DNA from: Bradyrhizobium guangzhouense
GTDB lineage: Bacteria > Pseudomonadota > Alphaproteobacteria > Rhizobiales > Xanthobacteraceae
Direction of reading: 5' to 3'
Assembly (NCBI RefSeq): GCF_004114955.1
Contig: NZ_CP030053.1
Location: 5,208,001-5,272,000, forward strand
Length of the DNA stretch: 64,000 nucleotides
Both the position numbers and the translations under genes were made by a program. Below are positions 1-64,000 of this stretch, in pieces. The notes beneath the pieces are model-generated. The model saw nothing but the letters and a program-made list of their open reading frames with translations, did no database searches and had not been told where the DNA came from. The number at the start of each line of letters is the position of its first letter. Position 1 is the first letter of the stretch.

Positions 1-776
1 ACGTGCCAGGGAATGATCAGCTTCTCGATCCGGTCGACGATCCAGAACAGGATGACGCCGAGCAGCGCCAGGATCACGAGCGCCGCAAACATCGTCGGCA
101 GGTCGAACGTGCCGATCGAGCGCTGCATCACGTAGCCGATGCCGGAATTGGAGCCGACGAACTCGCCGACGACGGCGCCGACCACGGCAAGCGTCACCGA
201 GACCTTGAGGCCCGAGAAGATCGCCGGCAGCGCGTGCGGGAGGTTCACCGCGCAAAACACCTGAAAGCGGCTGCCCTGCATGGCCCGCGCAAGATCGACC
301 ATGTCAGGGTCGACCGACTTGAAGCCCTGCACCGCCGACACCACGACGGGAAAGAAGCCGAGCAGGAACGCGGAGATCACCTTCGGAATGATGCCGAAGC
401 CGAACCACACGACGAACAAGGGCGCGATCGCGATCTTCGGCACGGATTGGGAGAACACCAGCAGCGGATAGACGTAGCTCTCCACCGTCTTGGAGCCCGC
501 GATCAGCATCGCCACGGGAATGCCGAACAGCGCCGACAGCAGGAAGCCGCAGACGGTCGCGTAGGTCGTCGGCCAGCACTGACGCAGCAGTTCCGGCCAG
601 TCGGAGCGCAGCACCGCGACGACGTCGGCCGGCGCCGGGATCTGATAGGCGGGAATCCTGAACAGCCGGATCGCGAGATCCCAGGCCACGACGATGAAGA
701 CGAGGAACAAAAACGGCCGAACCCAGGCCGCATTCAGCAACTTGGACAGCGCACCCTGTGGCTTCGGCTCGGCCAA
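1..776 (-). CDS. ABC transporter permease, nitrate/sulfonate/taurine type (partial)
   Basis: Inner-membrane permease of a SsuC/TauC-like importer; the 3' end lies outside the window (258 codons visible). I place the start at a TTG at 776, preceded by GGGAG about seven bases upstream; no ATG fits this frame, so ATG-only searches miss it. The translation opens LAEPKPQGALSKLL, has a first membrane helix (FLFLVFIVVAWDLAI) and then the usual five-helix BPD_transp_1 fold with the conserved cytoplasmic loop (NLPHALPAIFSGLKVS, followed by GEFVGSNSGIG). The substrate cannot be told from the permease alone, and its ATPase and binding protein are not in view. The family call is firm. Confidence 0.85.
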   Translation of the reverse strand, partial: MAEPKPQGALSKLLNAAWVRPFLFLVFIVVAWDLAIRLFRIPAYQIPAPADVVAVLRSDWPELLRQCWPTTYATVCGFLLSALFGIPVAMLIAGSKTVESYVYPLLVFSQSVPKIAIAPLFVVWFGFGIIPKVISAFLLGFFPVVVSAVQGFKSVDPDMVDLARAMQGSRFQVFCAVNLPHALPAIFSGLKVSVTLAVVGAVVGEFVGSNSGIGYVMQRSIGTFDLPTMFAALVILALLGVILFWIVDRIEKLIIPWH

Positions 777-1056
777 TTTTCACTCCCGGCAGTCTTGTTC
801 GTTATGGGGAGAAATTAACCCGTTGGATAAATACTGTCTAGGGGGTTCGCTGTGACGTTTTGTGGCGGTTCCGAGCCTCGCAAGGCACATGGAGGGCAAT
901 CGAGGGTGGTGTGGCAGGATCGTCGCGCCACACACTCGGTGTCATTCTCCGCGAAAGCGGGGAATCCAGTACGGCGCGGCTTCTCCGTATCCGATCGGCG
1001 TCTCTGGAATACTGGATCGCCCGATCAAGGTCGGGCGATGACAGCGGCGTGTTCGG
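777..1056. other. Intergenic stretch with palindromic repeat
   Basis: No gene is supported here. It separates the starts of the ABC permease and the end of the TetR gene and contains the repeat at 941-1042. Short plus-strand reading frames in it are the repeat read through and have no recognisable protein. Confidence 0.6.
941..1042. repeat. Palindromic intergenic repeat (GTCATTCTCCGCGAAAGCGG type)
   Basis: Begins GTCATTCTCCGCGAAAGCGG and ends GGTCGGGCGATGAC; the inner parts carry inverted copies of ATCCAGTA and TACTGGAT. It is related in layout to the other GTCAT...ATGAC repeats in the window and lies at the 3' end of the TetR gene. Confidence 0.6.
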
Positions 1057-1839
1057 CTACACCGTCTGCGCCACCGCGCCGCGCGACTTCGGCGCTTTCG
1101 CGATCTCGAACAGCGCCACCGACTTTCCCGTCAGCGCGGCCAGCACGAGGCCGACCATGTGGGCGAGGCGCTCATCCTTCGCGTCCTTGGCCAGCAGGTC
1201 GCGGCCGAAGATCACGCCGAGCGTCGCGGAGTTGGAGAGATAGAAGAAGCTGAGCGCTGCGATCGAGATGTAGAGCTGCACCGGATCGACCGCGACCTGG
1301 AAATCGCCGGACTCGACGCCGCGCCGCACCACGGTGCGGATCATCTCGACGAAGGGCGAATGCATCGACTTGACCTTGGTCGAGCGCTTCAGGTGCTTGG
1401 CGCGCGCGAGGTTCTCGGTCTGGAGCAGCGACAGGAATTCCGGATTGCGCAGGAAATAGCCCCAGGTGAACTCGATCAGCCGCCTGATGGCCTCGGGCGG
1501 ATCGAGATGCTCGAGATCGAGCCCGCGCTCTTCGCTGCGGATCTTGTCGTAGGCGCCTTCCAGCACCGCGAGGTAAAGGTCGTCCTTGTTGCCGACGTGA
1601 TAATACAGCATGCGCTTGTTGGCGCCGGCCTTGGCGGCGATGCGGTCGACCCGCGCGCCGGCGAGGCCGTGAGCGGAAAACTCCTGCTTGGCCGCCTCGA
1701 GAATGCGCAGCCGCATTCCCTGGGGATCGCGTTGCCATTTCAGAGTTCGCTTTGCCGCTGCCTTCGCCAAACCGGGTGCTCGCTGGGTGGTCTGGGTAGC
1801 GTGTAGCACGCGGGCGGGCGCTTGAGAATGTGCCGTCAT
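1057..1839 (-). CDS. TetR/AcrR-family transcriptional regulator
   Basis: 260 aa one-component repressor. The TetR_N helix-turn-helix lies at about residues 33-80 (RLRILEAAKQEFSAHG, GARVDRIAAKAG, MLYYHVGNKDDLY); the C-terminal ligand domain contains LIEFTWGYFLRNPEFLSLLQ, as in the RutR-like TetR_C subfamily. The frame stays open further upstream (to 2118), but that extension reads through the repeat at 1836-1943 and into the neighbour, so I start at 1839. This ATG itself sits in the repeat, and a GTG ten codons downstream is a real alternative. The ligand is unknown. Neighbours do not settle the target; the VOC protein upstream in the same direction is the nearest candidate. Confidence 0.85.
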   Translation of the reverse strand: MTAHSQAPARVLHATQTTQRAPGLAKAAAKRTLKWQRDPQGMRLRILEAAKQEFSAHGLAGARVDRIAAKAGANKRMLYYHVGNKDDLYLAVLEGAYDKIRSEERGLDLEHLDPPEAIRRLIEFTWGYFLRNPEFLSLLQTENLARAKHLKRSTKVKSMHSPFVEMIRTVVRRGVESGDFQVAVDPVQLYISIAALSFFYLSNSATLGVIFGRDLLAKDAKDERLAHMVGLVLAALTGKSVALFEIAKAPKSRGAVAQTV

Positions 1840-1943
1840 TCCGGGGCGTGCCCTCTTGGGCGCGAACCCGGAATCCATCTTGCGGCAGAGCGTGTGGAAA
1901 AATGGATTCCGGGTTCGTCGCTGCGCGACGCCCCGGAATGACA
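1836..1943. repeat. Inverted repeat GTCATTCCGGGGCG / CGCCCCGGAATGAC
   Basis: Perfect 14-base outer arms with inner inverted segments GAACCCGGAATCCAT and ATGGATTCCGGGTTC. It fills the gap between the VOC gene and the TetR gene and overlaps the chosen TetR start codon. It could form a long hairpin at the end of the VOC transcript. Confidence 0.85.
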
Positions 1944-1946
1944 GAA

Positions 1947-2795
1947 TCACTCCACCGGCTTCGGCGAGCGCTCCAGCAGCACGGTCTGGATCCCGCAGGT
2001 GCCGCTGCGCACCGTCATGATGCGTGTGCCCGGCTTTCGGCCGTTGCGCACTTCGCTGACGTCGAGGCCCGCAGCGATCAGGCGGGCGCGGGTGGCGTCG
2101 ATGTCGGCGACGCGCCAACTCAGGCCCCAGAGCCGGTCATGCCTGATATCCCCGCCCGCGACGGGACGGCGCACCACCTCGACGATCAGATCGCCGCAGC
2201 GGAAGAACATCAGCTGGCCCCAATCATGGTGGGAGCGGTCGAGCGCGAGATCGAGCCCGAGCCGCGCGCCGTAGAGCGCGGCGGCGCGATCGGAATCCTC
2301 CGACGTGATGACGACGTGATCGAGCCCGTCGATCGGCGCGATATCTGTCACCACCGACTTCGGGCGCTCCTCGGCAAGCTCGAGGAAGAACATGCGCACG
2401 CCGCGCGTCAGCTCGGTTGCCGCCCGCGTGCGCTTCCAGTGCAGCGTCGCACCCGATACATCGTCGCTGCTCTCGACCTCCGCGACGGGATCCGGATTCA
2501 GCGCCACCCGGTCCAGGCGCCGATGCATCTTGCCGATGTCGGCGACACGAAAGCACAGGCTGGCGAGCACGCCCTCCTGATCGTCGAGCAGCGCACGCAT
2601 CCGGTCCGCGGTCGCGGTGAAGCCGCTCGGCGCCATCAATTCGATGGTCATGTTGTCGAGGGTGAACAGCACGCGGTCGGCGCCCTCGCCGGAATTCTGC
2701 CAGGCTGGCGCGCGGGCGAGCAGCGTCTGATAGGCCGCCTTGGCCGCGCCGATATCCTTGACCAGAACAACGATATGATCGAGGCCGGTGATCAT
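1947..2795 (-). CDS. Glyoxalase/VOC-superfamily protein (two VOC modules)
   Basis: 282 aa cytosolic protein of the vicinal-oxygen-chelate superfamily. Two beta-alpha-beta-beta-beta modules are visible: the first begins ITGLDHIVVLVKDIGAAKAA (residues 2-21), the second PIDGLDHVVITSEDSDRAAA (around residue 155). These resemble glyoxalase-like proteins that often act on hydrophobic or aromatic substrates, but no substrate can be named. The ATG at 2795 has AAAGGGAC just upstream. A much longer reading frame continues in phase (to 4538) but is antisense to the sugar kinases and is not coding. Its 3' end abuts the repeat at 1836-1943. Confidence 0.85.
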   Translation of the reverse strand: MITGLDHIVVLVKDIGAAKAAYQTLLARAPAWQNSGEGADRVLFTLDNMTIELMAPSGFTATADRMRALLDDQEGVLASLCFRVADIGKMHRRLDRVALNPDPVAEVESSDDVSGATLHWKRTRAATELTRGVRMFFLELAEERPKSVVTDIAPIDGLDHVVITSEDSDRAAALYGARLGLDLALDRSHHDWGQLMFFRCGDLIVEVVRRPVAGGDIRHDRLWGLSWRVADIDATRARLIAAGLDVSEVRNGRKPGTRIMTVRSGTCGIQTVLLERSPKPVE

Positions 2796-3005
2796 GTTTG
2801 TCCCTTTTGATCGATCTGGAACCGTGGGGGCCGGAAAACGGCAATCGCCCGGGCTTGGCATGGGGCTGACATGGTCGTATTCCGGCCATCGGCCGACCTC
2901 AAGCGCTTCGGGCCGGTTTTGTGAATAATTTCCGCGTCCTTCGCGCGGAACCGGTGCTAGAGTAAATGTGCCGGCCGGGACCACCCAGCGCATCACGGAC
3001 AAGCA

Positions 3006-3899
3006 ATGCAGGCTCTCTTTATCGGACAGACCTATATCGACGTCGTCTTCATCACCGACCACATGCCGACCGGCGACGAAAAGCACGTGGCCTCGGACTA
3101 CGCGGTTTCCTTCGGCGGCAACGCGGTGACGGCGGCGTTCTGCTGCGCCAAGCTCGGCATCGTGCCCGACCTGATCGCTACCGCGGCGAACGACTGGCTC
3201 GGGCGCATGTTCCAGGACATGTGCGCGAAATACGCGATCTCGCTGCACGGGCGGAAGGTGAACCAGTCCTCGCTGTCCTTCATCATGCCCAAGGACGGCA
3301 AGCGCGCCATCGTCCGTTGCCGCGACGACGAGCACATCCACCCCTTCCCGATGCTCAATCTCGGCGGCTGCCGTGCGCTGCATGTCGACGGCCACCAGCC
3401 CGATGCCGCGATCCACTATGCCAAGGTTTGCCGCGAGGCGGGCATCTTGACCTCGCTCGACGGCGGCGGCCTGCGCACCAACACGCATGAGCTGCTGGAA
3501 TTCATCGACGTCGCGATCGTCGCCGAGCGTCTGTGCGAGCAAATGGACCTGACGCCGGAGAAGATGCTCGATTACCTCAAGAGCCGCGGCTGCAAGATCG
3601 GCGGCGTCACCATGGGCGAGAAGGGGCTGCTCTGGTACGACGAAACCGGGACGGTGCAGGTGATGCCGGCGATGCCGATTCCGCGCGAGCGCGTGATCGA
3701 CACCAATGGCGCAGGTGACGTCTTCCACGGCGCCTATGTCTATTCCTACCTGGCGCATCCCGGCAAAAGCTGGCGCGAGCATTTTGACTTTGCCAGGGCC
3801 GCCTCGACCTTCAAGATCCAACGCCTCGGCAACGAGGCCGGCCTGCCGACCCTTGTCGACATCGCGAAAGTCAGGCACGAGTTCGAAGTTCGAGTCTAA
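3006..3899 (+). CDS. PfkB-family carbohydrate kinase
   Basis: 297 aa sugar or nucleoside kinase that would transfer the ATP gamma-phosphate to a hydroxyl of its substrate. It has the N-terminal PfkB glycine pair (SFGGNAVTAAFCCAKLG) and the C-terminal signature DTNGAGDVFHGAY, whose Asp is the catalytic base. Substrate-binding positions do not match ribokinase closely, so the substrate is open. It lies 18 bases before a second PfkB-family gene (rbsK-like) on the same strand, so the two are probably co-transcribed. Confidence 0.88.
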   Translation: MQALFIGQTYIDVVFITDHMPTGDEKHVASDYAVSFGGNAVTAAFCCAKLGIVPDLIATAANDWLGRMFQDMCAKYAISLHGRKVNQSSLSFIMPKDGKRAIVRCRDDEHIHPFPMLNLGGCRALHVDGHQPDAAIHYAKVCREAGILTSLDGGGLRTNTHELLEFIDVAIVAERLCEQMDLTPEKMLDYLKSRGCKIGGVTMGEKGLLWYDETGTVQVMPAMPIPRERVIDTNGAGDVFHGAYVYSYLAHPGKSWREHFDFARAASTFKIQRLGNEAGLPTLVDIAKVRHEFEVRV

Positions 3900-3917
3900 G
3901 CTTCGCTGGGGTGTATC

Positions 3918-4832
3918 ATGGGGCGCGTCTTCGTTGCCGGCAGCATCAACATGGATGTGGTGGCGACCGCGGATCGCCATCCCAAGGTCGGCGAGACCGT
4001 GGCGGGCCGCGAGGTGCTGTATTTTCCCGGCGGCAAAGGCGCGAACCAGGCGGTCGCCGCAGCGCGGCTCGGTGCAAAGACCACGCTGATCGGGCGGCTC
4101 GGCAAGGATGCGTTCGGTGCCGAGCTTCGGACGTTCCTCGGTGCGCAGGGCGTCGATCTCGGCTCGGTGCGCGAGGCCGACACGCATAGCGGCACCGCGA
4201 TCATCACGGTCGCGGCCTCCGACAACACCATTGTCGTCGTTCCCGGCAGCAACGCGCTGGTCAGCGCCGAGGATGTCGCGGACGCGCCGCTTGCGAAGGG
4301 CGATGTCGCCGTCAGCCAGTTCGAGATTCCGCTGCCGACGATTGCCGCGTTCTTCCAGCGGGCGCGATCGGCCGGGGCGACGACGCTGCTCAATCCGGCA
4401 CCGGCGCAGAAGATGTCGAGCGAGCTGCTCGCGCTGGTCGACATTCTCGTGCTGAACGAGACCGAGCTCGGCTTTCTCGCCGGCGTGGAGCTCACCGACA
4501 GCGACGAGGCAGCAAGGATCATCGGCGTCGCGCGACAACTTCGGGCGCGCGCGGACCAGACCATCTGCGTCACGCTGGGAAAACGCGGCGTGCTCGCGCT
4601 CGCGGCCAGCGAGGAATTTGCGGTGCCGGGGCGCGCCGTGAAGGCGGTCGACACCACCGGTGCCGGCGATTGCTTCGTCGGCGCGCTAGCCTCGCAGCTT
4701 GCCGATGGCGTGCCGCTGCGCGGCGCCCTCGCCTTCGCCAACGCCGCCGCTTCGATCAGCGTGCAGCGCATGGGCGCCGGGCCGTCGATGCCGACGGCCG
4801 CGGAGGTTAGCGCGGTGCTCGGCGCCGGCTGA
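3918..4832 (+). CDS. rbsK: Ribokinase
   Basis: 304 aa. It opens VFVAGSINMDVVATADRHPK, the ribokinase N-terminus, followed by FPGGKGANQAVAAARLG (sugar-binding GGKG..N) and, near residue 245, DTTGAGDCFVGALAS (catalytic Asp, anion hole). It would phosphorylate D-ribose at O5 in the cytosol. It follows another PfkB kinase by 18 bases. The stop codon TGA (4830-4832) is immediately followed by the stop of the convergent flavoprotein (4833-4835), with no spacer. No ribose transporter is nearby; a related pentose or nucleoside substrate is possible. Confidence 0.9.
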   Translation: MGRVFVAGSINMDVVATADRHPKVGETVAGREVLYFPGGKGANQAVAAARLGAKTTLIGRLGKDAFGAELRTFLGAQGVDLGSVREADTHSGTAIITVAASDNTIVVVPGSNALVSAEDVADAPLAKGDVAVSQFEIPLPTIAAFFQRARSAGATTLLNPAPAQKMSSELLALVDILVLNETELGFLAGVELTDSDEAARIIGVARQLRARADQTICVTLGKRGVLALAASEEFAVPGRAVKAVDTTGAGDCFVGALASQLADGVPLRGALAFANAAASISVQRMGAGPSMPTAAEVSAVLGAG

Positions 4833-6053
4833 TCAGGCCAGCGCGCTCTTCAAGTCAAAACTTTCATCGGCCGCCTGCTCCGGCGTGATCTGACGGTCCA
4901 TCGCCTGCAACCTTCGGCCGAACATGTGATCGCCGGCACGGTTGATCGATTCGATGCCGAGCAGCCTGTCGCCGTGGTAGCAGAACGCGGAGAACGCCTT
5001 CCTGGCGGGATCGCCGCGCAGCACGACGCGGTCATAGCCGGTGGTGAGGCCTGCGATCTGGAGCTTGTCGTCGCCCTGGTCGCTCCAGAACCAGGGATGG
5101 CCGTCGTAGGGCTTTCTGTCGCCGGTGAGCCGCGCCGCGAGACAGCGGGCGTGATCCGTGGCGTTCTGCACCGATTCCAGCCGCAGCGAACCGCCGAAGC
5201 GCGGGCTGGCGAACAGCGCGCAATCGCCGATCGCTGACACGTCTGGATCGGCCGTCGACAGATATTCGTCGACGATGATGCCGGCGGCGACCGGCAGCCC
5301 CGCCTCGGCCGCGAGCTCGATATTCGGCAGCACGCCGACGCCGACCACGACGAGGTCGGCGGGCAGATGCCGGCCGTCGCTGAGACTGACGCCGGTGACC
5401 TTGCCGTTCTCGGCCTCGATCGAGGTCGCCTGCACACCGAGATGAATGCGGATGCCGGCCTCGCGATGCCGCGACTGGAAATACTCCGAGACCTGCGCCG
5501 TCACCGCACGCGCCATCACGCGCGGGGCGAGCTCGAGCACGTCGACCTCCAGGCCCTTGATCCGCGCGGTGGCGGCGAATTCGAGACCGATGAAGCCGGC
5601 GCCGATCACCACGACCCGCGTCTTCGACGGCATGATCTTTCGCAGCGCTTCGCTCTCGTCGAGGATGCGGAGGTATTTCACATCGGGCAGATTGGCGTTC
5701 GGCAGATCGAGCAGCCGGTTGCGCGCGCCGGTCGCCAGCACGAGATGGCCGTAAGGCAGCGTCTCGCTAGATGCGAGCAGCAGTTTTCGCGAGGCCCGGT
5801 CGATCGACACGGCACGGCCCGCGATCAGCTCGATCTTCTGGTCCTGGTAGAATTTTTCGGGGCGGAACATCAGGCTCTCGGGCCCGGACGAACCCTTGAT
5901 GTAGGCCTTGGACAGCGGCGGCCGCTGATAGGGCAGATGCGCCTCGTCATTGATCAGACAAATGCGATTCGAAAAGCCCGCCTGCCGCAGCGATGCCGCG
6001 ACCTGGTAGCCGCCATGGCCGGCACCGACAATGATCACTGGACCATCAGTCAT
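4833..6053 (-). CDS. NAD(P)H:ferredoxin/rubredoxin reductase-like FAD oxidoreductase
   Basis: 406 aa two-dinucleotide-binding flavoprotein of the BphA4/ThcD class. FAD motif near the N-terminus (VIIVGAGHGGYQVAASLRQ), then PYQRPPLSKAYIKG, typical of oxygenase-coupled ferredoxin reductases; NAD motif VVVIGAGFIGLEFAATA; ADPDVSAIGDCA is the second FAD-contacting motif. The C-terminal reductase domain contains WFWSDQGDDKLQIAGL. I start at MTDGPVIIVG (6053); an in-frame start four codons earlier (6065) is possible. No ferredoxin or oxygenase is adjacent, so its electron-transfer partner is unknown. Convergent with rbsK with zero spacing. Confidence 0.88.
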   Translation of the reverse strand: MTDGPVIIVGAGHGGYQVAASLRQAGFSNRICLINDEAHLPYQRPPLSKAYIKGSSGPESLMFRPEKFYQDQKIELIAGRAVSIDRASRKLLLASSETLPYGHLVLATGARNRLLDLPNANLPDVKYLRILDESEALRKIMPSKTRVVVIGAGFIGLEFAATARIKGLEVDVLELAPRVMARAVTAQVSEYFQSRHREAGIRIHLGVQATSIEAENGKVTGVSLSDGRHLPADLVVVGVGVLPNIELAAEAGLPVAAGIIVDEYLSTADPDVSAIGDCALFASPRFGGSLRLESVQNATDHARCLAARLTGDRKPYDGHPWFWSDQGDDKLQIAGLTTGYDRVVLRGDPARKAFSAFCYHGDRLLGIESINRAGDHMFGRRLQAMDRQITPEQAADESFDLKSALA

Positions 6054-6292
6054 TGGACAGCCCATTTCTCCAGGACATGAGCATCACCCATGTCGTCTCC
6101 TCTCGCTAAAGATGGCTTGGCTAGCCTTTCGAGGAGCCGGCGCTCGTGTCCGTCCCTTTGGCGAAGGCAGCCCTATTTGAGCCGATCATTCCGCCGCACG
6201 CAAGGGCCGCGGGCACTGGCGGTCGGGGATTGTCTCCCCTCGCCTTCTGCGATTTAGTTGCAGCAACGAACCTCCAGCCGGGGATATTCCAA

Positions 6293-7087
6293 ATGCCAGC
6301 TCCCGTCTCAAAACCCGACGATCCCGCGCTGCTGCGGATCGACGGTGCGATCGCGACCATCACGCTCAACCGCCCCGCCGCTTTCAACTCGGTCAACCTC
6401 GCCATCGCTCAGAAGCTCGAGCAGCTCGCGTCCTACATCGAGGGCGATGACGCCATCAAGGTCGTGGTGATCGAGGGCGAAGGGCGCGCCTTCTCGGCCG
6501 GCGGAGATCTGCAGACGATTGGTGCAGCGGCCGAGGCCAACAATGTGACGCCGGTCGTCGGCGAGCTGCTCAAGCACTATCATGCCTTCATCGAGATCAT
6601 CAGGCGGATGCCGAAGATCTCGCTGTCGAGCGTGCACGGCTCGGCCGCCGGCGCCGGCATGGGCCTCGCCTTCGTCACCGATCTCTGCATCGCAGCTGAC
6701 GATGCCAAGTTCACGCCCGCCTATGCCAAGATCGGCGTGTCGCCGGACGGCGGCTCGACGGTCGGGATCGTCGGCACCGTCGGCTCGCGCCGCGCGCTGC
6801 AGATCTTCCTGGCCGAGGACAATTTTACCGCGCAGCAGGCCTATGAATGGGGCCTCGTGGTCAAGACGGTGCCGGCGACCGAGCTGAAAGCCGCGACGCG
6901 GCAGCTCGCCGAGCGGCTGGCGCAGAATCCGCCCGCGGCGATATCGGGCACCAAATCGCTGGTCTACGCGGCAGCCACCACGCCCGTGAAGCAGCAGCTC
7001 GACGCCGAGGAGCACAAGATCATCATGGCCATGAACACGGAGGAGTTTCGCCTCGCCGTGAAGAAGTTCACGAGCAAGGGCAAGTGA
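6293..7087 (+). CDS. Enoyl-CoA hydratase/isomerase family protein (PaaG-like)
   Basis: 264 aa crotonase-fold protein. Oxyanion-hole segments are RAFSAGGDLQ and HGSAAGAGMGL. Where classical hydratases carry two catalytic glutamates, this protein reads FTPAYAKIGVSPDGGST, so the first Glu is missing and an Asp stands at the second, as in PaaG-type isomerases. Isomerase activity on an acyl-CoA is therefore as likely as hydration. The frame is open back to 6146, but those 49 codons look non-coding; I use the ATG at 6293, preceded by GGGG. Convergent with dctM, three bases apart. Confidence 0.82.
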   Translation: MPAPVSKPDDPALLRIDGAIATITLNRPAAFNSVNLAIAQKLEQLASYIEGDDAIKVVVIEGEGRAFSAGGDLQTIGAAAEANNVTPVVGELLKHYHAFIEIIRRMPKISLSSVHGSAAGAGMGLAFVTDLCIAADDAKFTPAYAKIGVSPDGGSTVGIVGTVGSRRALQIFLAEDNFTAQQAYEWGLVVKTVPATELKAATRQLAERLAQNPPAAISGTKSLVYAAATTPVKQQLDAEEHKIIMAMNTEEFRLAVKKFTSKGK

Positions 7088-7090
7088 CGT

Positions 7091-8431
7091 CTACCTCGGA
7101 CAAATATAACCCGTTCCCGCCGGCGACTTGAAGCAGCCGACCGATTCCGGCAACACCTTCTGCGGCAGCCACAGCACCACGCTCGGGAAATAGATCGCGA
7201 ACGCGATGGTGGCGAAGAACACGACATAGATCGGCAGCGCCGCGCGCAGCGCTTTCGCAAAACTGACGCCGACGAATTTCGACGCCATCAGCAGCACCAG
7301 GCCATAAGGCGGCGTGATCAGGCCGAAGGCGAGCGTTGCGATCAGCACCACGCCCATGTGCACGCCATTGATGTCGCCGGCTTCCGTCAGCGCATTGACC
7401 AGCGGCATGAAGATGATGATGGTGGGCACCGGCTCGATGAAATCGCCGACCACGGTGAACAGCAGCACCATCAGCAGCATGATCAGATGCGGATCGTTGC
7501 CGGCGATCGAGGTGATCATGTCCGCGATGTAGCTCGCGCCGCGCAAATAGGCGAGCATCCAGCCGAAGGCGTTGGCGGCGCCGATCGTGATCAGCGGAAG
7601 CGAGAAGATGAGCCCCGCGAGGCAGAAATCGTACGGGATCTTCCTGAAATGCCCGCGATTGAGCGCGGGGATCACGACCAGGATGATCCAGACCACGGCG
7701 ACGACGCCGGCCTCCGTCGGCGTGAACCAGCCGGTCAAAATGCCCCCCAACAGGATCACGGGGATCATCAGCGGCAGGGCCGCATCGCCGGCGGCGAACA
7801 CCACCTGCCGCAGCGGCGCGCGCGGCTTGCGCAGGCCCGAGGGGCCGAAGAAGTAGCAATAGATCATCAGCCCGAAGCCGATCATCAGGCCGGGCACGAC
7901 ACCGGCCATGAACAGCCCGGCGATCGAGACGTTGCCGACCGCGCCGTAGACCACCGCCGTGATGCTCGGCGGCACCAGCGCGGCAATGGTCGAGGCGGAC
8001 GCAATGATCGCGGCGATGAAGGCGGGCTCGTAGCCCTCGCGCTTCATCGGGCCGCCGAGCGCGCGGCTCATCACGGCGACGTCGGCGGTGGTCGAGCCGG
8101 ACATTTCCGAGAAGAACATGCTGAAGACGACCACGACCTGCGACAGGCCGCCCCTGATATGCCCGACCAGCGACACCGAGAGATTGGCTATTCGCACCAC
8201 CACATTGGCCGAGCTCATGAGCTCGCCGACCAAGAGGAAGAACGGGATCGCCAGCAGCGCCTCGGAATCGACGCCGTCAAAGATCTTCTGGATGATGGCG
8301 GCGAGCGAGACGTCGGACAGGACAGCGCCGATGAAGACGCCCGCCATCAGCGAGAACGGCACGGGTACGCCGAGATAGCCGAACGACAGGAAGCAGATCG
8401 ACATCAACGCCAGGACGACGGGTGCGCTCAC
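7091..8431 (-). CDS. dctM: TRAP transporter large permease DctM
   Basis: 446 aa inner-membrane protein with about twelve hydrophobic helices, the Na+-coupled translocation subunit of a TRAP transporter. Characteristic segments: IPFFLLVGELMSSANV, MFFSEMSGSTTADVAVMSRA, PPSITAVVYGAVGNVS, TPPYGLVLLMASKFVGVSF. It starts with GTG inside the stop of dctQ (GTGA overlap, 8428-8431), which points to translational coupling. The C-terminal tail is slightly longer than is usual. The gene order dehydratase-dctP-dctQ-dctM suggests a sugar-acid substrate. Confidence 0.92.
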   Translation of the reverse strand: MSAPVVLALMSICFLSFGYLGVPVPFSLMAGVFIGAVLSDVSLAAIIQKIFDGVDSEALLAIPFFLLVGELMSSANVVVRIANLSVSLVGHIRGGLSQVVVVFSMFFSEMSGSTTADVAVMSRALGGPMKREGYEPAFIAAIIASASTIAALVPPSITAVVYGAVGNVSIAGLFMAGVVPGLMIGFGLMIYCYFFGPSGLRKPRAPLRQVVFAAGDAALPLMIPVILLGGILTGWFTPTEAGVVAVVWIILVVIPALNRGHFRKIPYDFCLAGLIFSLPLITIGAANAFGWMLAYLRGASYIADMITSIAGNDPHLIMLLMVLLFTVVGDFIEPVPTIIIFMPLVNALTEAGDINGVHMGVVLIATLAFGLITPPYGLVLLMASKFVGVSFAKALRAALPIYVVFFATIAFAIYFPSVVLWLPQKVLPESVGCFKSPAGTGYICPR

Positions 8432-9006
8432 GGCTGCGCCCTCACCTGCGCCTCGGTCACGACAGGTGCGGCGTCCTCATCAGGCGGCTCCGGATGGTCA
8501 AAGCCGTGGCGCAGGCCGTTGACGAGCTGCTCGATGGTGAACAGGCCGATCAGGACGCCGGAGAGCGGGATGATCGCGTAGAGCGAGGCGATCGGCGTGC
8601 CCGACGGCAGGCGGAAGCTGCCGAAGCCGCGAAGATAGTTCTGGTAGCCGTACCAGACCAGGCAGAAGGCAACGCCGAGCACGATGATGCGAATGATAAC
8701 CTCGACGATGATCCTGGGCACGCCATGCATCGCCTCGGAGATCGCCGTGAGATAGAGGTGATCGTTGCGACGCGTCGCCGCCGCCGTCCCGATGAAGATC
8801 GCGTAGATGAACAGCGTCGAGGTGACTTCCTGAAGCCATAGCCAGGGATGGCCGATGGTCCGGGTGACGATGTCGGCGGTAACCGACAGCGAGAAGCCGA
8901 AACACAGCACGCCGCACAGGATCATCAGCGCGAGCTCGAGCCAGTCGAGCCAGCGCCATTTCAGATGGCGCTGACGTTGGAGTACGAGCCTGTCGGCGAT
9001 GGCCAT
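8428..9006 (-). CDS. dctQ: TRAP transporter small permease DctQ
   Basis: 192 aa four-helix membrane protein that pairs with DctM. Hydrophobic stretches: LELALMILCGVLCFGFSL, WLWLQEVTSTLFIYAIFIG, VIIRIIVLGVAFCLVWYGY and LYAIIPLSGVLIGLF. The motif TAAATRRNDHLYLTAI matches the DctQ family. I start at ATG 9006; a TTG directly upstream (9009) is in frame. Overlaps dctM by four bases and is separated from dctP by a palindromic repeat. Confidence 0.9.
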   Translation of the reverse strand: MAIADRLVLQRQRHLKWRWLDWLELALMILCGVLCFGFSLSVTADIVTRTIGHPWLWLQEVTSTLFIYAIFIGTAAATRRNDHLYLTAISEAMHGVPRIIVEVIIRIIVLGVAFCLVWYGYQNYLRGFGSFRLPSGTPIASLYAIIPLSGVLIGLFTIEQLVNGLRHGFDHPEPPDEDAAPVVTEAQVRAQP

Positions 9007-9010
9007 CAAT

Positions 9011-9126
9011 GTCGTCCCGGCGAAGGCCGGGACCCATAGCCCCAGGCCGTTATGATTAAGCGCGCTGACAGCTACCGTGCCCCAAGCACCGCCGCGGAGT
9101 ATGGGTCCCGGCCTTCGCCGGGACGA
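9011..9126. repeat. Inverted repeat GTCCCGGCGAAGGCCGGGAC type
   Basis: Starts GTCGTCCCGGCGAAGGCCGG with CCCATA after it; ends TATGGGTCCCGGCCTTCGCCGGGACGA. The arms are long and near perfect. It lies between dctP and dctQ in one operon, so it may lower expression of the permease genes relative to the abundant binding protein. Confidence 0.85.
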
Positions 9127-9152
9127 ATCGTGGAGGCGCCGGCGCGGTCGAC

Positions 9153-10148
9153 CTAATTGATCGACCGGATCAGATCCTTGATCTTCTCGGCATGCGGGCC
9201 GAGCTCCTTGGCGAGCTTGTCGAGATAGGGATCGGCGATCGCGGTAAAACTCTTCTTGTCGACGTTATCGACGATCTTGACGCCCATCTTCTTGAGCTTC
9301 TCGGCCGCGCTGCGCTCGAGGTCGAACGCCTTCGCCGGCTCCTTGGTGCTGATCTCGTTCGCCGCGGTCTGCACCCAGCCCTTCTGCTCGGCCGAGAGAC
9401 TCTGCCAGAGCTTGTCGGAGACGAACACGAGCGCGTTGTTGGCCTCGTGCTCGGTGATGTTCAGCACCGGTGCCACCTCGTAATGCTTGTTGACGAGGTA
9501 GACGTTGATGCTGTTCTCGGCGACGTCGACGACGCCGGTTTGCAGGCTCGTATAGACGCTGCCGAACGGCATGTGCACGGTCTGGGCGCCGTAGGCCGGG
9601 AACATGGTGTCCTCGGTGGCGGTCGCCTGCACGCGGACTTTCAGGCCCTTGATGTCAGCCACATTGTGGATCTCCTTCTTGGAGTACATGTGGCGCACGC
9701 CCTGCGAACCCGTGCCGATGAGATGCAGGCCCTGCGTTGTCTCCTCGATCATGGTCTTGAGCGCTTCGAACACGCGGGGGTCGGCGAGCCCCTTGATCAC
9801 GTGCTGCTCGTCGCGGAACAGATAGTGCAACGACATCACGCCGGCCTGCGGCGAGATCGTCGCGGTGTTGGCCGACGAGACGATGGAGAATTCGACGTCG
9901 CCGGCTTTCACGAGCTGGAGCACCTGCGGCTCCTGCCCGAGCTGTGCGCCCGGATACTGGTCGATGATCATGGTGCCTTTGCTCAATTCCTTGAGCTTGT
10001 CGGCAAAGAGGTCGCCGGCGATGGAATAGCCGGTGTTGCGGGGCTGGTCGTAGGCGAAGCGATAATGCTTCACCTCCTGTGCCCCAGCACTCGTGACGAA
10101 CAGCATGGCGGCCGTAGCCACCAATGCACGCATGGATCGTGCAATCAT
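9153..10148 (-). CDS. dctP: TRAP transporter substrate-binding protein DctP
   Basis: 331 aa periplasmic binding protein. Signal peptide MRALVATAAMLFVTSAGAQE, cleavage probably after AGA. The mature part follows the DctP pattern: GYSIAGDLFADKLKELSKG, GAQLGQEPQVLQLVKAGDVEF, and the ligand-carboxylate Arg region KGLKVRVQATATEDTMF. AGGGGGAGA precedes the ATG at 10148. The dehydratase gene ends 64 bases upstream on the same strand, so this is probably an operon; with the neighbouring uronate-type enzymes, the ligand is probably an aldonate, uronate or aldarate. Confidence 0.93.
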   Translation of the reverse strand: MIARSMRALVATAAMLFVTSAGAQEVKHYRFAYDQPRNTGYSIAGDLFADKLKELSKGTMIIDQYPGAQLGQEPQVLQLVKAGDVEFSIVSSANTATISPQAGVMSLHYLFRDEQHVIKGLADPRVFEALKTMIEETTQGLHLIGTGSQGVRHMYSKKEIHNVADIKGLKVRVQATATEDTMFPAYGAQTVHMPFGSVYTSLQTGVVDVAENSINVYLVNKHYEVAPVLNITEHEANNALVFVSDKLWQSLSAEQKGWVQTAANEISTKEPAKAFDLERSAAEKLKKMGVKIVDNVDKKSFTAIADPYLDKLAKELGPHAEKIKDLIRSIN

Positions 10149-10212
10149 CGTCTCCCCCTATGTTTTTATCGCCCGCCGCTTTCAGCGGTCTGGGCGGGTT
10201 GGTTGTCAGCCC

Positions 10213-11925
10213 TTACTCAGTCTTCTTCCCAGTCCTCTGCATGAAGTCGAAGTCGCAGCCCTCGTCGGCCTGCATGATGGTCTCGTTGAACAGCCAGGCA
10301 TAGCCACGGCGCGCTTGATCGGTCGCAGCAGCCGGCTTCAAGGCCGCGCGCCGGCGCTCCAGCTCGGCCGCATCGACCAGCAATTCGATGCTGCGCTTGG
10401 CCACGTCGAGACTGATCATGTCGCCGTTCTTCACCAGCGCCAGCGGGCCGCCGACGGCAGATTCCGGCGTGATGTGGAGCACGATGGTGCCGAACGCAGT
10501 TCCGCTCATGCGCGCGTCCGAAATGCGCACCATGTCCTTGGTACCACCGCGCGCAAGCTTCTTCGGGATCGGCAGATAGCCGGCCTCGGGCATGCCCGGC
10601 GCGCCCTTCGGGCCGGCATTGCGCAGCACCAGCACGTCGTCAGAATTTACGTCGAGCTCGGGATCGTCGACCCGCAAGGTCATATCCTCGACGGATTCGA
10701 ACACTACGGCGCGCCCGGTATGTTTCAGCAGCTTCGGGCTCGCAGCCGACTGCTTGATCACGGCGCCGCGCGGCGCGAGGTTGCCGTGCAGCACGGCAAG
10801 GCCGCCTTCCTTCTTGATCGGATTATCGCGCGAGCGGATCGCGTCCTGGCCCGGCACGTCCTCCGCATTGGCGACGACATCGCGCAGCGTCTGGCCCGAG
10901 ATGGTCTTCGCATCGAGATCGACGAGATCGCCGAGCTGCGCCAGCAATTTCGGCACGCCGCCGGCGTGGTGGAAATGCTCCATGTAATGCTCGCCTGACG
11001 GCTTGAGGTCGACCAGAACAGGCACCTCGCGGCCGATCTGGTCGAACGCCGAAAGATCGAGCCGATGGGGCGAGCGATGCGCCATCGCGGTCAGATGGAT
11101 CAGGCCGTTGGTCGAGCCGCCGATCGCCTGGAGCACGACCTGCGCGTTCCTGAACGAGGCCGGCGTCAGGATTTCGCTGGGCTTCGGACCCTTGGTCTTG
11201 GCCATCTCGGCGGCCACCCGGCCGCTGGCCTCGGCGAGACGGAAGCGCTCGGCATGCGGCGCCGGGATCGTCGCGCTCATCGGCAGCGACAGGCCCATCG
11301 CCTCGATCATGCAGGCCATGGTCGAGGCCGTGCCCATCACCATGCAGGTGCCGACCGACGGCGCGAGGCGGCCGTTCACCGCCTCGATCTCGGCATCGTC
11401 GATCTCGCCGGCGCGATACTTGCCCCAGAGACGGCGGCAATCGGTGCAGGCGCCCAGCACCTCGCCCTTGTGATGGCCGACCACCATCGGCCCCACGGGA
11501 ATGACCACGGTCGGCAGGTCGGCGCTGATCGCCGCCATCACCTGCGCGGGCAGCGTCTTGTCGCAGCCGCCGATCACGATCACCGAATCCATCGGCTGGG
11601 CCCGGATCATCTCCTCGGTGTCCATCGCCATCAGATTGCGCAGATACATCGAGGTTGGATGCGCAAAACTCTCGGCGATCGAGATGGTCGGGAACACGAA
11701 CGGCATCGCGCCCGACAGCATCACGCCGCGCTTGGCCGCTTCGATGATCTGCGGAACGTTGCCGTGGCAGGGATTGTAGTCGCTGTAGGTATTGGTGATG
11801 CCGACGATCGGGCGCTCCAGCGCGTCGTCGGAATAGCCCATGGCCTTGATGAACGCCTTGCGCAGGAACAGCGAGAAGCCGGCATCGCCATAGCTCGTCA
11901 AACCCTTGCGCAAACCACCCGTCAT
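10213..11925 (-). CDS. IlvD/Edd-family dehydratase (sugar-acid dehydratase)
   Basis: 570 aa Fe-S dehydratase. Visible cluster and active-site residues: Cys53 (NPCHGN), Cys121-Asp122-Lys123 (GGCDKT; the Lys is usually carbamylated and helps bind Mg2+) and Cys194 (VGTCMVMGTASTM). It also has GACTDCRRLWGKYRAG, which is typical of L-arabinonate/D-xylonate-type members rather than of branched-chain IlvD. Gene context (GntR regulator divergent, TRAP transporter downstream, uronate dehydrogenase and lactonase nearby) supports dehydration of an aldonate or aldarate. RBS GAAGGAG lies before ATG 11925. The upstream space has TTGACA within a palindromic site, a likely -35 under GntR control. Confidence 0.88.
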   Translation of the reverse strand: MTGGLRKGLTSYGDAGFSLFLRKAFIKAMGYSDDALERPIVGITNTYSDYNPCHGNVPQIIEAAKRGVMLSGAMPFVFPTISIAESFAHPTSMYLRNLMAMDTEEMIRAQPMDSVIVIGGCDKTLPAQVMAAISADLPTVVIPVGPMVVGHHKGEVLGACTDCRRLWGKYRAGEIDDAEIEAVNGRLAPSVGTCMVMGTASTMACMIEAMGLSLPMSATIPAPHAERFRLAEASGRVAAEMAKTKGPKPSEILTPASFRNAQVVLQAIGGSTNGLIHLTAMAHRSPHRLDLSAFDQIGREVPVLVDLKPSGEHYMEHFHHAGGVPKLLAQLGDLVDLDAKTISGQTLRDVVANAEDVPGQDAIRSRDNPIKKEGGLAVLHGNLAPRGAVIKQSAASPKLLKHTGRAVVFESVEDMTLRVDDPELDVNSDDVLVLRNAGPKGAPGMPEAGYLPIPKKLARGGTKDMVRISDARMSGTAFGTIVLHITPESAVGGPLALVKNGDMISLDVAKRSIELLVDAAELERRRAALKPAAATDQARRGYAWLFNETIMQADEGCDFDFMQRTGKKTE

Positions 11926-11971
11926 CCTACCGCTCCTTCTCGCCCATCATTGTGCTACAGCCTGCCCCCTG

Positions 11972-12048
11972 ATTGTCAATAAGACAGGCGTCCATCTCGC
12001 GATTTCTGGACTGTCGCACCGCAAAACAGTCAGATTATTGACAATCTG
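11972..12048. promoter_or_regulatory. Probable GntR operator pair between dehydratase and regulator
   Basis: Two perfect inverted copies of an 11-mer, ATTGTCAATAA (11972-11982) and TTATTGACAAT (12035-12045), have centres 63 bp apart, about six helical turns. The second is itself inside a palindrome, CAGATTATTGACAATCTG (12031-12048). Each contains TTGACA pointing towards one of the divergent genes. The form fits autoregulation by the adjacent FCD-type GntR protein with repression of the dehydratase-TRAP operon. Confidence 0.65.
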
Positions 12049-12099
12049 CCCCTTCCCTGCTCCCTAGGGACGGACCGGCAGACGCCGGAGGCCGAGGGT

Positions 12100-12780
12100 A
12101 TGTCCGACATTCGCACCGCAGATGCCATGCCCGTCAGGCGCGACGATCCTGACGACGTGGTCGCGCGGCTGGAGGAAGACATCATCTTCGGCCGCCTCGG
12201 GCCGGGCGCACGGCTGACCGAGGACGCGCTGATGTCTCGATACGGCACCTCGCGCCACTTCGTGCGGCAGGCGCTGGTCGATGCGGAGCGCCGCGGCATC
12301 GTCCGCCGGGAGAAGAATGTCGGCGCGACCGTGCGGTTCTATTCGGCCGAGGAAGTCCGGCAGATCTACGAAGTCCGGGAGATGCTGACGCGACAGGCCG
12401 CGCTGATGATTCCCCTGCCCGCGCCGCAGGCCCTGATCGACGAACTGACCGCGCTCCAACGCGACTATTGCGCGAGGGCGGATGGGCGCGACCTGCGCGG
12501 CATCCACGAAGCCAATGACGCCTTCCACGTCGCGTTGTTCACCGCCTGCGGCAATCCGTACCTGGTGCGCTCACTCCAGGACTACATGAACCTGACGCTG
12601 CCGATGCGCGCGAAAAACCTCGCCGACCGCGAGGGGCTGGCGCAGTCGCGCCGCCAGCACGAGCTGATGATCGAGCTGTTGAGGGGCCGCGACAGCTGGG
12701 CGCTGGCGCAACTGTGTGTGGATCACATGCAGTTCAGCAAGGAGGATTATCTGGCGCGGATTGCGGTTGAGGGTCGCTAG
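12100..12780 (+). CDS. GntR-family (FadR/FCD) transcriptional regulator
   Basis: 226 aa. The winged helix-turn-helix covers about residues 19-75 (VVARLEEDIIFGRLGPGARL, YGTSRHFVRQALVDAERRGI). The C-terminal FCD domain has the metal/ligand histidines and acids in EANDAFHVALFTACGN and RRQHELMIELLRG. It is divergent from the dehydratase-TRAP operon and most likely represses it until a sugar acid binds. The shared space holds the palindromic pair at 11972-12048. GGCCGAGGG precedes ATG 12100. Confidence 0.9.
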   Translation: MSDIRTADAMPVRRDDPDDVVARLEEDIIFGRLGPGARLTEDALMSRYGTSRHFVRQALVDAERRGIVRREKNVGATVRFYSAEEVRQIYEVREMLTRQAALMIPLPAPQALIDELTALQRDYCARADGRDLRGIHEANDAFHVALFTACGNPYLVRSLQDYMNLTLPMRAKNLADREGLAQSRRQHELMIELLRGRDSWALAQLCVDHMQFSKEDYLARIAVEGR

Positions 12781-12939
12781 CGATCGAGCTCGCCGGGCCA
12801 GAACGTGTCCTCGCAAATCCGGTACTTGCGCGAAGCTGGCCACGGGAAAAGACCTAGCTTTTGCGCCTCGGAAAGCTATGGACACGATCAACGCCGTGAG
12901 GGACAACGCGCCCTGATGCCAATTTCAGGATGCCGCAAC

Positions 12940-13617
12940 ATGGAATTTGACGACGTCATTCTCGGCCGGCGAAGCATTCGCGGTTACAAGCCGGACCCTG
13001 TCCCGGCGGAATTGATCAAGGAAATCCTGGGGCTGGCGATGCGCGCGCCATCGTCGATGAATACCCAGCCGTGGAATTTCTATGTGATCACCGGTGCACC
13101 GCTGGATCGCATCCGGAGGGGCAATACCGAGCGCAATCTGGCGGGTGTGCCGCACTCGCGCGAGTTTCGAACCGGCCAGGCGTTCGAGGGCGTGCATCGC
13201 GAACGCCAGATTGGCGTTGCCAAGCAATTGTTCAGCGCCATGGGAATTGCGCGGGATGACAAGCAGCAGCGGCAGGACTGGGTGCTGCGCGGCTTTCGCC
13301 AGTTCGACGCGCCCGTGTGCGTGATCATCACCTACGATCGCGAATTGGCTTCCAGCGACGATACCGCCTTCGACTGCGGCGCCGTGGCAACCGCGCTCGT
13401 CAACGCGGCCTGGTCGCGGGGGCTTGGCGCCGTGATCAACAGCCAGGGCATCATGCAATCCCCCGTCGTACGCGAGCATGCCGGGATCGCGGATGATCAG
13501 GTGATCATGAAAAGCATCGCGCTCGGCTGGCCGGATCACAGCTTTCCTGCCAATGCCGTCATATCCGAACGCAAGTCGGTCGATGAAGCGACGACATTCG
13601 TGGGATTTGGAGCCTAG
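12940..13617 (+). CDS. Nitroreductase-family FMN oxidoreductase
   Basis: 225 aa. The N-terminus EFDDVILGRRSIRGYKPDPV and APSSMNTQPWNFYVITG carry the Arg and Ser/Asn contacts for FMN that define the nitroreductase family; a second FMN segment is INSQGIMQSPVVREHAG. It would reduce nitro, quinone or enone compounds with NAD(P)H. I choose ATG 12940 (AGGA ahead); ATG 12916, with GAGGGA ahead, is an alternative. It follows the GntR gene by 159 bases and may be independent of it. Confidence 0.85.
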   Translation: MEFDDVILGRRSIRGYKPDPVPAELIKEILGLAMRAPSSMNTQPWNFYVITGAPLDRIRRGNTERNLAGVPHSREFRTGQAFEGVHRERQIGVAKQLFSAMGIARDDKQQRQDWVLRGFRQFDAPVCVIITYDRELASSDDTAFDCGAVATALVNAAWSRGLGAVINSQGIMQSPVVREHAGIADDQVIMKSIALGWPDHSFPANAVISERKSVDEATTFVGFGA

Positions 13618-13642
13618 GAGCAGCTAGCTCATCGGAGCCCGT

Positions 13643-14056
13643 TCAGTAGCGCTTCAGCAGGCCACGATCCACACTGGCATCGCCATACTCGGTGCAGGCC
13701 CCTTTTGGATCCCTGTCCAAATCGGCGAGGACGCGCTTGATCGTCTTGCTGGCCGCTTCGAACACCTCGGGGCGGAACTTGCCGGGATCGTAGCTCTCAC
13801 CATCGTGAGCCTTGATCGCCGCCGAGAAGGCGTCGATCATGGCCATCGCCGCCTTGGGGCTGCCGAGCAGCCGGGCGCCGAGCTGAACGCCACCCGCGCC
13901 GTCAGCCTCGAAGCCGATACATCGTTGCCCCACCACGGCGGCTGCGGTGACGAGCTGATCGAGGAATGTCGCCTCGGCATCGCTGAGTGGTGCGGTACGC
14001 GCCGGTGCTGTCGCGATCAGCGCGAGCGGTACGACGACGGACCATTTGAATTTCAT
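13643..14056 (-). CDS. Conserved hypothetical secreted protein
   Basis: 137 aa. It begins MKFKWSVVVPLALIATAPARTAP, a plausible Sec signal peptide, followed by a mostly helical domain with three cysteines (QRCIGF, KGACTEY; the N-terminal part has none). I recognise no family. The ATG at 14056 has GAGAG at good spacing; ATG 14062, two codons earlier, would put GAGAG too close. Convergent with the nitroreductase gene. Confidence 0.65.
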   Translation of the reverse strand: MKFKWSVVVPLALIATAPARTAPLSDAEATFLDQLVTAAAVVGQRCIGFEADGAGGVQLGARLLGSPKAAMAMIDAFSAAIKAHDGESYDPGKFRPEVFEAASKTIKRVLADLDRDPKGACTEYGDASVDRGLLKRY

Positions 14057-14180
14057 TGTCATGACTCTCGAATTGCGATCGCACAAATCGAGAGCCAGAC
14101 GATATCAGGGGCGGTGTTGACCTAGATCAATGGGGCGTCGCGAGTCGTCTGCCCGCTGGCGAGCCCTGCTGCATCAACGC

Positions 14181-14258
14181 GTCATTGCGAGCGTAGCGAA
14201 GCAATCCAGATTCTTTCCGCGGGAGGATTCTGGATTGCTTCGCTGCGCTCGCAATGAC
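14181..14258. repeat. Inverted repeat GTCATTGCGAG...CTCGCAATGAC, copy 1
   Basis: About 78 bases. Outer arms GTCATTGCGAGCG / CGCTCGCAATGAC with inner arms AAGCAATCCAGA / TCTGGATTGCTT. The same element recurs at 16185, 47901 and 49562. It lies downstream of the uronate dehydrogenase gene. Confidence 0.9.
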
Positions 14259-14282
14259 ATGTGGTGAGCCGTTGAGCACGCG

Positions 14283-15107
14283 TTACCGCTTATTCCAGTC
14301 GATGATACGGCTCGCATCGCCGTCGAATTCGTTGCTGCAGAAGGCGCCGCCCTGGAAGTGGTCGCCGATCGGATCGGGCTTCAGCTTGGCCTGCTCGGCC
14401 ATCGCGTGCGCGACGTGATCCTCGGAGCGGCCGATGGGGCGATAGCCGAATTCGTAGGCGCGGTGGTTGTCCCACCAGGCACGCTCGTTCAGCGACACGC
14501 CATAGAAGATCTCGAAATGAATGTCGGGATGCTCGAGCCCGATCCGGCAGAGCTGCACCAGGTCTTCCGGCATCAGCCACATCGCAATGCGGCGGTGGTC
14601 GAGCGGCTTCTCATCGCAATTGCCGATGCGGATGCAGGTGACCTTCAGCCCGTGCTTGTCGGCGTAGAGCGCGCCGACCGCTTCGCCGAACACCTTGCTG
14701 ACGCCGTAGCGTCCGTCGGGACGAACGGTGACGTCGGTGTCGATCCGGCGATGGCGCGGGTAGAAGCCGACGGCGTGGTTGGACGAGGCGAACACCACGC
14801 GCTTGACGCCCTTGCGATAGGCGGCCTCGAACAGATTGTAGCCGCCGATGATGTTGGCCTGGAGAATGTCGTTCCAGGGACCTTCCACCGAATAGCCGCC
14901 GAAATGGATGATGCCGTCGACGCCCTCGCAGATGGCCTCGCATTGCGCGAGGTCCGACAGGTCCGCCGCCTTGAACTGCTCGTTCGGCGCGAGATCCTTG
15001 GGCGGCCGGATATCGGAGAGCAGGAGGTCCGGATAGATCGGCGGCAGCAATTTGCGCAGGCGCGTTCCGATCCCGCCCGAAGCTCCCGTCATCAAGATGC
15101 GCGACAT
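14283..15107 (-). CDS. udh: Uronate dehydrogenase (NAD-dependent)
   Basis: 274 aa short-chain-dehydrogenase-fold enzyme. NAD motif TGASGGIG (7-14); catalytic Tyr134 and Lys138 in YGVSK; GVDGIIHFGGYSVEGPW, ILQANIIGGYNLFEAA and VVFASSNHAVGFYP match the known Agrobacterium-type uronate dehydrogenase pattern closely. This enzyme oxidises D-galacturonate or D-glucuronate to the aldaro-lactone. GAGGAAAG precedes the ATG at 15107. It is divergent from an SMP-30 lactonase that could open the product lactone. A related NAD-dependent epimerase is the alternative, but the motif match makes uronate dehydrogenase my first choice. Confidence 0.78.
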   Translation of the reverse strand: MSRILMTGASGGIGTRLRKLLPPIYPDLLLSDIRPPKDLAPNEQFKAADLSDLAQCEAICEGVDGIIHFGGYSVEGPWNDILQANIIGGYNLFEAAYRKGVKRVVFASSNHAVGFYPRHRRIDTDVTVRPDGRYGVSKVFGEAVGALYADKHGLKVTCIRIGNCDEKPLDHRRIAMWLMPEDLVQLCRIGLEHPDIHFEIFYGVSLNERAWWDNHRAYEFGYRPIGRSEDHVAHAMAEQAKLKPDPIGDHFQGGAFCSNEFDGDASRIIDWNKR

Positions 15108-15196
15108 GTCTTTCCTCGTCTTTGGCGACCGATTTGCGGTCACGTGTCTCTAATGATAGCTGGTTTGTCCAGAGGGAACGAAACGAGAGAACCGAC

Positions 15197-16174
15197 ATGA
15201 ATGAGGCATCGTCCCACACCCAGGAGCGGCCAGGCTGGCGGCCGGCGAGCTATTATCCGGATCCGGCGATCCGTGCGCTCGATCCCCGCTTCGAAAAGTA
15301 CTGGCTGAAATTGTCCGCCGTCGAGCGGCTGGCGACCGGCCTGCGCTGGGCCGAGGGCCCGGTCTGGTTCGGCGACGGGCGATATCTCTTGTGCAGCGAC
15401 ATTCCGAACCAGCGCATCATCAAGTGGGAGGAAGAGACCGGCGCAGTCTCGAACTTCCGAAAACCGTCGAATTTCGCCAATGGAAACACCAGGGATCGCC
15501 AGGGCCGTCTGGTGACCTGCGAGCACGGCGGCCGTCGCGTGACCCGCACCGAGCATGACGGCGAGATCACCGTGCTGATGGATCAATTCAACGGCAAGCG
15601 GTTGAACTCGCCGAACGATGTCGTTGTTAAATCGGACGGCTCGATCTGGTTCACCGATCCGATCTTCGGCATCCTTGGCAATTACGAGGGCTACAAGTCC
15701 GAGCCCGAGATCGACATGAACGTCTACAGGCTCGATCCCGTCACCCGCACAGCCGCCGTCGTCGCCGAGGGTGTGCTCGGGCCGAACGGGCTCGCCTTCT
15801 CGCCGGACGAGAAAATCCTCTACCTCATCGAATCCCGCGGCGTGCCGACCCGCAAAATTCTCGCCTATGACGTCTCGCCTTCCGGTGACAAGCTTTCGAA
15901 CAAGCGCGTCTTCGTCGATGCCGGCCCCGGCACGCCGGACGGTTTCCGCGTCGACATCGACGGCAATCTCTGGTGCGGCTGGGGCATGGGCGATCCCGAG
16001 CTCGACGGCGTCGTGGTGTTCGCACCCGACGGCGTCATGATCGGGCGTATCGCATTGCCAGAACGATGTGCCAATCTCTGCTTCGGCGGCGTCAAGCGCA
16101 ACCGCCTGTTCATGGCGGCAAGCCAGTCGATCTACGCGTTGTATGTGAATACGCAGGGGGCGGTGGGGGGATAG
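15197..16174 (+). CDS. SMP-30/gluconolactonase-family lactonase
   Basis: 325 aa six-bladed beta-propeller protein. Typical motifs: the metal-binding Glu in LRWAEGPVWFGDGRYLLCSD, Asn in KRLNSPNDVVVKSDGSIWFTDP, GPNGLAFSPDEKILYLIES, and Asp in GTPDGFRVDIDGNLWCGWG. It would hydrolyse a sugar-acid lactone. It diverges from uronate dehydrogenase with 89 bases between, so the two probably act in sequence. I start at ATG 15197 (GAGAGA ahead). There is no evident signal peptide, suggesting a cytosolic enzyme. Confidence 0.88.
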   Translation: MNEASSHTQERPGWRPASYYPDPAIRALDPRFEKYWLKLSAVERLATGLRWAEGPVWFGDGRYLLCSDIPNQRIIKWEEETGAVSNFRKPSNFANGNTRDRQGRLVTCEHGGRRVTRTEHDGEITVLMDQFNGKRLNSPNDVVVKSDGSIWFTDPIFGILGNYEGYKSEPEIDMNVYRLDPVTRTAAVVAEGVLGPNGLAFSPDEKILYLIESRGVPTRKILAYDVSPSGDKLSNKRVFVDAGPGTPDGFRVDIDGNLWCGWGMGDPELDGVVVFAPDGVMIGRIALPERCANLCFGGVKRNRLFMAASQSIYALYVNTQGAVGG

Positions 16175-16184
16175 GCGCTCCACC

Positions 16185-16269
16185 GTCATTGCGAGGAGCC
16201 CTCGCGACGAAGCAATCCAGGCTGCACCCGCGGAAAGATTCTGGATTGCTTCGCTTCGCTCGCAATGAC
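16185..16269. repeat. Inverted repeat GTCATTGCGAG...CTCGCAATGAC, copy 2
   Basis: Outer arms GTCATTGCGAGGAGC and GCTCGCAATGAC; inner GAAGCAATCCAG / CTGGATTGCTTC. It lies between the convergent lactonase and aldehyde dehydrogenase genes. Confidence 0.9.
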
Positions 16270-16274
16270 GGAGC

Positions 16275-16311
16275 AAAACAAAAAACGCCGGAGCAGTTTC
16301 CGCTCCGGCGT
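16275..16311 (-). terminator. Rho-independent terminator of the aldehyde dehydrogenase gene
   Basis: On the minus strand, ten-base perfect stem ACGCCGGAGC / GCTCCGGCGT with a seven-base loop, directly followed by a run of T. It begins 24 bases after the aldehyde dehydrogenase stop codon. Confidence 0.9.
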
Positions 16312-16334
16312 CCTGTTCGTTCAACCGCTAAAAC

Positions 16335-17765
16335 TTACGCCGCGTTGAAGCCGGCGACGGCCTTCACTTCGAGGAAATCCTCGAGACCGTACTTGCCCCA
16401 CTCGCGGCCGTTGCCGGACTGCTTGTAGCCGCCGAACGGCGCGGTGCGGTCGTTGGGCACGCCCTGCAGGTTGACGTTGCCGGCGCGGATCTGGCGGCCG
16501 ACCCGCTTGGCGTCCTCCACCGAAGCACCGGTGACGTAGCCCGCGAGGCCGTAGGGCGTGTCGTTGGCGATCTGCACCGCCTCGGACTCGTCCTTGGCGC
16601 CGATGATGGTCAGCACCGGTCCGAAGATTTCTTCGCGCGCAATCGTCATGTCGGGGGTGACGTCGGCGAAGATGGTCGGGCGGACATAGAAGCCCTTGTT
16701 GACGCCTTCGGGCAGGCCCGGACCGCCGGCGACGAGCGTCGCGCCCTCGTCGATGCCCTTCTTGATCAGGCCCTGGATCTTGTCCCACTGGCCGCGGTTG
16801 ACGACCGGACCGATGGTGGTGCCATCGGCGCGCGGATCGCCCGCCTTGGTCTTGTCGGCGACGGCCTTCGCGATCGCGGCGACTTCCTTCATCTTGGACA
16901 GCGGCACGATCATGCGCGAGGGCGCGTTGCAGGACTGGCCGGAGTTGTTGAACATGTGCATCACGCCGCCGGTCACCGCCTTGGTGAGGTCGGCACCTTC
17001 CAGGATGACGTTCGGCGACTTGCCGCCGAGCTCCTGGCTGACGCGCTTCACGGTGGGAGCTGCGCGCTTGGCCACGTCGATGCCGGCGCGGGTCGAGCCG
17101 GTGAAGGAGATCATGTCGATGTCGGGGTGCTCGCTCATGGCCGCGCCGACCTCGGGGCCGAGGCCGTTGACGAGGTTGAACACGCCCTTCGGCACGCCGG
17201 CTTCATGAAGGATTTCCGCAAAGATCAACGCCGAGGTCGGCGTGAACTCCGACGGCTTCAAAATCATGGTGCAGCCGGCGGCGAGCGCGGGCGCGACCTT
17301 GCAGGCGATCTGGTTGAGCGGCCAGTTCCAGGGCGTGATCATGCCGACCACGCCGATCGGCTCGCGCAGCACCATGGCGGTGCCGACGGGCTCCTCGAAA
17401 TGATAGTTCTTGAGCACGTCGAGCGTGGTCATGAGATGGCCAAGGCCCGCGCCAGCCTGCAGCTTCTCGGCCATCGGCAGCGGCGCGCCCATCTCGTCGG
17501 AGACCGCGGCGCCGATCTCCTTGATGCGGGTCTTGTAGACCTCGATCACTTTGCTGAGCAGCGCGACGCGCTCCTCGCGGCTGGTCTGGGAGAAGGTCGC
17601 GAAGGCGCGCTTGGCGGCGGCGACCGCCTTGTCGACATCGGCCTTGGAGCCCAGCGCAACCTCATACATCGCCTCTTCCGTCGCGGGATTGACGACCGGA
17701 GTGGACTTCTTGACGGCGGGATCGACCCAGGCGCCGTCGATGTAGAATTGCATGCGATTGACCAT
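16335..17765 (-). CDS. Aldehyde dehydrogenase family protein
   Basis: 476 aa NAD(P)-dependent aldehyde dehydrogenase. Visible: MITPWNWPLNQI (coenzyme site), KPSEFTPTSA, SFTGSTRAGI, the general-base Glu in SQELGGKSPNVI, and the catalytic Cys in NNSGQSCNAPSRM. FGPVLTII and PFGGYKQSGNGREWGK are the C-terminal signatures. The substrate is not fixed by sequence; as the last gene of this carbon-catabolic block it could oxidise the semialdehyde end product of the sugar-acid route, but similar genes are common for other aldehydes. The ATG at 17765 has AGAGG ahead. A strong terminator follows. Confidence 0.88.
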   Translation of the reverse strand: MVNRMQFYIDGAWVDPAVKKSTPVVNPATEEAMYEVALGSKADVDKAVAAAKRAFATFSQTSREERVALLSKVIEVYKTRIKEIGAAVSDEMGAPLPMAEKLQAGAGLGHLMTTLDVLKNYHFEEPVGTAMVLREPIGVVGMITPWNWPLNQIACKVAPALAAGCTMILKPSEFTPTSALIFAEILHEAGVPKGVFNLVNGLGPEVGAAMSEHPDIDMISFTGSTRAGIDVAKRAAPTVKRVSQELGGKSPNVILEGADLTKAVTGGVMHMFNNSGQSCNAPSRMIVPLSKMKEVAAIAKAVADKTKAGDPRADGTTIGPVVNRGQWDKIQGLIKKGIDEGATLVAGGPGLPEGVNKGFYVRPTIFADVTPDMTIAREEIFGPVLTIIGAKDESEAVQIANDTPYGLAGYVTGASVEDAKRVGRQIRAGNVNLQGVPNDRTAPFGGYKQSGNGREWGKYGLEDFLEVKAVAGFNAA

Positions 17766-17910
17766 CGTTAACCTCTTCTTGGGGGCTTGGGGGGCGTTTC
17801 GGCAGGCATCCTTGCACGAAAGCGCCGGCAATTGAACCCGCCATATGCGGGGCCAGCGTTGCGGCGGACGCGCGGAATATGGGACGCGACAGGGAGCGAA
17901 GCAAGCGGCT

Positions 17911-18047
17911 CTGGGTCCCGGCTCGGCGTCGCGACATTTCATGTCGCGCCTTGTCCGGGACACGAAATTGGAACGAGTACAAACACTCGCGTGCCCCGGA
18001 CGCAGCGCAGCACTTCTTCAGTGATGCGCTGCTGAGCCGGGGCCCAT
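17911..18047. repeat. Palindromic repeat CTGGGTCCCGGCTC...GAGCCGGGGCCCAT, copy 1
   Basis: Outer arms CTGGGTCCCGGCTC / GAGCCGGGGCCCA, inner segments TTGTCCGGGACACG and CGTGCCCCGGACGC. Related copies are at 25395 and 53624. It fills the space between the aldehyde dehydrogenase start and the end of the E1-like gene. Confidence 0.8.
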
Positions 18048-18064
18048 GCCGCCGGTTACGTCGA

Positions 18065-20428
18065 CTACACCGCCATCTTCCGATGCAGCACCGGCGCGCC
18101 GGTGGTGAGGCTTTCCGCCGCATCGATGATGGCGTTGGCGTCGATGCCGTAGTGGCGATAGAGGTCGGCGATGGTGCCGGTCTGGCCGAACTGCTCGACG
18201 CCGAGCGCCTCGACGCGATGGCCGCGGACACTGCCGAGCCAGCCCAGCGCGGCAGGATGGCCGTCGATCACGGTCACGATGCCGCAGTTGCGCGGCAGCG
18301 GCGCCAGCAATTGTTCGATATGGCTGAGATGCTGCACGCCGCGCCGGTCGCGGCGCAATTTCCGCGCGGCGGTCCAGCCTGCGTGGAGGCGGTCGGCCGA
18401 AGTGATCGCGAGCAGGCCGATGTCGCGCCTGTCCTCACCGATGAAGCCGGTGGCTTCGATCGCTTCCGGCGCGACCGCGCCGGTATAGGCGATCACGAGC
18501 TCGGCATTGGGTCCCGGCTTGCGCAGCCAATAGGCGCCGTCGGTGATGCCTTGCTGCAACTCCGGCGTCATGATGCGCTGGGCCTGCTCGATGCTGCGCG
18601 TCGACAGGCGCAAATACACCGAACCGCCCTCACCCGGATCGCGCTGCATGTGCTGGAAACCCCAGCCCATGATGACCGCGAGTTCGTCGACGAAAGCAGG
18701 CTCGAACGAGGCAAGGCCGTCCTGCGCCATGCCGATCAGGGGCGTTGCGATCGACTGGTGCGCGCCGCCCTCAGGCGCCAGCGTGATGCCTGATGGCGTC
18801 GCCGCCACCATGAAGCGCGCATCCTGGTAGCAGGCATAGTTGAGCGCATCGAGGCCGCGCTCGATGAAGGGATCGTAGAGCGTGCCGACCGGCAGCAGCC
18901 GCGCGCCGTTGATCTGATGCGACAGGCCGAGCGCCGAGAGCATGATGAACAGGTTCATCTCGGCGATGCCGAGCTCGAGATGCTGGCCCTTGGGCGAGGC
19001 ATCCCAATTGTAGGTCGAGGGAATTTTCTCGCTGCGGAATAAGTCGGCCTTCGCGGCATTGGCGAACAGGCCGCGCCGGTTCACCCACGGGCCGAGATTG
19101 GTCGAGACGGTGACGTCGGGCGAGGTGGTGACGATGCGCTTGGCGAGTTCGCTGTCGCCGCGCGCGATCTCGTTCAGCACGAGGCCAAAGCCCTGCTGTG
19201 TGGACATCTGCGGCGACGGCTTGAACGTAAACTGGGCGGGCACCTCGACCACGGGCGCTGTCAGCCGGCGGCCATCCGTGTTGAACGGCACGCGCGCGAG
19301 GAAGGCATCGAGCTCGGCGGCGCTCTGCGTCAGGCCTTCATACTTGTCCCATTCGTGGCCGGGGCGGATGTTCTGGCTCTCGCGGTATTTCTCCATCTGC
19401 GCGACGGTCATCAAGCCGGCGTGGTTGTCCTTGTGGCCCTGGAACGGCAGGCCGACGCCCTTGATGGTGTAGGCGATGAAGCAGACCGGGCGGTCGTGGT
19501 CGACGGACTCGAACGCCTCGACCATGCTCGCCATGTCGTGGCCGCCGAGGTTAGACATCAGCGCCAAGAGCTCCTCGTCGCTGCGCTTGTCGATCAGCTC
19601 GGTGATCGGGCCCTGGTCTCCGATCTCGTCATGCAGATGCTTGCGGAAGGCGGCGCCGCCCTGAAAGCACAGCGCCGCATAGAGCGCGTTCGGGCAATTG
19701 TCGATCCAACCCTTCAGCGCCTCGCCACCGGGTTCGGCAAAGGCCTCGCGCATCAGGCGGCCGTACTTCACGATGACCACGTCCCAGCCGAAATTGCGGA
19801 ACATGGTTTCGAACTTTTCCCACAGACCTTCGCGCACGACGGCGTCGAGCGACTGCCTGTTGTAGTCGACGACCCACCAGGTGTTGCGCAGGCCGTGCTT
19901 CCAGCCTTCTGCCAGGGCCTCGAAAATATTGCCCTCGTCCATCTCGGCATCGCCGACGAGGGCAATCATCCGACCTTCGCGGCGATCCTTCATCCAGCCA
20001 TGCGCCTTGACGTAATCCTGCACCAGCGAGGCGAACAGCGTCTGCGCGACGCCGAGGCCGACCGAGCCGGTGGAGAAATCGACATCGTCGACATCCTTGG
20101 TGCGCGAGGGATAGGACTGCGCGCCCTTGAAGCCGCGGAAGTTTTCCAGCTTCTCGCAGCTTTGCCGGCCGAACAGATATTGGATGGCGTGGAACACCGG
20201 GCTCGCATGCGGTTTCACCGCGACGCGATCTTCCGGGCGCAGCACATGGAAATACAGCGCCGACATGATGGTGGCGAGCGAGGCGGACGAAGCCTGATGG
20301 CCGCCGACCTTCAGCCCATCCGAGTTGGAGCGGACATGGTTGGCGTGATGGATCGTCCATGACGACAGCCACAGCGCCTTGCGGGCCAGTGCAGTCAGGG
20401 TTTCGAGACGCGCGGAATCGACGGGCAT
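18065..20428 (-). CDS. Single-chain pyruvate dehydrogenase E1-like / transketolase-family enzyme
   Basis: 787 aa thiamine-diphosphate enzyme arranged like homodimeric AceE: N-terminal pyrophosphate domain with GDAEMDEGN at about 159-167 and the closing Asn in VVDYNRQSLD; middle domain with GIAEMNLFIMLSALGL (catalytic Glu); C-terminal transketolase domain. LKVGGHQASSAS and YPSRTKDVDDVDFSTGSVG match E1 active-site loops. No E2 or E3 gene is adjacent, so either it serves a complex encoded elsewhere or it is a stand-alone ThDP enzyme of unknown 2-oxoacid or ketose substrate. The ATG at 20428 has GGAG ahead. It is divergent from an Lrp-type gene, its probable regulator. Confidence 0.8.
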   Translation of the reverse strand: MPVDSARLETLTALARKALWLSSWTIHHANHVRSNSDGLKVGGHQASSASLATIMSALYFHVLRPEDRVAVKPHASPVFHAIQYLFGRQSCEKLENFRGFKGAQSYPSRTKDVDDVDFSTGSVGLGVAQTLFASLVQDYVKAHGWMKDRREGRMIALVGDAEMDEGNIFEALAEGWKHGLRNTWWVVDYNRQSLDAVVREGLWEKFETMFRNFGWDVVIVKYGRLMREAFAEPGGEALKGWIDNCPNALYAALCFQGGAAFRKHLHDEIGDQGPITELIDKRSDEELLALMSNLGGHDMASMVEAFESVDHDRPVCFIAYTIKGVGLPFQGHKDNHAGLMTVAQMEKYRESQNIRPGHEWDKYEGLTQSAAELDAFLARVPFNTDGRRLTAPVVEVPAQFTFKPSPQMSTQQGFGLVLNEIARGDSELAKRIVTTSPDVTVSTNLGPWVNRRGLFANAAKADLFRSEKIPSTYNWDASPKGQHLELGIAEMNLFIMLSALGLSHQINGARLLPVGTLYDPFIERGLDALNYACYQDARFMVAATPSGITLAPEGGAHQSIATPLIGMAQDGLASFEPAFVDELAVIMGWGFQHMQRDPGEGGSVYLRLSTRSIEQAQRIMTPELQQGITDGAYWLRKPGPNAELVIAYTGAVAPEAIEATGFIGEDRRDIGLLAITSADRLHAGWTAARKLRRDRRGVQHLSHIEQLLAPLPRNCGIVTVIDGHPAALGWLGSVRGHRVEALGVEQFGQTGTIADLYRHYGIDANAIIDAAESLTTGAPVLHRKMAV

Positions 20429-20510
20429 GGCGATGCTCCGGAAAATAAGCCGGATCATACGCCTGCCGGCGGCGCCAGATTTCTCAATTTTTCGCGTCAT
20501 ACCCGTCGAT

Positions 20511-20529
20511 ATTGGGATACTATACCAAT
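20511..20529. promoter_or_regulatory. Lrp-type operator candidate
   Basis: ATTGGGATACTATACCAAT, a 19-base palindrome with nine-base arms and one mismatch. It lies 30 bases before the Lrp start codon and 82 bases before the E1-like gene, so it can serve autoregulation and control of the divergent gene. Confidence 0.6.
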
Positions 20530-20559
20530 AACCCGCCATTATCTGCAGGTTTTGTTCCA

Positions 20560-21021
20560 ATGCCCGAGCTCGACGCCATCGACCGCAAGATCCTCAGCCA
20601 TCTCCAGAACGACAGCCGCCTGACCATGCAGGAACTCGCCGACAAGGTCGGGCTCTCGGTCTCGCCCTGCCATCGCAGGGTCAAGCTCTTGGAGGAGCGC
20701 GGCGTGATCTCACGCTACATCGCGACCGTGGACCAGAAGGCGCTGGGTCTGCATGTCAGCGTGTTCATCTCGATCAAGCTGGCGCGCCAGAAGGAGGAGG
20801 ACCTCAACCGCTTCGCCCGCGCCATCTCCAAATGGGACGAGGTGCTGGAGTGCTATCTGATGACCGGCAACCGCGACTATCTCCTGCGCGTCGTCGCGGC
20901 CGACCTCGCCTCCTACGAGACGTTCCTGAAGACCAAGCTGACCCGGCTCGACGGCATCGCCTCGATCGAATCGAGCTTTGCGCTGAGCCAGGTGAAATAT
21001 TCGATCGCGCTGCCGGTGTGA
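20560..21021 (+). CDS. Lrp/AsnC-family transcriptional regulator
   Basis: 153 aa. N-terminal helix-turn-helix (LDAIDRKILSHLQNDSRL, QELADKVGLSVSPCHRRVKL) and a C-terminal RAM/ligand domain (VLECYLMTGNRDYLLRVVA, GIASIESSFALSQVKYS). Proteins of this class form octamers on DNA and sense amino acids or 2-oxoacids. It is divergent from the E1-like enzyme, which it probably controls. An in-frame TTG at 20512 lies inside the operator palindrome, so I use ATG 20560. Confidence 0.92.
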   Translation: MPELDAIDRKILSHLQNDSRLTMQELADKVGLSVSPCHRRVKLLEERGVISRYIATVDQKALGLHVSVFISIKLARQKEEDLNRFARAISKWDEVLECYLMTGNRDYLLRVVAADLASYETFLKTKLTRLDGIASIESSFALSQVKYSIALPV

Positions 21022-21100
21022 CGGCCGCGTCTGTCATATGCGCGCAATAAACCCCGCCGATGGTCCCGAGCGACAGATAATTCTGCCGTGAGAAGGACCC

Positions 21101-22021
21101 ATGACTGCATCCGACCGCACCTCCCAGACCGCCAAGCGCGAGCGCATCATCCAGGAGATGGCCGACGATCTGGACGAGGAGCTGGAAATGGAGCTTGACG
21201 ACAGCAGGCTCGACGAGCTCTTGGACGAGACCGACGTGCTCAACCCGACGGTCGACCGCAAGGTCTATTTCCGGGAGCTGCTCCGCCTCCAGGGCGAGTT
21301 GGTCAAGCTCCAGGACTGGGTGCAGATGGAAAAGAAGAAGGTCGTGGTGCTGTTCGAGGGCCGCGACTCCGCCGGCAAGGGCGGCGTCATCAAGCGCATC
21401 ACCCAGCGCCTCAATCCCCGCATCTGCCGCGTCGCGGCGCTTCCCGCCCCGAGCGAGCGCGAGCGGACGCAATGGTATTTCCAACGCTACGTCTCCCACC
21501 TGCCGGCCGGCGGCGAGATCGTGCTGTTCGACCGCAGCTGGTACAATCGCGCCGGCGTCGAGCGCGTGATGGGCTTCTGCACCGAGGAGCAGTACCAGGA
21601 GTTCTTCCAATCGGTGCCGGAATTCGAACGGATGCTGATCCGCTCTGGAACCATCCTGATCAAATATTGGTTTTCCATCACGGATGACGAGCAGCAATTC
21701 CGCTTCACAATGCGGATCAAGGATCCGCTCAAGCAGTGGAAGCTGAGCCCGATGGATGTCGAGGCGCGCAGCCGCTGGGAGGCCTACACCAAGGCCAAGG
21801 AGACCATGCTGGAGCACACGCATCTGCCTGACAGTCCGTGGTGGATCGTCGATGCCGTCGACAAGAAGCGCGCGCGCCTCAACTGCATCTCGCATCTGCT
21901 CAGCCAGATCCCCTATCAGGACGTCGCGCATGTGCCGGTGATGCTGCCGGCGCGCGTGCGCAACCCCGACTATCACCGCGGCCCGATTCCGGCGGAGATG
22001 TACGTGCCTGCGAAGTATTGA
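21101..22021 (+). CDS. ppk2: Polyphosphate kinase 2 (PPK2)
   Basis: 306 aa cytosolic kinase that moves phosphate between polyphosphate and nucleotides. Walker A GRDSAGKGGVIKR, lid-region residues in PAPSERERTQWYFQRYV, Walker B with catalytic Asp in VLFDRSWYNRAGVERVMGF, and KLSPMDVEARSRWEAYTKAK. The acidic N-terminus (DDLDEELEMELDDSRLDELL) is usual for one-domain PPK2 proteins. The exact class (ADP- or AMP-using) is not settled by what I can see. It is 79 bases downstream of the Lrp gene on the same strand. Confidence 0.93.
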   Translation: MTASDRTSQTAKRERIIQEMADDLDEELEMELDDSRLDELLDETDVLNPTVDRKVYFRELLRLQGELVKLQDWVQMEKKKVVVLFEGRDSAGKGGVIKRITQRLNPRICRVAALPAPSERERTQWYFQRYVSHLPAGGEIVLFDRSWYNRAGVERVMGFCTEEQYQEFFQSVPEFERMLIRSGTILIKYWFSITDDEQQFRFTMRIKDPLKQWKLSPMDVEARSRWEAYTKAKETMLEHTHLPDSPWWIVDAVDKKRARLNCISHLLSQIPYQDVAHVPVMLPARVRNPDYHRGPIPAEMYVPAKY

Positions 22022-22030
22022 TCGCGGTTT

Positions 22031-22121
22031 CGTAGGGTGGAGTTGCTCGGCGTAACCCACCTCTTCTGCCTCCGCGAAGATCAACAGCGGTGGATTACGC
22101 CTTCGGCTAATCCACCCTACG
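22031..22121. repeat. Inverted repeat CGTAGGGTGG...CCACCCTACG
   Basis: Outer arms CGTAGGGTGG / CCACCCTACG with inner GGCGTAACCCACC and GGTGGATTACGCC. It lies between the convergent ppk2 and alcohol dehydrogenase genes and may act as a hairpin for both transcripts. Confidence 0.85.
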
Positions 22122-22127
22122 TTCCCC

Positions 22128-23206
22128 TCATCGCCACGGCTGCACGATGATCTTGGTGTGCGCCTCGGGGTTGGCGAGATCGGCGAAGGCCTTGGCGACG
22201 CCGTCGATGCCGACTTCCGCCGTCACCATGGCCGCAGCATCCACCTGCCCTTCCGCGATCAGGCGGAGCGAGGCCGCAAACTCCTCCGGCGTGTAGCCGA
22301 GCACGTACTGGACGTTGAGCTCCTTCATGATGCCGAGCATGGGCTCGCTTCTGTCGCTCTCCATGCAGACGCCGACCACGACGATCTTGGCATCGCGCGG
22401 GGCGCCCTCGAACACCTGCTGCAGCAGGCCGGGCACGCCGACGCATCGAAGATGACAGCGGGCTTCAGCGCCGGCAGCATGGCCTGGAACGGCGGCCGCG
22501 CCGCCTTCTCCGCCTCCGACATCTGCGCGTGCTCGGCCCAGCTCGTGTAGGGCTGCGACACCTTGGGATCGACGACGACGTCGGCACCGAGCTGAGCTGC
22601 GAGCGCGCGGCGCGCCGGCGAATAGTCGGCGGCGACGATCGGGTGCAGGCCCTTGATCTTCAGGGCCGCGATCACGGCCAGCCCGACCGGGCCGCAGCCG
22701 ATCACCAGCGGCACCTCGCCGCCTTGGATATTTGCCTTCGCCACCGCGTGAACGCCGACCGCGAGCGGCTCGGTGAGCGCGGCATGTTCCGGAGCAAGGC
22801 CGTTCGGCACCTCGAGCAACAGCGGCTCGCTGAGCAGCATCTGCTCTGCATAGCCTCCGACAAGCTCGTTGGAATAGCCGATGCCCTTGATGCCTTCAGG
22901 CGTCAGCAGCGCCGGTAGCGAACACACATGCGTGCCGGGCTTGAGCTTGCGCATCGTGCCGGGGCCGTAGTCGAGGATCTCGCAGCAGAACTCGTGACCG
23001 AACACGACATCGCGCGACAGGTCCATCGGCGTGCGGCCGGTCTTCTTGGCCATCTCCACCATCCGCGGCGCGTGCTGGCGCGCGTGCAGGTCGGAGCCGC
23101 AGATGCCGCAGGCGAGCGTCTTGACCAACACCTGGCCGGGGCCGGGCTTCGGCTCGGCCATCTGACCAACGACAATCTCACCGTTCCTGAAAATCGCGGC
23201 GCGCAT
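22128..23206 (-). pseudogene. Zinc-dependent alcohol dehydrogenase, frameshifted
   Basis: Medium-chain dehydrogenase in two frames. The 5' part (from 23206) shows the catalytic-zinc cysteine in CGICGSDLHARQ, FGHEF, and the Rossmann motif VIGCGPVGLAVIAALK, and is in frame through PAVIFDA (about 22450). The rest continues in another frame as VGVPGLLQQVFEGAPRDAKI to QPWR (22128). Family members normally read IFECVGxPG here, so one base appears to be missing at about 22443-22448. With it restored the protein would be 359 aa, a normal length. The structural-zinc cysteine cluster is not evident. Either a true inactivation or a sequencing error. Confidence 0.8.
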
Positions 23207-23266
23207 CCGGCTCCTCCCACTTCGCTGAAGCCGTTGATAGCACGTATCAGGACGCGCGAACTTGCG

Positions 23267-24208
23267 TCAGGGGTTCGGCGACCGCGCTGCCTGCACCAAA
23301 ACCTGGGCGCGGCGGACGCGCTCGCGATGGGCGATGTAGAGCCCGCTGGCGACGATGAAGGCCGCTCCCGTAACGGTCCAGACATCGGGCAGCTCGCCGA
23401 AGACGAAGAAGCCCAAGATGCTGACCCACAGCAATTGCGTGTAGGAGAACGGCGCCAGCACCGAGGCATCACCATAGCGATAGGCCAGCACGATGATCCA
23501 CTGCCCGACGGTGGAGGCCAGGCCGATCACGATGCCGAGCCCGATGCCCGTCCAGGTCGGTGTGACCCAGACGAACGGTACCATGACGGTGAGGATCGCA
23601 ACGCCCGTGAGCGCCGAATAGGCCATCGTGGTGAGAACGGCCTCACGCCCGCTCATCAGGCGCGTCATGATCAGCGCGGCGGCCCAGCAGAATGCCGAGA
23701 TGATCGGGAAGAACGCGGCCACGTGAAACGCGGCCGAGCCCGGACGAATGATGATCATCACGCCGAACAGGCCGATCGCGGTCGCGATCCAGCGGCGCAT
23801 GCCGACCTTCTCGCTGAGGAAGATGATCGAGAGCGCGGTGACGAACAACGGCGAGACGAAGCCGGTGGCAGAGGCTTCCGCGATGGGAAGGAAGCGCAAG
23901 CCGGTGATGAAGAAGAGCGAGGAGCCGAGCAGCGCCGTGCCGCGCATGATCTGCAGGCCCAGCCGTTCGGTCCGCATCGCATGCAGCGGCGAGCCCGGCA
24001 GCATCACCGGCAGGAACATCAGCGCGAAGGTGACGAAGCGAATCCAGGTGATCTCGATCGACGGCAGGCTCGATGACAAATATTTCGAAGTGACGTCGGA
24101 GCAGCCGAGGAAGATCGTCGACAGCAGCACCAGCGCGATACCCTTGAAGGGATGGTCGACGCGCGCAGGCGCGCGGCGAGCCTCCTGCTTCTTCTCTGGC
24201 AAGGGCAT
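23267..24208 (-). CDS. EamA/DMT-superfamily membrane transporter
   Basis: 313 aa with ten predicted helices in two EamA repeats. Examples: GIALVLLSTIFLGCSDVTSK, WIRFVTFALMFLPVMLPG, GTALLGSSLFFITGLRFLPI, LASTVGQWIIVLAYRYG, LLWVSILGFFVFGELPDV. Members export or import small metabolites; the substrate cannot be predicted. I use ATG 24208; the frame is open further upstream and a GTG at 24253 is possible. It lies downstream of the aldo/keto reductase in the same direction. Confidence 0.85.
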   Translation of the reverse strand: MPLPEKKQEARRAPARVDHPFKGIALVLLSTIFLGCSDVTSKYLSSSLPSIEITWIRFVTFALMFLPVMLPGSPLHAMRTERLGLQIMRGTALLGSSLFFITGLRFLPIAEASATGFVSPLFVTALSIIFLSEKVGMRRWIATAIGLFGVMIIIRPGSAAFHVAAFFPIISAFCWAAALIMTRLMSGREAVLTTMAYSALTGVAILTVMVPFVWVTPTWTGIGLGIVIGLASTVGQWIIVLAYRYGDASVLAPFSYTQLLWVSILGFFVFGELPDVWTVTGAAFIVASGLYIAHRERVRRAQVLVQAARSPNP

Positions 24209-24395
24209 GGGAACACTGTCGAGCCTTGCGGCTGCGGCGGGCGGCGGTGTCACTGGTCGACCTGGGAAAAATGCGAATCGAGACGGGCTATAAAAAACGA
24301 CAAATGCGCCGCGTTCACAACTTCCGAAAACAGGAGGCCGATATGCGCTGACGTCCACGCGCGTCAACGCCCCGTTAATATTGCGCGTTTGTGCG

Positions 24396-25235
24396 CTACA
24401 GCATGGGCAGGCTGCGCGGCTTCGGGCCGCGCGGAAACGCCGCATCCAATGCCGAAATCTCCTCTTTCGTCAGCGCGAGATCGCCCGCCGCCGCATTTTC
24501 GCCGGCATGTTCCGCCGATGACGCCTTCGGGATCGCGAACACCGTAGTCGCACGGGTGAGGAAGCTCAATGCGACCTGACGCGGTGTCGCACGACGCGCC
24601 TCTGCAATGCGCGCCAGCACGGCGCCGCCCTTGCTGCGCGCATCCGGAAAATCATCGTGCCCGAACGGCGAATAGGCAACGACGGCGACACCGTGCCGCT
24701 CGCACCACGGGATCACCGCGTGCTCGATCGCGCGTTCCCCGAGATGATAGAGCACCTGATTGCAGGCGATCCTGCCTTCGCCCGAGACCTCGATAATCTC
24801 GTCGAGATCGTCGGCGTCGAAATTGGAGACGCCCCAGGATTTGATCTTGCCGGCCTCTACCAGTTCCTCGAACGCGGCCACGGTGTCCTCGAGGTCATAC
24901 GAGCCGCGCCAGTGCAACAGATAGCAATCGAGACGATCGGTCTTCAGCCGCTTCAGCGAGCGCTCACAGGCCGTGATGGTGCCGCGGCGTGAAGCATTGC
25001 TCGGCAGCACCTTCGAAACCAGGAACACGTCGTCACGACGACCCGCAATCGCATCGGCGATGACGAGCTCGGCATCGCCATACATCTCCGCAGTGTCGAT
25101 ATGGGTCATGCCGAGATCGAGCCCGCGCTGAAGCGCCGCGATCGCGCGCTTGCGATCACCATGGTCGAGATACCAGGTGCCCTGCCCGATGACGGAGACG
25201 TTGGCGCCTGACTTGCCGAAGGATTTTGTCTTCAT
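24396..25235 (-). CDS. Aldo/keto reductase
   Basis: 279 aa (beta/alpha)8 NADPH-dependent reductase. Catalytic Asp and Tyr in HIDTAEMYGD, Lys in VFLVSKVLPSN, and the fourth residue His in CYLLHWRGSYDLEDT; KIKSWGVSNFDADDLDE and FAIPKASSAEHAGENAAA give the NADPH-binding part. It would reduce an aldehyde or ketone. The substrate is unknown; it resembles the 2,5-diketogluconate-reductase-like group. ATG 25235. Confidence 0.9.
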   Translation of the reverse strand: MKTKSFGKSGANVSVIGQGTWYLDHGDRKRAIAALQRGLDLGMTHIDTAEMYGDAELVIADAIAGRRDDVFLVSKVLPSNASRRGTITACERSLKRLKTDRLDCYLLHWRGSYDLEDTVAAFEELVEAGKIKSWGVSNFDADDLDEIIEVSGEGRIACNQVLYHLGERAIEHAVIPWCERHGVAVVAYSPFGHDDFPDARSKGGAVLARIAEARRATPRQVALSFLTRATTVFAIPKASSAEHAGENAAAGDLALTKEEISALDAAFPRGPKPRSLPML

Positions 25236-25394
25236 GTTTGTCTCCAAACTCCGCTGCCCGCGGCGGCGCCTCCGGGAACATGATTGATTGTGAATGTCGA
25301 GAGGCAGCGCGCGACACCATAGGGCACTATCGCGGCGGCGTCGATTATGTGGATTCATGCCTGCGTTGGAGTGTGTTACCGGCTCGCACCACTC

Positions 25395-25527
25395 TCGTGT
25401 CCCGGACGCGCTGCAACGCATCAGCGTTGCTGCGCAGAGCCGGGACCCAGAGAGGCCAAACACTCCGCGGTTATATCGCCCCGGCTCTGCAGCGCACCAC
25501 TTCGTGATGCGCAGCGTCCGGGGCACG
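25395..25527. repeat. Palindromic repeat TCGTGTCCCGGACGC...GCGTCCGGGGCACG, copy 2
   Basis: Outer arms CGTGTCCCGGACGC / GCGTCCGGGGCACG, inner GCAGAGCCGGGACC and CCCCGGCTCTGC. It lies just after the end of the chemoreceptor gene, upstream of the aldo/keto reductase, and is related to the copies at 17911 and 53624. Confidence 0.85.
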
Positions 25528-25556
25528 CGACCGTCCTTGAGTTGCGCAGCCCCAAC

Positions 25557-27545
25557 TCAAGCCGCGCGGACCGTCGCAAGGAACTGCTCGACTTCGCTGC
25601 CAAGCCGTTTGCTCTCGTCGAGTAGCGCGAGCGCCGCGCCATGCACCTGGCCGGCGGCGGCGCCGGTTTCGGAGGCACCGCGCCTGACGTTCTCGACACT
25701 GGTCGAGACTTCGGAGGCGCCTTGCGCGGCCTGCTGAACGTCGCGGGCGATGGCCTGCGCGGCGGCGCCCTGTTGTTGGACTGCGGCGGCGATCGAGGAG
25801 GCGATGTCGGCCATGGATTCGATGGTGCCGCCGATCTGCTTGATGGAGTCGACCGACTGCCGCGTGGCCGATTGAATCTGCGCGACCTGGCGGCCGATCT
25901 CGTCGGTCGCTTTCGCGGTCTGGCTGGCGAGCGCCTTCACCTCGGAGGCGACGACCGCAAAGCCGCGGCCCGCCTCGCCGGCGCGCGCCGCCTCGATCGT
26001 CGCGTTCAGCGCCAGCAGATTGGTCTGCCCCGCCACCGCCGAGATCATCCGCACGACCTCGTCGATGCGGTCCGCCGTCTGCGAGAGCGCATCGATCTGG
26101 CTGTTGGTCCGGTTGGCTTGCTCGACGGCTGCAAGTGCAACCTCGTGCGACTGCGCGACCCTGCGGCCGACTTCGCCGACTGACGTGACCAACTCCTGGC
26201 ATGCGGCAGCCGCCGACTGAACGCTGGCCGAGGATTGCCCCGAGGCGGCAGCAACCGTCGTGGACAACGCGTTGGTCGCCTCCGCCGTACCGGACAATCC
26301 GTTCGAGGCCAGCTCGATTTCGGAGGACGCGGAGGTGACGGCATTGACGATATTGCCGACGGCGTCCTCGAAACGGTCGGCGATCTCGAGCATGCCCTGC
26401 CTACGCTGGACTTCCGCATCGCGCTTGGCCTGCTCGCGCGCTTCGGACAATTGCCGGTTCTCGAGCAGCTTGTGATGGAAGACGGAGAGCGAGGACGAGA
26501 TCTTGCCGATCTCGTCCTGGCGATCGATCCGCTCGATCGGACGATCGAGATCGCCATCAGCAAGCTGCTCCATCGCCTTGACCATGCGGGTCAGCGGCGC
26601 CGTGAGCCTGCGTCCAAACCAGAACGCAATCGCGATCATCACGGCAACGGTGATGCCGATGGACCAGACCACATAGCGCTGCACGACCACAAGCTCGTCC
26701 CTGACGGCATCGAGCCGTGCGCCAGCCGCGTTTCGGACGACCTCGAGATTTGGCCGCAGCCGGTCGTAGATCTGTGCCAGATCCTCCGCCTCGTCGTTCA
26801 GCGTGCTCTGGCCGGCCGAGAAGGCGAGGAAGCTGCTCTTGTAAATGTCGATCAGCTTCCTGATCTCGGCCTTGGCGTCATCGGGCAGATCGGCCTTCGC
26901 AAGCTCGGGCAGAAATTCGCCGACGCGCTTGACGAGCTCGTCGCTGTATTTGTCCTCGCCGCGCAGCATGAAATCCTTCTCATGCCGCCGCATCATCAGC
27001 ATCAGGACGGCGAGCCTCGGCTTGTCGAACGCCTTGAGCTTGCTCTCGACCGAATGCACGGCCGCGCGGAGCTTGCCCTGCAAGCCGTCATTCTCGTTGA
27101 AGCCGACGAGCTTCTGGGCCGCGACGACGTTGGAGAAGCGGGTGGCATAGCTGCTGATGACAGGTCGAAACGACAGCGCCTTGCGCAGCGGATCGCCTTC
27201 GGGCAGTGCACCCGCGATCTCCTCGACTTCCGTCAAATGGGCGGTCGCGGCTCGCAGCGTCTCCTCATGCGCCGCCACCTTCTTGTCGTTGGGTTTCTGA
27301 AGAAAGCCGGTCGCGATCTCACGGCCCTGCAGCAGGCTCTCGGACAGGCGGGCCGTCTCTGATTCAAGCTTCGCGAAGCGATCGGCGACGGCGCGGCTCC
27401 GGTCCTCGATCTGCCGGCCGGCAAGATAGATCATGCCGACCACGACCACGCCGGTGACACCGAGCAAAAGGACCTGCGTGCGCAGGCCCAAACGAAATTT
27501 GCTCGCGCTTGAGCTCAAGCGACGCAACCGAAGTTTGCTCGACAT
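25557..27545 (-). CDS. Methyl-accepting chemotaxis protein
   Basis: 662 aa inner-membrane chemoreceptor. First helix at about residues 22-42 ([21 protein letters not shown]), a large periplasmic helical sensor (about 45-310; [15 protein letters not shown] is typical of helical-bimodular sensors), second helix near 320 ([21 protein letters not shown]), a HAMP domain ([20 protein letters not shown]), and a signalling domain with the hairpin tip [20 protein letters not shown]. No C-terminal CheR-binding pentapeptide is visible. The ligand is unknown. It lies 134 bases downstream of nasC in the same direction, which alone does not make it a nitrate sensor. Confidence 0.93.
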
Positions 27546-27679
27546 GCGTTCCCGACCCTTTAACAGTATCAATTCGTAAAAATTAATGCACGTTAGCGGG
27601 AATTGCTTAAAATTCTTGCAACTGTCGGCCGGGGCCGATGCGGCGCGCCTACCCAAAATGGGCCCCCGGGGAAGACGAC

Positions 27680-30385
27680 CTACCTGGCCGCGCCGACCCG
27701 CTTTGTCTCTTGCGCCGCGACCACCTCCGTCGTCGCGATCAGGCGCTTCAGCTCGGGGATGCAGGAGCCGCAATTGGTGCCAGCCTTCAGCTTGGTACCT
27801 ATCTCGGCAGCCGTGCGGGCACCGCTCGCGATGGTGTCGCAGATGGTGCCGCGGCCGACGCCGAAGCAGGCGCAGACAACAGGGCCGGTCGAAGCTGAGC
27901 CTTCGCTGGATTTACCCGACAGCAGCATGCGGCGCTGATCGTCGGTGACGCGATCGGCCGCGAACAGGCTCTTCACCACCTCCCAGTCGCCGGCATCGTG
28001 TGCGGGCCCGACGAACAGGCAGGTCTCGATACGGTCGCCGGAAAACGAAGCCGCGCGGAAAACGCCACCGCCGAAATCGCGGTACTCGGCCACGTCCTCG
28101 CCGGCGACGCGCTCGAGCCAGGTCGGCCAGCGCGACAGATCCGCGTTGTCGGCGAAGAGATAGCCAAAGCCGCCGCTGACCGTGACGCGTGTCCACAGCA
28201 GGTTGGGCGGCAGATTGAACTGTTTTCGCGACAGCGCAAAACCGCGGAAGACGAATTCATACGGCGCGATCGCTGCCGGCGTCGCCTTCGATTCCGGCTG
28301 GCCGGAGAACGGATCGGTGAAGGAGTGCACCAGCGCCCCGACGCGCCCATGCGAGGCGTTCATCGCACTCCAATGGATCGGCGCGAACAGGGTGCCGCGC
28401 TGCTGCCGATCGCTGACGACGGCCTTCAGGATGCACTGACCGTAGTCGGTGGTGATGCGGGCATAGCCGTCGTGAGCAATGCCGTATTTGCCGGCATCGT
28501 CGGGATGGATCTCGACGAAGGGCTCGGGCAGATGCGCGCCCAGCCGCTGGCTGAGGCCGGTACGCGTCATGGTGTGCCACTGGTCGCGAATGCGCCCGGT
28601 ATTGAGCCTCAGGGGACGGGACGGGCCGGTCTCGGCTCGCAGTGACGGCACTTCCGGCGCGACGAAGCGACCCTTGCCGTCATTGGTGAAGAAGCCACCT
28701 TCCGCGAAGAAGCGCTCTCCCGGTTCTGCGCCTGCGCGCGCCGGCCACTGCACCGGCGTCAAGGCGTCGAAATCCTCGTCGGACAGCGACGTCAGGGCGC
28801 CGATGTCGAAATCGCGGCTGCCATTGTTCTCGAAGGCCGAGAGCGCGGCGTGCTCGCGGAAAATATCGGCGGCGGATTTGTAATTGAAGCTGTCGCCGAA
28901 GCCGAGACGCTTGGCGGTCTCGCTGAGAATCCACCAGTCCGGCCGCGCTTCACCCGGCGCCGGCAGGAACGAACGCTGGCGCGAGATGCGGCGCTCGGAA
29001 TTGGTCACCGTGCCCGACTTCTCGCCCCACGCCAGCGCCGGCAGCAGCACATGCGGGCCGGCCTCGACCGTGTCGTTGCTGAGCACGTTCTCGGACACCA
29101 CGAACAGCTCGAGCTTCTTCAGCGCTTCACGCACGAAATCCGCATCGGGCAGCGACACCGCGGGATTGGTGCCCATCACCCACAGCGCCTTGACCTCGCC
29201 GCGGTTGATCGCCTCGAACAGCTGCACCGCCTTCAGCCCCTCATGGGTGGCGATGCGCGGCGCCCTCCAGAACCGCCTGACGCGGTCGATATCCGGGGGT
29301 GTGAAGCCCATGTGTGCGGCAAGCATGTTGGCGAGCCCGCCGACCTCGCGGCCGCCCATCGCATTCGGCTGGCCGGTGAGCGAGAACGGCGACGCGCCGG
29401 GCTTGCCGATGCGGCCCGTGGCGAGATGACAGTTCAGGATCGCGTTGACCTTGTCGGTGCCCTGCGCCGACTGGTTGACGCCCTGGGAGTACAGCGTCAC
29501 GACGCGGGGCGTCTCGCGGAACATCCTGAAGAAGGTGGCGACGTCCTGCTCGGAGAGGCCGGTCGCAAGCGCAGTCGCGGTGACGCTGCCGGCGATGTTG
29601 CGCGCACGCGCCAGCGCGTCGTCGAAGCCCGAGGTGTTACGCGCGACATAGTCCAGATCCAGCGCGCCATTGTCGGCGAGATGCACGAACAGGCCGGAGA
29701 ACAGCGCGGTGTCGGTGCCCGGCTTGAGGCCAAGGAACAAATCGACGTCGCTTGCGGTATCGGTGCGGCGCGGATCGATCACGATCATCCGCGCGCCGCG
29801 CTCGGCGCGGTTCTTCAGCATGCGCTGGAACAGCACCGGATGGCACCAGGCGGCGTTCGAGCCGACGAAAACCAAGAGATCCGCCTGGTCGAGATCCTCA
29901 TAGCAGCCCGGCACGGTGTCGGCACCGAAGGCGCGGCGGTGGCCGGCGACCGAGGACGACATGCAGAGCCGCGAATTGGTGTCGACATTGGCGGTGCCGA
30001 CAAAGCCCTTCATCAGCTTGTTGGCGACGTAATAATCCTCGGTGAGGAGCTGACCGGACAGATAGAATGCGACTGCGTCCGCGCCGTCGCGTGCGACGAT
30101 GTGCTTCATGCGATGCGCGACATGATCGAGCGCGTCACTCCAGGCCACGCGCTCCAGCACGCCCTTGCAGCGGATCATCGGATAGAGCAGCCGGCCCTCC
30201 AGCCCGACGGTCTCACCGAGTGCGGAGCCCTTCGAGCACAGCCGGCCGAAATTGGCGGGATGGTCCGGGTCGCCCGCGATCGCTGCGCCGCCCGCGCCAT
30301 CGGGCGTTGCGAGCACGCCGCAGCCGACGCCGCAATAGGGACAGGTCGTCTTGGTGGTGCGAAGCGTGGGATCGATCGCCGTCAT
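27680..30385 (-). CDS. nasC: Assimilatory nitrate reductase catalytic subunit
   Basis: 901 aa cytosolic molybdenum enzyme reducing nitrate to nitrite. N-terminal [4Fe-4S] ligands Cys15, Cys18, Cys22 and Cys50 ([16 protein letters not shown]); the molybdopterin domains follow ([20 protein letters not shown] with the Mo-ligand Cys, [30 protein letters not shown]). The C-terminus carries an extra BFD-like [2Fe-2S] domain ([16 protein letters not shown] and [15 protein letters not shown]), as in NasA/NasC enzymes fed by a separate flavoprotein. It is the last gene of narK-bjgb-flp-nasC; flp would pass it electrons from NAD(P)H. The spacing to flp is 15 bases. No nitrite reductase gene is in the window. 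Confidence 0.95.
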
Positions 30386-30400
30386 ATCAAGCCGCCTCCA

Positions 30401-31618
30401 TCACGCAGCTTTGGAAGGAAGCGCGAGCGCGCGGCCGAACATCATGTCGGCCCGGATGGCAGCAATCTTCTCGCGGGTGCGGATCAATTCGAGATACCAG
30501 AGCGCGTCGGCGGTCTCGCCGATCAGCACGGCGCCGGTAAGGCATCCGTCTGAAATGACGAGCTTCTTGTAGGTCCCGCGGCGGCGGTCCGACAGCACGA
30601 GGCTCTCGCTGCCCTCACCGCCCATGAAGTCGCCGGCCGAGAACACGCTGACGCCGGACACTTTCAGATTGGTCGAGACCACGCTGCCCTGGTAGGCGGC
30701 GGGGCGGCCACCGAGATGCCTGGCCAGCACCCGCGCCTGCTCATAAGCAGGCTCGACCAGGCCATAGCAGGTGCCGCGATGTTCGGCGCATTCGCCGAGC
30801 GCGTAGATGTCGGGAGACGCCGTCTGCATCACGTCGTTGACGACGATGCCGCGGTTGACCGCGATGCCGGCATCTTTGGCGAGCGCAATGTTGGGCCGGA
30901 TGCCGGCGGCGAATATCACGGCGTCCGCTTCGATGCGGCTGCCGTCGGCCAGCTCCACGGCTTCGACGTGGTGCTCGCCGTGGATGCGGGCGGTGGAGGC
31001 GTTGAGCATGATGCGAATGCCCTTGCGCTCGACCAGCGTCTTGAGCAAATCGGCGGCCGGACCATCGAGCTGACGCTCCATCAGCCGGTCCATCAGATGC
31101 AGCAGGGTGACGGGCGCGCCGGCCTTGGCCAGGCCATAGGCTGCCTCCAGCCCGAGGAGCCCGCCGCCGACCACGACGACGCGCTTCTTCGCTGCCGCCA
31201 GCGTCAGAAGCAGATCGACGTCGCGGGTGTCGCGGAAGGTGTGCACGCCGGCGAGATCGGCACCTGCTACGTTGAGCCGCAGCGGCGTCGAGCCGGTGGC
31301 GAGCACGAGCTTGGAGTATTCCATGCTCTCTTCGCCCGCGATCTTGAGCTCGCGGCGGCCGGTGTCGATCTCGGTGACGCGATAGCCATAGCGCACGGTG
31401 ACGCCGCGATGGCGCCACCAGTCCGCCGGCCGGAGCTCGATCTCGTGCGAGCCGGTCTCGCCGGCCAGCACGGATGAGAGCAGCACTCTGTTGTAAGCGA
31501 GCCGCGGCTCCTCGCCGATCACAGCGACCGCATAACGGCCGAGTGCGGTCTTGGCGAGCTCGTCGACCAGACGCGCGGCTGCCATACCGTTACCGACGAT
31601 GACGAGCGGTTCACTCAC
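30401..31618 (-). CDS. flp: FAD-dependent NAD(P)H oxidoreductase of nitrate assimilation
   Basis: 405 aa pyridine-nucleotide-disulphide-type flavoprotein. FAD motif VIVGNGMAAARLVDELAK, then RLAYNRVLLSSVLAGE, NAD motif VVVVGGGLLGLEAAYGLAKAG, and second FAD motif ASPDIYALGECAEHRG. It resembles the N-terminal flavin half of NirB/NasB and has no Fe-S or sirohaem domain. In Bradyrhizobium Flp is reported to supply electrons both to the nitrate reductase and to the haemoglobin Bjgb, and the operon order here is the same. Ten bases separate it from bjgb. Confidence 0.92.
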   Translation of the reverse strand: MSEPLVIVGNGMAAARLVDELAKTALGRYAVAVIGEEPRLAYNRVLLSSVLAGETGSHEIELRPADWWRHRGVTVRYGYRVTEIDTGRRELKIAGEESMEYSKLVLATGSTPLRLNVAGADLAGVHTFRDTRDVDLLLTLAAAKKRVVVVGGGLLGLEAAYGLAKAGAPVTLLHLMDRLMERQLDGPAADLLKTLVERKGIRIMLNASTARIHGEHHVEAVELADGSRIEADAVIFAAGIRPNIALAKDAGIAVNRGIVVNDVMQTASPDIYALGECAEHRGTCYGLVEPAYEQARVLARHLGGRPAAYQGSVVSTNLKVSGVSVFSAGDFMGGEGSESLVLSDRRRGTYKKLVISDGCLTGAVLIGETADALWYLELIRTREKIAAIRADMMFGRALALPSKAA

Positions 31619-31628
31619 GAGACATCTC

Positions 31629-32057
31629 CTATTCGGCGGCCTGCGCCTGTGGGCCGTAGGCCTCGGAAATCATGTAGCCGGACAAGACGCCGTAAGCGTC
31701 GGTCCAGGCGGTTGCGAGTTCGGGCGTCCAGGCCTCGCCGAGGCCCTTCTCGAGGGTCCACAGCAAGGTCGCGCCGACCACGGGGTAGTGCTCGGCCTTG
31801 GCGCCGTAGCCGACGTGACGCTTGGCGAGCGCCGATGCCGCGGGAAGAATCGTCTCGAGATTGGACAGGCCGCCGACGACGGCGGCGAGCATGCCCATCA
31901 GCTTCTTGCGCTGCTCGGTCATGTCTTCGGGAAACATCGCGCGCACGGACGGAGCGACCTCGAACAAGCGATCGTAGAACAGCTGCGAGGCTGCTTCTGA
32001 AATCGGTGCGACCTTGGAAAAGCTCTGCTGCACGAGGGCGATCTGCTGTGGCGTCAT
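31629..32057 (-). CDS. bjgb: Single-domain haemoglobin Bjgb
   Basis: 142 aa bacterial globin. The fold runs from TPQQIALVQQSFSKVAPIS (A helix) to the H helix; the proximal haem ligand is His81 in AKRHVGYGAKAEHYPVVG, aligning with the KHTSF of flavohaemoglobin Hmp. There is no reductase domain, so an external donor (Flp, next gene) is needed. The family role is nitric oxide detoxification during nitrate assimilation, since nitrite reduction by-products yield NO. The gene is separated from narK by 178 bases holding two hairpin repeats. Confidence 0.94.
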   Translation of the reverse strand: MTPQQIALVQQSFSKVAPISEAASQLFYDRLFEVAPSVRAMFPEDMTEQRKKLMGMLAAVVGGLSNLETILPAASALAKRHVGYGAKAEHYPVVGATLLWTLEKGLGEAWTPELATAWTDAYGVLSGYMISEAYGPQAQAAE

Positions 32058-32136
32058 GATGGTCTCCTGTCTGTTTCGGTCTGCCTTTGTCCGCCTCGTT
32101 GCGGAAAAAGTTCATGGGTCAAACGTCATCAGAGCG

Positions 32137-32162
32137 GCTTCTCCCCGCGTACGGGGAGAAGC
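32137..32162. repeat. Perfect hairpin GCTTCTCCCCG / CGGGGAGAAGC
   Basis: Eleven-base perfect arms with a four-base loop between narK and bjgb. No T-run follows, so it is more likely an mRNA-stability or processing element, or a dispersed repeat, than a terminator. Confidence 0.8.
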
Positions 32163-32188
32163 GTGTTTCGTACCAGGCTCTAGTCCTT

Positions 32189-32237
32189 GAGCATGATCTC
32201 GTCGGAAAACCGCTTCACACTTTTCCGGATCATGCTC
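32189..32237. repeat. RIME-like palindromic element
   Basis: Outer arms GAGCATGATC / GATCATGCTC and inner GGAAAAC / TTTTCC around CGCTTCACAC. This matches the rhizobial intergenic mosaic element pattern. Its right end overlaps the last two bases of narK including part of the stop codon, so it is part of the narK mRNA end. Confidence 0.8.
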
Positions 32238-33618
32238 ACACGCGCGCTTCGGCAAGGCTTGGCGCGCCTTCGGCCTGCGAGCTGCGACGCAGGTAGAACC
32301 ACCAGGTCAGCCCCAGGCAGAGGGCGTAGAATGCGAGGAAGATCGCAAGTGCGAGCTGCGGACCGCCGGTCGCAGCGATCGACTTGCCGAAGCTGCTCGG
32401 GATCAGATAGCCGCCGACGGCACCGACCGCGCCGATGAAGCCGACCGCCGCACCGCTCTCGATGCTCGCAGTCTTCAATGCCATCGCGCGCGCCGCATCG
32501 CCCTTGCCGCGCACCTTGAACAGGTTCTCCTCGCGGAAGATCGAGGGGATCATGCGGTAGGTCGAACCGTTGCCGATGCCAGTCGTCAGGAACAGGATCA
32601 GGAACATCGACAGGAAACCGGTGAAGTCCTTCTGCCCGACGAAGTACAGCACGCCGATCGTGGCTGCCGCCATCGCGATGAAGTTCCAGAAGGTGATGAT
32701 CGAGCCGCCGACCTTGTCGGCGAGCCAGCCGCCGAACGGACGCGACAGCGAGCCGACCAGCGGACCGAGGAACGCGATCGAGATCGTCACCGTCGGAAAC
32801 TGGGTCTTGATCAGCAGCGGAAACGCGGCGGAGTAGCCGATGAAGGAGCCGAACGTTCCGATGTAGATGAAGGCCATGATCCAGGTGTGCTTGCGCTTGA
32901 CGATCGCGAGCTGGTTCTTCACCGACGACTTGGCCGAGGTCAGGTTGTTCATGAAGAACACCGCGCCGAACACCGCGAGCGCGATCGGCAGCACCCACAT
33001 CAGGCCCGCGTTCTGCAGATAGACACCGCCGACCGGCGTCGCCTGGAACAGGTTGATGGCGCCAACGGTCATCAGGATCGGGGTCAGCAACTGCACGCTG
33101 GAGACGCCGATGTTGCCGCCGGCGGCATTGAGACCCAGCGCCGAGCCCTTCATCCGGTCCGGGAAGAAGAACGAGATGTTGGTCATGCTGGAGGCGAAAT
33201 TGCCGCCGCCGAGGCCCGCCGTCGAAGCGATCAGCAGCATCAGCCAGAACGGCGTCTCGGGCTGGCTCACGAAGTAGGCGAGCGACAGCGTCGGAATGAA
33301 CAGGATCGCAGCGCTGAAGATGGTCCAGTTGCGACCGCCGAACGTCGTCACCGCAAACGTATAGGGGAAGCGCATCAAGGCGCCGATCAGGCCGGGGACG
33401 GCCACGAGCTGGAACAGCTCATCGGTCGAGTAGTGGAAACCTGCCTGCGGCAGCTTGGTCGCGACGATGCTCCAGATCAGCCACACGGAGAAGCCGATAT
33501 GCTCGGCCACGATCGACCAGATCAGGTTACGCCGGGCGATGGTCTTGCCCGTCGCATTCCAGAATGCCTCATCCTCCGGTCTCCAGTCTGAGATCCAGGT
33601 CGGATTGTCTTCCCTCAT
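32236..33618 (-). CDS. narK: Nitrate/nitrite transporter NarK
   Basis: 460 aa major-facilitator protein with twelve helices. The nitrate-porter signatures are seen twice: GLGGGNFASSMTNISFFFP and TTGIGNGSTYRMIPSIF; LMRFPYTFAVTTFGGRNW carries a conserved substrate Arg. It could import nitrate or export nitrite; in Bradyrhizobium the homologue next to bjgb is described as a nitrite extruder. I start at MREDNPTWISDWRPED (33618; AAAGGGA ahead), not at the longer upstream frame (33678), which lies in the leader. First gene of narK-bjgb-flp-nasC. Confidence 0.93.
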   Translation of the reverse strand: MREDNPTWISDWRPEDEAFWNATGKTIARRNLIWSIVAEHIGFSVWLIWSIVATKLPQAGFHYSTDELFQLVAVPGLIGALMRFPYTFAVTTFGGRNWTIFSAAILFIPTLSLAYFVSQPETPFWLMLLIASTAGLGGGNFASSMTNISFFFPDRMKGSALGLNAAGGNIGVSSVQLLTPILMTVGAINLFQATPVGGVYLQNAGLMWVLPIALAVFGAVFFMNNLTSAKSSVKNQLAIVKRKHTWIMAFIYIGTFGSFIGYSAAFPLLIKTQFPTVTISIAFLGPLVGSLSRPFGGWLADKVGGSIITFWNFIAMAAATIGVLYFVGQKDFTGFLSMFLILFLTTGIGNGSTYRMIPSIFREENLFKVRGKGDAARAMALKTASIESGAAVGFIGAVGAVGGYLIPSSFGKSIAATGGPQLALAIFLAFYALCLGLTWWFYLRRSSQAEGAPSLAEARV

Positions 33619-33729
33619 TGGAAAATCCCTTTCACTAGGAAGGCGCGACACCGACAAATCGCGGACGCAAAGAGGCACGCTCGGGGAGAGCCCCGATTGG
33701 GCGGTGTCACAGATTGGTTGATTGCTTGT

Positions 33730-33747
33730 GACGGCGTCGATGGCGTC
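33730..33747 (-). promoter_or_regulatory. Leader hairpin, possible NasT (ANTAR) recognition element
   Basis: On the minus strand GACGCCATCGACGCCGTC folds into a short stem (GACG/CGTC, one C-C mismatch, then a C-G pair) with the hexanucleotide loop ATCGAC, which has A at position 1 and G at position 4, the rule for ANTAR-protein targets. It lies right at the predicted 5' end of the narK mRNA. The second stem-loop normally needed is not clear. Confidence 0.35.
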
Positions 33748-33758
33748 AGATCCGGTAA

Positions 33759-33774
33759 TTCAAACCTTGTGCCA
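33759..33774 (-). promoter_or_regulatory. Candidate sigma-54 promoter for narK operon
   Basis: Minus strand TGGCACAAGGTTTGAA: the -24 element TGGCAC is perfect and the spacing to -12 is right, but the -12 dinucleotide is GA instead of GC. About 150 bases from the NtrC-like site. Expected leader about 130 bases. Confidence 0.45.
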
Positions 33775-33911
33775 ACGGCAGCAATCGACAAAACTCAATA
33801 TAAAACAGCGACTTAAATTGACTGATGAATCTTTAGGCGAGCCTATAATTGCATCAAACTTCGGCTTCTCGCTCAATTCTTGAATGCCGATTCGCCTGTT
33901 GATTGTGCGTC

Positions 33912-33926
33912 GCACAAGAGTTGTGC
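33912..33926. promoter_or_regulatory. NtrC-type enhancer site
   Basis: GCACAAGAGTTGTGC matches GCAC-N7-GTGC, the core of the NtrC consensus. It lies about 140 bases from the FNT promoter and about 150 from the narK candidate promoter, a usual enhancer distance on both sides. An overlapping perfect palindrome, TTGTGCGTCGCACAA (33903-33917), adds half-sites. Confidence 0.6.
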
Positions 33927-34051
33927 AGGCGCCCGCTTTTTCGCCATAGCCCCGATTTGGCGGCCCCGCGCGAGCAAATTCGCGTGGAGCAATCCCCAGC
34001 AAACCTGGCGCTGAACCCCGCCCAGACGGCCGACCCAGGCCACCGCCCCAT

Positions 34052-34067
34052 TGGCACATCGATTGCT
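34052..34067 (+). promoter_or_regulatory. Sigma-54 (-24/-12) promoter of the FNT gene
   Basis: TGGCACATCGATTGCT: perfect TGGCAC at -24, ten bases between GG and GC, and TTGCT at -12. The predicted start near 34078 gives an unusually long leader of about 235 bases before the ATG at 34313. Confidence 0.7.
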
Positions 34068-34312
34068 TCATGTCGTGCAGGTCAACGATGACTGCAGTGC
34101 GCCCGGGGCATCGCGCTTCCGACGGCCATGGGGATAGCGAAGCCTGTTCGCCGGACCGCCGGGGGCGCGGTCATCGTGACGCTATCCCAGTGCATGCCGA
34201 CATCGCGCAGGTCGCGCGTTCCTGCCCCGCGGGATGCGGTTCATCGGGGTGACCAGGGCGCGATCCGGCAACGGGCGCGCCTCAAGGGTTCACACGCACA
34301 AAGGAACTGACG

Positions 34313-35152
34313 ATGTCGTATCTCGCGCCTTCGGAATTCGTCACCAAGATGGTGGACGCTGGGGAATCCAAGATCTTCATGTCCACCCGGGATACGGTCA
34401 TCCGCGCCTACATGGCCGGCGCCATCCTGGCGCTTGCGGCATGGTTCGCCGTGACCATCAACGTCAATACCGGCCAGCCGATCGTTGGCGCGCTGCTGTT
34501 TCCGGTCGGCTTCTGCATGCTCTATCTGCTGGGCTTCGACCTTCTGACCGGCGTCTTCGTGCTCTCCCCGCTCGCCCTGCTCGACAAGCGGCCCGGCGTC
34601 ACGCTCGGCGGCGTCCTGCGCAACTGGGGTCTCGTCTTCATCGGCAATTTCGGCGGCGCGCTGACCGTGGCCTTCATGATGGCGTTCGTGACGACCTTCG
34701 GCTTCACCCAGGACCCGGACAAGGTCGGCACCGCGATCGGCAATATCGGCGAAGGCCGTACCCTTGGCTATGCCGCACACGGCGCCGCCGGCATGGCGAC
34801 GCTGTTCATCCGCGGCATGCTCTGCAACTGGATGGTCTCGACCGGCGTCGTCGGCGCGATGATCTCGACCACTGTCCCGGGCAAGGTCATCGCGATGTGG
34901 ATGCCGATCCTGGTGTTCTTCTACATGGTGTTCGAGCACTCGGTGGTGAACATGTTCCTGTTCCCGTCGGGGCTGATGCTGCACGCCAAGTTCTCGATCC
35001 TGGATTATTTCATCTGGAACGAGATCCCGACCGTGCTGGGCAACCTCGTCGGCGGCCTCGCCTTCACCGGCCTCACCCTCTACACCACGCATGTGCTGAC
35101 CAAGCCCAAGCGTGAGGTCGCGGCGAAGAGCCAGCCGCGCGCAGCGGCCTGA
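34313..35152 (+). CDS. Formate/nitrite transporter (FNT) family channel
   Basis: 279 aa pentameric-channel protein of the FocA/NirC family with six helices. Family landmarks: YMAGAILALAAWFAVTI, GALLFPVGFCMLYLLGFDLL (lower constriction), RNWGLVFIGNFGGAL, FIRGMLCNWMVSTGV (with the conserved Cys-Asn-Trp) and MVFEHSVVNMFLFPSGL carrying the pore His. By position in a nitrate-assimilation locus it is more likely a nitrite channel (NirC-like) than a formate channel. AAGGA precedes the ATG. A sigma-54 promoter lies upstream, and the phosphatase-kinase gene begins 85 bases downstream. Confidence 0.9.
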   Translation: MSYLAPSEFVTKMVDAGESKIFMSTRDTVIRAYMAGAILALAAWFAVTINVNTGQPIVGALLFPVGFCMLYLLGFDLLTGVFVLSPLALLDKRPGVTLGGVLRNWGLVFIGNFGGALTVAFMMAFVTTFGFTQDPDKVGTAIGNIGEGRTLGYAAHGAAGMATLFIRGMLCNWMVSTGVVGAMISTTVPGKVIAMWMPILVFFYMVFEHSVVNMFLFPSGLMLHAKFSILDYFIWNEIPTVLGNLVGGLAFTGLTLYTTHVLTKPKREVAAKSQPRAAA

Positions 35153-35237
35153 GCGATCGCTATTCAAACGAGAGAGTGTCGTCCGACAAGGGAGCTTTGC
35201 CTGCTAAGGTGAGGCTCCCTTTGCATTGGTGGCGAGG

Positions 35238-36971
35238 ATGGGCCGGGGCTTGCAAATCTCGATCGGGCAGCACTCCGACAAGGGGCGCAAGCCGGTCAAC
35301 CAGGACTTCCACGGCGCGCTGATCCCGATCGAGCCGCTGCTGAGCCTGAAGGGCATCGCCGTCGTGCTGGCCGACGGCATCTCGAGCAGCGCGGTGAGCC
35401 AGGTGGCGAGCGAGTCGGCGGTCAAGAGCTTCCTGACCGACTATTACTGCACCTCCGAATCCTGGACGGTGAAGAATTCGGCGCGGCGCGTCCTGGAAGC
35501 GACCAACTCCTGGCTGCACGCGGAAACGCGGCGCAGCCAATATGCCTACGATCGCGACAAGGGCTACGTCTGCACCTTCACGGCCATGGTCGTCAAATCG
35601 ACCATGGCCCACATCTTTCACGTCGGCGATTGCCGGATCTACCGCGTCGCCGGCAAGGCCCTCGAGCAGCTCACCGACGATCACCGGATCATCGTCTCGT
35701 CCGAGCAGACCTATCTCGGCCGCGCGCTCGGGATCAATCCGCAAATCGAAATCGATTATCAGGCCCTACAGGTCGAACCAGGCGACATTTTCCTGCTGGC
35801 AACGGACGGCGCCTACGAATTCGTCGATCATCGATTCGTCACGAGCACCCTCGCGGCCTCCGCCGCCGATCTCGACGCGGCCGCGCAAACCATCGTCGAG
35901 GAAGCCTACCGGCGCGGCAGCGACGACAACATCACCGTGCAGATCCTGCGCATCGACGGGGTGCCGCTGGCGGGCTCGGCCGATATTTTCGGTGGCACGG
36001 CCGAGCTGCCGCTGCCGCCCCTGCTGGAGCCGCGCGCCTTGTTCGACGGCTACCGCATCGTCCGCGAAGTGCATGCCTCCAGCCGCAGCCACATCTACCT
36101 CGCCGTCGACACCGAGACCGGGGAGATGGTCGCGCTGAAGATTCCGTCGATCGATCTGCGCGACGACCCGGCCTATCTGAGGCGCTTCCTGATGGAGGAG
36201 TGGATCGCGCGCCGGATCGACAGCCCCCACGTCCTGAAACCGTGCTCCCGGTCCAGGCGGCGCAACTACCTCTACGTCGCAACCGAGTTCATCGAGGGGC
36301 AGACGCTGAGGCAGTGGATGCTGGACAATCCGCGACCCGACCTCGAGACCGTGCGCAGCATCGTCGACCAGGTCGCGGCGGGCCTGCGCGCCTTCCATCG
36401 CATGGAAATGCTGCATCAGGATTTGAGGCCCGACAACATCCTAATCGACAAGACCGGCACGGCAAAGATCATCGACTTCGGAGCGGTCAAGGTCGCCGGC
36501 GTCGTCGAGGCAGCGCCCAATCCTGATGATGCCGAGATCCTCGGCACGGTTCAGTACACCGCACCGGAATATTTTCTCGGTGAAGGCGGCTCGCCGCGAT
36601 CGGACATGTTCTCGCTGGCAAGCGTCTGCTACCAGATGCTGACCGGAGAGCTACCTTACGGCGCTCAGATCGCGCGGATCAAAGGACGGTCGGATGCCTG
36701 GAAGCTCAGGTATCGCCCGGCCAGCCACGACGACCGTGCCGTCCCCGTCTGGATCGACGGTGCGCTGCGCAGGGCGCTGCATCCCGATCCCAACAAGCGC
36801 CACGAGGACCTGTTCGAATTCACCTACGAACTCAGGAACCCTAACCCAGCCTATCTCGGCACGCCGACCACGCCCCTGATCGAGCGCAATCCGCTGCTGT
36901 TCTGGAAGCTGACAACGGTGACGCTGGCCTGCGCCGTCGTCGCGTTACTCGCCCTGTTGCACGCCCGCTAG
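35238..36971 (+). CDS. PP2C phosphatase - Ser/Thr kinase fusion protein
   Basis: 577 aa. Residues about 5-235 are a PP2C phosphatase: DKGRKPVNQD, VVLADGISSSAVSQ, HVGDCRIYRV, LLATDGAYEF and SDDNITVQIL supply metal-binding acids. Residues about 265-535 are a protein kinase: ALKIPS (Lys), HQDLRPDNILID (catalytic loop), IIDFGAVKV (DFG) and YTAPEYF (APE). The glycine-rich loop is degenerate (REVHASSRSHIYL) and the PP2C DGxxG motif reads DGISS. A single C-terminal helix (KLTTVTLACAVVALLALL) anchors it, with both domains in the cytosol. Same arrangement beside nitrate/nitrite transport genes is known in other proteobacteria. An in-frame TTG at 35226 with AAGGTGAGG ahead is an alternative start. Confidence 0.88.
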   Translation: MGRGLQISIGQHSDKGRKPVNQDFHGALIPIEPLLSLKGIAVVLADGISSSAVSQVASESAVKSFLTDYYCTSESWTVKNSARRVLEATNSWLHAETRRSQYAYDRDKGYVCTFTAMVVKSTMAHIFHVGDCRIYRVAGKALEQLTDDHRIIVSSEQTYLGRALGINPQIEIDYQALQVEPGDIFLLATDGAYEFVDHRFVTSTLAASAADLDAAAQTIVEEAYRRGSDDNITVQILRIDGVPLAGSADIFGGTAELPLPPLLEPRALFDGYRIVREVHASSRSHIYLAVDTETGEMVALKIPSIDLRDDPAYLRRFLMEEWIARRIDSPHVLKPCSRSRRRNYLYVATEFIEGQTLRQWMLDNPRPDLETVRSIVDQVAAGLRAFHRMEMLHQDLRPDNILIDKTGTAKIIDFGAVKVAGVVEAAPNPDDAEILGTVQYTAPEYFLGEGGSPRSDMFSLASVCYQMLTGELPYGAQIARIKGRSDAWKLRYRPASHDDRAVPVWIDGALRRALHPDPNKRHEDLFEFTYELRNPNPAYLGTPTTPLIERNPLLFWKLTTVTLACAVVALLALLHAR

Positions 36972-36986
36972 CATCGCCGGCGCCGA

Positions 36987-37904
36987 TCAGGCCGGCTCAG
37001 CCGCCTTCGTCCCCAGCGGCTTCGGCGCGATGCCTCCGCCCGGCTTGAGGTGGAACTCGTAGCTCATCAGATGCCACTGCCCGTTGGCCTTGCCGCCGTC
37101 GGGCATCTCGGGCTCGTTGCGCGGCTCGACCTTGGCGACGAGGTCGTCCTTGACGCCGAACACCACGTCGGAATCGAGATATTTATCGCCCTCCATGAAG
37201 ACGTGGGTGATCAGCGGCTCGTAGCCCTTGGCATTGACCAGGAAGTGCACGTGCGCCGGGCGCATCGGATGGCGCTTGGTCTGCACGATCATCTCGCCCA
37301 CCGGCCCGTCCGTCGGGATAGGATAGCTGCACGGCAAGATCGTGCGGAAGAAGAAGCGGCCGTCGCTGTCGGTGATGAAGCGCGCCCGCGCGGAGGCACC
37401 GACCTCGTCGTAATTGGCCTTCTGGGAATCGTAGAAGCCGTCATCGTCGGCGTGCCAGACATCGACCGGGACGTTCGCGAGCGGTTTGCCGTGGAGATCG
37501 GTGACCCGGCTCTGCACGAACATCCGCTCGCCCGTGAGATTGTTCGGCGAGATGTCGGTGCCGTGGGCGGTAACCTTGTGCTCGCCGACGTAGAACGGGC
37601 CGAGCACCGTGGTCTGCGTCGCGCCGTCGCGGTCGCGATGGTTGACCGCGTCGACCAGCATGGAGACGCCGAGCACGTCGGAGAGCAGGATGAACTCCTG
37701 GCGGGTGTCGGTGCATTTCTGGCCGGTGCGCGTGAGAAAGTCGATGGCGTATTCCCACTCCTCGAAGGTGAGACCGGTCTTGCTCACGTAATCGTGCAGC
37801 GACTTCACCAATTCCTGGAGCAGGAATTTTGCACGCGGATCCGGTGTGTTGTCGAAGCTTTTGACGACGGCTTCGGTGAGTTCGGTCTCGTTGAACTGGG
37901 TCAT
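36987..37904 (-). CDS. Intradiol ring-cleavage dioxygenase (catechol/hydroxyquinol 1,2-type)
   Basis: 305 aa Fe(III) enzyme that opens catechol-type rings between the hydroxyls to a muconate or maleylacetate precursor. A helical N-terminal dimerisation domain (QELVKSLHDYVSKTGLTFEE) precedes the catalytic domain: VPVDVWHADDDGFYDSQK (Tyr ligand), RTILPCSYPIPTDGPVGEM (second Tyr) and MRPAHVHFLVNAKGYEPLIT (two His ligands). The hydroxyquinol subfamily fits best by sequence style, but no maleylacetate reductase is adjacent. Convergent with the phosphatase-kinase gene. Confidence 0.9.
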   Translation of the reverse strand: MTQFNETELTEAVVKSFDNTPDPRAKFLLQELVKSLHDYVSKTGLTFEEWEYAIDFLTRTGQKCTDTRQEFILLSDVLGVSMLVDAVNHRDRDGATQTTVLGPFYVGEHKVTAHGTDISPNNLTGERMFVQSRVTDLHGKPLANVPVDVWHADDDGFYDSQKANYDEVGASARARFITDSDGRFFFRTILPCSYPIPTDGPVGEMIVQTKRHPMRPAHVHFLVNAKGYEPLITHVFMEGDKYLDSDVVFGVKDDLVAKVEPRNEPEMPDGGKANGQWHLMSYEFHLKPGGGIAPKPLGTKAAEPA

Positions 37905-38063
37905 GGTGCGTTGCCCTGGATTTTCTCGTTGGCCCGGCTGGCTTTTTGGCGGCTTTCCAAGCAGAGCCTACACCAATCTCCGGCCTCGCGTTAAGCGCGT
38001 CCCGCTTGGAATAAGGTCCTCATTTCGGCTATCAACGTCTGACAAAATTGCCCGGAGGAACTG

Positions 38064-39338
38064 ATGCTCGCCCCTACCCCCGCCTCGCCCGAATCCGTGG
38101 GCATGTCCAAGGCCGCGCTCGACCGCGTCGATGCCCATCTGAAGGCCAGGTACATCGATGCCGGCCGATTTCCGGGCACGCATCTCCTGGTCTATCGCCG
38201 CGGCAAGGTCGCCCACAGCTCCGTCCAGGGCTTTGCCGATGTCGAGCGCAAGGCGCCGGTCAAGGACGACACCATCTACCGCATCTATTCCATGACCAAG
38301 CCGCTCACCAGCATCGCCTTCATGATGCTGGTCGAGCAGGGCCTGGTCGCGATCGACGAGCCGGTCGCAAAGTACATTCCGGAATGGAAGAATCTCGGCG
38401 TGTTCGTCGCCGGCACCTGGCCCAACTTCCTGAGCCGGCCGCCGTCCCGGCCGATGCTGATCGTCGACCTGCTCCGGCATACGTCCGGGCTGACCTATGG
38501 CTTCCAGCAGCGCTCCAACGTCGATGCCGCCTATCGCGCCGAGAAGATCGGCGAGGTCGAGAAGTCGGGCACGCTCCAGGGCATGATCGAGAGCCTCGCA
38601 AAGATCCCGCTCGAGTTCTCGCCGGGCGAGTCCTGGAACTACTCGGTCGCGACCGACGTGCTCGGCTACCTCGTCGGCAAGATCTCAGGCGTGCCTTTCG
38701 AGCAGTTTCTGAGGCAACGCATCCTCGATCCGCTCGGCATGACCGACACTGATTTCCACGTCCCGGCCTCGAAGGCGCATCGCTTTGCCGCCTGCTACAA
38801 CGCCGATCCCGGCGGCGGATTCACCATGCATGCCGGCCAGCGCCGCGAGGGCCTGACGCTCCAGGACGACCCGACCAAAAGCTCGTTCCTGACGCCCCCC
38901 TCCTTCATTTCGGGGGGCGGCGGGCTCTGCTCGACCGTGGCGGATTATCTCACCTTCTGCCGTGCGCTGCTCAATGGCGGCGAGCTTGGCGGTGTCAGAC
39001 TGATCGGTCCGAAGACGCTTGCCCTGATGACGACCAATCACATTCCGGGCGGACAGGCGCTGCCGGAAGTCTCGCGCTCGCTGTTCTCGGAAGCGACCTA
39101 CAACGGCATCGGCTTTGGTCTCGGTTTTGCGGTGACCATGCGCCCCGCGGAGACGCTGATCGCCGGCAGCCCCGGCGAATACAATTGGGGCGGCGCGGCC
39201 ACGACCTCGTTCTGGATCGACCCCGCCGAGGAGCTGATCACCATCTTCATGACCCAGGTGCTGCCGTCGAGCGCCTACCCGATCCGGCGCGAACTACGCA
39301 GCCTGGTCTACGCCGCAATCACCGAGAGCAATCTCTGA
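38064..39338 (+). CDS. Beta-lactamase-fold serine hydrolase (family VIII esterase-like)
   Basis: 424 aa. The SxxK motif is SMTK (nucleophile Ser, near residue 76), followed by the second catalytic Tyr in SWNYSVATDVLG. In place of the beta-lactamase KTG motif it has EYNWGGAATTSFW, as in EstB-type esterases. There is no signal peptide, so it is a probable cytosolic esterase rather than a penicillin-binding protein or lactamase. The substrate is unknown. Confidence 0.87.
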   Translation: MLAPTPASPESVGMSKAALDRVDAHLKARYIDAGRFPGTHLLVYRRGKVAHSSVQGFADVERKAPVKDDTIYRIYSMTKPLTSIAFMMLVEQGLVAIDEPVAKYIPEWKNLGVFVAGTWPNFLSRPPSRPMLIVDLLRHTSGLTYGFQQRSNVDAAYRAEKIGEVEKSGTLQGMIESLAKIPLEFSPGESWNYSVATDVLGYLVGKISGVPFEQFLRQRILDPLGMTDTDFHVPASKAHRFAACYNADPGGGFTMHAGQRREGLTLQDDPTKSSFLTPPSFISGGGGLCSTVADYLTFCRALLNGGELGGVRLIGPKTLALMTTNHIPGGQALPEVSRSLFSEATYNGIGFGLGFAVTMRPAETLIAGSPGEYNWGGAATTSFWIDPAEELITIFMTQVLPSSAYPIRRELRSLVYAAITESNL

Positions 39339-39356
39339 CGTTCCCAACATGTGTTG

Positions 39357-39389
39357 CAACGGGCTTTGCGAGCATCGCAAAGCCCGTTG
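39357..39389. terminator. Bidirectional hairpin terminator
   Basis: Fourteen-base perfect stem CAACGGGCTTTGCG / CGCAAAGCCCGTTG with loop AGCAT, between convergent genes: 19 bases after the esterase stop and 15 bases after the stop of the 26-aa protein. T-tracts are weak on both sides. Confidence 0.75.
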
Positions 39390-39403
39390 CCTTTGTGCTC
39401 AGC

Positions 39404-39484
39404 TTAGTGGAAATGGCCGATCAGATAGACGCCGCCGCCGATCACCAGCACGGCCGGCACGGCCCACAAAATCAAGACTGGCAT
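39404..39484 (-). CDS. 26-residue membrane peptide
   Basis: The protein MPVLILWAVPAVLVIGGGVY (then LIGHFH) is almost entirely one transmembrane helix. A very strong ribosome-binding site (GAGGAGG) lies six bases before the ATG and overlaps the stop codon of the upstream secreted-protein gene, so the two are translated from one mRNA. A perfect hairpin follows. Function unknown; the size and helix suggest a membrane microprotein that modulates a larger partner. Confidence 0.65.
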   Translation of the reverse strand: MPVLILWAVPAVLVIGGGVYLIGHFH

Positions 39485-39495
39485 GTGCCTCCTCC

Positions 39496-39729
39496 TCAGT
39501 TTGACGTGCAGACCTTGACGGTCTTCATGCCGCTCTCGGCCTCGGTGCGCGATTTGTAGATCGTGCCCGACGGGCTGACGACGGTCGTGGTCGTGTCGGT
39601 CGGCTTCTTGTCGACGACCGTGCATTTCTTGGTCTTGACGTCCTGCACGACGTAGAACTCGTCGGCCGCGAACGCCGGCAAAGAAAACGCGGCGATCATG
39701 ACTGCCGCTGTTGCGATCCTCAGCTTCAT
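39496..39729 (-). CDS. Small secreted protein, sigma-EcfG-type promoter
   Basis: 77 aa with signal peptide KLRIATAAVMIAAFSLPAFA and cleavage before ADEFYVVQ. The mature part is 55 or so residues with two cysteines (KKCTVV, KVCTSN) that could pair in the periplasm, and a central TTTTVVSPSGTIYKSRTEAE segment. Resembles small conserved alphaproteobacterial periplasmic proteins of unknown function. GAGGAGAGA precedes the ATG at 39729; the longer frame to 39744 would use the Shine-Dalgarno region as codons. A GGAAC-N17-CGTT promoter lies 48 bases upstream. Confidence 0.8.
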   Translation of the reverse strand: MKLRIATAAVMIAAFSLPAFAADEFYVVQDVKTKKCTVVDKKPTDTTTTVVSPSGTIYKSRTEAESGMKTVKVCTSN

Positions 39730-39776
39730 TCTCTCCTCCTCCAATTTCCGGACGTTCCGTGCCCGGTCGATTCACG

Positions 39777-39802
39777 AACGGGAAAAACTGGCAATTTGTT
39801 CC
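39777..39802 (-). promoter_or_regulatory. Sigma-EcfG (general stress) promoter
   Basis: Minus strand GGAAC, 17 bases, CGTT: an exact match to the alphaproteobacterial EcfG consensus. The transcript would begin near 39767, some 38 bases before the 77-aa secreted-protein gene. Confidence 0.7.
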
Positions 39803-39811
39803 TATCCGACG

Positions 39812-39836
39812 GGAACGTCGCTTTCGGTGAGATGTT
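39812..39836 (+). promoter_or_regulatory. Sigma-EcfG-like promoter (weaker)
   Basis: Plus strand GGAAC, 16 bases, TGTT: -35 perfect, -10 with one mismatch. It points at the DUF1236 gene starting at 39867 and lies back to back with the exact promoter on the other strand. Confidence 0.45.
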
Positions 39837-39866
39837 GGTGCGGCGCTTGTTATCGAGGAGGACGAC

Positions 39867-40208
39867 ATGAAGAAGCTATTCCTGCTTTCCGCAGCAGCGC
39901 TGATGATCTCGACCGGCGCGTTCGCGCAATCGACCGTGGTGACCACGACCGGAACCGGCCATGCGACGGTTCAAATCGAGCCGCAATACCGGACGCGAAT
40001 CAGAACCTACGTCACCGAGCATCACCTGCGACCGGTGGCGACGAAGGAAAAGATCATCGTCGGCGCACAGGTTCCAAGCGATGTCGAGTTGGAGGCGGTC
40101 CCGACAGATTGGGGTCCGTCGCTCACGCAATATCGCTACGTCTACTCCGGCGATCGTGTCATGCTGGTGGATCCCGGCACGCGCATGGTCGTGCAGGAAG
40201 TCGATTGA
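39867..40208 (+). CDS. DUF1236-family secreted protein
   Basis: 113 aa. Signal peptide KKLFLLSAAALMISTGAFA with cleavage before QSTVV, then a DUF1236 domain: RTRIRTYVTEHHLRPV, VGAQVPSDVELEAVPTDWG and YRYVYSGDRVMLVDPGTRMV. Such proteins are common in Rhizobiales envelopes and have no assigned role. GAGGAGG precedes the ATG. It is divergent from the stress-type small secreted gene and may share its regulation. Confidence 0.85.
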   Translation: MKKLFLLSAAALMISTGAFAQSTVVTTTGTGHATVQIEPQYRTRIRTYVTEHHLRPVATKEKIIVGAQVPSDVELEAVPTDWGPSLTQYRYVYSGDRVMLVDPGTRMVVQEVD

Positions 40209-40277
40209 GACCTGACGAACCAGCGGTCGCCGCGACGGGGTCGCCGCGACGGCGGCCGCCATCCCGGAGTTGATCTC

Positions 40278-40370
40278 ATGACACCGCATCGAGAAGCCCG
40301 GATCGCTGGGATTAGCTTGGCTGCCGTGTACGCCATGTGCCTGCTGCTCACAGCCATCAGCATGAGCTGA
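40278..40370 (+). CDS. 30-residue membrane peptide
   Basis: MTPHREARIAGISLAAVYAM followed by CLLLTAISMS: a short basic N-terminus and one hydrophobic helix. CGGAG lies eight bases before the ATG. Too short for routine gene calls; coding status rests on the ribosome-binding site, the membrane-like composition and the position 69 bases after the DUF1236 gene. Confidence 0.5.
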   Translation: MTPHREARIAGISLAAVYAMCLLLTAISMS

Positions 40371-40512
40371 GCCGCGAGCGGCTGCACTGCAAAGTTCCCG
40401 AGACGCCTGTCTCCAGGGAAATACGAAAATCGTGGCGCCGGGCAAGTCCTGCCCGTATGGTTTGACAAAATCATAATCTGGCGCAGCTGCGCTGGAATCG
40501 GGACGCCCGCGT

Positions 40513-42021
40513 TTGTCAAAGCTCACCCTGCCGGTCCGGCTCGCTCTCTTGGTCACGGGAACGATGTTGCCGTTGATCGTCTTCGCGGTCGGTCTCGCTT
40601 ATTCCAACTACCGCCAGGACCGCAGCGAGGCGACGCGACGGGTGCTCGAGACGGTGCGAAGCATGCGCCTCGTGCTCGACTCGGAGGTGCAGCGGATGAC
40701 GGGCGCGCTGCAAGTTCTCGCGCTCAGCGATTCCCTGCGCAACGGAGACTTCGACGGCTTCCGCCGATTGGCCGTCGGCTTCATCAGCCAATATGGCGAA
40801 GACAGCATTCTGCTGCTGGCCGACAGGTCTGGGCGCCAGCTGTTCTCGACGGTCACGACCGAAACGGCAAACCTGCCTCTGCGCAACAACCACGAGATCG
40901 TCGAGCGGGTCTTCGCGAGCAAGACCCCGCAATATTCCGATCTGTTCATCGGCTCGACCAAGAAGCGGCCCATTGTGACCGTCGAAGTGCCTGTGCTGCG
41001 CAATGGTGAAGTCGTCTATTCGCTTTCGTTCAGTCCGCCCATCGGGACATTCCAGAAACTCGTCGAACAACAGCGGCCGAACGATCGATGGACCGTATCG
41101 CTGCTGGACGCTAAAGGCTTCGTGTTTGCCCGGACTCCCAACCCGACCGAGACCTTCGGCAAGAGAGCCTCGGGCGCACTGTACGATAGCATGTCGCGCA
41201 CCTCGGAAGCTTCCCTCTCGACCGTTTCGCTCGACGGCATCGCCCTGTCCTCCGCCTATACCCGATCGCATCTGACCGGCTGGACGGTCGTCGCCGGCGT
41301 CGCCGAGAACTCGCTGATCGCCCCGCTCTGGCGCAACATCGCGATCACGAGCCTGATCGGCGGCGTGCTGTTGCTGATCGGCCTCACCTTCGCCGTCAGG
41401 ATGGCGACCACGATCGCGCGCGGCGAGATGCTGCACAATCTGTTGATCGATGAGCTCAACCATCGCGTCAAGAACACGCTGGCCCTGATGCAGGCGATCG
41501 CGGTGCAGACATTTCGCAGCGCCAGCCGCGACGAACGGACCAAATTCGAGGGACGCCTCAGTGCGCTCGCCGAAGCGCACAATCTGCTCAGTCAGGAGAA
41601 ATGGGCGGGCTCGGAGCTGCGGGACGTGATCGCGCGCGCGCTCCAGCCGTTCCTGCTGGCCAATCCCGACCGCATCCGCATGACCGGGCCCGCGGTACCG
41701 CTGTCGCCGCGGCTTGCCGTCGTGCTGTCGATGATCGTGCACGAGATCGCCACCAACGCCGCGAAGTACGGCGCACTCTCCAACGAGACCGGCCGGGTGA
41801 CGCTGGACTGGGAGGTCATCGCCGATGCACCGAAGCCGCGGCTGCGGCTGATCTGGACCGAGAGCGGCGGCCCCCCGGTGACGGAGCCGGTGCGGCGCGG
41901 CTTCGGCTCGCGCCTGATCGAGCGCAGCGCGCGCGACCAGCTCGGCGGCGAGGCAACCGTCGACTTCCTGCCACGCGGCGTCGTCTGCACGGTGGTCTGC
42001 GCGCTGGACGAGACGCGGTGA
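40513..42021 (+). CDS. Sensor histidine kinase, HWE/HisKA_2 type
   Basis: 502 aa. Two helices (PVRLALLVTGTMLPLIVFAV near the N-terminus and AITSLIGGVLLLIGLTFAV near 285) enclose a periplasmic Cache-like sensor. The cytosolic kinase has the H-box ELNHRVKNTLALMQAIAVQT (phospho-His), the N-box IVHEIATNAAKYGALS, and GFGSRLIERSARDQLGG. This class often feeds PhyR/EcfG-type stress signalling, and stress-type promoters lie just upstream, but no response regulator is adjacent. The start at TTG 40513 is uncertain (weak ribosome-binding site). Confidence 0.85.
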   Translation: MSKLTLPVRLALLVTGTMLPLIVFAVGLAYSNYRQDRSEATRRVLETVRSMRLVLDSEVQRMTGALQVLALSDSLRNGDFDGFRRLAVGFISQYGEDSILLLADRSGRQLFSTVTTETANLPLRNNHEIVERVFASKTPQYSDLFIGSTKKRPIVTVEVPVLRNGEVVYSLSFSPPIGTFQKLVEQQRPNDRWTVSLLDAKGFVFARTPNPTETFGKRASGALYDSMSRTSEASLSTVSLDGIALSSAYTRSHLTGWTVVAGVAENSLIAPLWRNIAITSLIGGVLLLIGLTFAVRMATTIARGEMLHNLLIDELNHRVKNTLALMQAIAVQTFRSASRDERTKFEGRLSALAEAHNLLSQEKWAGSELRDVIARALQPFLLANPDRIRMTGPAVPLSPRLAVVLSMIVHEIATNAAKYGALSNETGRVTLDWEVIADAPKPRLRLIWTESGGPPVTEPVRRGFGSRLIERSARDQLGGEATVDFLPRGVVCTVVCALDETR

Positions 42022-42056
42022 GCGGGCGCATCGGAAGCGCCGTCGTCGCGGAAGTC

Positions 42057-42788
42057 CTACCCGATCGTCTGCAGCGCCGGGAACGTCTCCAGCAGCCAGA
42101 TGCTGACATTCGAGACCGCACCGGTGAGGAAGCCGACGCCGGTGATGATCATCAGCACGCCCATGGCACGCTCGACATTGACGAGGTGGCCCTTCATGCG
42201 CGCGAACAGTTTTGAAAACTGCTCGATCATCAGCGCCGCGATCAGGAACGGAATTCCGAGGCCCGCCGAATAGACCGCGAGCAGCCCTGCGCCCTTCGTC
42301 ACCGTCGTCTCGGTCGCCGCGATCGACAGGATCGCGGCGAGGATCGGACCGATGCACGGCGTCCAGCCGAACGCGAAGGCCAACCCCATGATATAGGCGC
42401 CCCAGAGCCCGACCGGCTTCGGGATCGGGAGCCGGCCTTCACGCATCAAGAAGCCGATGCGTGTCAGCCCGAGGAAGTGCAGGCCCATCAGGATGATGAC
42501 GACGCCGGCAAGGATCGACAATTCCGCCGACCAGGCGCGGATCAGGGAGCCGATCAGCGAGGCGCTGGCGCCGAGCGCCACGAACACCGTGGAGAAGCCG
42601 AGCACGAACAGCAGCGCCGACATCATGATCGCGCGCTTCGAAGCGGCAGTCGGTTCGTCGCTCTCGACGTGCTCGATCGTGGCGCCGGTGAGATAGATCA
42701 GATAGGGCGGGACCAGGGGCAGGACGCAGGGCGAGAGGAAGCTGACGAGACCGGCAATCATCGCCGCGGGAATCGAAACATTTTGCAT
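42057..42788 (-). CDS. ccdA: Cytochrome c biogenesis protein CcdA
   Basis: 243 aa with six helices. It carries electrons from cytosolic thioredoxin across the membrane to periplasmic apocytochrome-c thiols. Redox cysteines: SFLSPCVLPLVPPYL (helix 1) and GWTPCIGPILAA (helix 4). FLGLTRIGFLMREGRLP links the two halves. The fix cluster in this window encodes c-type cytochromes FixO and FixP that need such a route. ATG 42788 has only a weak ribosome-binding site; an upstream start at 42818 is possible. Confidence 0.9.
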   Translation of the reverse strand: MQNVSIPAAMIAGLVSFLSPCVLPLVPPYLIYLTGATIEHVESDEPTAASKRAIMMSALLFVLGFSTVFVALGASASLIGSLIRAWSAELSILAGVVIILMGLHFLGLTRIGFLMREGRLPIPKPVGLWGAYIMGLAFAFGWTPCIGPILAAILSIAATETTVTKGAGLLAVYSAGLGIPFLIAALMIEQFSKLFARMKGHLVNVERAMGVLMIITGVGFLTGAVSNVSIWLLETFPALQTIG

Positions 42789-42996
42789 GATGCAATCAGA
42801 ACCATCCGCGACCGCCAAGCTGCGCGCGGGGAATGCGCGCGGGGCCGGCGCCGCACCGGCTCTGGTGTAGCCGATGGCGGGGAATGCGCAACAGAGGCGC
42901 GATCAAACCAGGGCTCCTCCCGATGCCCTCTGTGATCACAGATGCGGCATCGGGACGCGCACAAATCTCGCCAAAAAGCGAGATTCGGCGGCGTGG

Positions 42997-43263
42997 CTAC
43001 TTCACCACGCGGAGCAGCGGACGCCGGGGCTGGTCCTGCGTCTGCTTGGAGGGGGGCAGCGGCTCGCTGGCAGCGCTCCGCAACATTTCGTCGCACAGGG
43101 CCTTGAGGTCGGCGCTGTCAATTCCTTTGAGCTTCATCCTGACATCGAGGATGACGATCGAGAGCAACTCGGCCGACTCACGGCTGTTGCTCTCGTTCAG
43201 AACCTTGCGGCACTCCTCGAGCGTTTCGAGCACCGACTGCAATTGTTCGTCTGTATGCGACAC
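42997..43263 (-). CDS. Conserved hypothetical protein
   Basis: 88 aa from a GTG at 43263 (GGAAAGAA ahead). The protein is acidic and helical in the middle (QLQSVLETLEECRKVLNESN, LLSIVILDVRMKLKGID, LKALCDEMLRSAA), with a basic tail QDQPRRPLLRVVK. I recognise no family; the helical layout suggests an oligomerising or partner-binding protein. The frame is open to 43344, but those codons look unlike protein. Confidence 0.55.
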   Translation of the reverse strand: MSHTDEQLQSVLETLEECRKVLNESNSRESAELLSIVILDVRMKLKGIDSADLKALCDEMLRSAASEPLPPSKQTQDQPRRPLLRVVK

Positions 43264-43752
43264 CGGCGTTCTTTCCGTTATTTCGGGCTGCGAGACGTGC
43301 TTGAAACGATGCCCTCGGCCCCCAAAGCGCGCGAAGGATAGCACGAGGAATCCGAGCCCTCGAATACGATTTCAATGTGTTTCTGCGTCGAAACTGCGGT
43401 TCCCGACGGCATTGCTCGGCGGCGCAAGTCTGAACGGCCAAGCAAGTCGGAACGGTCGAAGATGAAACGCTTGGCGAGGTATGATCGATCCATTTCACGG
43501 GAACGCGCGTCGGCTCTCACGCCGTCCTGAGGTCCACATGGACCCGGCAATCCCGCAGCCACAGCAAGGCTCGCAACGGAACGCACAACTACCCCTCTTC
43601 CGAGCAACAATTTGCCCGATTCCCAACGCTAGCAACACTCCAATACCATATCGGGCGCGGTAAGTATGGCGTTCAAAACTCACCGTTCCCCAACCCGTCG
43701 TGGTTGTGGTTTGCGCTAGATTCTGCCAGTTTAGCGGTCCGAAGGGACTTGT
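43264..43752. other. Intergenic stretch before the LysR gene
   Basis: 489 bases with several short frames on both strands and no recognisable protein. Base composition is somewhat lower in GC than neighbouring genes (43570-43720). I see no repeat or clear promoter; it presumably carries the LysR control region. Confidence 0.5.
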
Positions 43753-44802
43753 ATGCACTCCTTGGCGGAAAGGGGCGTTCCTCTGGAGGAACGCCTAAAA
43801 ACCAATATCAGCGGCCTGTCCGATTGGGACGCGGCCCGCATTTTCCTGGAAGTCGTTCGATGCGGCAGTTTCCGCTCGGCGGCCGAACGCTTGTCGTTGT
43901 CGATCAACGCTGTCCGGCGCCGAATCGATGATTTCGAGCGCCAGACCGGCACGACGCTTTTTACCCGTGACGTCCACGGCACCCATCTGACCGATGAAGG
44001 CGCGATGGTGGTGTCCGCCGTCGAACGCATGGAGGCGGCGGCCTTCGACGTGCTGCGCACCAGCGATTCCGCCGCCAACGCCCTCACCGGCGAGGTCCGC
44101 GTCGCCGTCACCGAAGGATTGGGGACGTTCTGGCTCGCTCCGCGGCTGGTCGAATTCCAGCAGGCCTATCCGAATGTGCTGGTCGATTTGCATTGCGCGA
44201 TGCGGTCGGCCGACGTCAGCAGGCACGAGGCCGACGTCGCCATCCACCTGTCGCGGCCCTCGGCCCTCGACGTCAAGCTGGTGCGGCTCGGCCGCATGCA
44301 TCTGATGTTCTGGGCCTCCGAAAAATACCTTGAGAAATACGGCACGCCGCGCTCGGCCCACGAATTGGTCAAGCACCGCCTGGTGCTGCAATTCGCCGAC
44401 CAGCTCGCCGCCAAGGAAACCTTTGAGAGCTTCTTCCCGGGCGTTCAGGAACGTGACCTCCTGGTCATGAAGACCAACGTCTCAAGCGCCAACTACTGGG
44501 CGGTCGCGAACGGCGCCGGGATCGGTGTCTTCCCGAGTTATGCCATTGCGCTTGGCGGGAAGTTGATTCCACTGGAGGTCGAATTGAACCGACCGCTGGA
44601 TATCTGGTTGTCCTACCATCCCGGTAGCGGCCGGATTCCCCGCGTGCGGCACATGATTGACTGGCTGATCGATGCTTTCAATCCGGCTCGCTTCCCGTGG
44701 TTTAAGGAGGAATTCGTGCATCCGCATGAATTCAAGGACTCGTATATGGGCGAACCCCTGACCCAGCTCTTCGGGGGATTTTCAACCGAAGAACAAAGGT
44801 GA
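43753..44802 (+). CDS. LysR-family transcriptional regulator
   Basis: 349 aa, longer than the usual 300 because of a 20-residue N-terminal lead and a 30-residue C-terminal tail. Helix-turn-helix at about 28-85 (ARIFLEVVRCGSFRSAAERL, INAVRRRIDDFERQTG, GTHLTDEG); the periplasmic-binding-like effector domain follows (LTGEVRVAVTEGLGTFWLAP). GAAGGGA precedes ATG 43753. It ends eight bases before the XRE gene on the same strand, so the two regulators are likely one operon. Target unknown. Confidence 0.9.
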   Translation: MHSLAERGVPLEERLKTNISGLSDWDAARIFLEVVRCGSFRSAAERLSLSINAVRRRIDDFERQTGTTLFTRDVHGTHLTDEGAMVVSAVERMEAAAFDVLRTSDSAANALTGEVRVAVTEGLGTFWLAPRLVEFQQAYPNVLVDLHCAMRSADVSRHEADVAIHLSRPSALDVKLVRLGRMHLMFWASEKYLEKYGTPRSAHELVKHRLVLQFADQLAAKETFESFFPGVQERDLLVMKTNVSSANYWAVANGAGIGVFPSYAIALGGKLIPLEVELNRPLDIWLSYHPGSGRIPRVRHMIDWLIDAFNPARFPWFKEEFVHPHEFKDSYMGEPLTQLFGGFSTEEQR

Positions 44803-44810
44803 AAACTAAA

Positions 44811-45203
44811 ATGAAAGCAGCGGCGAAGAGAATGAAGCAGCGCAGTGCCGGCAAGCCGGACATCGAGCTTGGCAAGCGGATTCGCTTGCGGCGCGTCGAG
44901 ATGAAGATCTCGCAGGCTGAGCTCGGCGAAAAGCTCGGCGTGAGCTTCCAGCAGGTGCAGAAATACGAGAAGGGCGTCAATCGCGTCGGCGCGGCTCGGC
45001 TTCAGCAGATCGCCTCCGCCCTCGACGTGCCCGTGACCTTCTTCTATGACGGCGACAACAAGGCTCGCGAAGTCGAAAGCCTCCTGTTCCTGGATTCGGC
45101 TTTCAGCCTCCGCCTGCTGCGCGCCTACAGCAAGATCAAGGATCAGACGGTGCAGCGTCAGCTCGTCTCGCTGATGGAATCGATCGCAGCGAACGAAAGC
45201 TGA
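44811..45203 (+). CDS. XRE/Cro-type transcriptional regulator
   Basis: 130 aa. The helix-turn-helix (LGKRIRLRRVEMKISQAELG, LGVSFQQVQKYEKGVNRVG) is followed by SALDVPVTFFYDGDN and a helical C-terminus. Similar small rhizobial regulators (PraR/PhrR-like) act in surface and stress control. I use ATG 44811 with AAAGGTG ahead, eight bases after the LysR stop; a GTG at 44799 overlaps that stop. Followed by hairpins and a terminator. Confidence 0.85.
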   Translation: MKAAAKRMKQRSAGKPDIELGKRIRLRRVEMKISQAELGEKLGVSFQQVQKYEKGVNRVGAARLQQIASALDVPVTFFYDGDNKAREVESLLFLDSAFSLRLLRAYSKIKDQTVQRQLVSLMESIAANES

Positions 45204-45625
45204 GCCGACCTGCGGTCTGGCCTGCATGGCCGATGTTCAATCCGCCACGTCACGGGGGCGTGGCCGGATTGGACTGGACTGACGGACCCGATCTGACGGG
45301 ATCGGATCTGGCCTGCGCGCGGTCTGCGTGCGGTCACGGTTTTTCGGGGCGGCCTCGCCGCCCCATTTTTTCTGGCATTTTCATCGGCAATCGGCGGCCA
45401 TTGATCGCTGATTTCGCGAACCCGTGCCCAGCCTGCTGCGACCAAGTCGAGAGCCCCCGCGCTGAACGCGCGGGGGCCCGATGTGCCGCGCTTAATGGGA
45501 CCGCAACCCTGATGCCCTAGCGTGCCGCCGATTTCAGCGAATCGGCGCCAGGCCGCGTGGGCTGACGGGACGCGCCGATGCGAGCGCCCGTTGCGGGCCT
45601 CGTCCTCATGGGGAAAACCAGACAA
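45204..45625. other. Intergenic stretch rich in hairpins
   Basis: 422 bases without a convincing gene. On the plus strand: hairpin 45238-45271 (12-bp stem), 45288-45305 (CCGATC/GATCGG), terminator 45346-45371, hairpin 45453-45477 (10-bp stem CCCCCGCGC with GCGCGGGGG) and 45527-45546 (GCCGATT/AATCGGC). Confidence 0.6.
45346..45371 (+). terminator. Rho-independent terminator
   Basis: GGGGCGGC / GCCGCCCC eight-base stem, CTC loop, then ATTTTTTCT. It ends the LysR-XRE transcript about 140 bases after its last stop codon. Confidence 0.9.
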
Positions 45626-46981
45626 ATGTCGAAACGCCATGCCGTGATCATTGCCGTGAATCTGTTCGCGACGGGCCTGCTCGCCAGCGCGTCCGCGCAG
45701 TCCGAGACCACGGGCCAGGCCGGCCCCAAACCTGCCGCCCCGTCCGGTGCAGTGCCGGCAACCGCCAACCCGGCTCATGCCGCCGCGCCGAAAGCCGCAG
45801 TCGCCCCGGCGTCGACCGCCGAGAGCCGCTCCGCCGCGGCGCTCGCGCTGACGCATGAGCCGACCTTTGACGAGGGCACCGCCCAGCGTATCAAGGACGC
45901 GGCGCTGAGCTATTCCGACCTCGCAGTGCGCGGCGGCTGGCCGACGATCCCCGCGGACGCCAAATTCGCGCTCGGCGTCCGGGGCGCCAATGACGATCTC
46001 CTGCGCAAACGACTGATCCTCACCGGTGACCTCGCGGCCGACAAGGCGAGCGGCGCCTTCGACCAGGATCTGGCGGACGGCGTGAAACGCTTCCAGGCCC
46101 GCCACGGTCTTGCGCCGACCGGCCTGATGACGCCGCGTACGCTCGCGGCGATGAACGTCCCCGTGCAGAAGCGCATCCGCCAGCTCGAGGCCTCGCTCGA
46201 GCGGCTCGAGAACACGAATTTCTCCTTCGGCCCGCGCTATGTCGTGGTCAACATTCCCGCTGCCTTTGCCGAAGCGGTCGAGAACGACGTCGTGGTGCGC
46301 CGCTATCGCGTCATCGTCGGCAAGACCGAAAAACCCTCGCCGACGCTGACGGCCCAGATCACCGGCGTAGTGCTCAACCCGACCTGGACGGTGCCGTCCT
46401 CGATCGCCAAGACCGAGATCTCCGCGCATATGCGCAAGGACCCGACCTACCTGTCGCGCATGCACATGGAGGTGCTCGACGCCCACGACAATCCGATCGA
46501 TCCGCATTCGGTCGACTGGTCGGGCACGCACACGCCGAACTTCACGGTGCGCCAGCAGAACGGCAGCTTCAACGCGCTCGGCGCGGTGAAGATCGACATG
46601 CCGAACTCCTATTCGGTCTACATGCACGACACCAACCAGCGCAGCCTGTTCAGCGACGACTACCGCTTCGATTCCCACGGCTGCTCCCGCGTCGACAATG
46701 TGCGCGATCTCGCCGCCTGGCTGCTCAAGGACCAGCCGACATGGACCCGCGCCGCGATTGACGCGGAGATCGCCACCGGCCAGCACCAGGAAGTCGCCAT
46801 GGCCAGGAAGGTGCCGGTGGCCTGGGTCTATCTCACGGCCTGGATGACGAAGGACCAGACCATCCAGTTCCGCAGCGACGTCTATAACCAGGACGAGCAG
46901 CTGCTGGAAGCGACCGCGGAAGAGGCGGCGTTCTTCAGCAATGCCGGCAACCATCCGCTGACCGCGCATATGGCGCAGTAG
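45626..46981 (+). CDS. L,D-transpeptidase (YkuD/ErfK-type)
   Basis: 451 aa periplasmic peptidoglycan cross-linking enzyme. Signal peptide from SKRHAVIIAVNLFATGLLAS with cleavage near ASA, then an Ala/Pro-rich linker (about 20-75), a PG_binding_1 domain (GVKRFQARHGLAPTGLMTPR) and the YkuD catalytic domain (about 205-410) with active site SVYMHDTNQRS and the Cys motif DSHGCSRVDNV (His, Gly, Cys, Arg). Length fits the YcbB-like class. I start at ATG 45626 (GGGGAAAA ahead); ATG 45608 and 45578 are in frame. A long hairpin follows the stop. Confidence 0.92.
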   Translation: MSKRHAVIIAVNLFATGLLASASAQSETTGQAGPKPAAPSGAVPATANPAHAAAPKAAVAPASTAESRSAAALALTHEPTFDEGTAQRIKDAALSYSDLAVRGGWPTIPADAKFALGVRGANDDLLRKRLILTGDLAADKASGAFDQDLADGVKRFQARHGLAPTGLMTPRTLAAMNVPVQKRIRQLEASLERLENTNFSFGPRYVVVNIPAAFAEAVENDVVVRRYRVIVGKTEKPSPTLTAQITGVVLNPTWTVPSSIAKTEISAHMRKDPTYLSRMHMEVLDAHDNPIDPHSVDWSGTHTPNFTVRQQNGSFNALGAVKIDMPNSYSVYMHDTNQRSLFSDDYRFDSHGCSRVDNVRDLAAWLLKDQPTWTRAAIDAEIATGQHQEVAMARKVPVAWVYLTAWMTKDQTIQFRSDVYNQDEQLLEATAEEAAFFSNAGNHPLTAHMAQ

Positions 46982-46986
46982 GCATG

Positions 46987-47033
46987 CAATCGCAGCACGG
47001 GCGGATGCGGATTCCCCTGCCCTGCTGCGATTG
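46987..47033. terminator. Hairpin after the L,D-transpeptidase gene
   Basis: CAATCGCAGCA / TGCTGCGATTG eleven-base stem, extended by GGGC/GCCC beyond a one-base bulge. No T-run follows, so termination strength is uncertain. Confidence 0.6.
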
Positions 47034-47090
47034 ACCCGGGCCTCGGCCTGACAGCACATTGCGCCTCGCCAAACGACAAGCGAGCGCGCG

Positions 47091-47863
47091 ATGCCTGATC
47101 TGTCCCAACACACTCCCTACGCCGACGGCAAGATCCTCAAGCAGGTGACCGACGGCGTCGGAATCATCACCTTCAACAATCCCGATAAGCGCAACGCGAT
47201 GTCGCTGGAGATGTGGGAGGGATTTGGCGAGGCGCTGACGGCGTTGCGCGACGACGATACGGTGCGCGTCGTGATCCTGCGCGGAGCCGGCGGCAAGGCG
47301 TTCGTGTCGGGTGCCGACATCAGCCAGTTCGAGAAGGTCAGGCACAATGCGGCGGCGTCCGAGGAATACGGCAAACGCAGCGCCGCCCAGCGCGCGCTGC
47401 TCGCCGACTACCCCAAGCCGACGATTGCCTGCATCCAGGGCTTCTGCCTCGGCGGCGGCATGCAGGTCGCGATGCTCGCCGACATCCGCATCGCCGCGCC
47501 TATGGCTATGACGGCTTGAAGCACCTGGTGTCGCTGGTTGGCCCGTCCTGGGCGCGGCTTTTGATGTACACCGGCATGCGCATCGATTCCACCGAGGCGC
47601 TGCGCATCGGCCTCGTCGAACGCGTGATCCCTGACGACCAGCTCTGGGGCGAGACCATGGCCATCGCGCTGACGATTTCGCAGAACGCGCCGCTTGCGAT
47701 CAAGGCCGCCAAGATCACCATCGCCGAGGTGCTGAAAGACGAAAGCGCACGCGACATCGGCGCGATCAAGGCGATCGGCGCCGCCTGCATGGACAGCGCC
47801 GATTTCCGCGAAGGCCGCCAGGCCTTCATGGAAAAGCGCAAGCCACAGTTCCAGGGGAAGTGA
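47091..47863 (+). pseudogene. Enoyl-CoA hydratase, broken by an internal deletion
   Basis: The first frame runs from MPDLSQHTPYADG through the oxyanion-hole parts FVSGADISQFEK and CIQGFCLGGGMQ to IRIAA, then reads PMAMTA and stops at 47519. The normal protein continues in another frame as YGYDGLKHLVSLVGPSW to QFQGK (47863). Homologues have about 15 residues (of the type SQFGIPAARLG) between IAA and YGYDG; the frames fit loss of about 43 bases near 47500. That piece holds catalytic residues, so the product should be inactive. Without the gap it would be a typical 270-aa hydratase. Confidence 0.82.
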
Positions 47864-47900
47864 TCGCTCGGGTCGTTAAGAGCGCACCATTCTCGCCTCC

Positions 47901-47986
47901 GTCATTGCGAGGAGCCCTTGCGACGAAGCAATCCAGAACCCTTCCGCAGAGAAGATCCTGGATTGCTTCGCTGCGCTCGCAATGAC
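47901..47986. repeat. Inverted repeat GTCATTGCGAG...CTCGCAATGAC, copy 3
   Basis: Outer arms GTCATTGCGAGGAGC and GCTCGCAATGAC, inner GAAGCAATCCAG / CTGGATTGCTTC. It lies after the broken hydratase gene. Confidence 0.9.
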
Positions 47987-48127
47987 GAGGTGGAGAGATC
48001 ATGCGCACAAGGAACTCCAACCAACCTGAACTTTCATTCAGGAAGATTAAATTCCTCGGCCGGTTGGCCGCGATAGCAACCAGTCGATCCACCAAAAGTT
48101 CTCCCGCCACCAACGAGGGAGATCGCG

Positions 48128-48406
48128 ATGAAACTCAAACTTGCCGTTCTTGGTCTGGCTGCGCTCGGCAGCGTCGCGCTGGCGTCGGGACAAGCGCTGG
48201 CGGCGATGCCGAACGGCATTCCGCAGGCCGATCAGGTCGCCGGCGGTCCGGCCGCGCATGTCGATCAGGTACGCATGGTCTGCAACGCCTGGGGCCGCTG
48301 CTGGTGGCGTCCGAACTATTACGGCGCCTATGGCTATTACGGCCCGCGCCGGTTTTACGGTGCGCGTCCGTGGGGCTGGGGCCATCGCCACTGGCGCCGC
48401 TGGTAA
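48128..48406 (+). CDS. Small secreted Gly/Tyr/Trp/Arg-rich protein
   Basis: 92 aa. Signal peptide KLKLAVLGLAALGSVALASG with cleavage near ALA-AMPNG; the mature part has QVRMVCNAWGRCWWRPNYYG with two cysteines, then a tail rich in Tyr, Gly, Arg and Trp. Similar short envelope proteins are common in Bradyrhizobium and have no assigned role. GAGGGAGA precedes the ATG. A clean terminator follows eight bases after the stop. Confidence 0.85.
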   Translation: MKLKLAVLGLAALGSVALASGQALAAMPNGIPQADQVAGGPAAHVDQVRMVCNAWGRCWWRPNYYGAYGYYGPRRFYGARPWGWGHRHWRRW

Positions 48407-48414
48407 ATGACGAA

Positions 48415-48435
48415 GGGGCCGCAAGGCCCCTTTTT
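48415..48435 (+). terminator. Rho-independent terminator
   Basis: GGGGCC / GGCCCC stem with GCAA loop followed by TTTTT. Ends the small secreted-protein transcript. Confidence 0.9.
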
Positions 48436-48448
48436 CCGATCGCCCTTG

Positions 48449-49528
48449 CTATAGCGCGCCCAGCACCGCCTTCGTGATATCAGCCGTGCCGTTGCTGCCG
48501 CCGAACTCCATCGGCTTGAGACCGCCGGCATAGACCTGATCCACCGCGCGCTCGATTCGTTCGCCGGCTTCCACCGCGCTCTCGATACCGTGCTTGTCGG
48601 CGAGCCAGTCCAGCATCATCGCCGCCGACAGGATCATGCCGGTGGGATTGGCCTTGCCCTGCCCCATGATGTCGGGCGCCGTGCCGTGGCAGGGCTGGAA
48701 TACCGCGTATTTGTCGCCGATGTCGGCCGACGGCGCCATGCCGAGGCCGCCGATCAGGCTCGCGGTGATGTCGGAGACGATGTCGCCGAACATGTTCTCC
48801 ATCACCATCACGTCGAAATCCCAGGGACGCTTGACCAGCATCGCCGCACAGGCATCGACATAGAGCCGATCGGTCGTCACGTCAGGATGCTTCTTGGCGA
48901 TCTCGTCGAAGATACCGCGGAAGAACGCAAAGGCCTTGAACACGTTCGCCTTGTCGACACAGGCGAGGCTTCCCGGCCTGCCACGCGCCTTGCGCCGCTC
49001 GGCCAGCCGAAACGAGAACTCGAACAGCCGCTCGGACGTCCGGCGCGTGATCACCATGGTCTCGCGCGCATCGTCATGCGTAACGACGCCCTTGCCCATC
49101 GAGGCGAACAGACCCTCGGTGGACTCGCGGATCACGACGAGATCGATGCCCCGCTTGTCGGCACCGACGATCGGGCTCGGCACGCCCGGGATCAGGCGTG
49201 CGGGCCGCACGCCGGCATAGAGATCGAAGATGAAGCGCAGCTCGATCTGCGGCGCGATCTCGGTATTGTCAGGATAGCGCACCGACGGCAGGCCGCAGGC
49301 CCCGAGCAGGATGGCGTCGGCCTCCTCGCACAGCTTGATGGTCGTATCGGGCATCGACTTGCCGGTGGCGAGATAATTGTTGGCGCCGGCGGGCGCCTCG
49401 GTGAAGCGGAAGCTGAGGCCCGACTTCGTCTCGATCTTGCGCAGCACCTCGAGTGCGGGCGCCATGACTTCGGGACCGATGCCGTCACCGGCGAGCACGG
49501 CAATGTGGAAGGCGTTGTTTGCGGACAT
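48449..49528 (-). CDS. Isocitrate/isopropylmalate dehydrogenase family protein
   Basis: 359 aa NAD-dependent beta-decarboxylating hydroxyacid dehydrogenase. AVLAGDGIGPEVMAPALEVL at the start; substrate-contacting arginines in ELRFIFDLYAGVRPARL; IRESTEGLFASMG; catalytic Lys in ACVDKANVFK and metal-binding acids in MENMFGDIVSDITASLIGGL; CHGTAPDIMGQGKANPTGMI. Residues around RESTEGLF fit the tartrate/isopropylmalate-like branch better than true isocitrate dehydrogenase; leucine genes are not nearby, so malate- or tartrate-type substrates are plausible. Confidence 0.87.
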   Translation of the reverse strand: MSANNAFHIAVLAGDGIGPEVMAPALEVLRKIETKSGLSFRFTEAPAGANNYLATGKSMPDTTIKLCEEADAILLGACGLPSVRYPDNTEIAPQIELRFIFDLYAGVRPARLIPGVPSPIVGADKRGIDLVVIRESTEGLFASMGKGVVTHDDARETMVITRRTSERLFEFSFRLAERRKARGRPGSLACVDKANVFKAFAFFRGIFDEIAKKHPDVTTDRLYVDACAAMLVKRPWDFDVMVMENMFGDIVSDITASLIGGLGMAPSADIGDKYAVFQPCHGTAPDIMGQGKANPTGMILSAAMMLDWLADKHGIESAVEAGERIERAVDQVYAGGLKPMEFGGSNGTADITKAVLGAL

Positions 49529-49561
49529 TCAGAAGCCTCAAGGAAGGGAGTCAGCCACGTC

Positions 49562-49638
49562 GTCGTTGCGAGCGCAGCAAAGCAATCCAGAACTATTTGC
49601 GGAGACAATCTGGATTGCTTCGCTGCGCTCGCAATGAC
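49562..49638. repeat. Inverted repeat GTCGTTGCGAG...CTCGCAATGAC, copy 4
   Basis: Outer arms GTCGTTGCGAGCGCAGC and GCTGCGCTCGCAATGAC, inner AAAGCAATCCAGA / TCTGGATTGCTT. It lies between the dehydrogenase pair at 48449 and 49656. Confidence 0.9.
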
Positions 49639-49655
49639 GGTTGAGAGAGTCGTTA

Positions 49656-50723
49656 CTATGGCGTCAGCACCGTGCGCCCGACCACCGCGCCCTGCTGCAA
49701 CTGCACCAGCGCGTCGTTGGCCTTGCTGAGCGGCGCCGTCGTTACCGGGATCGGCGGGATCTTCTTGGCCCGCACGAGGTCGAGCAGCTCCTGCGTCTCG
49801 CGCAGGTTGCCGACATAGCTGCCCTGGATCGTCACGGCCTTGATCGGAATCAGCGGCAGCGCCCAGGTCGCGCCGCCGCCGAACAGACCGACGATGACGA
49901 GCTTGCCGCCCTTGGTGAGGCAGTCGAAGCCGAGCTGAGTCGTTGCGGCATTGCCGACGAGGTCGATCACGGCGCGGATCGGGCCGCCCGCCTTCTTGGC
50001 CAACTGCTCCAGCGCATCCGGGGCCTTGGGATCGACCGTTGCGAGCGCGCCGGCCTTCTCGGCGGCTTCGCGTTTCCTGGCGTCGATGTCGACCATGATC
50101 GCGCCCTTGCCGCCCATCGCCTTCAGCAGCGACAGCGCCATCAGGCCAAGGCCGCCGGCGCCGAACATCACGATCGGTGTGTCAAAATGCTGCTCGACCT
50201 TCTTCAGCGCGCTGAAGGTGGTGACGCCCGAGCAGGCATAGGGCGCAGCCGAAGCAGGATCGAGCCCCTTCAGGTTGAGCAGATAGCGCGGATGCGGCAC
50301 CAGCATGTGATCGGAATAGCCGCCGTCGCAATAGACGCCGAGCGAGCGCGGCGTCAGGCACATGTTCTCGTCGCCGGCGAGGCACGTCGCACACTTGCCG
50401 CAGCCGATCCAGGGATAGACCAGGCCGACATCGCCAAGCCTGAGATCGCCCTGGTCGGTCGGCTTCACGTCGGGGCCGAACGCCAGGACTTCGCCGACGG
50501 TCTCGTGGCCCATGGTCAGCGGCAGATTGATGCCGCGGTCTTTCAGCGACAGCGGCTTGCGGCCATGGCCGAGATCGTAGCCGCCCTCCCAGATGTGGAG
50601 GTCGCTGTGGCAGACGCCGGCGGCCTTGACCTTGATCAGCACCTGCGTGCCCGTGGGCTGCGGCGTCGCCTCGTCGAACTCCTGCAGCGGCGCCTTGAAA
50701 TCGGCGACCTTGAAACTCTTCAT
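49656..50723 (-). CDS. Zinc-dependent alcohol dehydrogenase
   Basis: 355 aa medium-chain dehydrogenase. Catalytic zinc ligands in AAGVCHSDLHIWEGG and TMGHETVGEV; the structural-zinc cysteines in WIGCGKCATCLAGDENMC; Rossmann motif VMFGAGGLGLMALSLLKAMGG. NAD(H)-dependent oxidation of an alcohol or the reverse. All key residues are intact, unlike the frameshifted relative at 22128. GGGAGAA precedes the ATG at 50723. Confidence 0.92.
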   Translation of the reverse strand: MKSFKVADFKAPLQEFDEATPQPTGTQVLIKVKAAGVCHSDLHIWEGGYDLGHGRKPLSLKDRGINLPLTMGHETVGEVLAFGPDVKPTDQGDLRLGDVGLVYPWIGCGKCATCLAGDENMCLTPRSLGVYCDGGYSDHMLVPHPRYLLNLKGLDPASAAPYACSGVTTFSALKKVEQHFDTPIVMFGAGGLGLMALSLLKAMGGKGAIMVDIDARKREAAEKAGALATVDPKAPDALEQLAKKAGGPIRAVIDLVGNAATTQLGFDCLTKGGKLVIVGLFGGGATWALPLIPIKAVTIQGSYVGNLRETQELLDLVRAKKIPPIPVTTAPLSKANDALVQLQQGAVVGRTVLTP

Positions 50724-50798
50724 GGCGTTCTCCCGGCATGCTTGTTGCCACGCCACCATGCCATGGGCGGCGGGGCGAGACAAACGCGAGACCGGCCT

Positions 50799-51995
50799 TC
50801 AGCCTTGCGCAACGGTTCTGCCTGACGGAATTGTCGCATCATTGGGGATGCCAATCTCGTTGCGAAGTTCGTCCGTATGCTCGCCAAGCGCCGCGATCGT
50901 CTTGCTCGGCCTCGTGTCGGCGCCCGTCATCCGGAAGGGCAGATTAAGGACCTTGAACGAGCCGCCGCCATCCTCCACGGACGAAAGCGCCTGCCGGTGC
51001 GCGAGCTGCGGATCATCGAGGGCTTCCTTGATGCTGCGATAGGCCGAGGCCGGCACGCCGGCGGCGCTCAAGGCCACGAGGCATGCATCCGTCGTAAGCC
51101 GCTTCGACCAGGTCTCAACGGCATCCATCATGTCGGCCCAATGCTCGCGCCGCGGGGCATAAGACGAGAAGCGCGGATCGGATATCCATTCGGGGCGGCC
51201 GATCACGCCCATCAAAGCCTGAAAGATCTTCTCGCTGGCCACCGTGATCATGACGTAACCATTGGCCGTCTCGGTCGGGCCGAACATCGGCCGCGGCGGC
51301 GCCTTGATCGAAAATTGCGAGCTCTGCAATTCGATGACCGTCAGCGTGAGCATCGACTCCAGCATGGAGACATCGATGTGCTGGCCGAGCCCGGTCACGC
51401 TGCGCTGATAGAGCGCAGATGCGATCGCGCCGAAACCGTAGGTGCCGGTGACGACATCGGCATGGTAGATGCCGCAATAGTCCGGCCTGTTGCGGCCGGG
51501 CTGGTAGGCAAGATGCGCCATGTCGTAGCCGGAGGCCGCATGGATCACCGGTGCGTAGGCCGGCAGCTCGGCGGAGGGACCGGTCTGGCCGTAACCCGAG
51601 ATCGAGCAGTAGATCAGCCTGGGATTGACCGGGCGGAGGCTGTCATCGTCAAGCCGCAGCCGGCGCATCACGCCCGGACGAAAATTCTCGACCAGGATGT
51701 CTGCGGTCGCGACCAGACGCCGCACCGCCTCCCGTCCGTCCTCGGATTTGAGGTCGAGCACCACGCTCTTCTTGCCGACATTGAGCTGGCCGAACACGGT
51801 GCTGTGGCCGTTGCGCAGCGGCGGCCGCGTCCGCATCGTCTCGCCCTCGTCGGTCTCGATCTTGATGACCTCGGCACCCATGTCGGCCAGCATCCGCGCG
51901 CAATGGGGACCGGCGATGGTGGTCGAAAAATCCAGGACCCTGAGCCCTGCGAAGGCCTTTGTCGTCGTCCCCTCATGCTTATCTGCTAGCTGCAT
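50799..51995 (-). CDS. CoA-transferase, CaiB/BaiF family (class III)
   Basis: 398 aa. VLDFSTTIAGPHCARMLADM at the start; KIETDEGETMRTRP; NVGKKSVVLDLKSEDGREAV; catalytic Asp in the segment around GIYHADVVTGTYG; YCSISGYGQTGPSAELPAYA. It moves CoA between carboxylic acids; the acid pair is unknown. I start at ATG 51995 with AGGGG ahead; the frame is open further up (52187) but that part is non-coding in appearance. Confidence 0.88.
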   Translation of the reverse strand: MQLADKHEGTTTKAFAGLRVLDFSTTIAGPHCARMLADMGAEVIKIETDEGETMRTRPPLRNGHSTVFGQLNVGKKSVVLDLKSEDGREAVRRLVATADILVENFRPGVMRRLRLDDDSLRPVNPRLIYCSISGYGQTGPSAELPAYAPVIHAASGYDMAHLAYQPGRNRPDYCGIYHADVVTGTYGFGAIASALYQRSVTGLGQHIDVSMLESMLTLTVIELQSSQFSIKAPPRPMFGPTETANGYVMITVASEKIFQALMGVIGRPEWISDPRFSSYAPRREHWADMMDAVETWSKRLTTDACLVALSAAGVPASAYRSIKEALDDPQLAHRQALSSVEDGGGSFKVLNLPFRMTGADTRPSKTIAALGEHTDELRNEIGIPNDATIPSGRTVAQG

Positions 51996-52193
51996 GCGTG
52001 CCCCTGCCGAGTCCTCGAGTCCATTAGGAACTATCGTTCTTCTCTCTTGTTGGTGCGCCGACCCTAGATGGCGGCGCCTGAGTAGGAAAGTCTTTACCGA
52101 ACAGGTGCGTCTCGCGGGGGGCTTGAGATTACCAGGGGTAACTGGACCCGATCTTGCATAGCAGCAATCGGGATCGGAAGAGGGCATCAGTTC

Positions 52194-53609
52194 TTGAGGG
52201 TCTTATTCGTTACGACAGAGATGGACGACTTTGTCCGCGTCGGCGGGCTTGGTGCCGTTTCCGCTGCACTTCCGAGAGCGCTCCGGCCCTTCGCCGATAT
52301 CCGGATCATGCTGCCCGGCTATCGCGACATCATCGAGCAACTCACGCATATTCAGATCGTTGGACGCTGCCCGGCATTTGCGGAGATGCCGGCTTGCTCG
52401 CTTGGACGGGCCGCGACCAAGGACGGAATGCCGGTCTATGTGCTGTTGTGCTCACAGCTCTACGATCGTCCCGGCAACCCCTATGGTGACGAGTCGGGGC
52501 GCGACTGGCCCGATAACGACATCCGCTTCGCGCGCTTTGCTTCGGCTGCCGCTGAGCTTGCCATGGGCAAGCTGGACAAGAATTGGGCAGCAGACCTGAT
52601 CCATGCCAATGACTGGCAGGCCGCGCTCGTGCCGGCCTACCTCGCCTGGCAGGGCGCCAAGCTGCCGTCGATCCTGACCATCCACAACCTCGCCTATCAG
52701 GGTCTCTTCCCAAAGGAGGCGCTGCGGCGGATCGGCGTCCCCGAAAGCTCCTTCCACATCGACGGCGTCGAGTTCTACGACCAGCTCTCCTTTCTCAAGG
52801 CAGGCCTGGTCTACGCCTCGCACCTCACCACCGTCAGCGGCACCTATGCGCGCGAGATCACGACCGAGGAATTCGGCTGCGGCCTCGAAGGCCTCTTGCG
52901 CGTCCGTTCGGATGCGTCCGAGCTCACCGGCATCCTCAACGGCATCGACGAGAGCTGGGACCCGCGCTCCTGCGCCCAGCTCGCCCAACAATTCGGCGCC
53001 GGCGACTGGGTCGGCAAGAAGGCCAATGCGGACTACGTGCGCAAGCAGTTCGGCCTGGCGGTCTCGCGCGGGCCGATGTTCGGCATCGTCGCGCGCCTCG
53101 TGCACCAGAAGGGCATCGACCTCGTGCTGTCGGCCGCCGACGAGATCATCGACGCCGGCGGACAGATCGTTGTCACCGGCTCCGGTGAGCCGGCACTCGA
53201 GCAGGCGCTGATCGACGCGCATCGCCGCCGCCCCGACGCCATCGGCGTTGCGATCGGCTTCAACGACGCGCAGGCCCGCCGCATCTTCGCCGGCAGCGAT
53301 TTCACCTTGATGCCGTCACGGTTCGAGCCGTGCGGCCTCAGCCAGATGTACGCCCAGCGCTTCGGCTCGCTGCCGATCGGCCACCAGACCGGCGGCCTCG
53401 CCGAGACCATCACCGACGGCGAGACCGGCTTCCTGTTCTCACGCCCCTCGCACGAGTCCTTCCTCGGCGGCGTGCGCCGCGCCTTCGAGGCGTTCATGGC
53501 CCAGGACCAGCTCGACACCATGCGCCGCAGTGCCATGGGCCGGTCGTTCTCGTGGAGCATCTCGGCGGGAAGCTACAGCAAGCTGTATCGGAAGCTGGCG
53601 ACGGCGTGA
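52194..53609 (+). CDS. glgA: Glycogen synthase
   Basis: 471 aa GT5 glucosyltransferase using ADP-glucose. The N-terminus RVLFVTTEMDDFVRVGGLGA matches the GlgA opening, but the Lys of the KTGGL motif (Lys15 in E. coli GlgA) is Arg15 here. DLIHANDWQAALVPAYL, ILTIHNLAYQGLFP, and GIVARLVHQKGIDLVLSA plus PSRFEPCGLSQMYAQRFGS (nucleotide-sugar site) are intact. It starts with TTG 52194 (GGAAGAGGG ahead). No other glg genes lie here, so it is an orphan copy. Confidence 0.9.
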   Translation: MRVLFVTTEMDDFVRVGGLGAVSAALPRALRPFADIRIMLPGYRDIIEQLTHIQIVGRCPAFAEMPACSLGRAATKDGMPVYVLLCSQLYDRPGNPYGDESGRDWPDNDIRFARFASAAAELAMGKLDKNWAADLIHANDWQAALVPAYLAWQGAKLPSILTIHNLAYQGLFPKEALRRIGVPESSFHIDGVEFYDQLSFLKAGLVYASHLTTVSGTYAREITTEEFGCGLEGLLRVRSDASELTGILNGIDESWDPRSCAQLAQQFGAGDWVGKKANADYVRKQFGLAVSRGPMFGIVARLVHQKGIDLVLSAADEIIDAGGQIVVTGSGEPALEQALIDAHRRRPDAIGVAIGFNDAQARRIFAGSDFTLMPSRFEPCGLSQMYAQRFGSLPIGHQTGGLAETITDGETGFLFSRPSHESFLGGVRRAFEAFMAQDQLDTMRRSAMGRSFSWSISAGSYSKLYRKLATA

Positions 53610-53623
53610 GGCCGCCCATTCTC

Positions 53624-53758
53624 TCGTGCCCCGGACGCAGCGCAACGTCTCTTCGACGGTGCGCTGCTGAGTCGGGGCCCATGACGCGACGGAGTTCGTG
53701 GCTCCTGGGTCCCGGCTCTGCGCAGCAGCGCTACGCGCTGCAGCTTGTCCGGGACACG
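53624..53758. repeat. Palindromic repeat CGTGCCCCGGACGC...GTCCGGGACACG, copy 3
   Basis: Outer arms CGTGCCCCGGAC / GTCCGGGACACG with inner GAGTCGGGGCCCA and GGGTCCCGGCTC. It lies between convergent glgA and the MpaB-type gene, and is related to the copies at 17911 and 25395. Confidence 0.85.
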
Positions 53759-53762
53759 GCGA

Positions 53763-54752
53763 TCACCCCTTCCCGCGCACATCCATCTGCGGCCGTCCGA
53801 TCCAGAGCCGGTTGAGACCGCGGATCATCCAATCTGGCTGCAGCTCGCCACGTAACCGGGCCTGCGCTTCCTGATAGGGGCTGGCATAGCGCAGCCGATC
53901 CGGCAGTTTCGGATAGATGCGCCTTATCCAGCTCAGCGCATCATCGGCGGCCTTCATGTCGCGCGCGTCGAGCGCGAGCCCAAAACCCTCGCGCAAGCGC
54001 TCCGGCAGCATCTTCGCCGTGAGCGCGCGATACCATCGCGGCGGCCGCAACCAGGGGCGCGCGCCTGCGAAGATCTGCGTCGCGATCTCGCGCGCCGCAT
54101 CGCTGACGGTCAGCGTCTCCGACTGCGCCATCGAAGCCGTGTAGGCCGCAAAGGCCGACCAATCCGCCGGCAGGTCATCGCCGGTCAATCCGAACAAGGC
54201 GCCAAACGTCCGGCTCTCGGTCCAGTAAAGCTCGCGCTCCTCCGCCGCGAGCTTCGGCAGAACCTGATCATGCGCCATCAACGCCGACTCGACCAGCGTT
54301 GCATGAACCCAGCGCAGCGACGGGATGTCGTTGGCGCAGTAGCGCGAGCCCGCCGCGAACGGACCGACGGCCTCGGGCATCTCGCCGACGATCATGGTGT
54401 GGCGCCGATGCAATTGCCGGGACGCGAGCAGCGCCCGATCGAGCGACCCGAACACCATCGCAAAGACGATGTCGAAGGTGCGATGAAAACGGCCGATCGG
54501 ATCGGCAAAGGTCGTCGAGTGCTCGGCGATGGCGGCCGCGACCCAGGGATGAGCCAGTTGCAGCAGCAACGCGCGGCCGGCGCCGAGAAAGACGGCCGCC
54601 TCCCGGTCAATCCGCCAGGTCATCGAGCCCGGTCCGAACACGCCCGCGATCGGCCCTGCGGCTTCAGCCCGCACCTTGTCGAGAGCAGACTCCAGATCGT
54701 CTTCCGAGACCACCTTTGCGACACCCTGCGAGCGGAAGCGAGAACGATCCAC
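53763..54752 (-). CDS. Oxygenase MpaB family protein (DUF2236)
   Basis: 329 aa from a GTG. The N-terminal part has MTWRIDREAAVFLGAGRALL and QLAHPWVAAAIAEHS (haem-binding His region in relatives), then RTFDIVFAMVFGSLDRAL and RRHTMIVGE; the family includes rubber-oxygenase Lcp relatives and MpaB. The exact reaction is unknown. It follows the lipase gene by 31 bases and is probably co-transcribed with it. The start is uncertain: ribosome-binding site is weak. Confidence 0.8.
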   Translation of the reverse strand: MDRSRFRSQGVAKVVSEDDLESALDKVRAEAAGPIAGVFGPGSMTWRIDREAAVFLGAGRALLLQLAHPWVAAAIAEHSTTFADPIGRFHRTFDIVFAMVFGSLDRALLASRQLHRRHTMIVGEMPEAVGPFAAGSRYCANDIPSLRWVHATLVESALMAHDQVLPKLAAEERELYWTESRTFGALFGLTGDDLPADWSAFAAYTASMAQSETLTVSDAAREIATQIFAGARPWLRPPRWYRALTAKMLPERLREGFGLALDARDMKAADDALSWIRRIYPKLPDRLRYASPYQEAQARLRGELQPDWMIRGLNRLWIGRPQMDVRGKG

Positions 54753-54783
54753 AAGGCCTGTGGCAATTCGATGAAGCGAACCG

Positions 54784-55926
54784 CTATTCCGCCGCCAACG
54801 GCATCTCGTCGACGGGCTCGTGCAACACCACGCCCGACAACGGATCGAACTCGCCGATCCACGGCGCGCGCGTCAGCACCGACCTTGTGTGCGCATAGCC
54901 GGCGTCCCAGCGCTGCTTGATGCCTGAGGGGCTGAAGTCGATGTCCTTGGTATGGGTCTCGCGATCGAGCTGCGGCGCCAGCAGGCGCACCACATGCATG
55001 CGCGTCGAGCAGCCATAGCCGATCAACTCCCTGACCGCGGGATCGTCGCGCTCGCCTTCGGGCAATCGCGCCGCCAGCTGGTTGATGACGTGGCGCAGGC
55101 GATGGGCCTGCTGCTGACGCTCGATCTGGCTCGCGATCCGGCTGGAATATTGCACGTCCTTGTGCCGGGTCAGCACCTCACCCATCGTCGTCGGCTCGGT
55201 GCCAACGGGATTCCACAGATGCACGGAGAAGATCAGCGAATTCCGGCGCGGATTGTCGTCGAACACGGCTTCCGTCGGTGAGTTCGAGAGGATGCCGCCG
55301 TCCCAGTAAAGCTCGCCGTCGATACGCACCGCCGGAAAGGCCGGCGGCAGCGCGCCCGAAGCCATCACATGCTTCACCGTCAGCTCGCAGTCGCGGCTGT
55401 CGAAATAGCGCATCTGGCTGGAGCCGACATGCGCGGCGCCAACCGTGAGGCGCGGCGCACCGCAATTAGCGAGGCTGAAATCGACGAGCCCAGCCAGCGT
55501 GCTCTCCAGCGGCGCAGTCGAATAATAGCCGGCGCGATCGGCGCCCAGCGGAAAGGACTCGCCGGCATGCGCCAGCGGATTGGGCTGGAAGAAGCCGGCA
55601 ATGCCGCCGGCGATGGTCGACCAATAGGCAAGCGTGTCGTCGAAGCCGGGAATGCCGATCGAGAGAGGCCAGGCCGGCTTCTGCTCCATCCGCTTCCAGA
55701 ACTCCTTGAGGCGGGCGAGCCTGACCTCCGGTGAATTGCCGGCGATCAGGCTCGCATTGATCGCGCCGATCGAGGTGCCGATCACCCAGTCCGGCTCGAT
55801 GCCGGCCTCGTGCAGGGCCTGGTAGACGCCCGCCTGATAGGCGCCGAGCGCACCGCCGCCTTGCAGCACCAGCACGATCTGTCCCGGCAGGTCGTTCGGC
55901 CTGCACACCCCGGCATTTCCCTGCAT
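54784..55926 (-). CDS. Patatin-like phospholipase
   Basis: 380 aa lipid acyl hydrolase. Oxyanion-hole GGGALGAYQAGVYQAL, nucleophile Ser52 in VIGTSIGAINAS, and catalytic Asp in YWDGGILSNSPTEA form the Ser-Asp dyad. A C-terminal helical DUF3734-like region (about 265-380) follows. It may act on phospholipids or polyhydroxybutyrate-related lipids. Start ATG 55926 with AGGAGTG ahead. Upstream frame to 56187 runs antisense through fixS and is not coding. Confidence 0.9.
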   Translation of the reverse strand: MQGNAGVCRPNDLPGQIVLVLQGGGALGAYQAGVYQALHEAGIEPDWVIGTSIGAINASLIAGNSPEVRLARLKEFWKRMEQKPAWPLSIGIPGFDDTLAYWSTIAGGIAGFFQPNPLAHAGESFPLGADRAGYYSTAPLESTLAGLVDFSLANCGAPRLTVGAAHVGSSQMRYFDSRDCELTVKHVMASGALPPAFPAVRIDGELYWDGGILSNSPTEAVFDDNPRRNSLIFSVHLWNPVGTEPTTMGEVLTRHKDVQYSSRIASQIERQQQAHRLRHVINQLAARLPEGERDDPAVRELIGYGCSTRMHVVRLLAPQLDRETHTKDIDFSPSGIKQRWDAGYAHTRSVLTRAPWIGEFDPLSGVVLHEPVDEMPLAAE

Positions 55927-56056
55927 GCCCGTCGCACTCCTGCTCCGAAAGAGCCTTACGCAAAATCCTCCTTCCTTGTTACGCCCGACGACCATCGGCC
56001 GTCCAGCAACCATCGTTGGGGAGGGAGTGCAGAAGGCTATGGGAACCAAGGATGCG

Positions 56057-56227
56057 TCAACGCTTTGCCGGCGCCTCTTGCGGCGGCGGGTCGTCGTCCG
56101 AGATCGCCCGCCAGGCTGCGCCGTCAAGATCGTCGTATTGCCCGCTGCGGAGCGACCAGAGGAAGGCGGCGAGGCCCGCACCTCCAAGCATTAGCGCCAG
56201 CGGCACCAGGATGACCAGTATTTCCAT
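56057..56227 (-). CDS. fixS: cbb3 oxidase assembly protein FixS/CcoS
   Basis: 56 aa single-helix membrane protein: MEILVILVPLALMLGGAGLA then AFLWSLRSGQYDDLDGAAW; the WSLRSGQYDDL motif defines CcoS. Required for putting copper or haem into the cbb3 oxidase. Its ATG overlaps the fixI stop by one base (TGATG), showing translational coupling. Last gene of fixGHIS. Confidence 0.95.
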   Translation of the reverse strand: MEILVILVPLALMLGGAGLAAFLWSLRSGQYDDLDGAAWRAISDDDPPPQEAPAKR

Positions 56228-58416
56228 CACATGATCTCCCGCGAGGCGCTGCGGGCCCGCAGCGCATTCAGCATGACCAGGATCGAGGATCCGCTCATGG
56301 CGGCCGCGGCAATCAAGGGCGTCACCACGCCGCTGATCGCGACCGGCACGGCCAGCACGTTATAGCCGATCGCAAGCCAGAGGTTTTGCCGCATCAGATG
56401 CAGCGCCTTGCGCGCGGAATCGATGGCCGCGACGACCGGGGCCAGCGGCCGGCCGAGGAAGACCAGATCGGCGGTGGCCTGGCTCAGATGCGCCGCCGAA
56501 ATCGGCGACATCGAGACATGGGCTGCCGCCAGCGACGGCGCATCGTTCATGCCGTCGCCGACCATCAGCACCTTTGCGCCGCACCGCTTCAGCTCCTCGA
56601 TCCGCGCGATCTTGTCGGCCGGGGTCACGCCGGCGCGCCATTCGACGATGCCGAGCGCATGGGCCGCCGCGATCACCGCGGCTTCGCGGTCGCCCGAGAG
56701 GATCTCGACGCCAATATTGCGCGCCTTCAGTGCCGCGATCACGGCCTGTGCGTCCGGACGCAGACCCTGGCGCACGGTGAGGATGAATTTTTCGGGTCCC
56801 TTGCTGAAAGCCACGACGGACGCTTCGGGATCGAGTGTCGCGCCGACGACCAGCGCCTCGGCGCCGCAGAAGGACGGACGGCCGAGCCGGAGCTCGACAC
56901 CATCCACCACGGCGCGGACGCCCTGCCCGGCTTCCTCGGCCGCACTCAGTATCGGGGACTTCGCGCCTGCGGCCTGGGCGACCGCGGCGGCCACCGGATG
57001 ATGGCTCGACAGCGCGAGGCGGCCGGCAAGTTCGAACACGCCGGCGGGGATATCGGCTGCGTTCGTGACCTCGAGATCCGGCAGCGTCAACGTGCCGGTC
57101 TTGTCGAAGATGACGTGATCCGCCTCGGCAAGACGCTCGATGGCGTCGCCGGAATTGAGCAGCACGCCGGCCTTGAACATCGCGCCTGAGGTCACCGTCT
57201 GCACGGTCGGAATAGCCAGCCCGAGCGCGCAGGGACAGGTGATGATCAGCACCGCAACGCCCGTCACGATCGCATCGTGCCAGCCGGCGCCCGCGATGGC
57301 CCAGCCCAGAATGGTGATCAACGCAGTGGCATGCACCACCGGCGCATAGAGACGCGAGGCGCGATCGGCGAGCCGCATATAGCGCGAGCGCGCGGCAAGC
57401 GCGTTGTCGAGCAGGCGGGTGATCTCGGCAAGCAGCGTTGCTTCCGATGCGGCCGAAACGCGCACTCGCAAGCTTCCGGAGATGTTCATGGAGCCGGCAT
57501 ACACAGGCGTGCCGTGCTCGGCCGTGACATAGAGCGTCTCGCCGGTGATCAGGCTCTGGTCGATCTCGGAGCGTCCCTCGATCACGGTGCCGTCGACGGC
57601 GCAGCGCTCGCCGGGTCGCAGCAGCACGATGTCGCCGGGGTGGATGGCGGCGACCGGCACCTGGGTTATCTCGTCGGCCCCGACGAACTTCGCCGCGGTC
57701 TCCGCCTTCAGCGCGGCGAGATTGCCGGCGACCGCGCGGGTCCGCCGCCGCATGTTCTGATCGAGGACGCGACCGACCAGCAGGAACGTCAGCAGCATGA
57801 TCGCCGCGTCGAAATAGGCATGCTCGGCGTGGTTGATGGTCTCGACCACGGACATGCCGAGCGCAAGGCACACGCCGATGGAGATCGGCACGTCCATATT
57901 GGTGGTCTTGTTCGACAGCGCCCGCCAGGCCGAGCGGAAGAACGGCTGGCCGGCATAGGCGGCCGCCGGCAGTGCGATCAGCGCCGACAGCCAGTGGAAG
58001 AAGTCGCGCTGCTCGGGCAGCATGTCCGAGACGTTGCCTGACCACACCGGGATCGACAGCATCATCACATTCATGGTGGCAAAGGCGGCAACGCCGAGAC
58101 AGCGCAGCAGGAAACGCGATTCGGCGACCTCGCCCGCCTCCGCGCTCTCGGTCTCGTAGGGATAGGCCTTGTAGCCGAGCTCCTCGAGCCGATCGATGAA
58201 GCGGGCAGGATCCAGCGTGCCCGCCTTCCATTCCAGCGCAACGCGCCGGTCGGTGAGGTTCACCCGTGCCAGCGTGACATCGGGGATCGCGGACAGGCCT
58301 CGCTCGATCTTGGCCATGCAGCCGGCGCAGTGAACGCCTTCGACGGCGAGGTCGATGTGCTGAACGCCCGCGCCCGCGGCGCGGACATAGTGGGAGAAAT
58401 CGCGTGTCACCTGCAT
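56227..58416 (-). CDS. fixI: Copper-exporting P-type ATPase FixI/CcoI
   Basis: 729 aa inner-membrane P1B ATPase needed for copper delivery to the cbb3 oxidase. Heavy-metal domain with Cys30 and Cys33 (GVHCAGCMAKIERG); membrane CPC motif in IITCPCALGLAIP; phosphorylation Asp in VIFDKTGTLTLPD; hinge GDGMNDAPSLAAAHV. Eight helices are expected. The start is 10 bases after the fixH stop. Confidence 0.96.
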   Translation of the reverse strand: MQVTRDFSHYVRAAGAGVQHIDLAVEGVHCAGCMAKIERGLSAIPDVTLARVNLTDRRVALEWKAGTLDPARFIDRLEELGYKAYPYETESAEAGEVAESRFLLRCLGVAAFATMNVMMLSIPVWSGNVSDMLPEQRDFFHWLSALIALPAAAYAGQPFFRSAWRALSNKTTNMDVPISIGVCLALGMSVVETINHAEHAYFDAAIMLLTFLLVGRVLDQNMRRRTRAVAGNLAALKAETAAKFVGADEITQVPVAAIHPGDIVLLRPGERCAVDGTVIEGRSEIDQSLITGETLYVTAEHGTPVYAGSMNISGSLRVRVSAASEATLLAEITRLLDNALAARSRYMRLADRASRLYAPVVHATALITILGWAIAGAGWHDAIVTGVAVLIITCPCALGLAIPTVQTVTSGAMFKAGVLLNSGDAIERLAEADHVIFDKTGTLTLPDLEVTNAADIPAGVFELAGRLALSSHHPVAAAVAQAAGAKSPILSAAEEAGQGVRAVVDGVELRLGRPSFCGAEALVVGATLDPEASVVAFSKGPEKFILTVRQGLRPDAQAVIAALKARNIGVEILSGDREAAVIAAAHALGIVEWRAGVTPADKIARIEELKRCGAKVLMVGDGMNDAPSLAAAHVSMSPISAAHLSQATADLVFLGRPLAPVVAAIDSARKALHLMRQNLWLAIGYNVLAVPVAISGVVTPLIAAAAMSGSSILVMLNALRARSASREIM

Positions 58417-58426
58417 GGCGCGGCCG

Positions 58427-58912
58427 TCAGTTCAGGATCACGCGGTTGCGCGACAGGAACACGCGCTCACCTTTCGCATCGCCCTCGATGACGAGATCCC
58501 ACAGGCCGGGCGCGACGGCGGCGGCATTGCCGCGATAGATGCCGATACCGGCCTCCGCGAGGTCGACCGCGAGATCGGCGCGCTTGTCGGTCGGCCGTTC
58601 CAGGCGCCCGCCGAATTTCAACCCGCTCAGCGGCCGGCCCGCCGCATCGCGCGCCTCGACCTGAAGCACGGCATTGCCGTCGGCGCGCCGCTCGATATGG
58701 GCGTTGACCTGCCATTTGCGCGCGGTCTGGTCCTGCGCCGCCGTGATTTCGCGCTCATAGGCGAGGCCCGCTGCATAGGGGCTGTCGACATCGGTGCCGG
58801 GCAGCGTCGCAATCGCGAGCTTCATCATGGTGACGTTGACACCGATCACGACGCCGAAGAAGGCGACGAGCATCAGGAAGACCTTCGTTCCGGTCAGAGG
58901 CTTGGTTGCCAT
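58427..58912 (-). CDS. fixH: cbb3 oxidase assembly protein FixH/CcoH
   Basis: 161 aa with one N-terminal helix (KVFLMLVAFFGVVIGVNVTM) and a periplasmic domain: GLAYEREITAAQDQTARKWQ, GRPLSGLKFGGRLERPTDK, APGLWDLVIEGDAKGERVF. It stays with the oxidase and aids assembly. It begins 15 bases after fixG. Confidence 0.95.
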   Translation of the reverse strand: MATKPLTGTKVFLMLVAFFGVVIGVNVTMMKLAIATLPGTDVDSPYAAGLAYEREITAAQDQTARKWQVNAHIERRADGNAVLQVEARDAAGRPLSGLKFGGRLERPTDKRADLAVDLAEAGIGIYRGNAAAVAPGLWDLVIEGDAKGERVFLSRNRVILN

Positions 58913-58927
58913 TTCAGTCTCCTGGTC

Positions 58928-60394
58928 TTACGGCGCGACGAAATTGTCTGTGGTGGATGCAGCCTCGCCGAGTCCGATGTCCGTGACGCGGAAGCGAACC
59001 GGGATCGACTTCTCCGGATTGCCCTCGGCCGGCGCGGTGACGAGCAGGCGCAGCTCACTGGTGGAGTCGCGGGGGATCACGATCATCGGGCGATCCGGCG
59101 TCACGGAATCAGCGCCGACGACATGGATCGTCGAATTGACCGGGCCATCGATATCGATCGCGATCACGCGATCATGTCCGCTCTTGTTCAGAAGCCGGGC
59201 GGTGTAGGCATTGCGGATCGATCCGTCGCTGAGCCGGACCGCAACCGGGTTGCGGTCGTGCAGCACGTTGATGTCGAGCAGGGTGCGGGTCGCCAGCACG
59301 TAGACCATGATGCCGCCGACCGCCGCGATGATCGCGCTGTAGGCCATGGTGCGCGGACGGACGATGCGATAGATCGGCGCCTTGCCTTCCTGGCGTCGCT
59401 GGATGTTGATGTCGTTGTCATAACCGATCAGCCGCTTCGGCCGGCCGATCTTGGTCATGACGTTGTCGCAGGCGTCGATGCAGAGCCCGCACTGGATGCA
59501 TTCGAGCTGCGGCCCGTTGCGGATGTCGATGCCGGTCGGGCAGACCGCGACGCATTGATAGCAGTCGACGCAATCGCCGACGTGCTCGCCGAGCGCGCGC
59601 AGCTCGGCGGCCTTCTTCACGGACGTGCGCTTCTCGCCGCGGTCGTAGCGATAGGTGACGTTGAGCGCCCATTCGTCGGTGAGTGCGGCCTGGATGCGCG
59701 GCCACGGGCACATATAGGTGCAGACCTGCTCGCGCATGAAGCCGGCGAGTACATAGGTCGTTGCGGTCAGGATGCCGATCCAGATATAGGCGATGACAGG
59801 CGCCTGAAAGGTCAGGAGCTGCTTCACCAGCGTCGGGGCGTCGTTGAAATAGAGCACCCAGGCGCCGCCGGTCCACCAGGCGATCATCAGCCAGGTCGCA
59901 TGCTTGAGCACGATCTCGGAGAGGCGCTTGGGCGTCAGCGCGCCGGCCGATTTGTCCTTCCGCATCCGCTCGCGGCGATCGCCTTCGAAGAAGCGTTCGA
60001 CCGCATAGAACAGATCGGTCCAGACCGTTTGCGGACAGAGATAGCCACACCAGATGCGACCGCCGACCGAGTTCATCAGGAACAGCGCGACCGCGGCGAC
60101 GATCAACAGGCCGGTGAAATAATAGACTTCCTGCGGCCAGAGCTCGATGAAGAAGAAGTAGAAGCGGCTGTTGGGCAGATCGATCAGCACCGCCTGGCTG
60201 GGAGCGCCCAAGCCTCTGTTCCAGCGCACGAAGGGAAGGAAGTAGTAGACGCCCAGGCAAAAGGCCATCAGGCCCCATTTGATCCGGCGGAAGGTGCCCT
60301 GGACGCTCTGGGGATAGACCTTCTTGCGGGCTACGTAGAGCGGCCCGTTGTCATCATCCGATGTGAGATCTTTCGGGTTCACGGTCTTGTTCAT
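58928..60394 (-). CDS. fixG: cbb3 oxidase accessory iron-sulfur protein FixG/CcoG
   Basis: 488 aa membrane protein with five helices and two [4Fe-4S] motifs (CVDCYQCVAVCPTGIDIRNG and CIQCGLCIDACDNVM), plus WCGYLCPQTVWTDL, CTYMCPWPRIQ and a C-terminal Ig-like domain. It acts as a Cu(II) reductase in cbb3 assembly. First gene of fixGHIS, with a FixK2-type box 58 bases before its start. Confidence 0.96.
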   Translation of the reverse strand: MNKTVNPKDLTSDDDNGPLYVARKKVYPQSVQGTFRRIKWGLMAFCLGVYYFLPFVRWNRGLGAPSQAVLIDLPNSRFYFFFIELWPQEVYYFTGLLIVAAVALFLMNSVGGRIWCGYLCPQTVWTDLFYAVERFFEGDRRERMRKDKSAGALTPKRLSEIVLKHATWLMIAWWTGGAWVLYFNDAPTLVKQLLTFQAPVIAYIWIGILTATTYVLAGFMREQVCTYMCPWPRIQAALTDEWALNVTYRYDRGEKRTSVKKAAELRALGEHVGDCVDCYQCVAVCPTGIDIRNGPQLECIQCGLCIDACDNVMTKIGRPKRLIGYDNDINIQRRQEGKAPIYRIVRPRTMAYSAIIAAVGGIMVYVLATRTLLDINVLHDRNPVAVRLSDGSIRNAYTARLLNKSGHDRVIAIDIDGPVNSTIHVVGADSVTPDRPMIVIPRDSTSELRLLVTAPAEGNPEKSIPVRFRVTDIGLGEAASTTDNFVAP

Positions 60395-60451
60395 CGCTCA
60401 AGTCGCCTCAGAAGGTGCGATTAAACCTAGACCCGACGTCACTGGGTCAGT

Positions 60452-60465
60452 TGATCCAGCGCAAA
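60452..60465 (-). promoter_or_regulatory. FixK2 box of fixGHIS
   Basis: Minus strand TTGCGCTGGATCAA fits TTG(A/C)-N6-(T/G)CAA on both strands (TTGA-N6-GCAA on plus). A -10-like TAGGTTTAAT follows at 60430-60421, putting the box near -41.5 for a start around 60417. It abuts the hairpin of the upstream operon. Confidence 0.75.
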
Positions 60466-60491
60466 CGGGGGCGAATTTGTTCGCCCCCGTC
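60466..60491 (-). terminator. Hairpin terminator between fixNOQP and fixGHIS
   Basis: Perfect eleven-base stem ACGGGGGCGAA / TTCGCCCCCGT with four-base loop; on the minus strand TTTGCG follows, so the T-run is short. 24 bases after the fixP stop. Confidence 0.75.
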
Positions 60492-60515
60492 AGCCGCCGA
60501 TCGTGACTTTTCAGG

Positions 60516-61391
60516 CTATTTTCCGCCACCCAGCGAGTGGACGTAGACCGCCATCGCCTTGATGGTGGCGGGATCGAGCCGCCCTTCCCAGGACGGCATG
60601 ACGCCGGCACGGCCATTCGCGATCGTCTCGATCAGGGTTGCCTCGTCGGAGCCATAGAGCCAGATCTTGTCGGTCAGGTTCGGCGCGCCGAGCTCCTGGT
60701 TGCCCTTGCCGCCGTCGCCGTGGCAGGCGACGCAATTGTCAGTAAAAATCTTCTCGCCTTTGGCAGCGTCGTAGCCATTCCGGGTCGGAAGGCCCGACAG
60801 CGAGCGGACATAATTGGCAACCGTGACGATCTCGTCCGGCTTCAGCACGCCGTCCTTGCCGAAGGCGAGCATCTGGCCCTCATGGGTCTTGGCATGACCC
60901 GAGCGTGCGCCGAACTGGATGGTCTGCATGATCTGGTCGAGCGTGCCGCCCCACAGCCAGTCGTCGTCGTTCAGGTTTGGAAAGCCCTTGGCGCCGGCCG
61001 CACCAGAGCCGTGGCACGGCGCGCAATTGTCGCCGAACACGGTCTTGCCCTTGGCACGGGCGAGCGCCAGCAGGGCCGGATCCTTTTCGATGTCGGCGAG
61101 GGAGGCCGCGCCCAACGCCACCATCTTGTCGCCCCTGATCCTGTCGAGGTTGGCGAGCTCGACTGCGACGTCGGCGCGCGACGAGTAGCCGAGCACGCCG
61201 CGCGTGTTGCTGGAGATCAGCGGCCAGGCCGGATAGACGATCCAGTAGCCGATCGCCCAGACGATGGTGAGATAGAACGTAATCACCCACCAGCGCGGCA
61301 GCGGCGTGTTGAGCTCCTTGATGCCATCCCACTCATGTCCGGTCGTGGACCTGCCCGTGACGGAATCGAATTCACCTTGATGATCGGTCAT
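60516..61391 (-). CDS. fixP: cbb3 oxidase dihaem cytochrome c subunit FixP/CcoP
   Basis: 291 aa. One N-terminal helix (about 34-53, WWVITFYLTIVWAIGYWIVY) and two c-type haem sites: CAPCH (Cys123, Cys126, His127) and CVACH (Cys220, Cys223, His224); axial methionines in GQMLAFG and GVMPSWE. It passes electrons from the bc1 complex through FixO to the catalytic subunit. Start ATG 61391, six bases after the fixQ stop. Confidence 0.97.
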   Translation of the reverse strand: MTDHQGEFDSVTGRSTTGHEWDGIKELNTPLPRWWVITFYLTIVWAIGYWIVYPAWPLISSNTRGVLGYSSRADVAVELANLDRIRGDKMVALGAASLADIEKDPALLALARAKGKTVFGDNCAPCHGSGAAGAKGFPNLNDDDWLWGGTLDQIMQTIQFGARSGHAKTHEGQMLAFGKDGVLKPDEIVTVANYVRSLSGLPTRNGYDAAKGEKIFTDNCVACHGDGGKGNQELGAPNLTDKIWLYGSDEATLIETIANGRAGVMPSWEGRLDPATIKAMAVYVHSLGGGK

Positions 61392-61397
61392 GATCTC

Positions 61398-61562
61398 TTA
61401 CTCCTCCCGCAACGGCAGACTGGCTGCTTCGTCGAAGGCGGCCTTGTTGCGGGGCCAGAATGCGTAGGCAATGATCGCGAGAAAGATCGCGACGAAGACC
61501 GGCGTCCAGATCGTGGTCACGAGACTGGAGGCGAGATTGTCGAGTGTCAGAATGGCTTTCAT
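61398..61562 (-). CDS. fixQ: cbb3 oxidase subunit FixQ/CcoQ
   Basis: 54 aa: MKAILTLDNLASSLVTTIWT then PVFVAIFLAIIAYAFWPRNK and a charged tail AAFDEAASLPLREE. One helix; stabilises the cbb3 complex. Too short for routine calls but position between fixO and fixP and the FWPRNK motif make it certain. Confidence 0.95.
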   Translation of the reverse strand: MKAILTLDNLASSLVTTIWTPVFVAIFLAIIAYAFWPRNKAAFDEAASLPLREE

Positions 61563-61575
61563 CGGTGATGCCTTC

Positions 61576-62310
61576 TCAGCGAAGATTGGCTTTCTCGTTG
61601 TAGAGCTTGAAGTCGACCAGCGTGCCGAGCATCTGCAAATAGGCGATCAGCGCGTCCATCTCGGTCGGCGTTCCAGGCTTGCCGTCGAAGTTGCGCACGA
61701 CGGCCTTGGCGTAGCGCTTGGTGAAGGCATCGGCGCCGGCATTGTCCGGATCCGCCTGGGCCCTCATGTCGGCGGCCGCGTTGGCGATCTGGTCGTCGGT
61801 GTAGGGAACGCCGACGGTCCGCAGCGTACGCATATGATCGGCGATGGTGTCCGGATCGACCTCGGTCGAGGCGAGGAACGGATAACCCGGCATCACCGAT
61901 TGCGGCACGATCGCGCGCGGGTTGGTCAAATGGGTGACGTGCCAATCGTCGGAATATTTGGCGCCGACGCGGGCAAGATCGGGACCGGTGCGCTTCGAGC
62001 CCCACTGGAACGGATGGTCGAACATGCTCTCGGCGGCGAGCGAGAAGTGGCCGTAGCGCTCGACCTCGTCGCGCAGGGGCCGGATCATCTGCGAATGGCA
62101 GAGATAGCAGCCCTCGCGGACATAGATGTTGCGCCCCGCAAGCTCGAGCGGCGTGTAGGGCCTGATGCCATCGACCACCTCGATCGTGCTCTTGAGGTAG
62201 AACAACGGGGTGATCTCGACGAGACCACCGATCGCGATCACGAGCAGGATGCCGACGACCAGGACGATCGAGTTCTTTTCGAAGACTTGGTGACGTGTCC
62301 AGAACGACAT
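61576..62310 (-). CDS. fixO: cbb3 oxidase monohaem cytochrome c subunit FixO/CcoO
   Basis: 244 aa. N-terminal helix ([20 protein letters not shown]) and a c-haem site [17 protein letters not shown] (Cys68, Cys71, His72); axial Met probably in [31 protein letters not shown] is typical. 10 bases after fixN and 13 before fixQ. Confidence 0.97.
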
Positions 62311-62320
62311 TGGAAGCTCC

Positions 62321-63970
62321 TCATTCCGCCGGCTGAAGAGCGACGGGCATCTGGACTTCCTGCTCGCCGACGCGAACGGTCATCCAGAGATTGTAGGCCA
62401 TGATCAGCGCGCCGATCAGGAACAGCGCACCGCCGGCGGCGCGGATGATGTAGAAGGGATGCATCGCCTCGACAGTCTCGATGAAGGAATATTCGAGGAA
62501 GCCGAGCGGAGTATAAGCGCGCCACATCAGGCCCTGGAGGATGCCGGACACCCACATCGCCGAGATGTAGAGGACGATGCCGAGGGTCGCGATCCAGAAG
62601 TGCCAGTTGACGAGCTTCAGGCTGTAAAGGCCCTTGCGATTCCACACCCACGGCACCAGGCAGTAAAGCGCGCCGAAGGAGACGAAGCCGACCCAGCCGA
62701 GCGCGCCGGAATGCACGTGGCCGATGGTCCAGTCGGTGTAATGGCTGAGCGAGTTGACCACCTTGATCGACATCATCGGTCCCTCGAAGGTCGACATGCC
62801 GTAGAAGGCGACCGAGACCACCAGCATGCGCAGCACGGGATCGGTCCGCAGCTTGTCCCAGGCACCCGAGAGCGTCATCAGGCCGTTGATCATGCCGCCC
62901 CAGGAGGGCATCCACAGCATGATCGAGAAGGTCATGCCGAGCGTCTGCGTCCAGTCCGGCAGCGCGGTGTAGTGCAGATGGTGCGGGCCGGCCCAGATGT
63001 AGAGGAAGATCAGCGCCCAGAAATGGATGATCGAGAGCCGGTAGGAATAGATCGGCCGCTCCGCGCGCTTCGGAATGAAATAGTACATGATGGCGAGGAA
63101 GCCGGCGGTGAGGAAGAAGCCGACCGCGTTGTGGCCGTACCACCACTGGAACATGGCATCCTGGATGCCGCCCCAGGCGATGTAGGATTTCGAGCCCAGG
63201 AACGACACCGGCAGCGCGGGGTTGTTGCCGAGATGCAGAACCGCGATGGTGACGATGAAGGCGAGATAGAACCAGTTCGCGACGAAGATGTGCGGTTCCT
63301 TGCGCTTGAGGATCGTGCCGAGGAAGACCAGCAGATAGGTGACCCAGACGATCGTCAGCCAGAGATCGGCATACCATTCCGGCTCGGCATATTCCTTCGA
63401 CTGCGTGACCCCGAGCAGATAGCCCGTGCCGGCGATCAGGATGAAGTAGTTGTAGCCGAGCACGACGAACCAGGGCGCGATATCGCCGGCAAGCCGGGCG
63501 CGGCACGATTTCTGGACGACGTAGAACGACGTCGCGATCAGCACGTTGCCGCCGAAGGCGAAGATCACGGCCGAAGTGTGCAACGGCCGTAGCCGGCCGA
63601 ACTGGATCCACTGCAGGTCGAAGTTCAAAGCGGGCCAGGCCAATTGCGAAGCGATGATCAGCCCGACCAGAAATCCCGCGATGCCCCAGAACATCGCCAT
63701 GAAGGAGGAGAACTTGATGGGGCCCATGTTGTAGTTGGGGCGACCATTGATCTCCGCGGGCGGCAGCGCCGCGGGGCGATCGTAGTAGCGGTTGATGATG
63801 AAGAACACCGCGGCCAGGCTCGCCGCTGCGCTCAGCCCGGCATGGAAGGCGAAGGGCGCATCGAGCGCCTTGGCCGAGGCGATCACGCAGAGGAACGCGG
63901 TGACTGCGAACACGACAGCCAAGCCGCTTTCACCGATGGTCATTGATTTGGAGATGGAGGGCTGGGGCAT
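62321..63970 (-). CDS. fixN: cbb3 oxidase catalytic subunit FixN/CcoN
   Basis: 549 aa, twelve helices, haem b and haem b3-CuB. Conserved histidines include [48 protein letters not shown] and [14 protein letters not shown]. It reduces oxygen with very high affinity and pumps protons, the respiration used in microoxia and nodules. I start at [11 protein letters not shown] (63970, AGAGAGA ahead); eight more codons upstream are in frame. The promoter and any FixK2 box lie beyond the right edge. Confidence 0.97.
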
Positions 63971-64000
63971 CGCGGATTCTCTCTGAAAGAACACGCCGCC

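Follow-up and report, generated by a model that had tools for sequence, protein, structure and literature searches.

How can one intergenic region control two divergently transcribed operons, and which signals would it read? The question arises in the window analysed here, a 64,000-nucleotide stretch of an 8.14 Mb Bradyrhizobium guangzhouense genome (two contigs; among its glnK proteins is one with the same sequence as in Bradyrhizobium rifense), where the start codons of narK (ATG 33618, - strand) and of a formate/nitrite channel gene, FNT (ATG 34313, + strand), are separated by 694 bases that hold all of the regulatory sites noted. On the minus strand, narK (32236..33618, a nitrate/nitrite MFS transporter assigned by PF07690 and orthologues) is followed by bjgb (31629..32057, single-domain haemoglobin, PF00042), flp (30401..31618, FAD/NAD(P) oxidoreductase, PF07992) and nasC (27680..30385, assimilatory nitrate reductase, PF00384/PF01568/PF04879/PF04324), in the order described for Bradyrhizobium. 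On the plus strand, FNT (34313..35152, PF01226) precedes a PP2C phosphatase-Ser/Thr kinase fusion (35226..36971, PF13672 + PF00069); in Bradyrhizobium sp. DOA9, prkC adjoins fnt, judged by locus tag (PMC13207237). Eighteen loci with the divergent FNT-narK order, 17 of them besides the window's own, were compared; they average 71% identity to the window over 700 bases. A first-pass annotation had proposed that one NtrC-like enhancer could switch on both operons through two opposed -24/-12 promoters.

Both promoter elements are present as that annotation read them. In particular, the FNT operon carries the element TGGCACATCGATTGCT (TGGCAC-N5-TTGCT, 34052..34067, + strand), which is the only TGGCACN5TTGCW in the window, against 0.01 expected, and which has the sigma-54 form, with GG at -24, GC at -12 and ten bases between; its C at -12 is base 34066. 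Facing away from it, the narK operon carries TGGCACAAGGTTTGAA (TGGCAC-N5-TTGAA, 33774 to 33759, - strand), where an A, at 33760, occupies the -12 position that usually holds C. Predicted transcription starts, taken as 12 bases past the -12 base, are ~34078 for FNT and 33748 for narK. The two opposed promoters lie ~280 bases apart and keep different -12 bases, A at narK and C at FNT. To compare relatives, loci were collected by protein and not by promoter pattern: there are 30 FNT loci, one of them the window's own, of which 26 entered the alignment (L076, L080, L081 and L083 were left out for their longer leaders), and a protein search over 80 genomes gave 30 narK loci, of which 23, again including the window's, were used for upstream analysis (L032-L038, at 51-54% identity, were left out).

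The -12 bases are conserved while the spacers between the boxes vary. At FNT, C at -12 occurs in all 30 loci, in 8 distinct sites with differing 5-base spacers, and the element has 99.7% identity to the window over the 18 divergent loci. At narK, TGGCA[CT]N5TTGAA occurs in 23 of 23 upstream regions in 11 distinct versions, and over the divergent loci its identity is 79%, with the boxes kept and the 5-base spacer varying. The first-pass annotation had correctly read GA instead of GC at narK; as a flaw, the description does not hold, since A is the kept form at narK/nrtA and the usual one at glnK. The A is not universal, as two of the 26 sites opposed to FNT read TTGTT (L077, L078). The narK element is nonetheless not a canonical member of its class: with GA in 23 of 23 loci it lacks the GC of sigma-54 promoters; documented exceptions with A exist, and we say only that it would work like a sigma-54 promoter.

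Searches across 265 genomes of the genus extend this split. The composite TGGCAY-N5-TTGMA-N8..14-GACGNCANNGNNG occurs in 253 of them, its reversed-pattern control had no occurrence among the matches listed, and the same composite with TTGCW in place of TTGMA occurs in a single genome, where the match is one TTGCT followed by another hairpin sequence. Because any TTGCA would also have matched the TTGCW search, all TTGMA composites are TTGAA. When the -12 base is left free, an FNT-type composite occurs in 199 of the 265 genomes (TTGC in the matches listed, read by eye), and an FNT homologue of any kind in 242. Both the narK and the FNT composite patterns fixed A1 and G4 of the leader loop discussed below and are thus no independent evidence for that loop. 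Many genomes have two TTGAA composites on one strand, mostly ~3.45 kb and up to ~4.2 kb apart among the matches listed; the gene order of B. diazoefficiens, where nrtABC immediately precedes narK (PMC4724949), suggests that they are the promoters of nrtA and narK. In many genus genomes (e.g. G086:C1:2220473-2225276), FNT is divergent from the upstream TTGAA composite, ~3.45 kb before the narK copy, so that the FNT-narK junction of the window probably arose through loss of nrtABC. Within the window's own genome, TGGCAYN5TTGAA has 11 sites and TGGCACN5TTGCW has 18; 16 of the 19 inspected (11 and 8, respectively) fall inside some open reading frame of at least 120 aa, and these genome-wide counts were therefore not used as evidence.

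The base at -12 has a wider distribution among nitrogen genes. In a sample of 80 glnK loci from named records, which are the best 80 of 583 relatives and not a random draw, a -24/-12 element lies within 350 bases upstream in 79 (L160 has almost no upstream sequence), and its -12 base, which was left unscored, is A in 73, T in 4 and C in 2. In a downstream control stretch, an element was present in 11 of the 80 loci, and no base predominated at -12 (A 3, T 3, G 3, C 2). Since A dominates at glnK, it is not peculiar to narK. Of the four PII genes of the genome, two have TGGCAC-N5-TTGAT upstream, and a third, glnB-like, has TGGCATAGACCCTGCT, which is also the site listed for DOA9 glnB (PMC13207237); C at -12 therefore occurs among nitrogen genes too. 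Published work describes A at -12 as "striking exceptions", found in 9 of 186 predicted Rhizobiales promoters, such as TGGCACGAGTTTTGAA of M. loti nifHDK, in which A replaces C as it does in narK (PMC3538637). In contrast to those nifH and fdxN exceptions, A is here the regular base at narK/nrtA and glnK, as C is at the opposed FNT promoter. No description of a regular A at -12 of glnK or narK was found in the literature searched, which mostly excludes subscription papers. The genome also holds a second FNT gene (PF01226, 218 bits; L043:1500-2534, G000:C1 ~3661037) that follows the NasT-NasS-like pair described below and has TGGCACACTCCTTGAA upstream, with A at -12; no A1/G4 hexaloop was found near it.

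Between the two promoters, the proposed enhancer turned out to be half of a larger site. The GCAC-N7-GTGC motif of the first-pass annotation is present at 33912..33926, but as a pattern it is no more frequent than chance (2 in the window, 2.06 expected), and it forms the right half of a 33-bp double site, GCCT-N7-GTGC-GTC-GCAC-N7-GTGC, at 33894..33926, with the core palindrome TTGTGCGTCGCACAA at 33903..33917. Over the 18 divergent loci, the core has 98% identity to the window, compared with 87% for the motif first noted and 55% and 64% for the stretches between enhancer and promoters; it is this conservation, and not the rarity of the pattern, that places the central site above chance. GTGC-N3-GCAC occurs in 23 of 23 narK and 26 of 30 FNT upstream regions, the other four FNT loci having no strict core. 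Two FNT loci without GTGC-N3-GCAC (L080 and L083) have, ~430 nt upstream of the gene, CTGTGCATCTGCACAAAT, which is the half-sites with one extra base between them. Read on the narK strand, the site is in most of the 23 loci a full or near palindrome of 33 bases, of the type GCTCAATCCTTGTGCGNCGCACAAGGATTGAGC; outer arms in relatives are GCTC...GAGC or GCCC...GGGC, and in the FNT-narK group they are GCCC or GCAC and GGGC or AGGC around an unchanged core. The general form is GCNC-N7-GTGC-N3-GCAC-N7-GNGC; it can be split into two GCNC-N7-GNGC-like pairs whose centres are 18 bp apart.

The nearly equal spacing reported in the first pass holds in the window, where the centre of the core lies ~142 bp from the FNT -24 box and ~138 bp from that of narK. 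Across loci, the FNT-side and narK-side distances are 112/112 in three loci of the FNT-nrtA type (L065, L079, L084) and unequal in three others (L074, 132/114; L075, 146/112; L082, 130/114), which shows that equal spacing is not a rule; upstream of narK alone, L014-L031 have distances of 112 to 115, and L012 has 137. Dimer sites of the NtrC type lie upstream of the promoter and are usually paired. In Bradyrhizobium-like genomes, TGCCC-N7-GAGCA-like sites occur ~160 bases upstream of the glnK -24 box, and GC[ACT]C-N7-G[AGT]GC occurs in a fixed 25-base interval upstream of glnK in 10 of 79 loci, compared with 0-1 of 79 in six control intervals, which supports reading the arms of the double site as NtrC half-sites. 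By sequence likeness, then, the double site is a putative NtrC target. Genome-wide, TTGTGCNNNGCACAA with at most one mismatch has 18 places, compared with 3 for the reversed pattern, and the exact core recurs at L085 (G000:C1:3163880) and L087 (G000:C1:6647196), where no -24/-12 match lies within 1.5 kb (3-kb locus); given these copies, the core may also serve proteins other than NtrC. At L085, a one-mismatch copy starts 29 bp past the exact one.

Downstream of each promoter, the leader begins with a hairpin whose loop resembles a target of ANTAR proteins. In the narK leader, the P1 hairpin UGACGCC-AUCGAC-GCCGUCA (33729..33748, - strand) has one C.C mismatch in its stem, and the predicted +1 is its first base; in the FNT leader, the P1 hairpin GCAG(G)UC-AACGAU-GACUGC (34076..34096, + strand) has one bulged or G-U stem base in the window, and the predicted +1 falls in its foot. 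Both leaders have a hexaloop with A at position 1, G at position 4 and a C-G closing pair. ANTAR proteins recognise hexaloops with these two bases (PMC3369931, PMC7496416), and NasR selects the C-G closing pair in vitro (PMC7496416). An A1/G4 hexaloop on at least 4 pairs, with a loop offset of 14-21 after the -12 box, occurs in 23 of 23 narK and 28 of 30 FNT leaders, compared with 1 of 79 glnK controls; with at least 3 pairs, the numbers are 23 of 23, 30 of 30 and 2 of 79. Letter shuffles of the window's leaders give such a hairpin in 0.7% (narK) and 2.6% (FNT) of cases, where FNT leaders were scored for shuffles and spacing at 3 pairs and the others at 4. Across the loops, positions 2, 3, 5 and 6 vary and positions 1 and 4 stay A and G.

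Over the divergent loci, the narK hairpin has 93% identity to the window and the FNT P1 stretch 79%. The two most conserved blocks of the FNT leader are P1 and its reverse complement ~90 bases downstream; the latter stretch, 34165-34180, has 97% identity, and within it the conserved block GGTCATCGTGAC (34169..34180, + strand), a near reverse complement of FNT P1, occupies invariant alignment columns and could possibly compete with P1 through a long-range helix. Neither FNT P1 nor the P1/anti-P1 helix covaried above the level of shuffles, and the pairing is accordingly argued from position and loop conservation. Further features lie downstream in the narK leader. An additional A1/G4 hexaloop hairpin, UUCCU-AGUGAA-AGGGA (33626-33641, - strand), overlaps the likely narK ribosome-binding site, with AGCGAA as the corresponding loop in L010, L011 and L013, and a long imperfect hairpin with 18-nt arms, 83% complementary, spans 33647-33708 (- strand). 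A search of Rfam with 33400-34500 gave 2 matches at E <=10, both below their gathering scores (the best was Hrs13, with 17.4 of 52 bits) and attributable to chance.

The genome encodes the proteins that such a region would need. One protein scores above the family cut-off for NtrC, there are two RpoN genes, and a single PF03861 match (C1:3659548) identifies an ANTAR protein of 196 aa, with a receiver and an ANTAR domain, whose gene overlaps that of a 387-aa NMT1_2 protein. From their domain make-up, which is also the source of the names used here, these two appear to be a NasT-NasS-like pair.

Alternative readings exist for each DNA element. If the TTGAA of narK were a decayed or coincidental sigma-54 site, the operon would be read from another promoter, and C at -12 has indeed been described as almost invariant (PMC3538637); this is highly improbable, however, as the A is maintained across narK/nrtA and usual at glnK, as the nifH genes of M. 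loti, R. etli and R. leguminosarum and fdxN of B. japonicum have been reported to carry A at -12 (PMC3538637), and as no sigma-70-like site was found in 33500-34500. It is unlikely, though less so, that the promoters are real and the palindrome is bound by RegR, NtrX or an unknown activator, with NtrC acting elsewhere or indirectly. This would agree with the activation of narK-bjgb-flp-nasC by RegR under denitrifying conditions in B. diazoefficiens, where a putative box lies upstream of narK (PMC6759348), and with the two exact cores that have no -24/-12 element; against it, the RegR consensus matches no better than in shuffles (best 8 of 11 fixed letters, with 267 of 300 shuffles reaching at least 8), the outer half-sites look like those found in a fixed position upstream of glnK, and the location of the palindrome, flanked by two -24/-12 elements, suits a sigma-54 enhancer. 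A FixK-like site, TTGANNNNNNTCAA, was tried and set aside; its best match had a raw count of 7 of 8 fixed bases. The two pairs with centres 18 bp apart might also act separately, as overlapping enhancers in which one NtrC dimer pair serves narK and the other FNT. This is quite unlikely, as the inner core, and not the half first noted, is best conserved, and the double site also lies upstream of narK where no FNT is present in the 1.5-kb flank (L014-L028), and there the two halves would seem to act on a single promoter.

The leader hairpins, in turn, might be initial transcribed sequence that matters for start-up or mRNA stability, rather than NasT targets. The stem of narK P1 is nearly invariant and the FNT helices do not covary beyond shuffles, so that the pairing is a prediction. 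Moreover, the two-hairpin plan of the E. faecalis eut leaders, in which a linker of 5-12 bases separates P1 from a second hairpin that overlaps a terminator (PMC3369931, PMC7496416), was not found in the window: no second ANTAR hairpin lies 5-12 nt after P1, and 33500-34500 has no terminator-like site. Of the 30 FNT leaders, 16, not including the window's, have another, weak A1/G4 loop at an offset of 30-55. A leader that rests mainly on one hairpin has a precedent in Paracoccus, where the HI hairpin is needed for growth on nitrate and mutation of HII has little effect with nitrate (PMC5424462). We consider the start-up or stability explanation improbable: loop positions 1 and 4 are fixed as A and G while the others vary, the loops are closed by C-G as NasR selects (PMC7496416), and the hairpin occurs on nitrate genes and is nearly absent (1 of 79) from glnK leaders behind the same promoter type.

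Overall, the elements, positions and conservation observed here, together with the NtrC, RpoN and NasT-NasS-like pair that the genome encodes, point to a bidirectional, two-input switch for nitrate assimilation, in which sigma-54 and an NtrC-type enhancer would act first and NasT would then act on the leaders; we give this reading a probability of about 0.7. When nitrogen is short, phosphorylated NtrC would bind the double site (33894-33926) and loop to either side, thereby opening sigma-54 polymerase at the narK (A) and FNT (C) promoters, and each transcript would begin at its ANTAR-type hexaloop hairpin. When nitrate or nitrite is present, NasS would free NasT, NasT would bind the hairpin, and polymerase would continue into narK-bjgb-flp-nasC and FNT-kinase, with expression expected only at low nitrogen with nitrate present. 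Both gene sets are thus probably switched on together under these two conditions. We infer which protein binds what, where transcription starts and how a leader would block expression without NasT. Several observations count against the switch, including the exact core at L085 and L087, the unequal spacing elsewhere, the four FNT loci with no strict core, the failure to find a second ANTAR hairpin or a terminator in the window, the 79% identity of FNT P1, the FNT covariation that stays within shuffles and the narK promoter without C at -12. The initial proposal of one enhancer between two promoters stands as an opposed sigma-54-type pair around one conserved site, to which NtrC would bind; its switch-on under nitrogen limitation appears right in outline and missed the leader layer, and because both leaders have A1/G4 hairpins and the genome has an ANTAR protein, nitrate should matter as well.

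In B. diazoefficiens, NtrC and RpoN have reportedly been connected with the nitrate/nitrite reductases (nasC) by Lopez et al. 2017. In Bradyrhizobium sp. DOA9, rpoN mutants have lowered fnt, prkC, nrtA, nas genes and amtB, and the predicted RpoN sites are CGGCAGGCCGCCCGC for fnt and prkC, CGGGGGTTCCCCCGT for nrtA and AGGGGTCCCGGCTGT for amtB (PMC13207237). Compared from the published table, these assigned sites are unlike the conserved elements found here and, judged by sequence, may be misassigned. The narK leader of B. diazoefficiens has predicted NasT-recognisable hairpins (PMC6759348), and Cabrera et al., as cited in PMC6759348, found that loss of NasT reduced narK during assimilation. Denitrifying conditions gave the opposite result, with increased narK, bjgb and flp in a nasT mutant (PMC6759348), which counts against simple antitermination.

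The closest known operon is narK-bjgb-flp-nasC of B. diazoefficiens, which has the same four genes in the same order (PMC4724949, PMC6759348). There, nrtABC lies immediately upstream of narK with its own promoter (PMC4724949), in contrast to the window, where FNT-kinase is divergent and one enhancer lies between; the accessible text of PMC4724949 and PMC6759348 makes no mention of an A/C split at -12 or of an FNT leader hairpin. Similar to the arrangement proposed here, nasF of Klebsiella oxytoca is controlled by an ANTAR protein, NasR, on an A1/G4 hexaloop leader (PMC3369931, PMC7496416), and Paracoccus nas combines NasST with general nitrogen control by NtrBC (PMC5424462). The nasF leader has two adjacent hairpins and a terminator, whereas each leader of the window shows a single clear hairpin at the predicted +1, and the search of 33500-34500 for intrinsic terminators gave none. 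Unlike both nasF and Paracoccus nas, the window would place two operons under one enhancer. Dual nitrogen/nitrate control is therefore already known as a kind; what is new is the combination of a double enhancer in the centre, a pair of sigma-54 promoters that keep different bases at -12, and two A1/G4 hairpins at +1.

A broader interpretation, which we put forward tentatively as a possibility, is that the -12 base is a kept selector. Hyphomicrobiales would then have an A-type (TTGAW) sigma-54 class at narK, nrtA and glnK, distinct from C-type promoters such as that of FNT; two opposed promoters could be driven from one enhancer and still differ in strength, tightness or preference for an RpoN paralogue, and both leaders would be minimal single-hairpin NasT switches at the first transcribed base. 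Scans with the sigma-54 consensus require GC at -12 and would miss such an A class. If the class is real, the nitrogen-control regulons of rhizobia need to be re-read, and the role of the -12 base could be tested at a natural promoter pair with a common enhancer.
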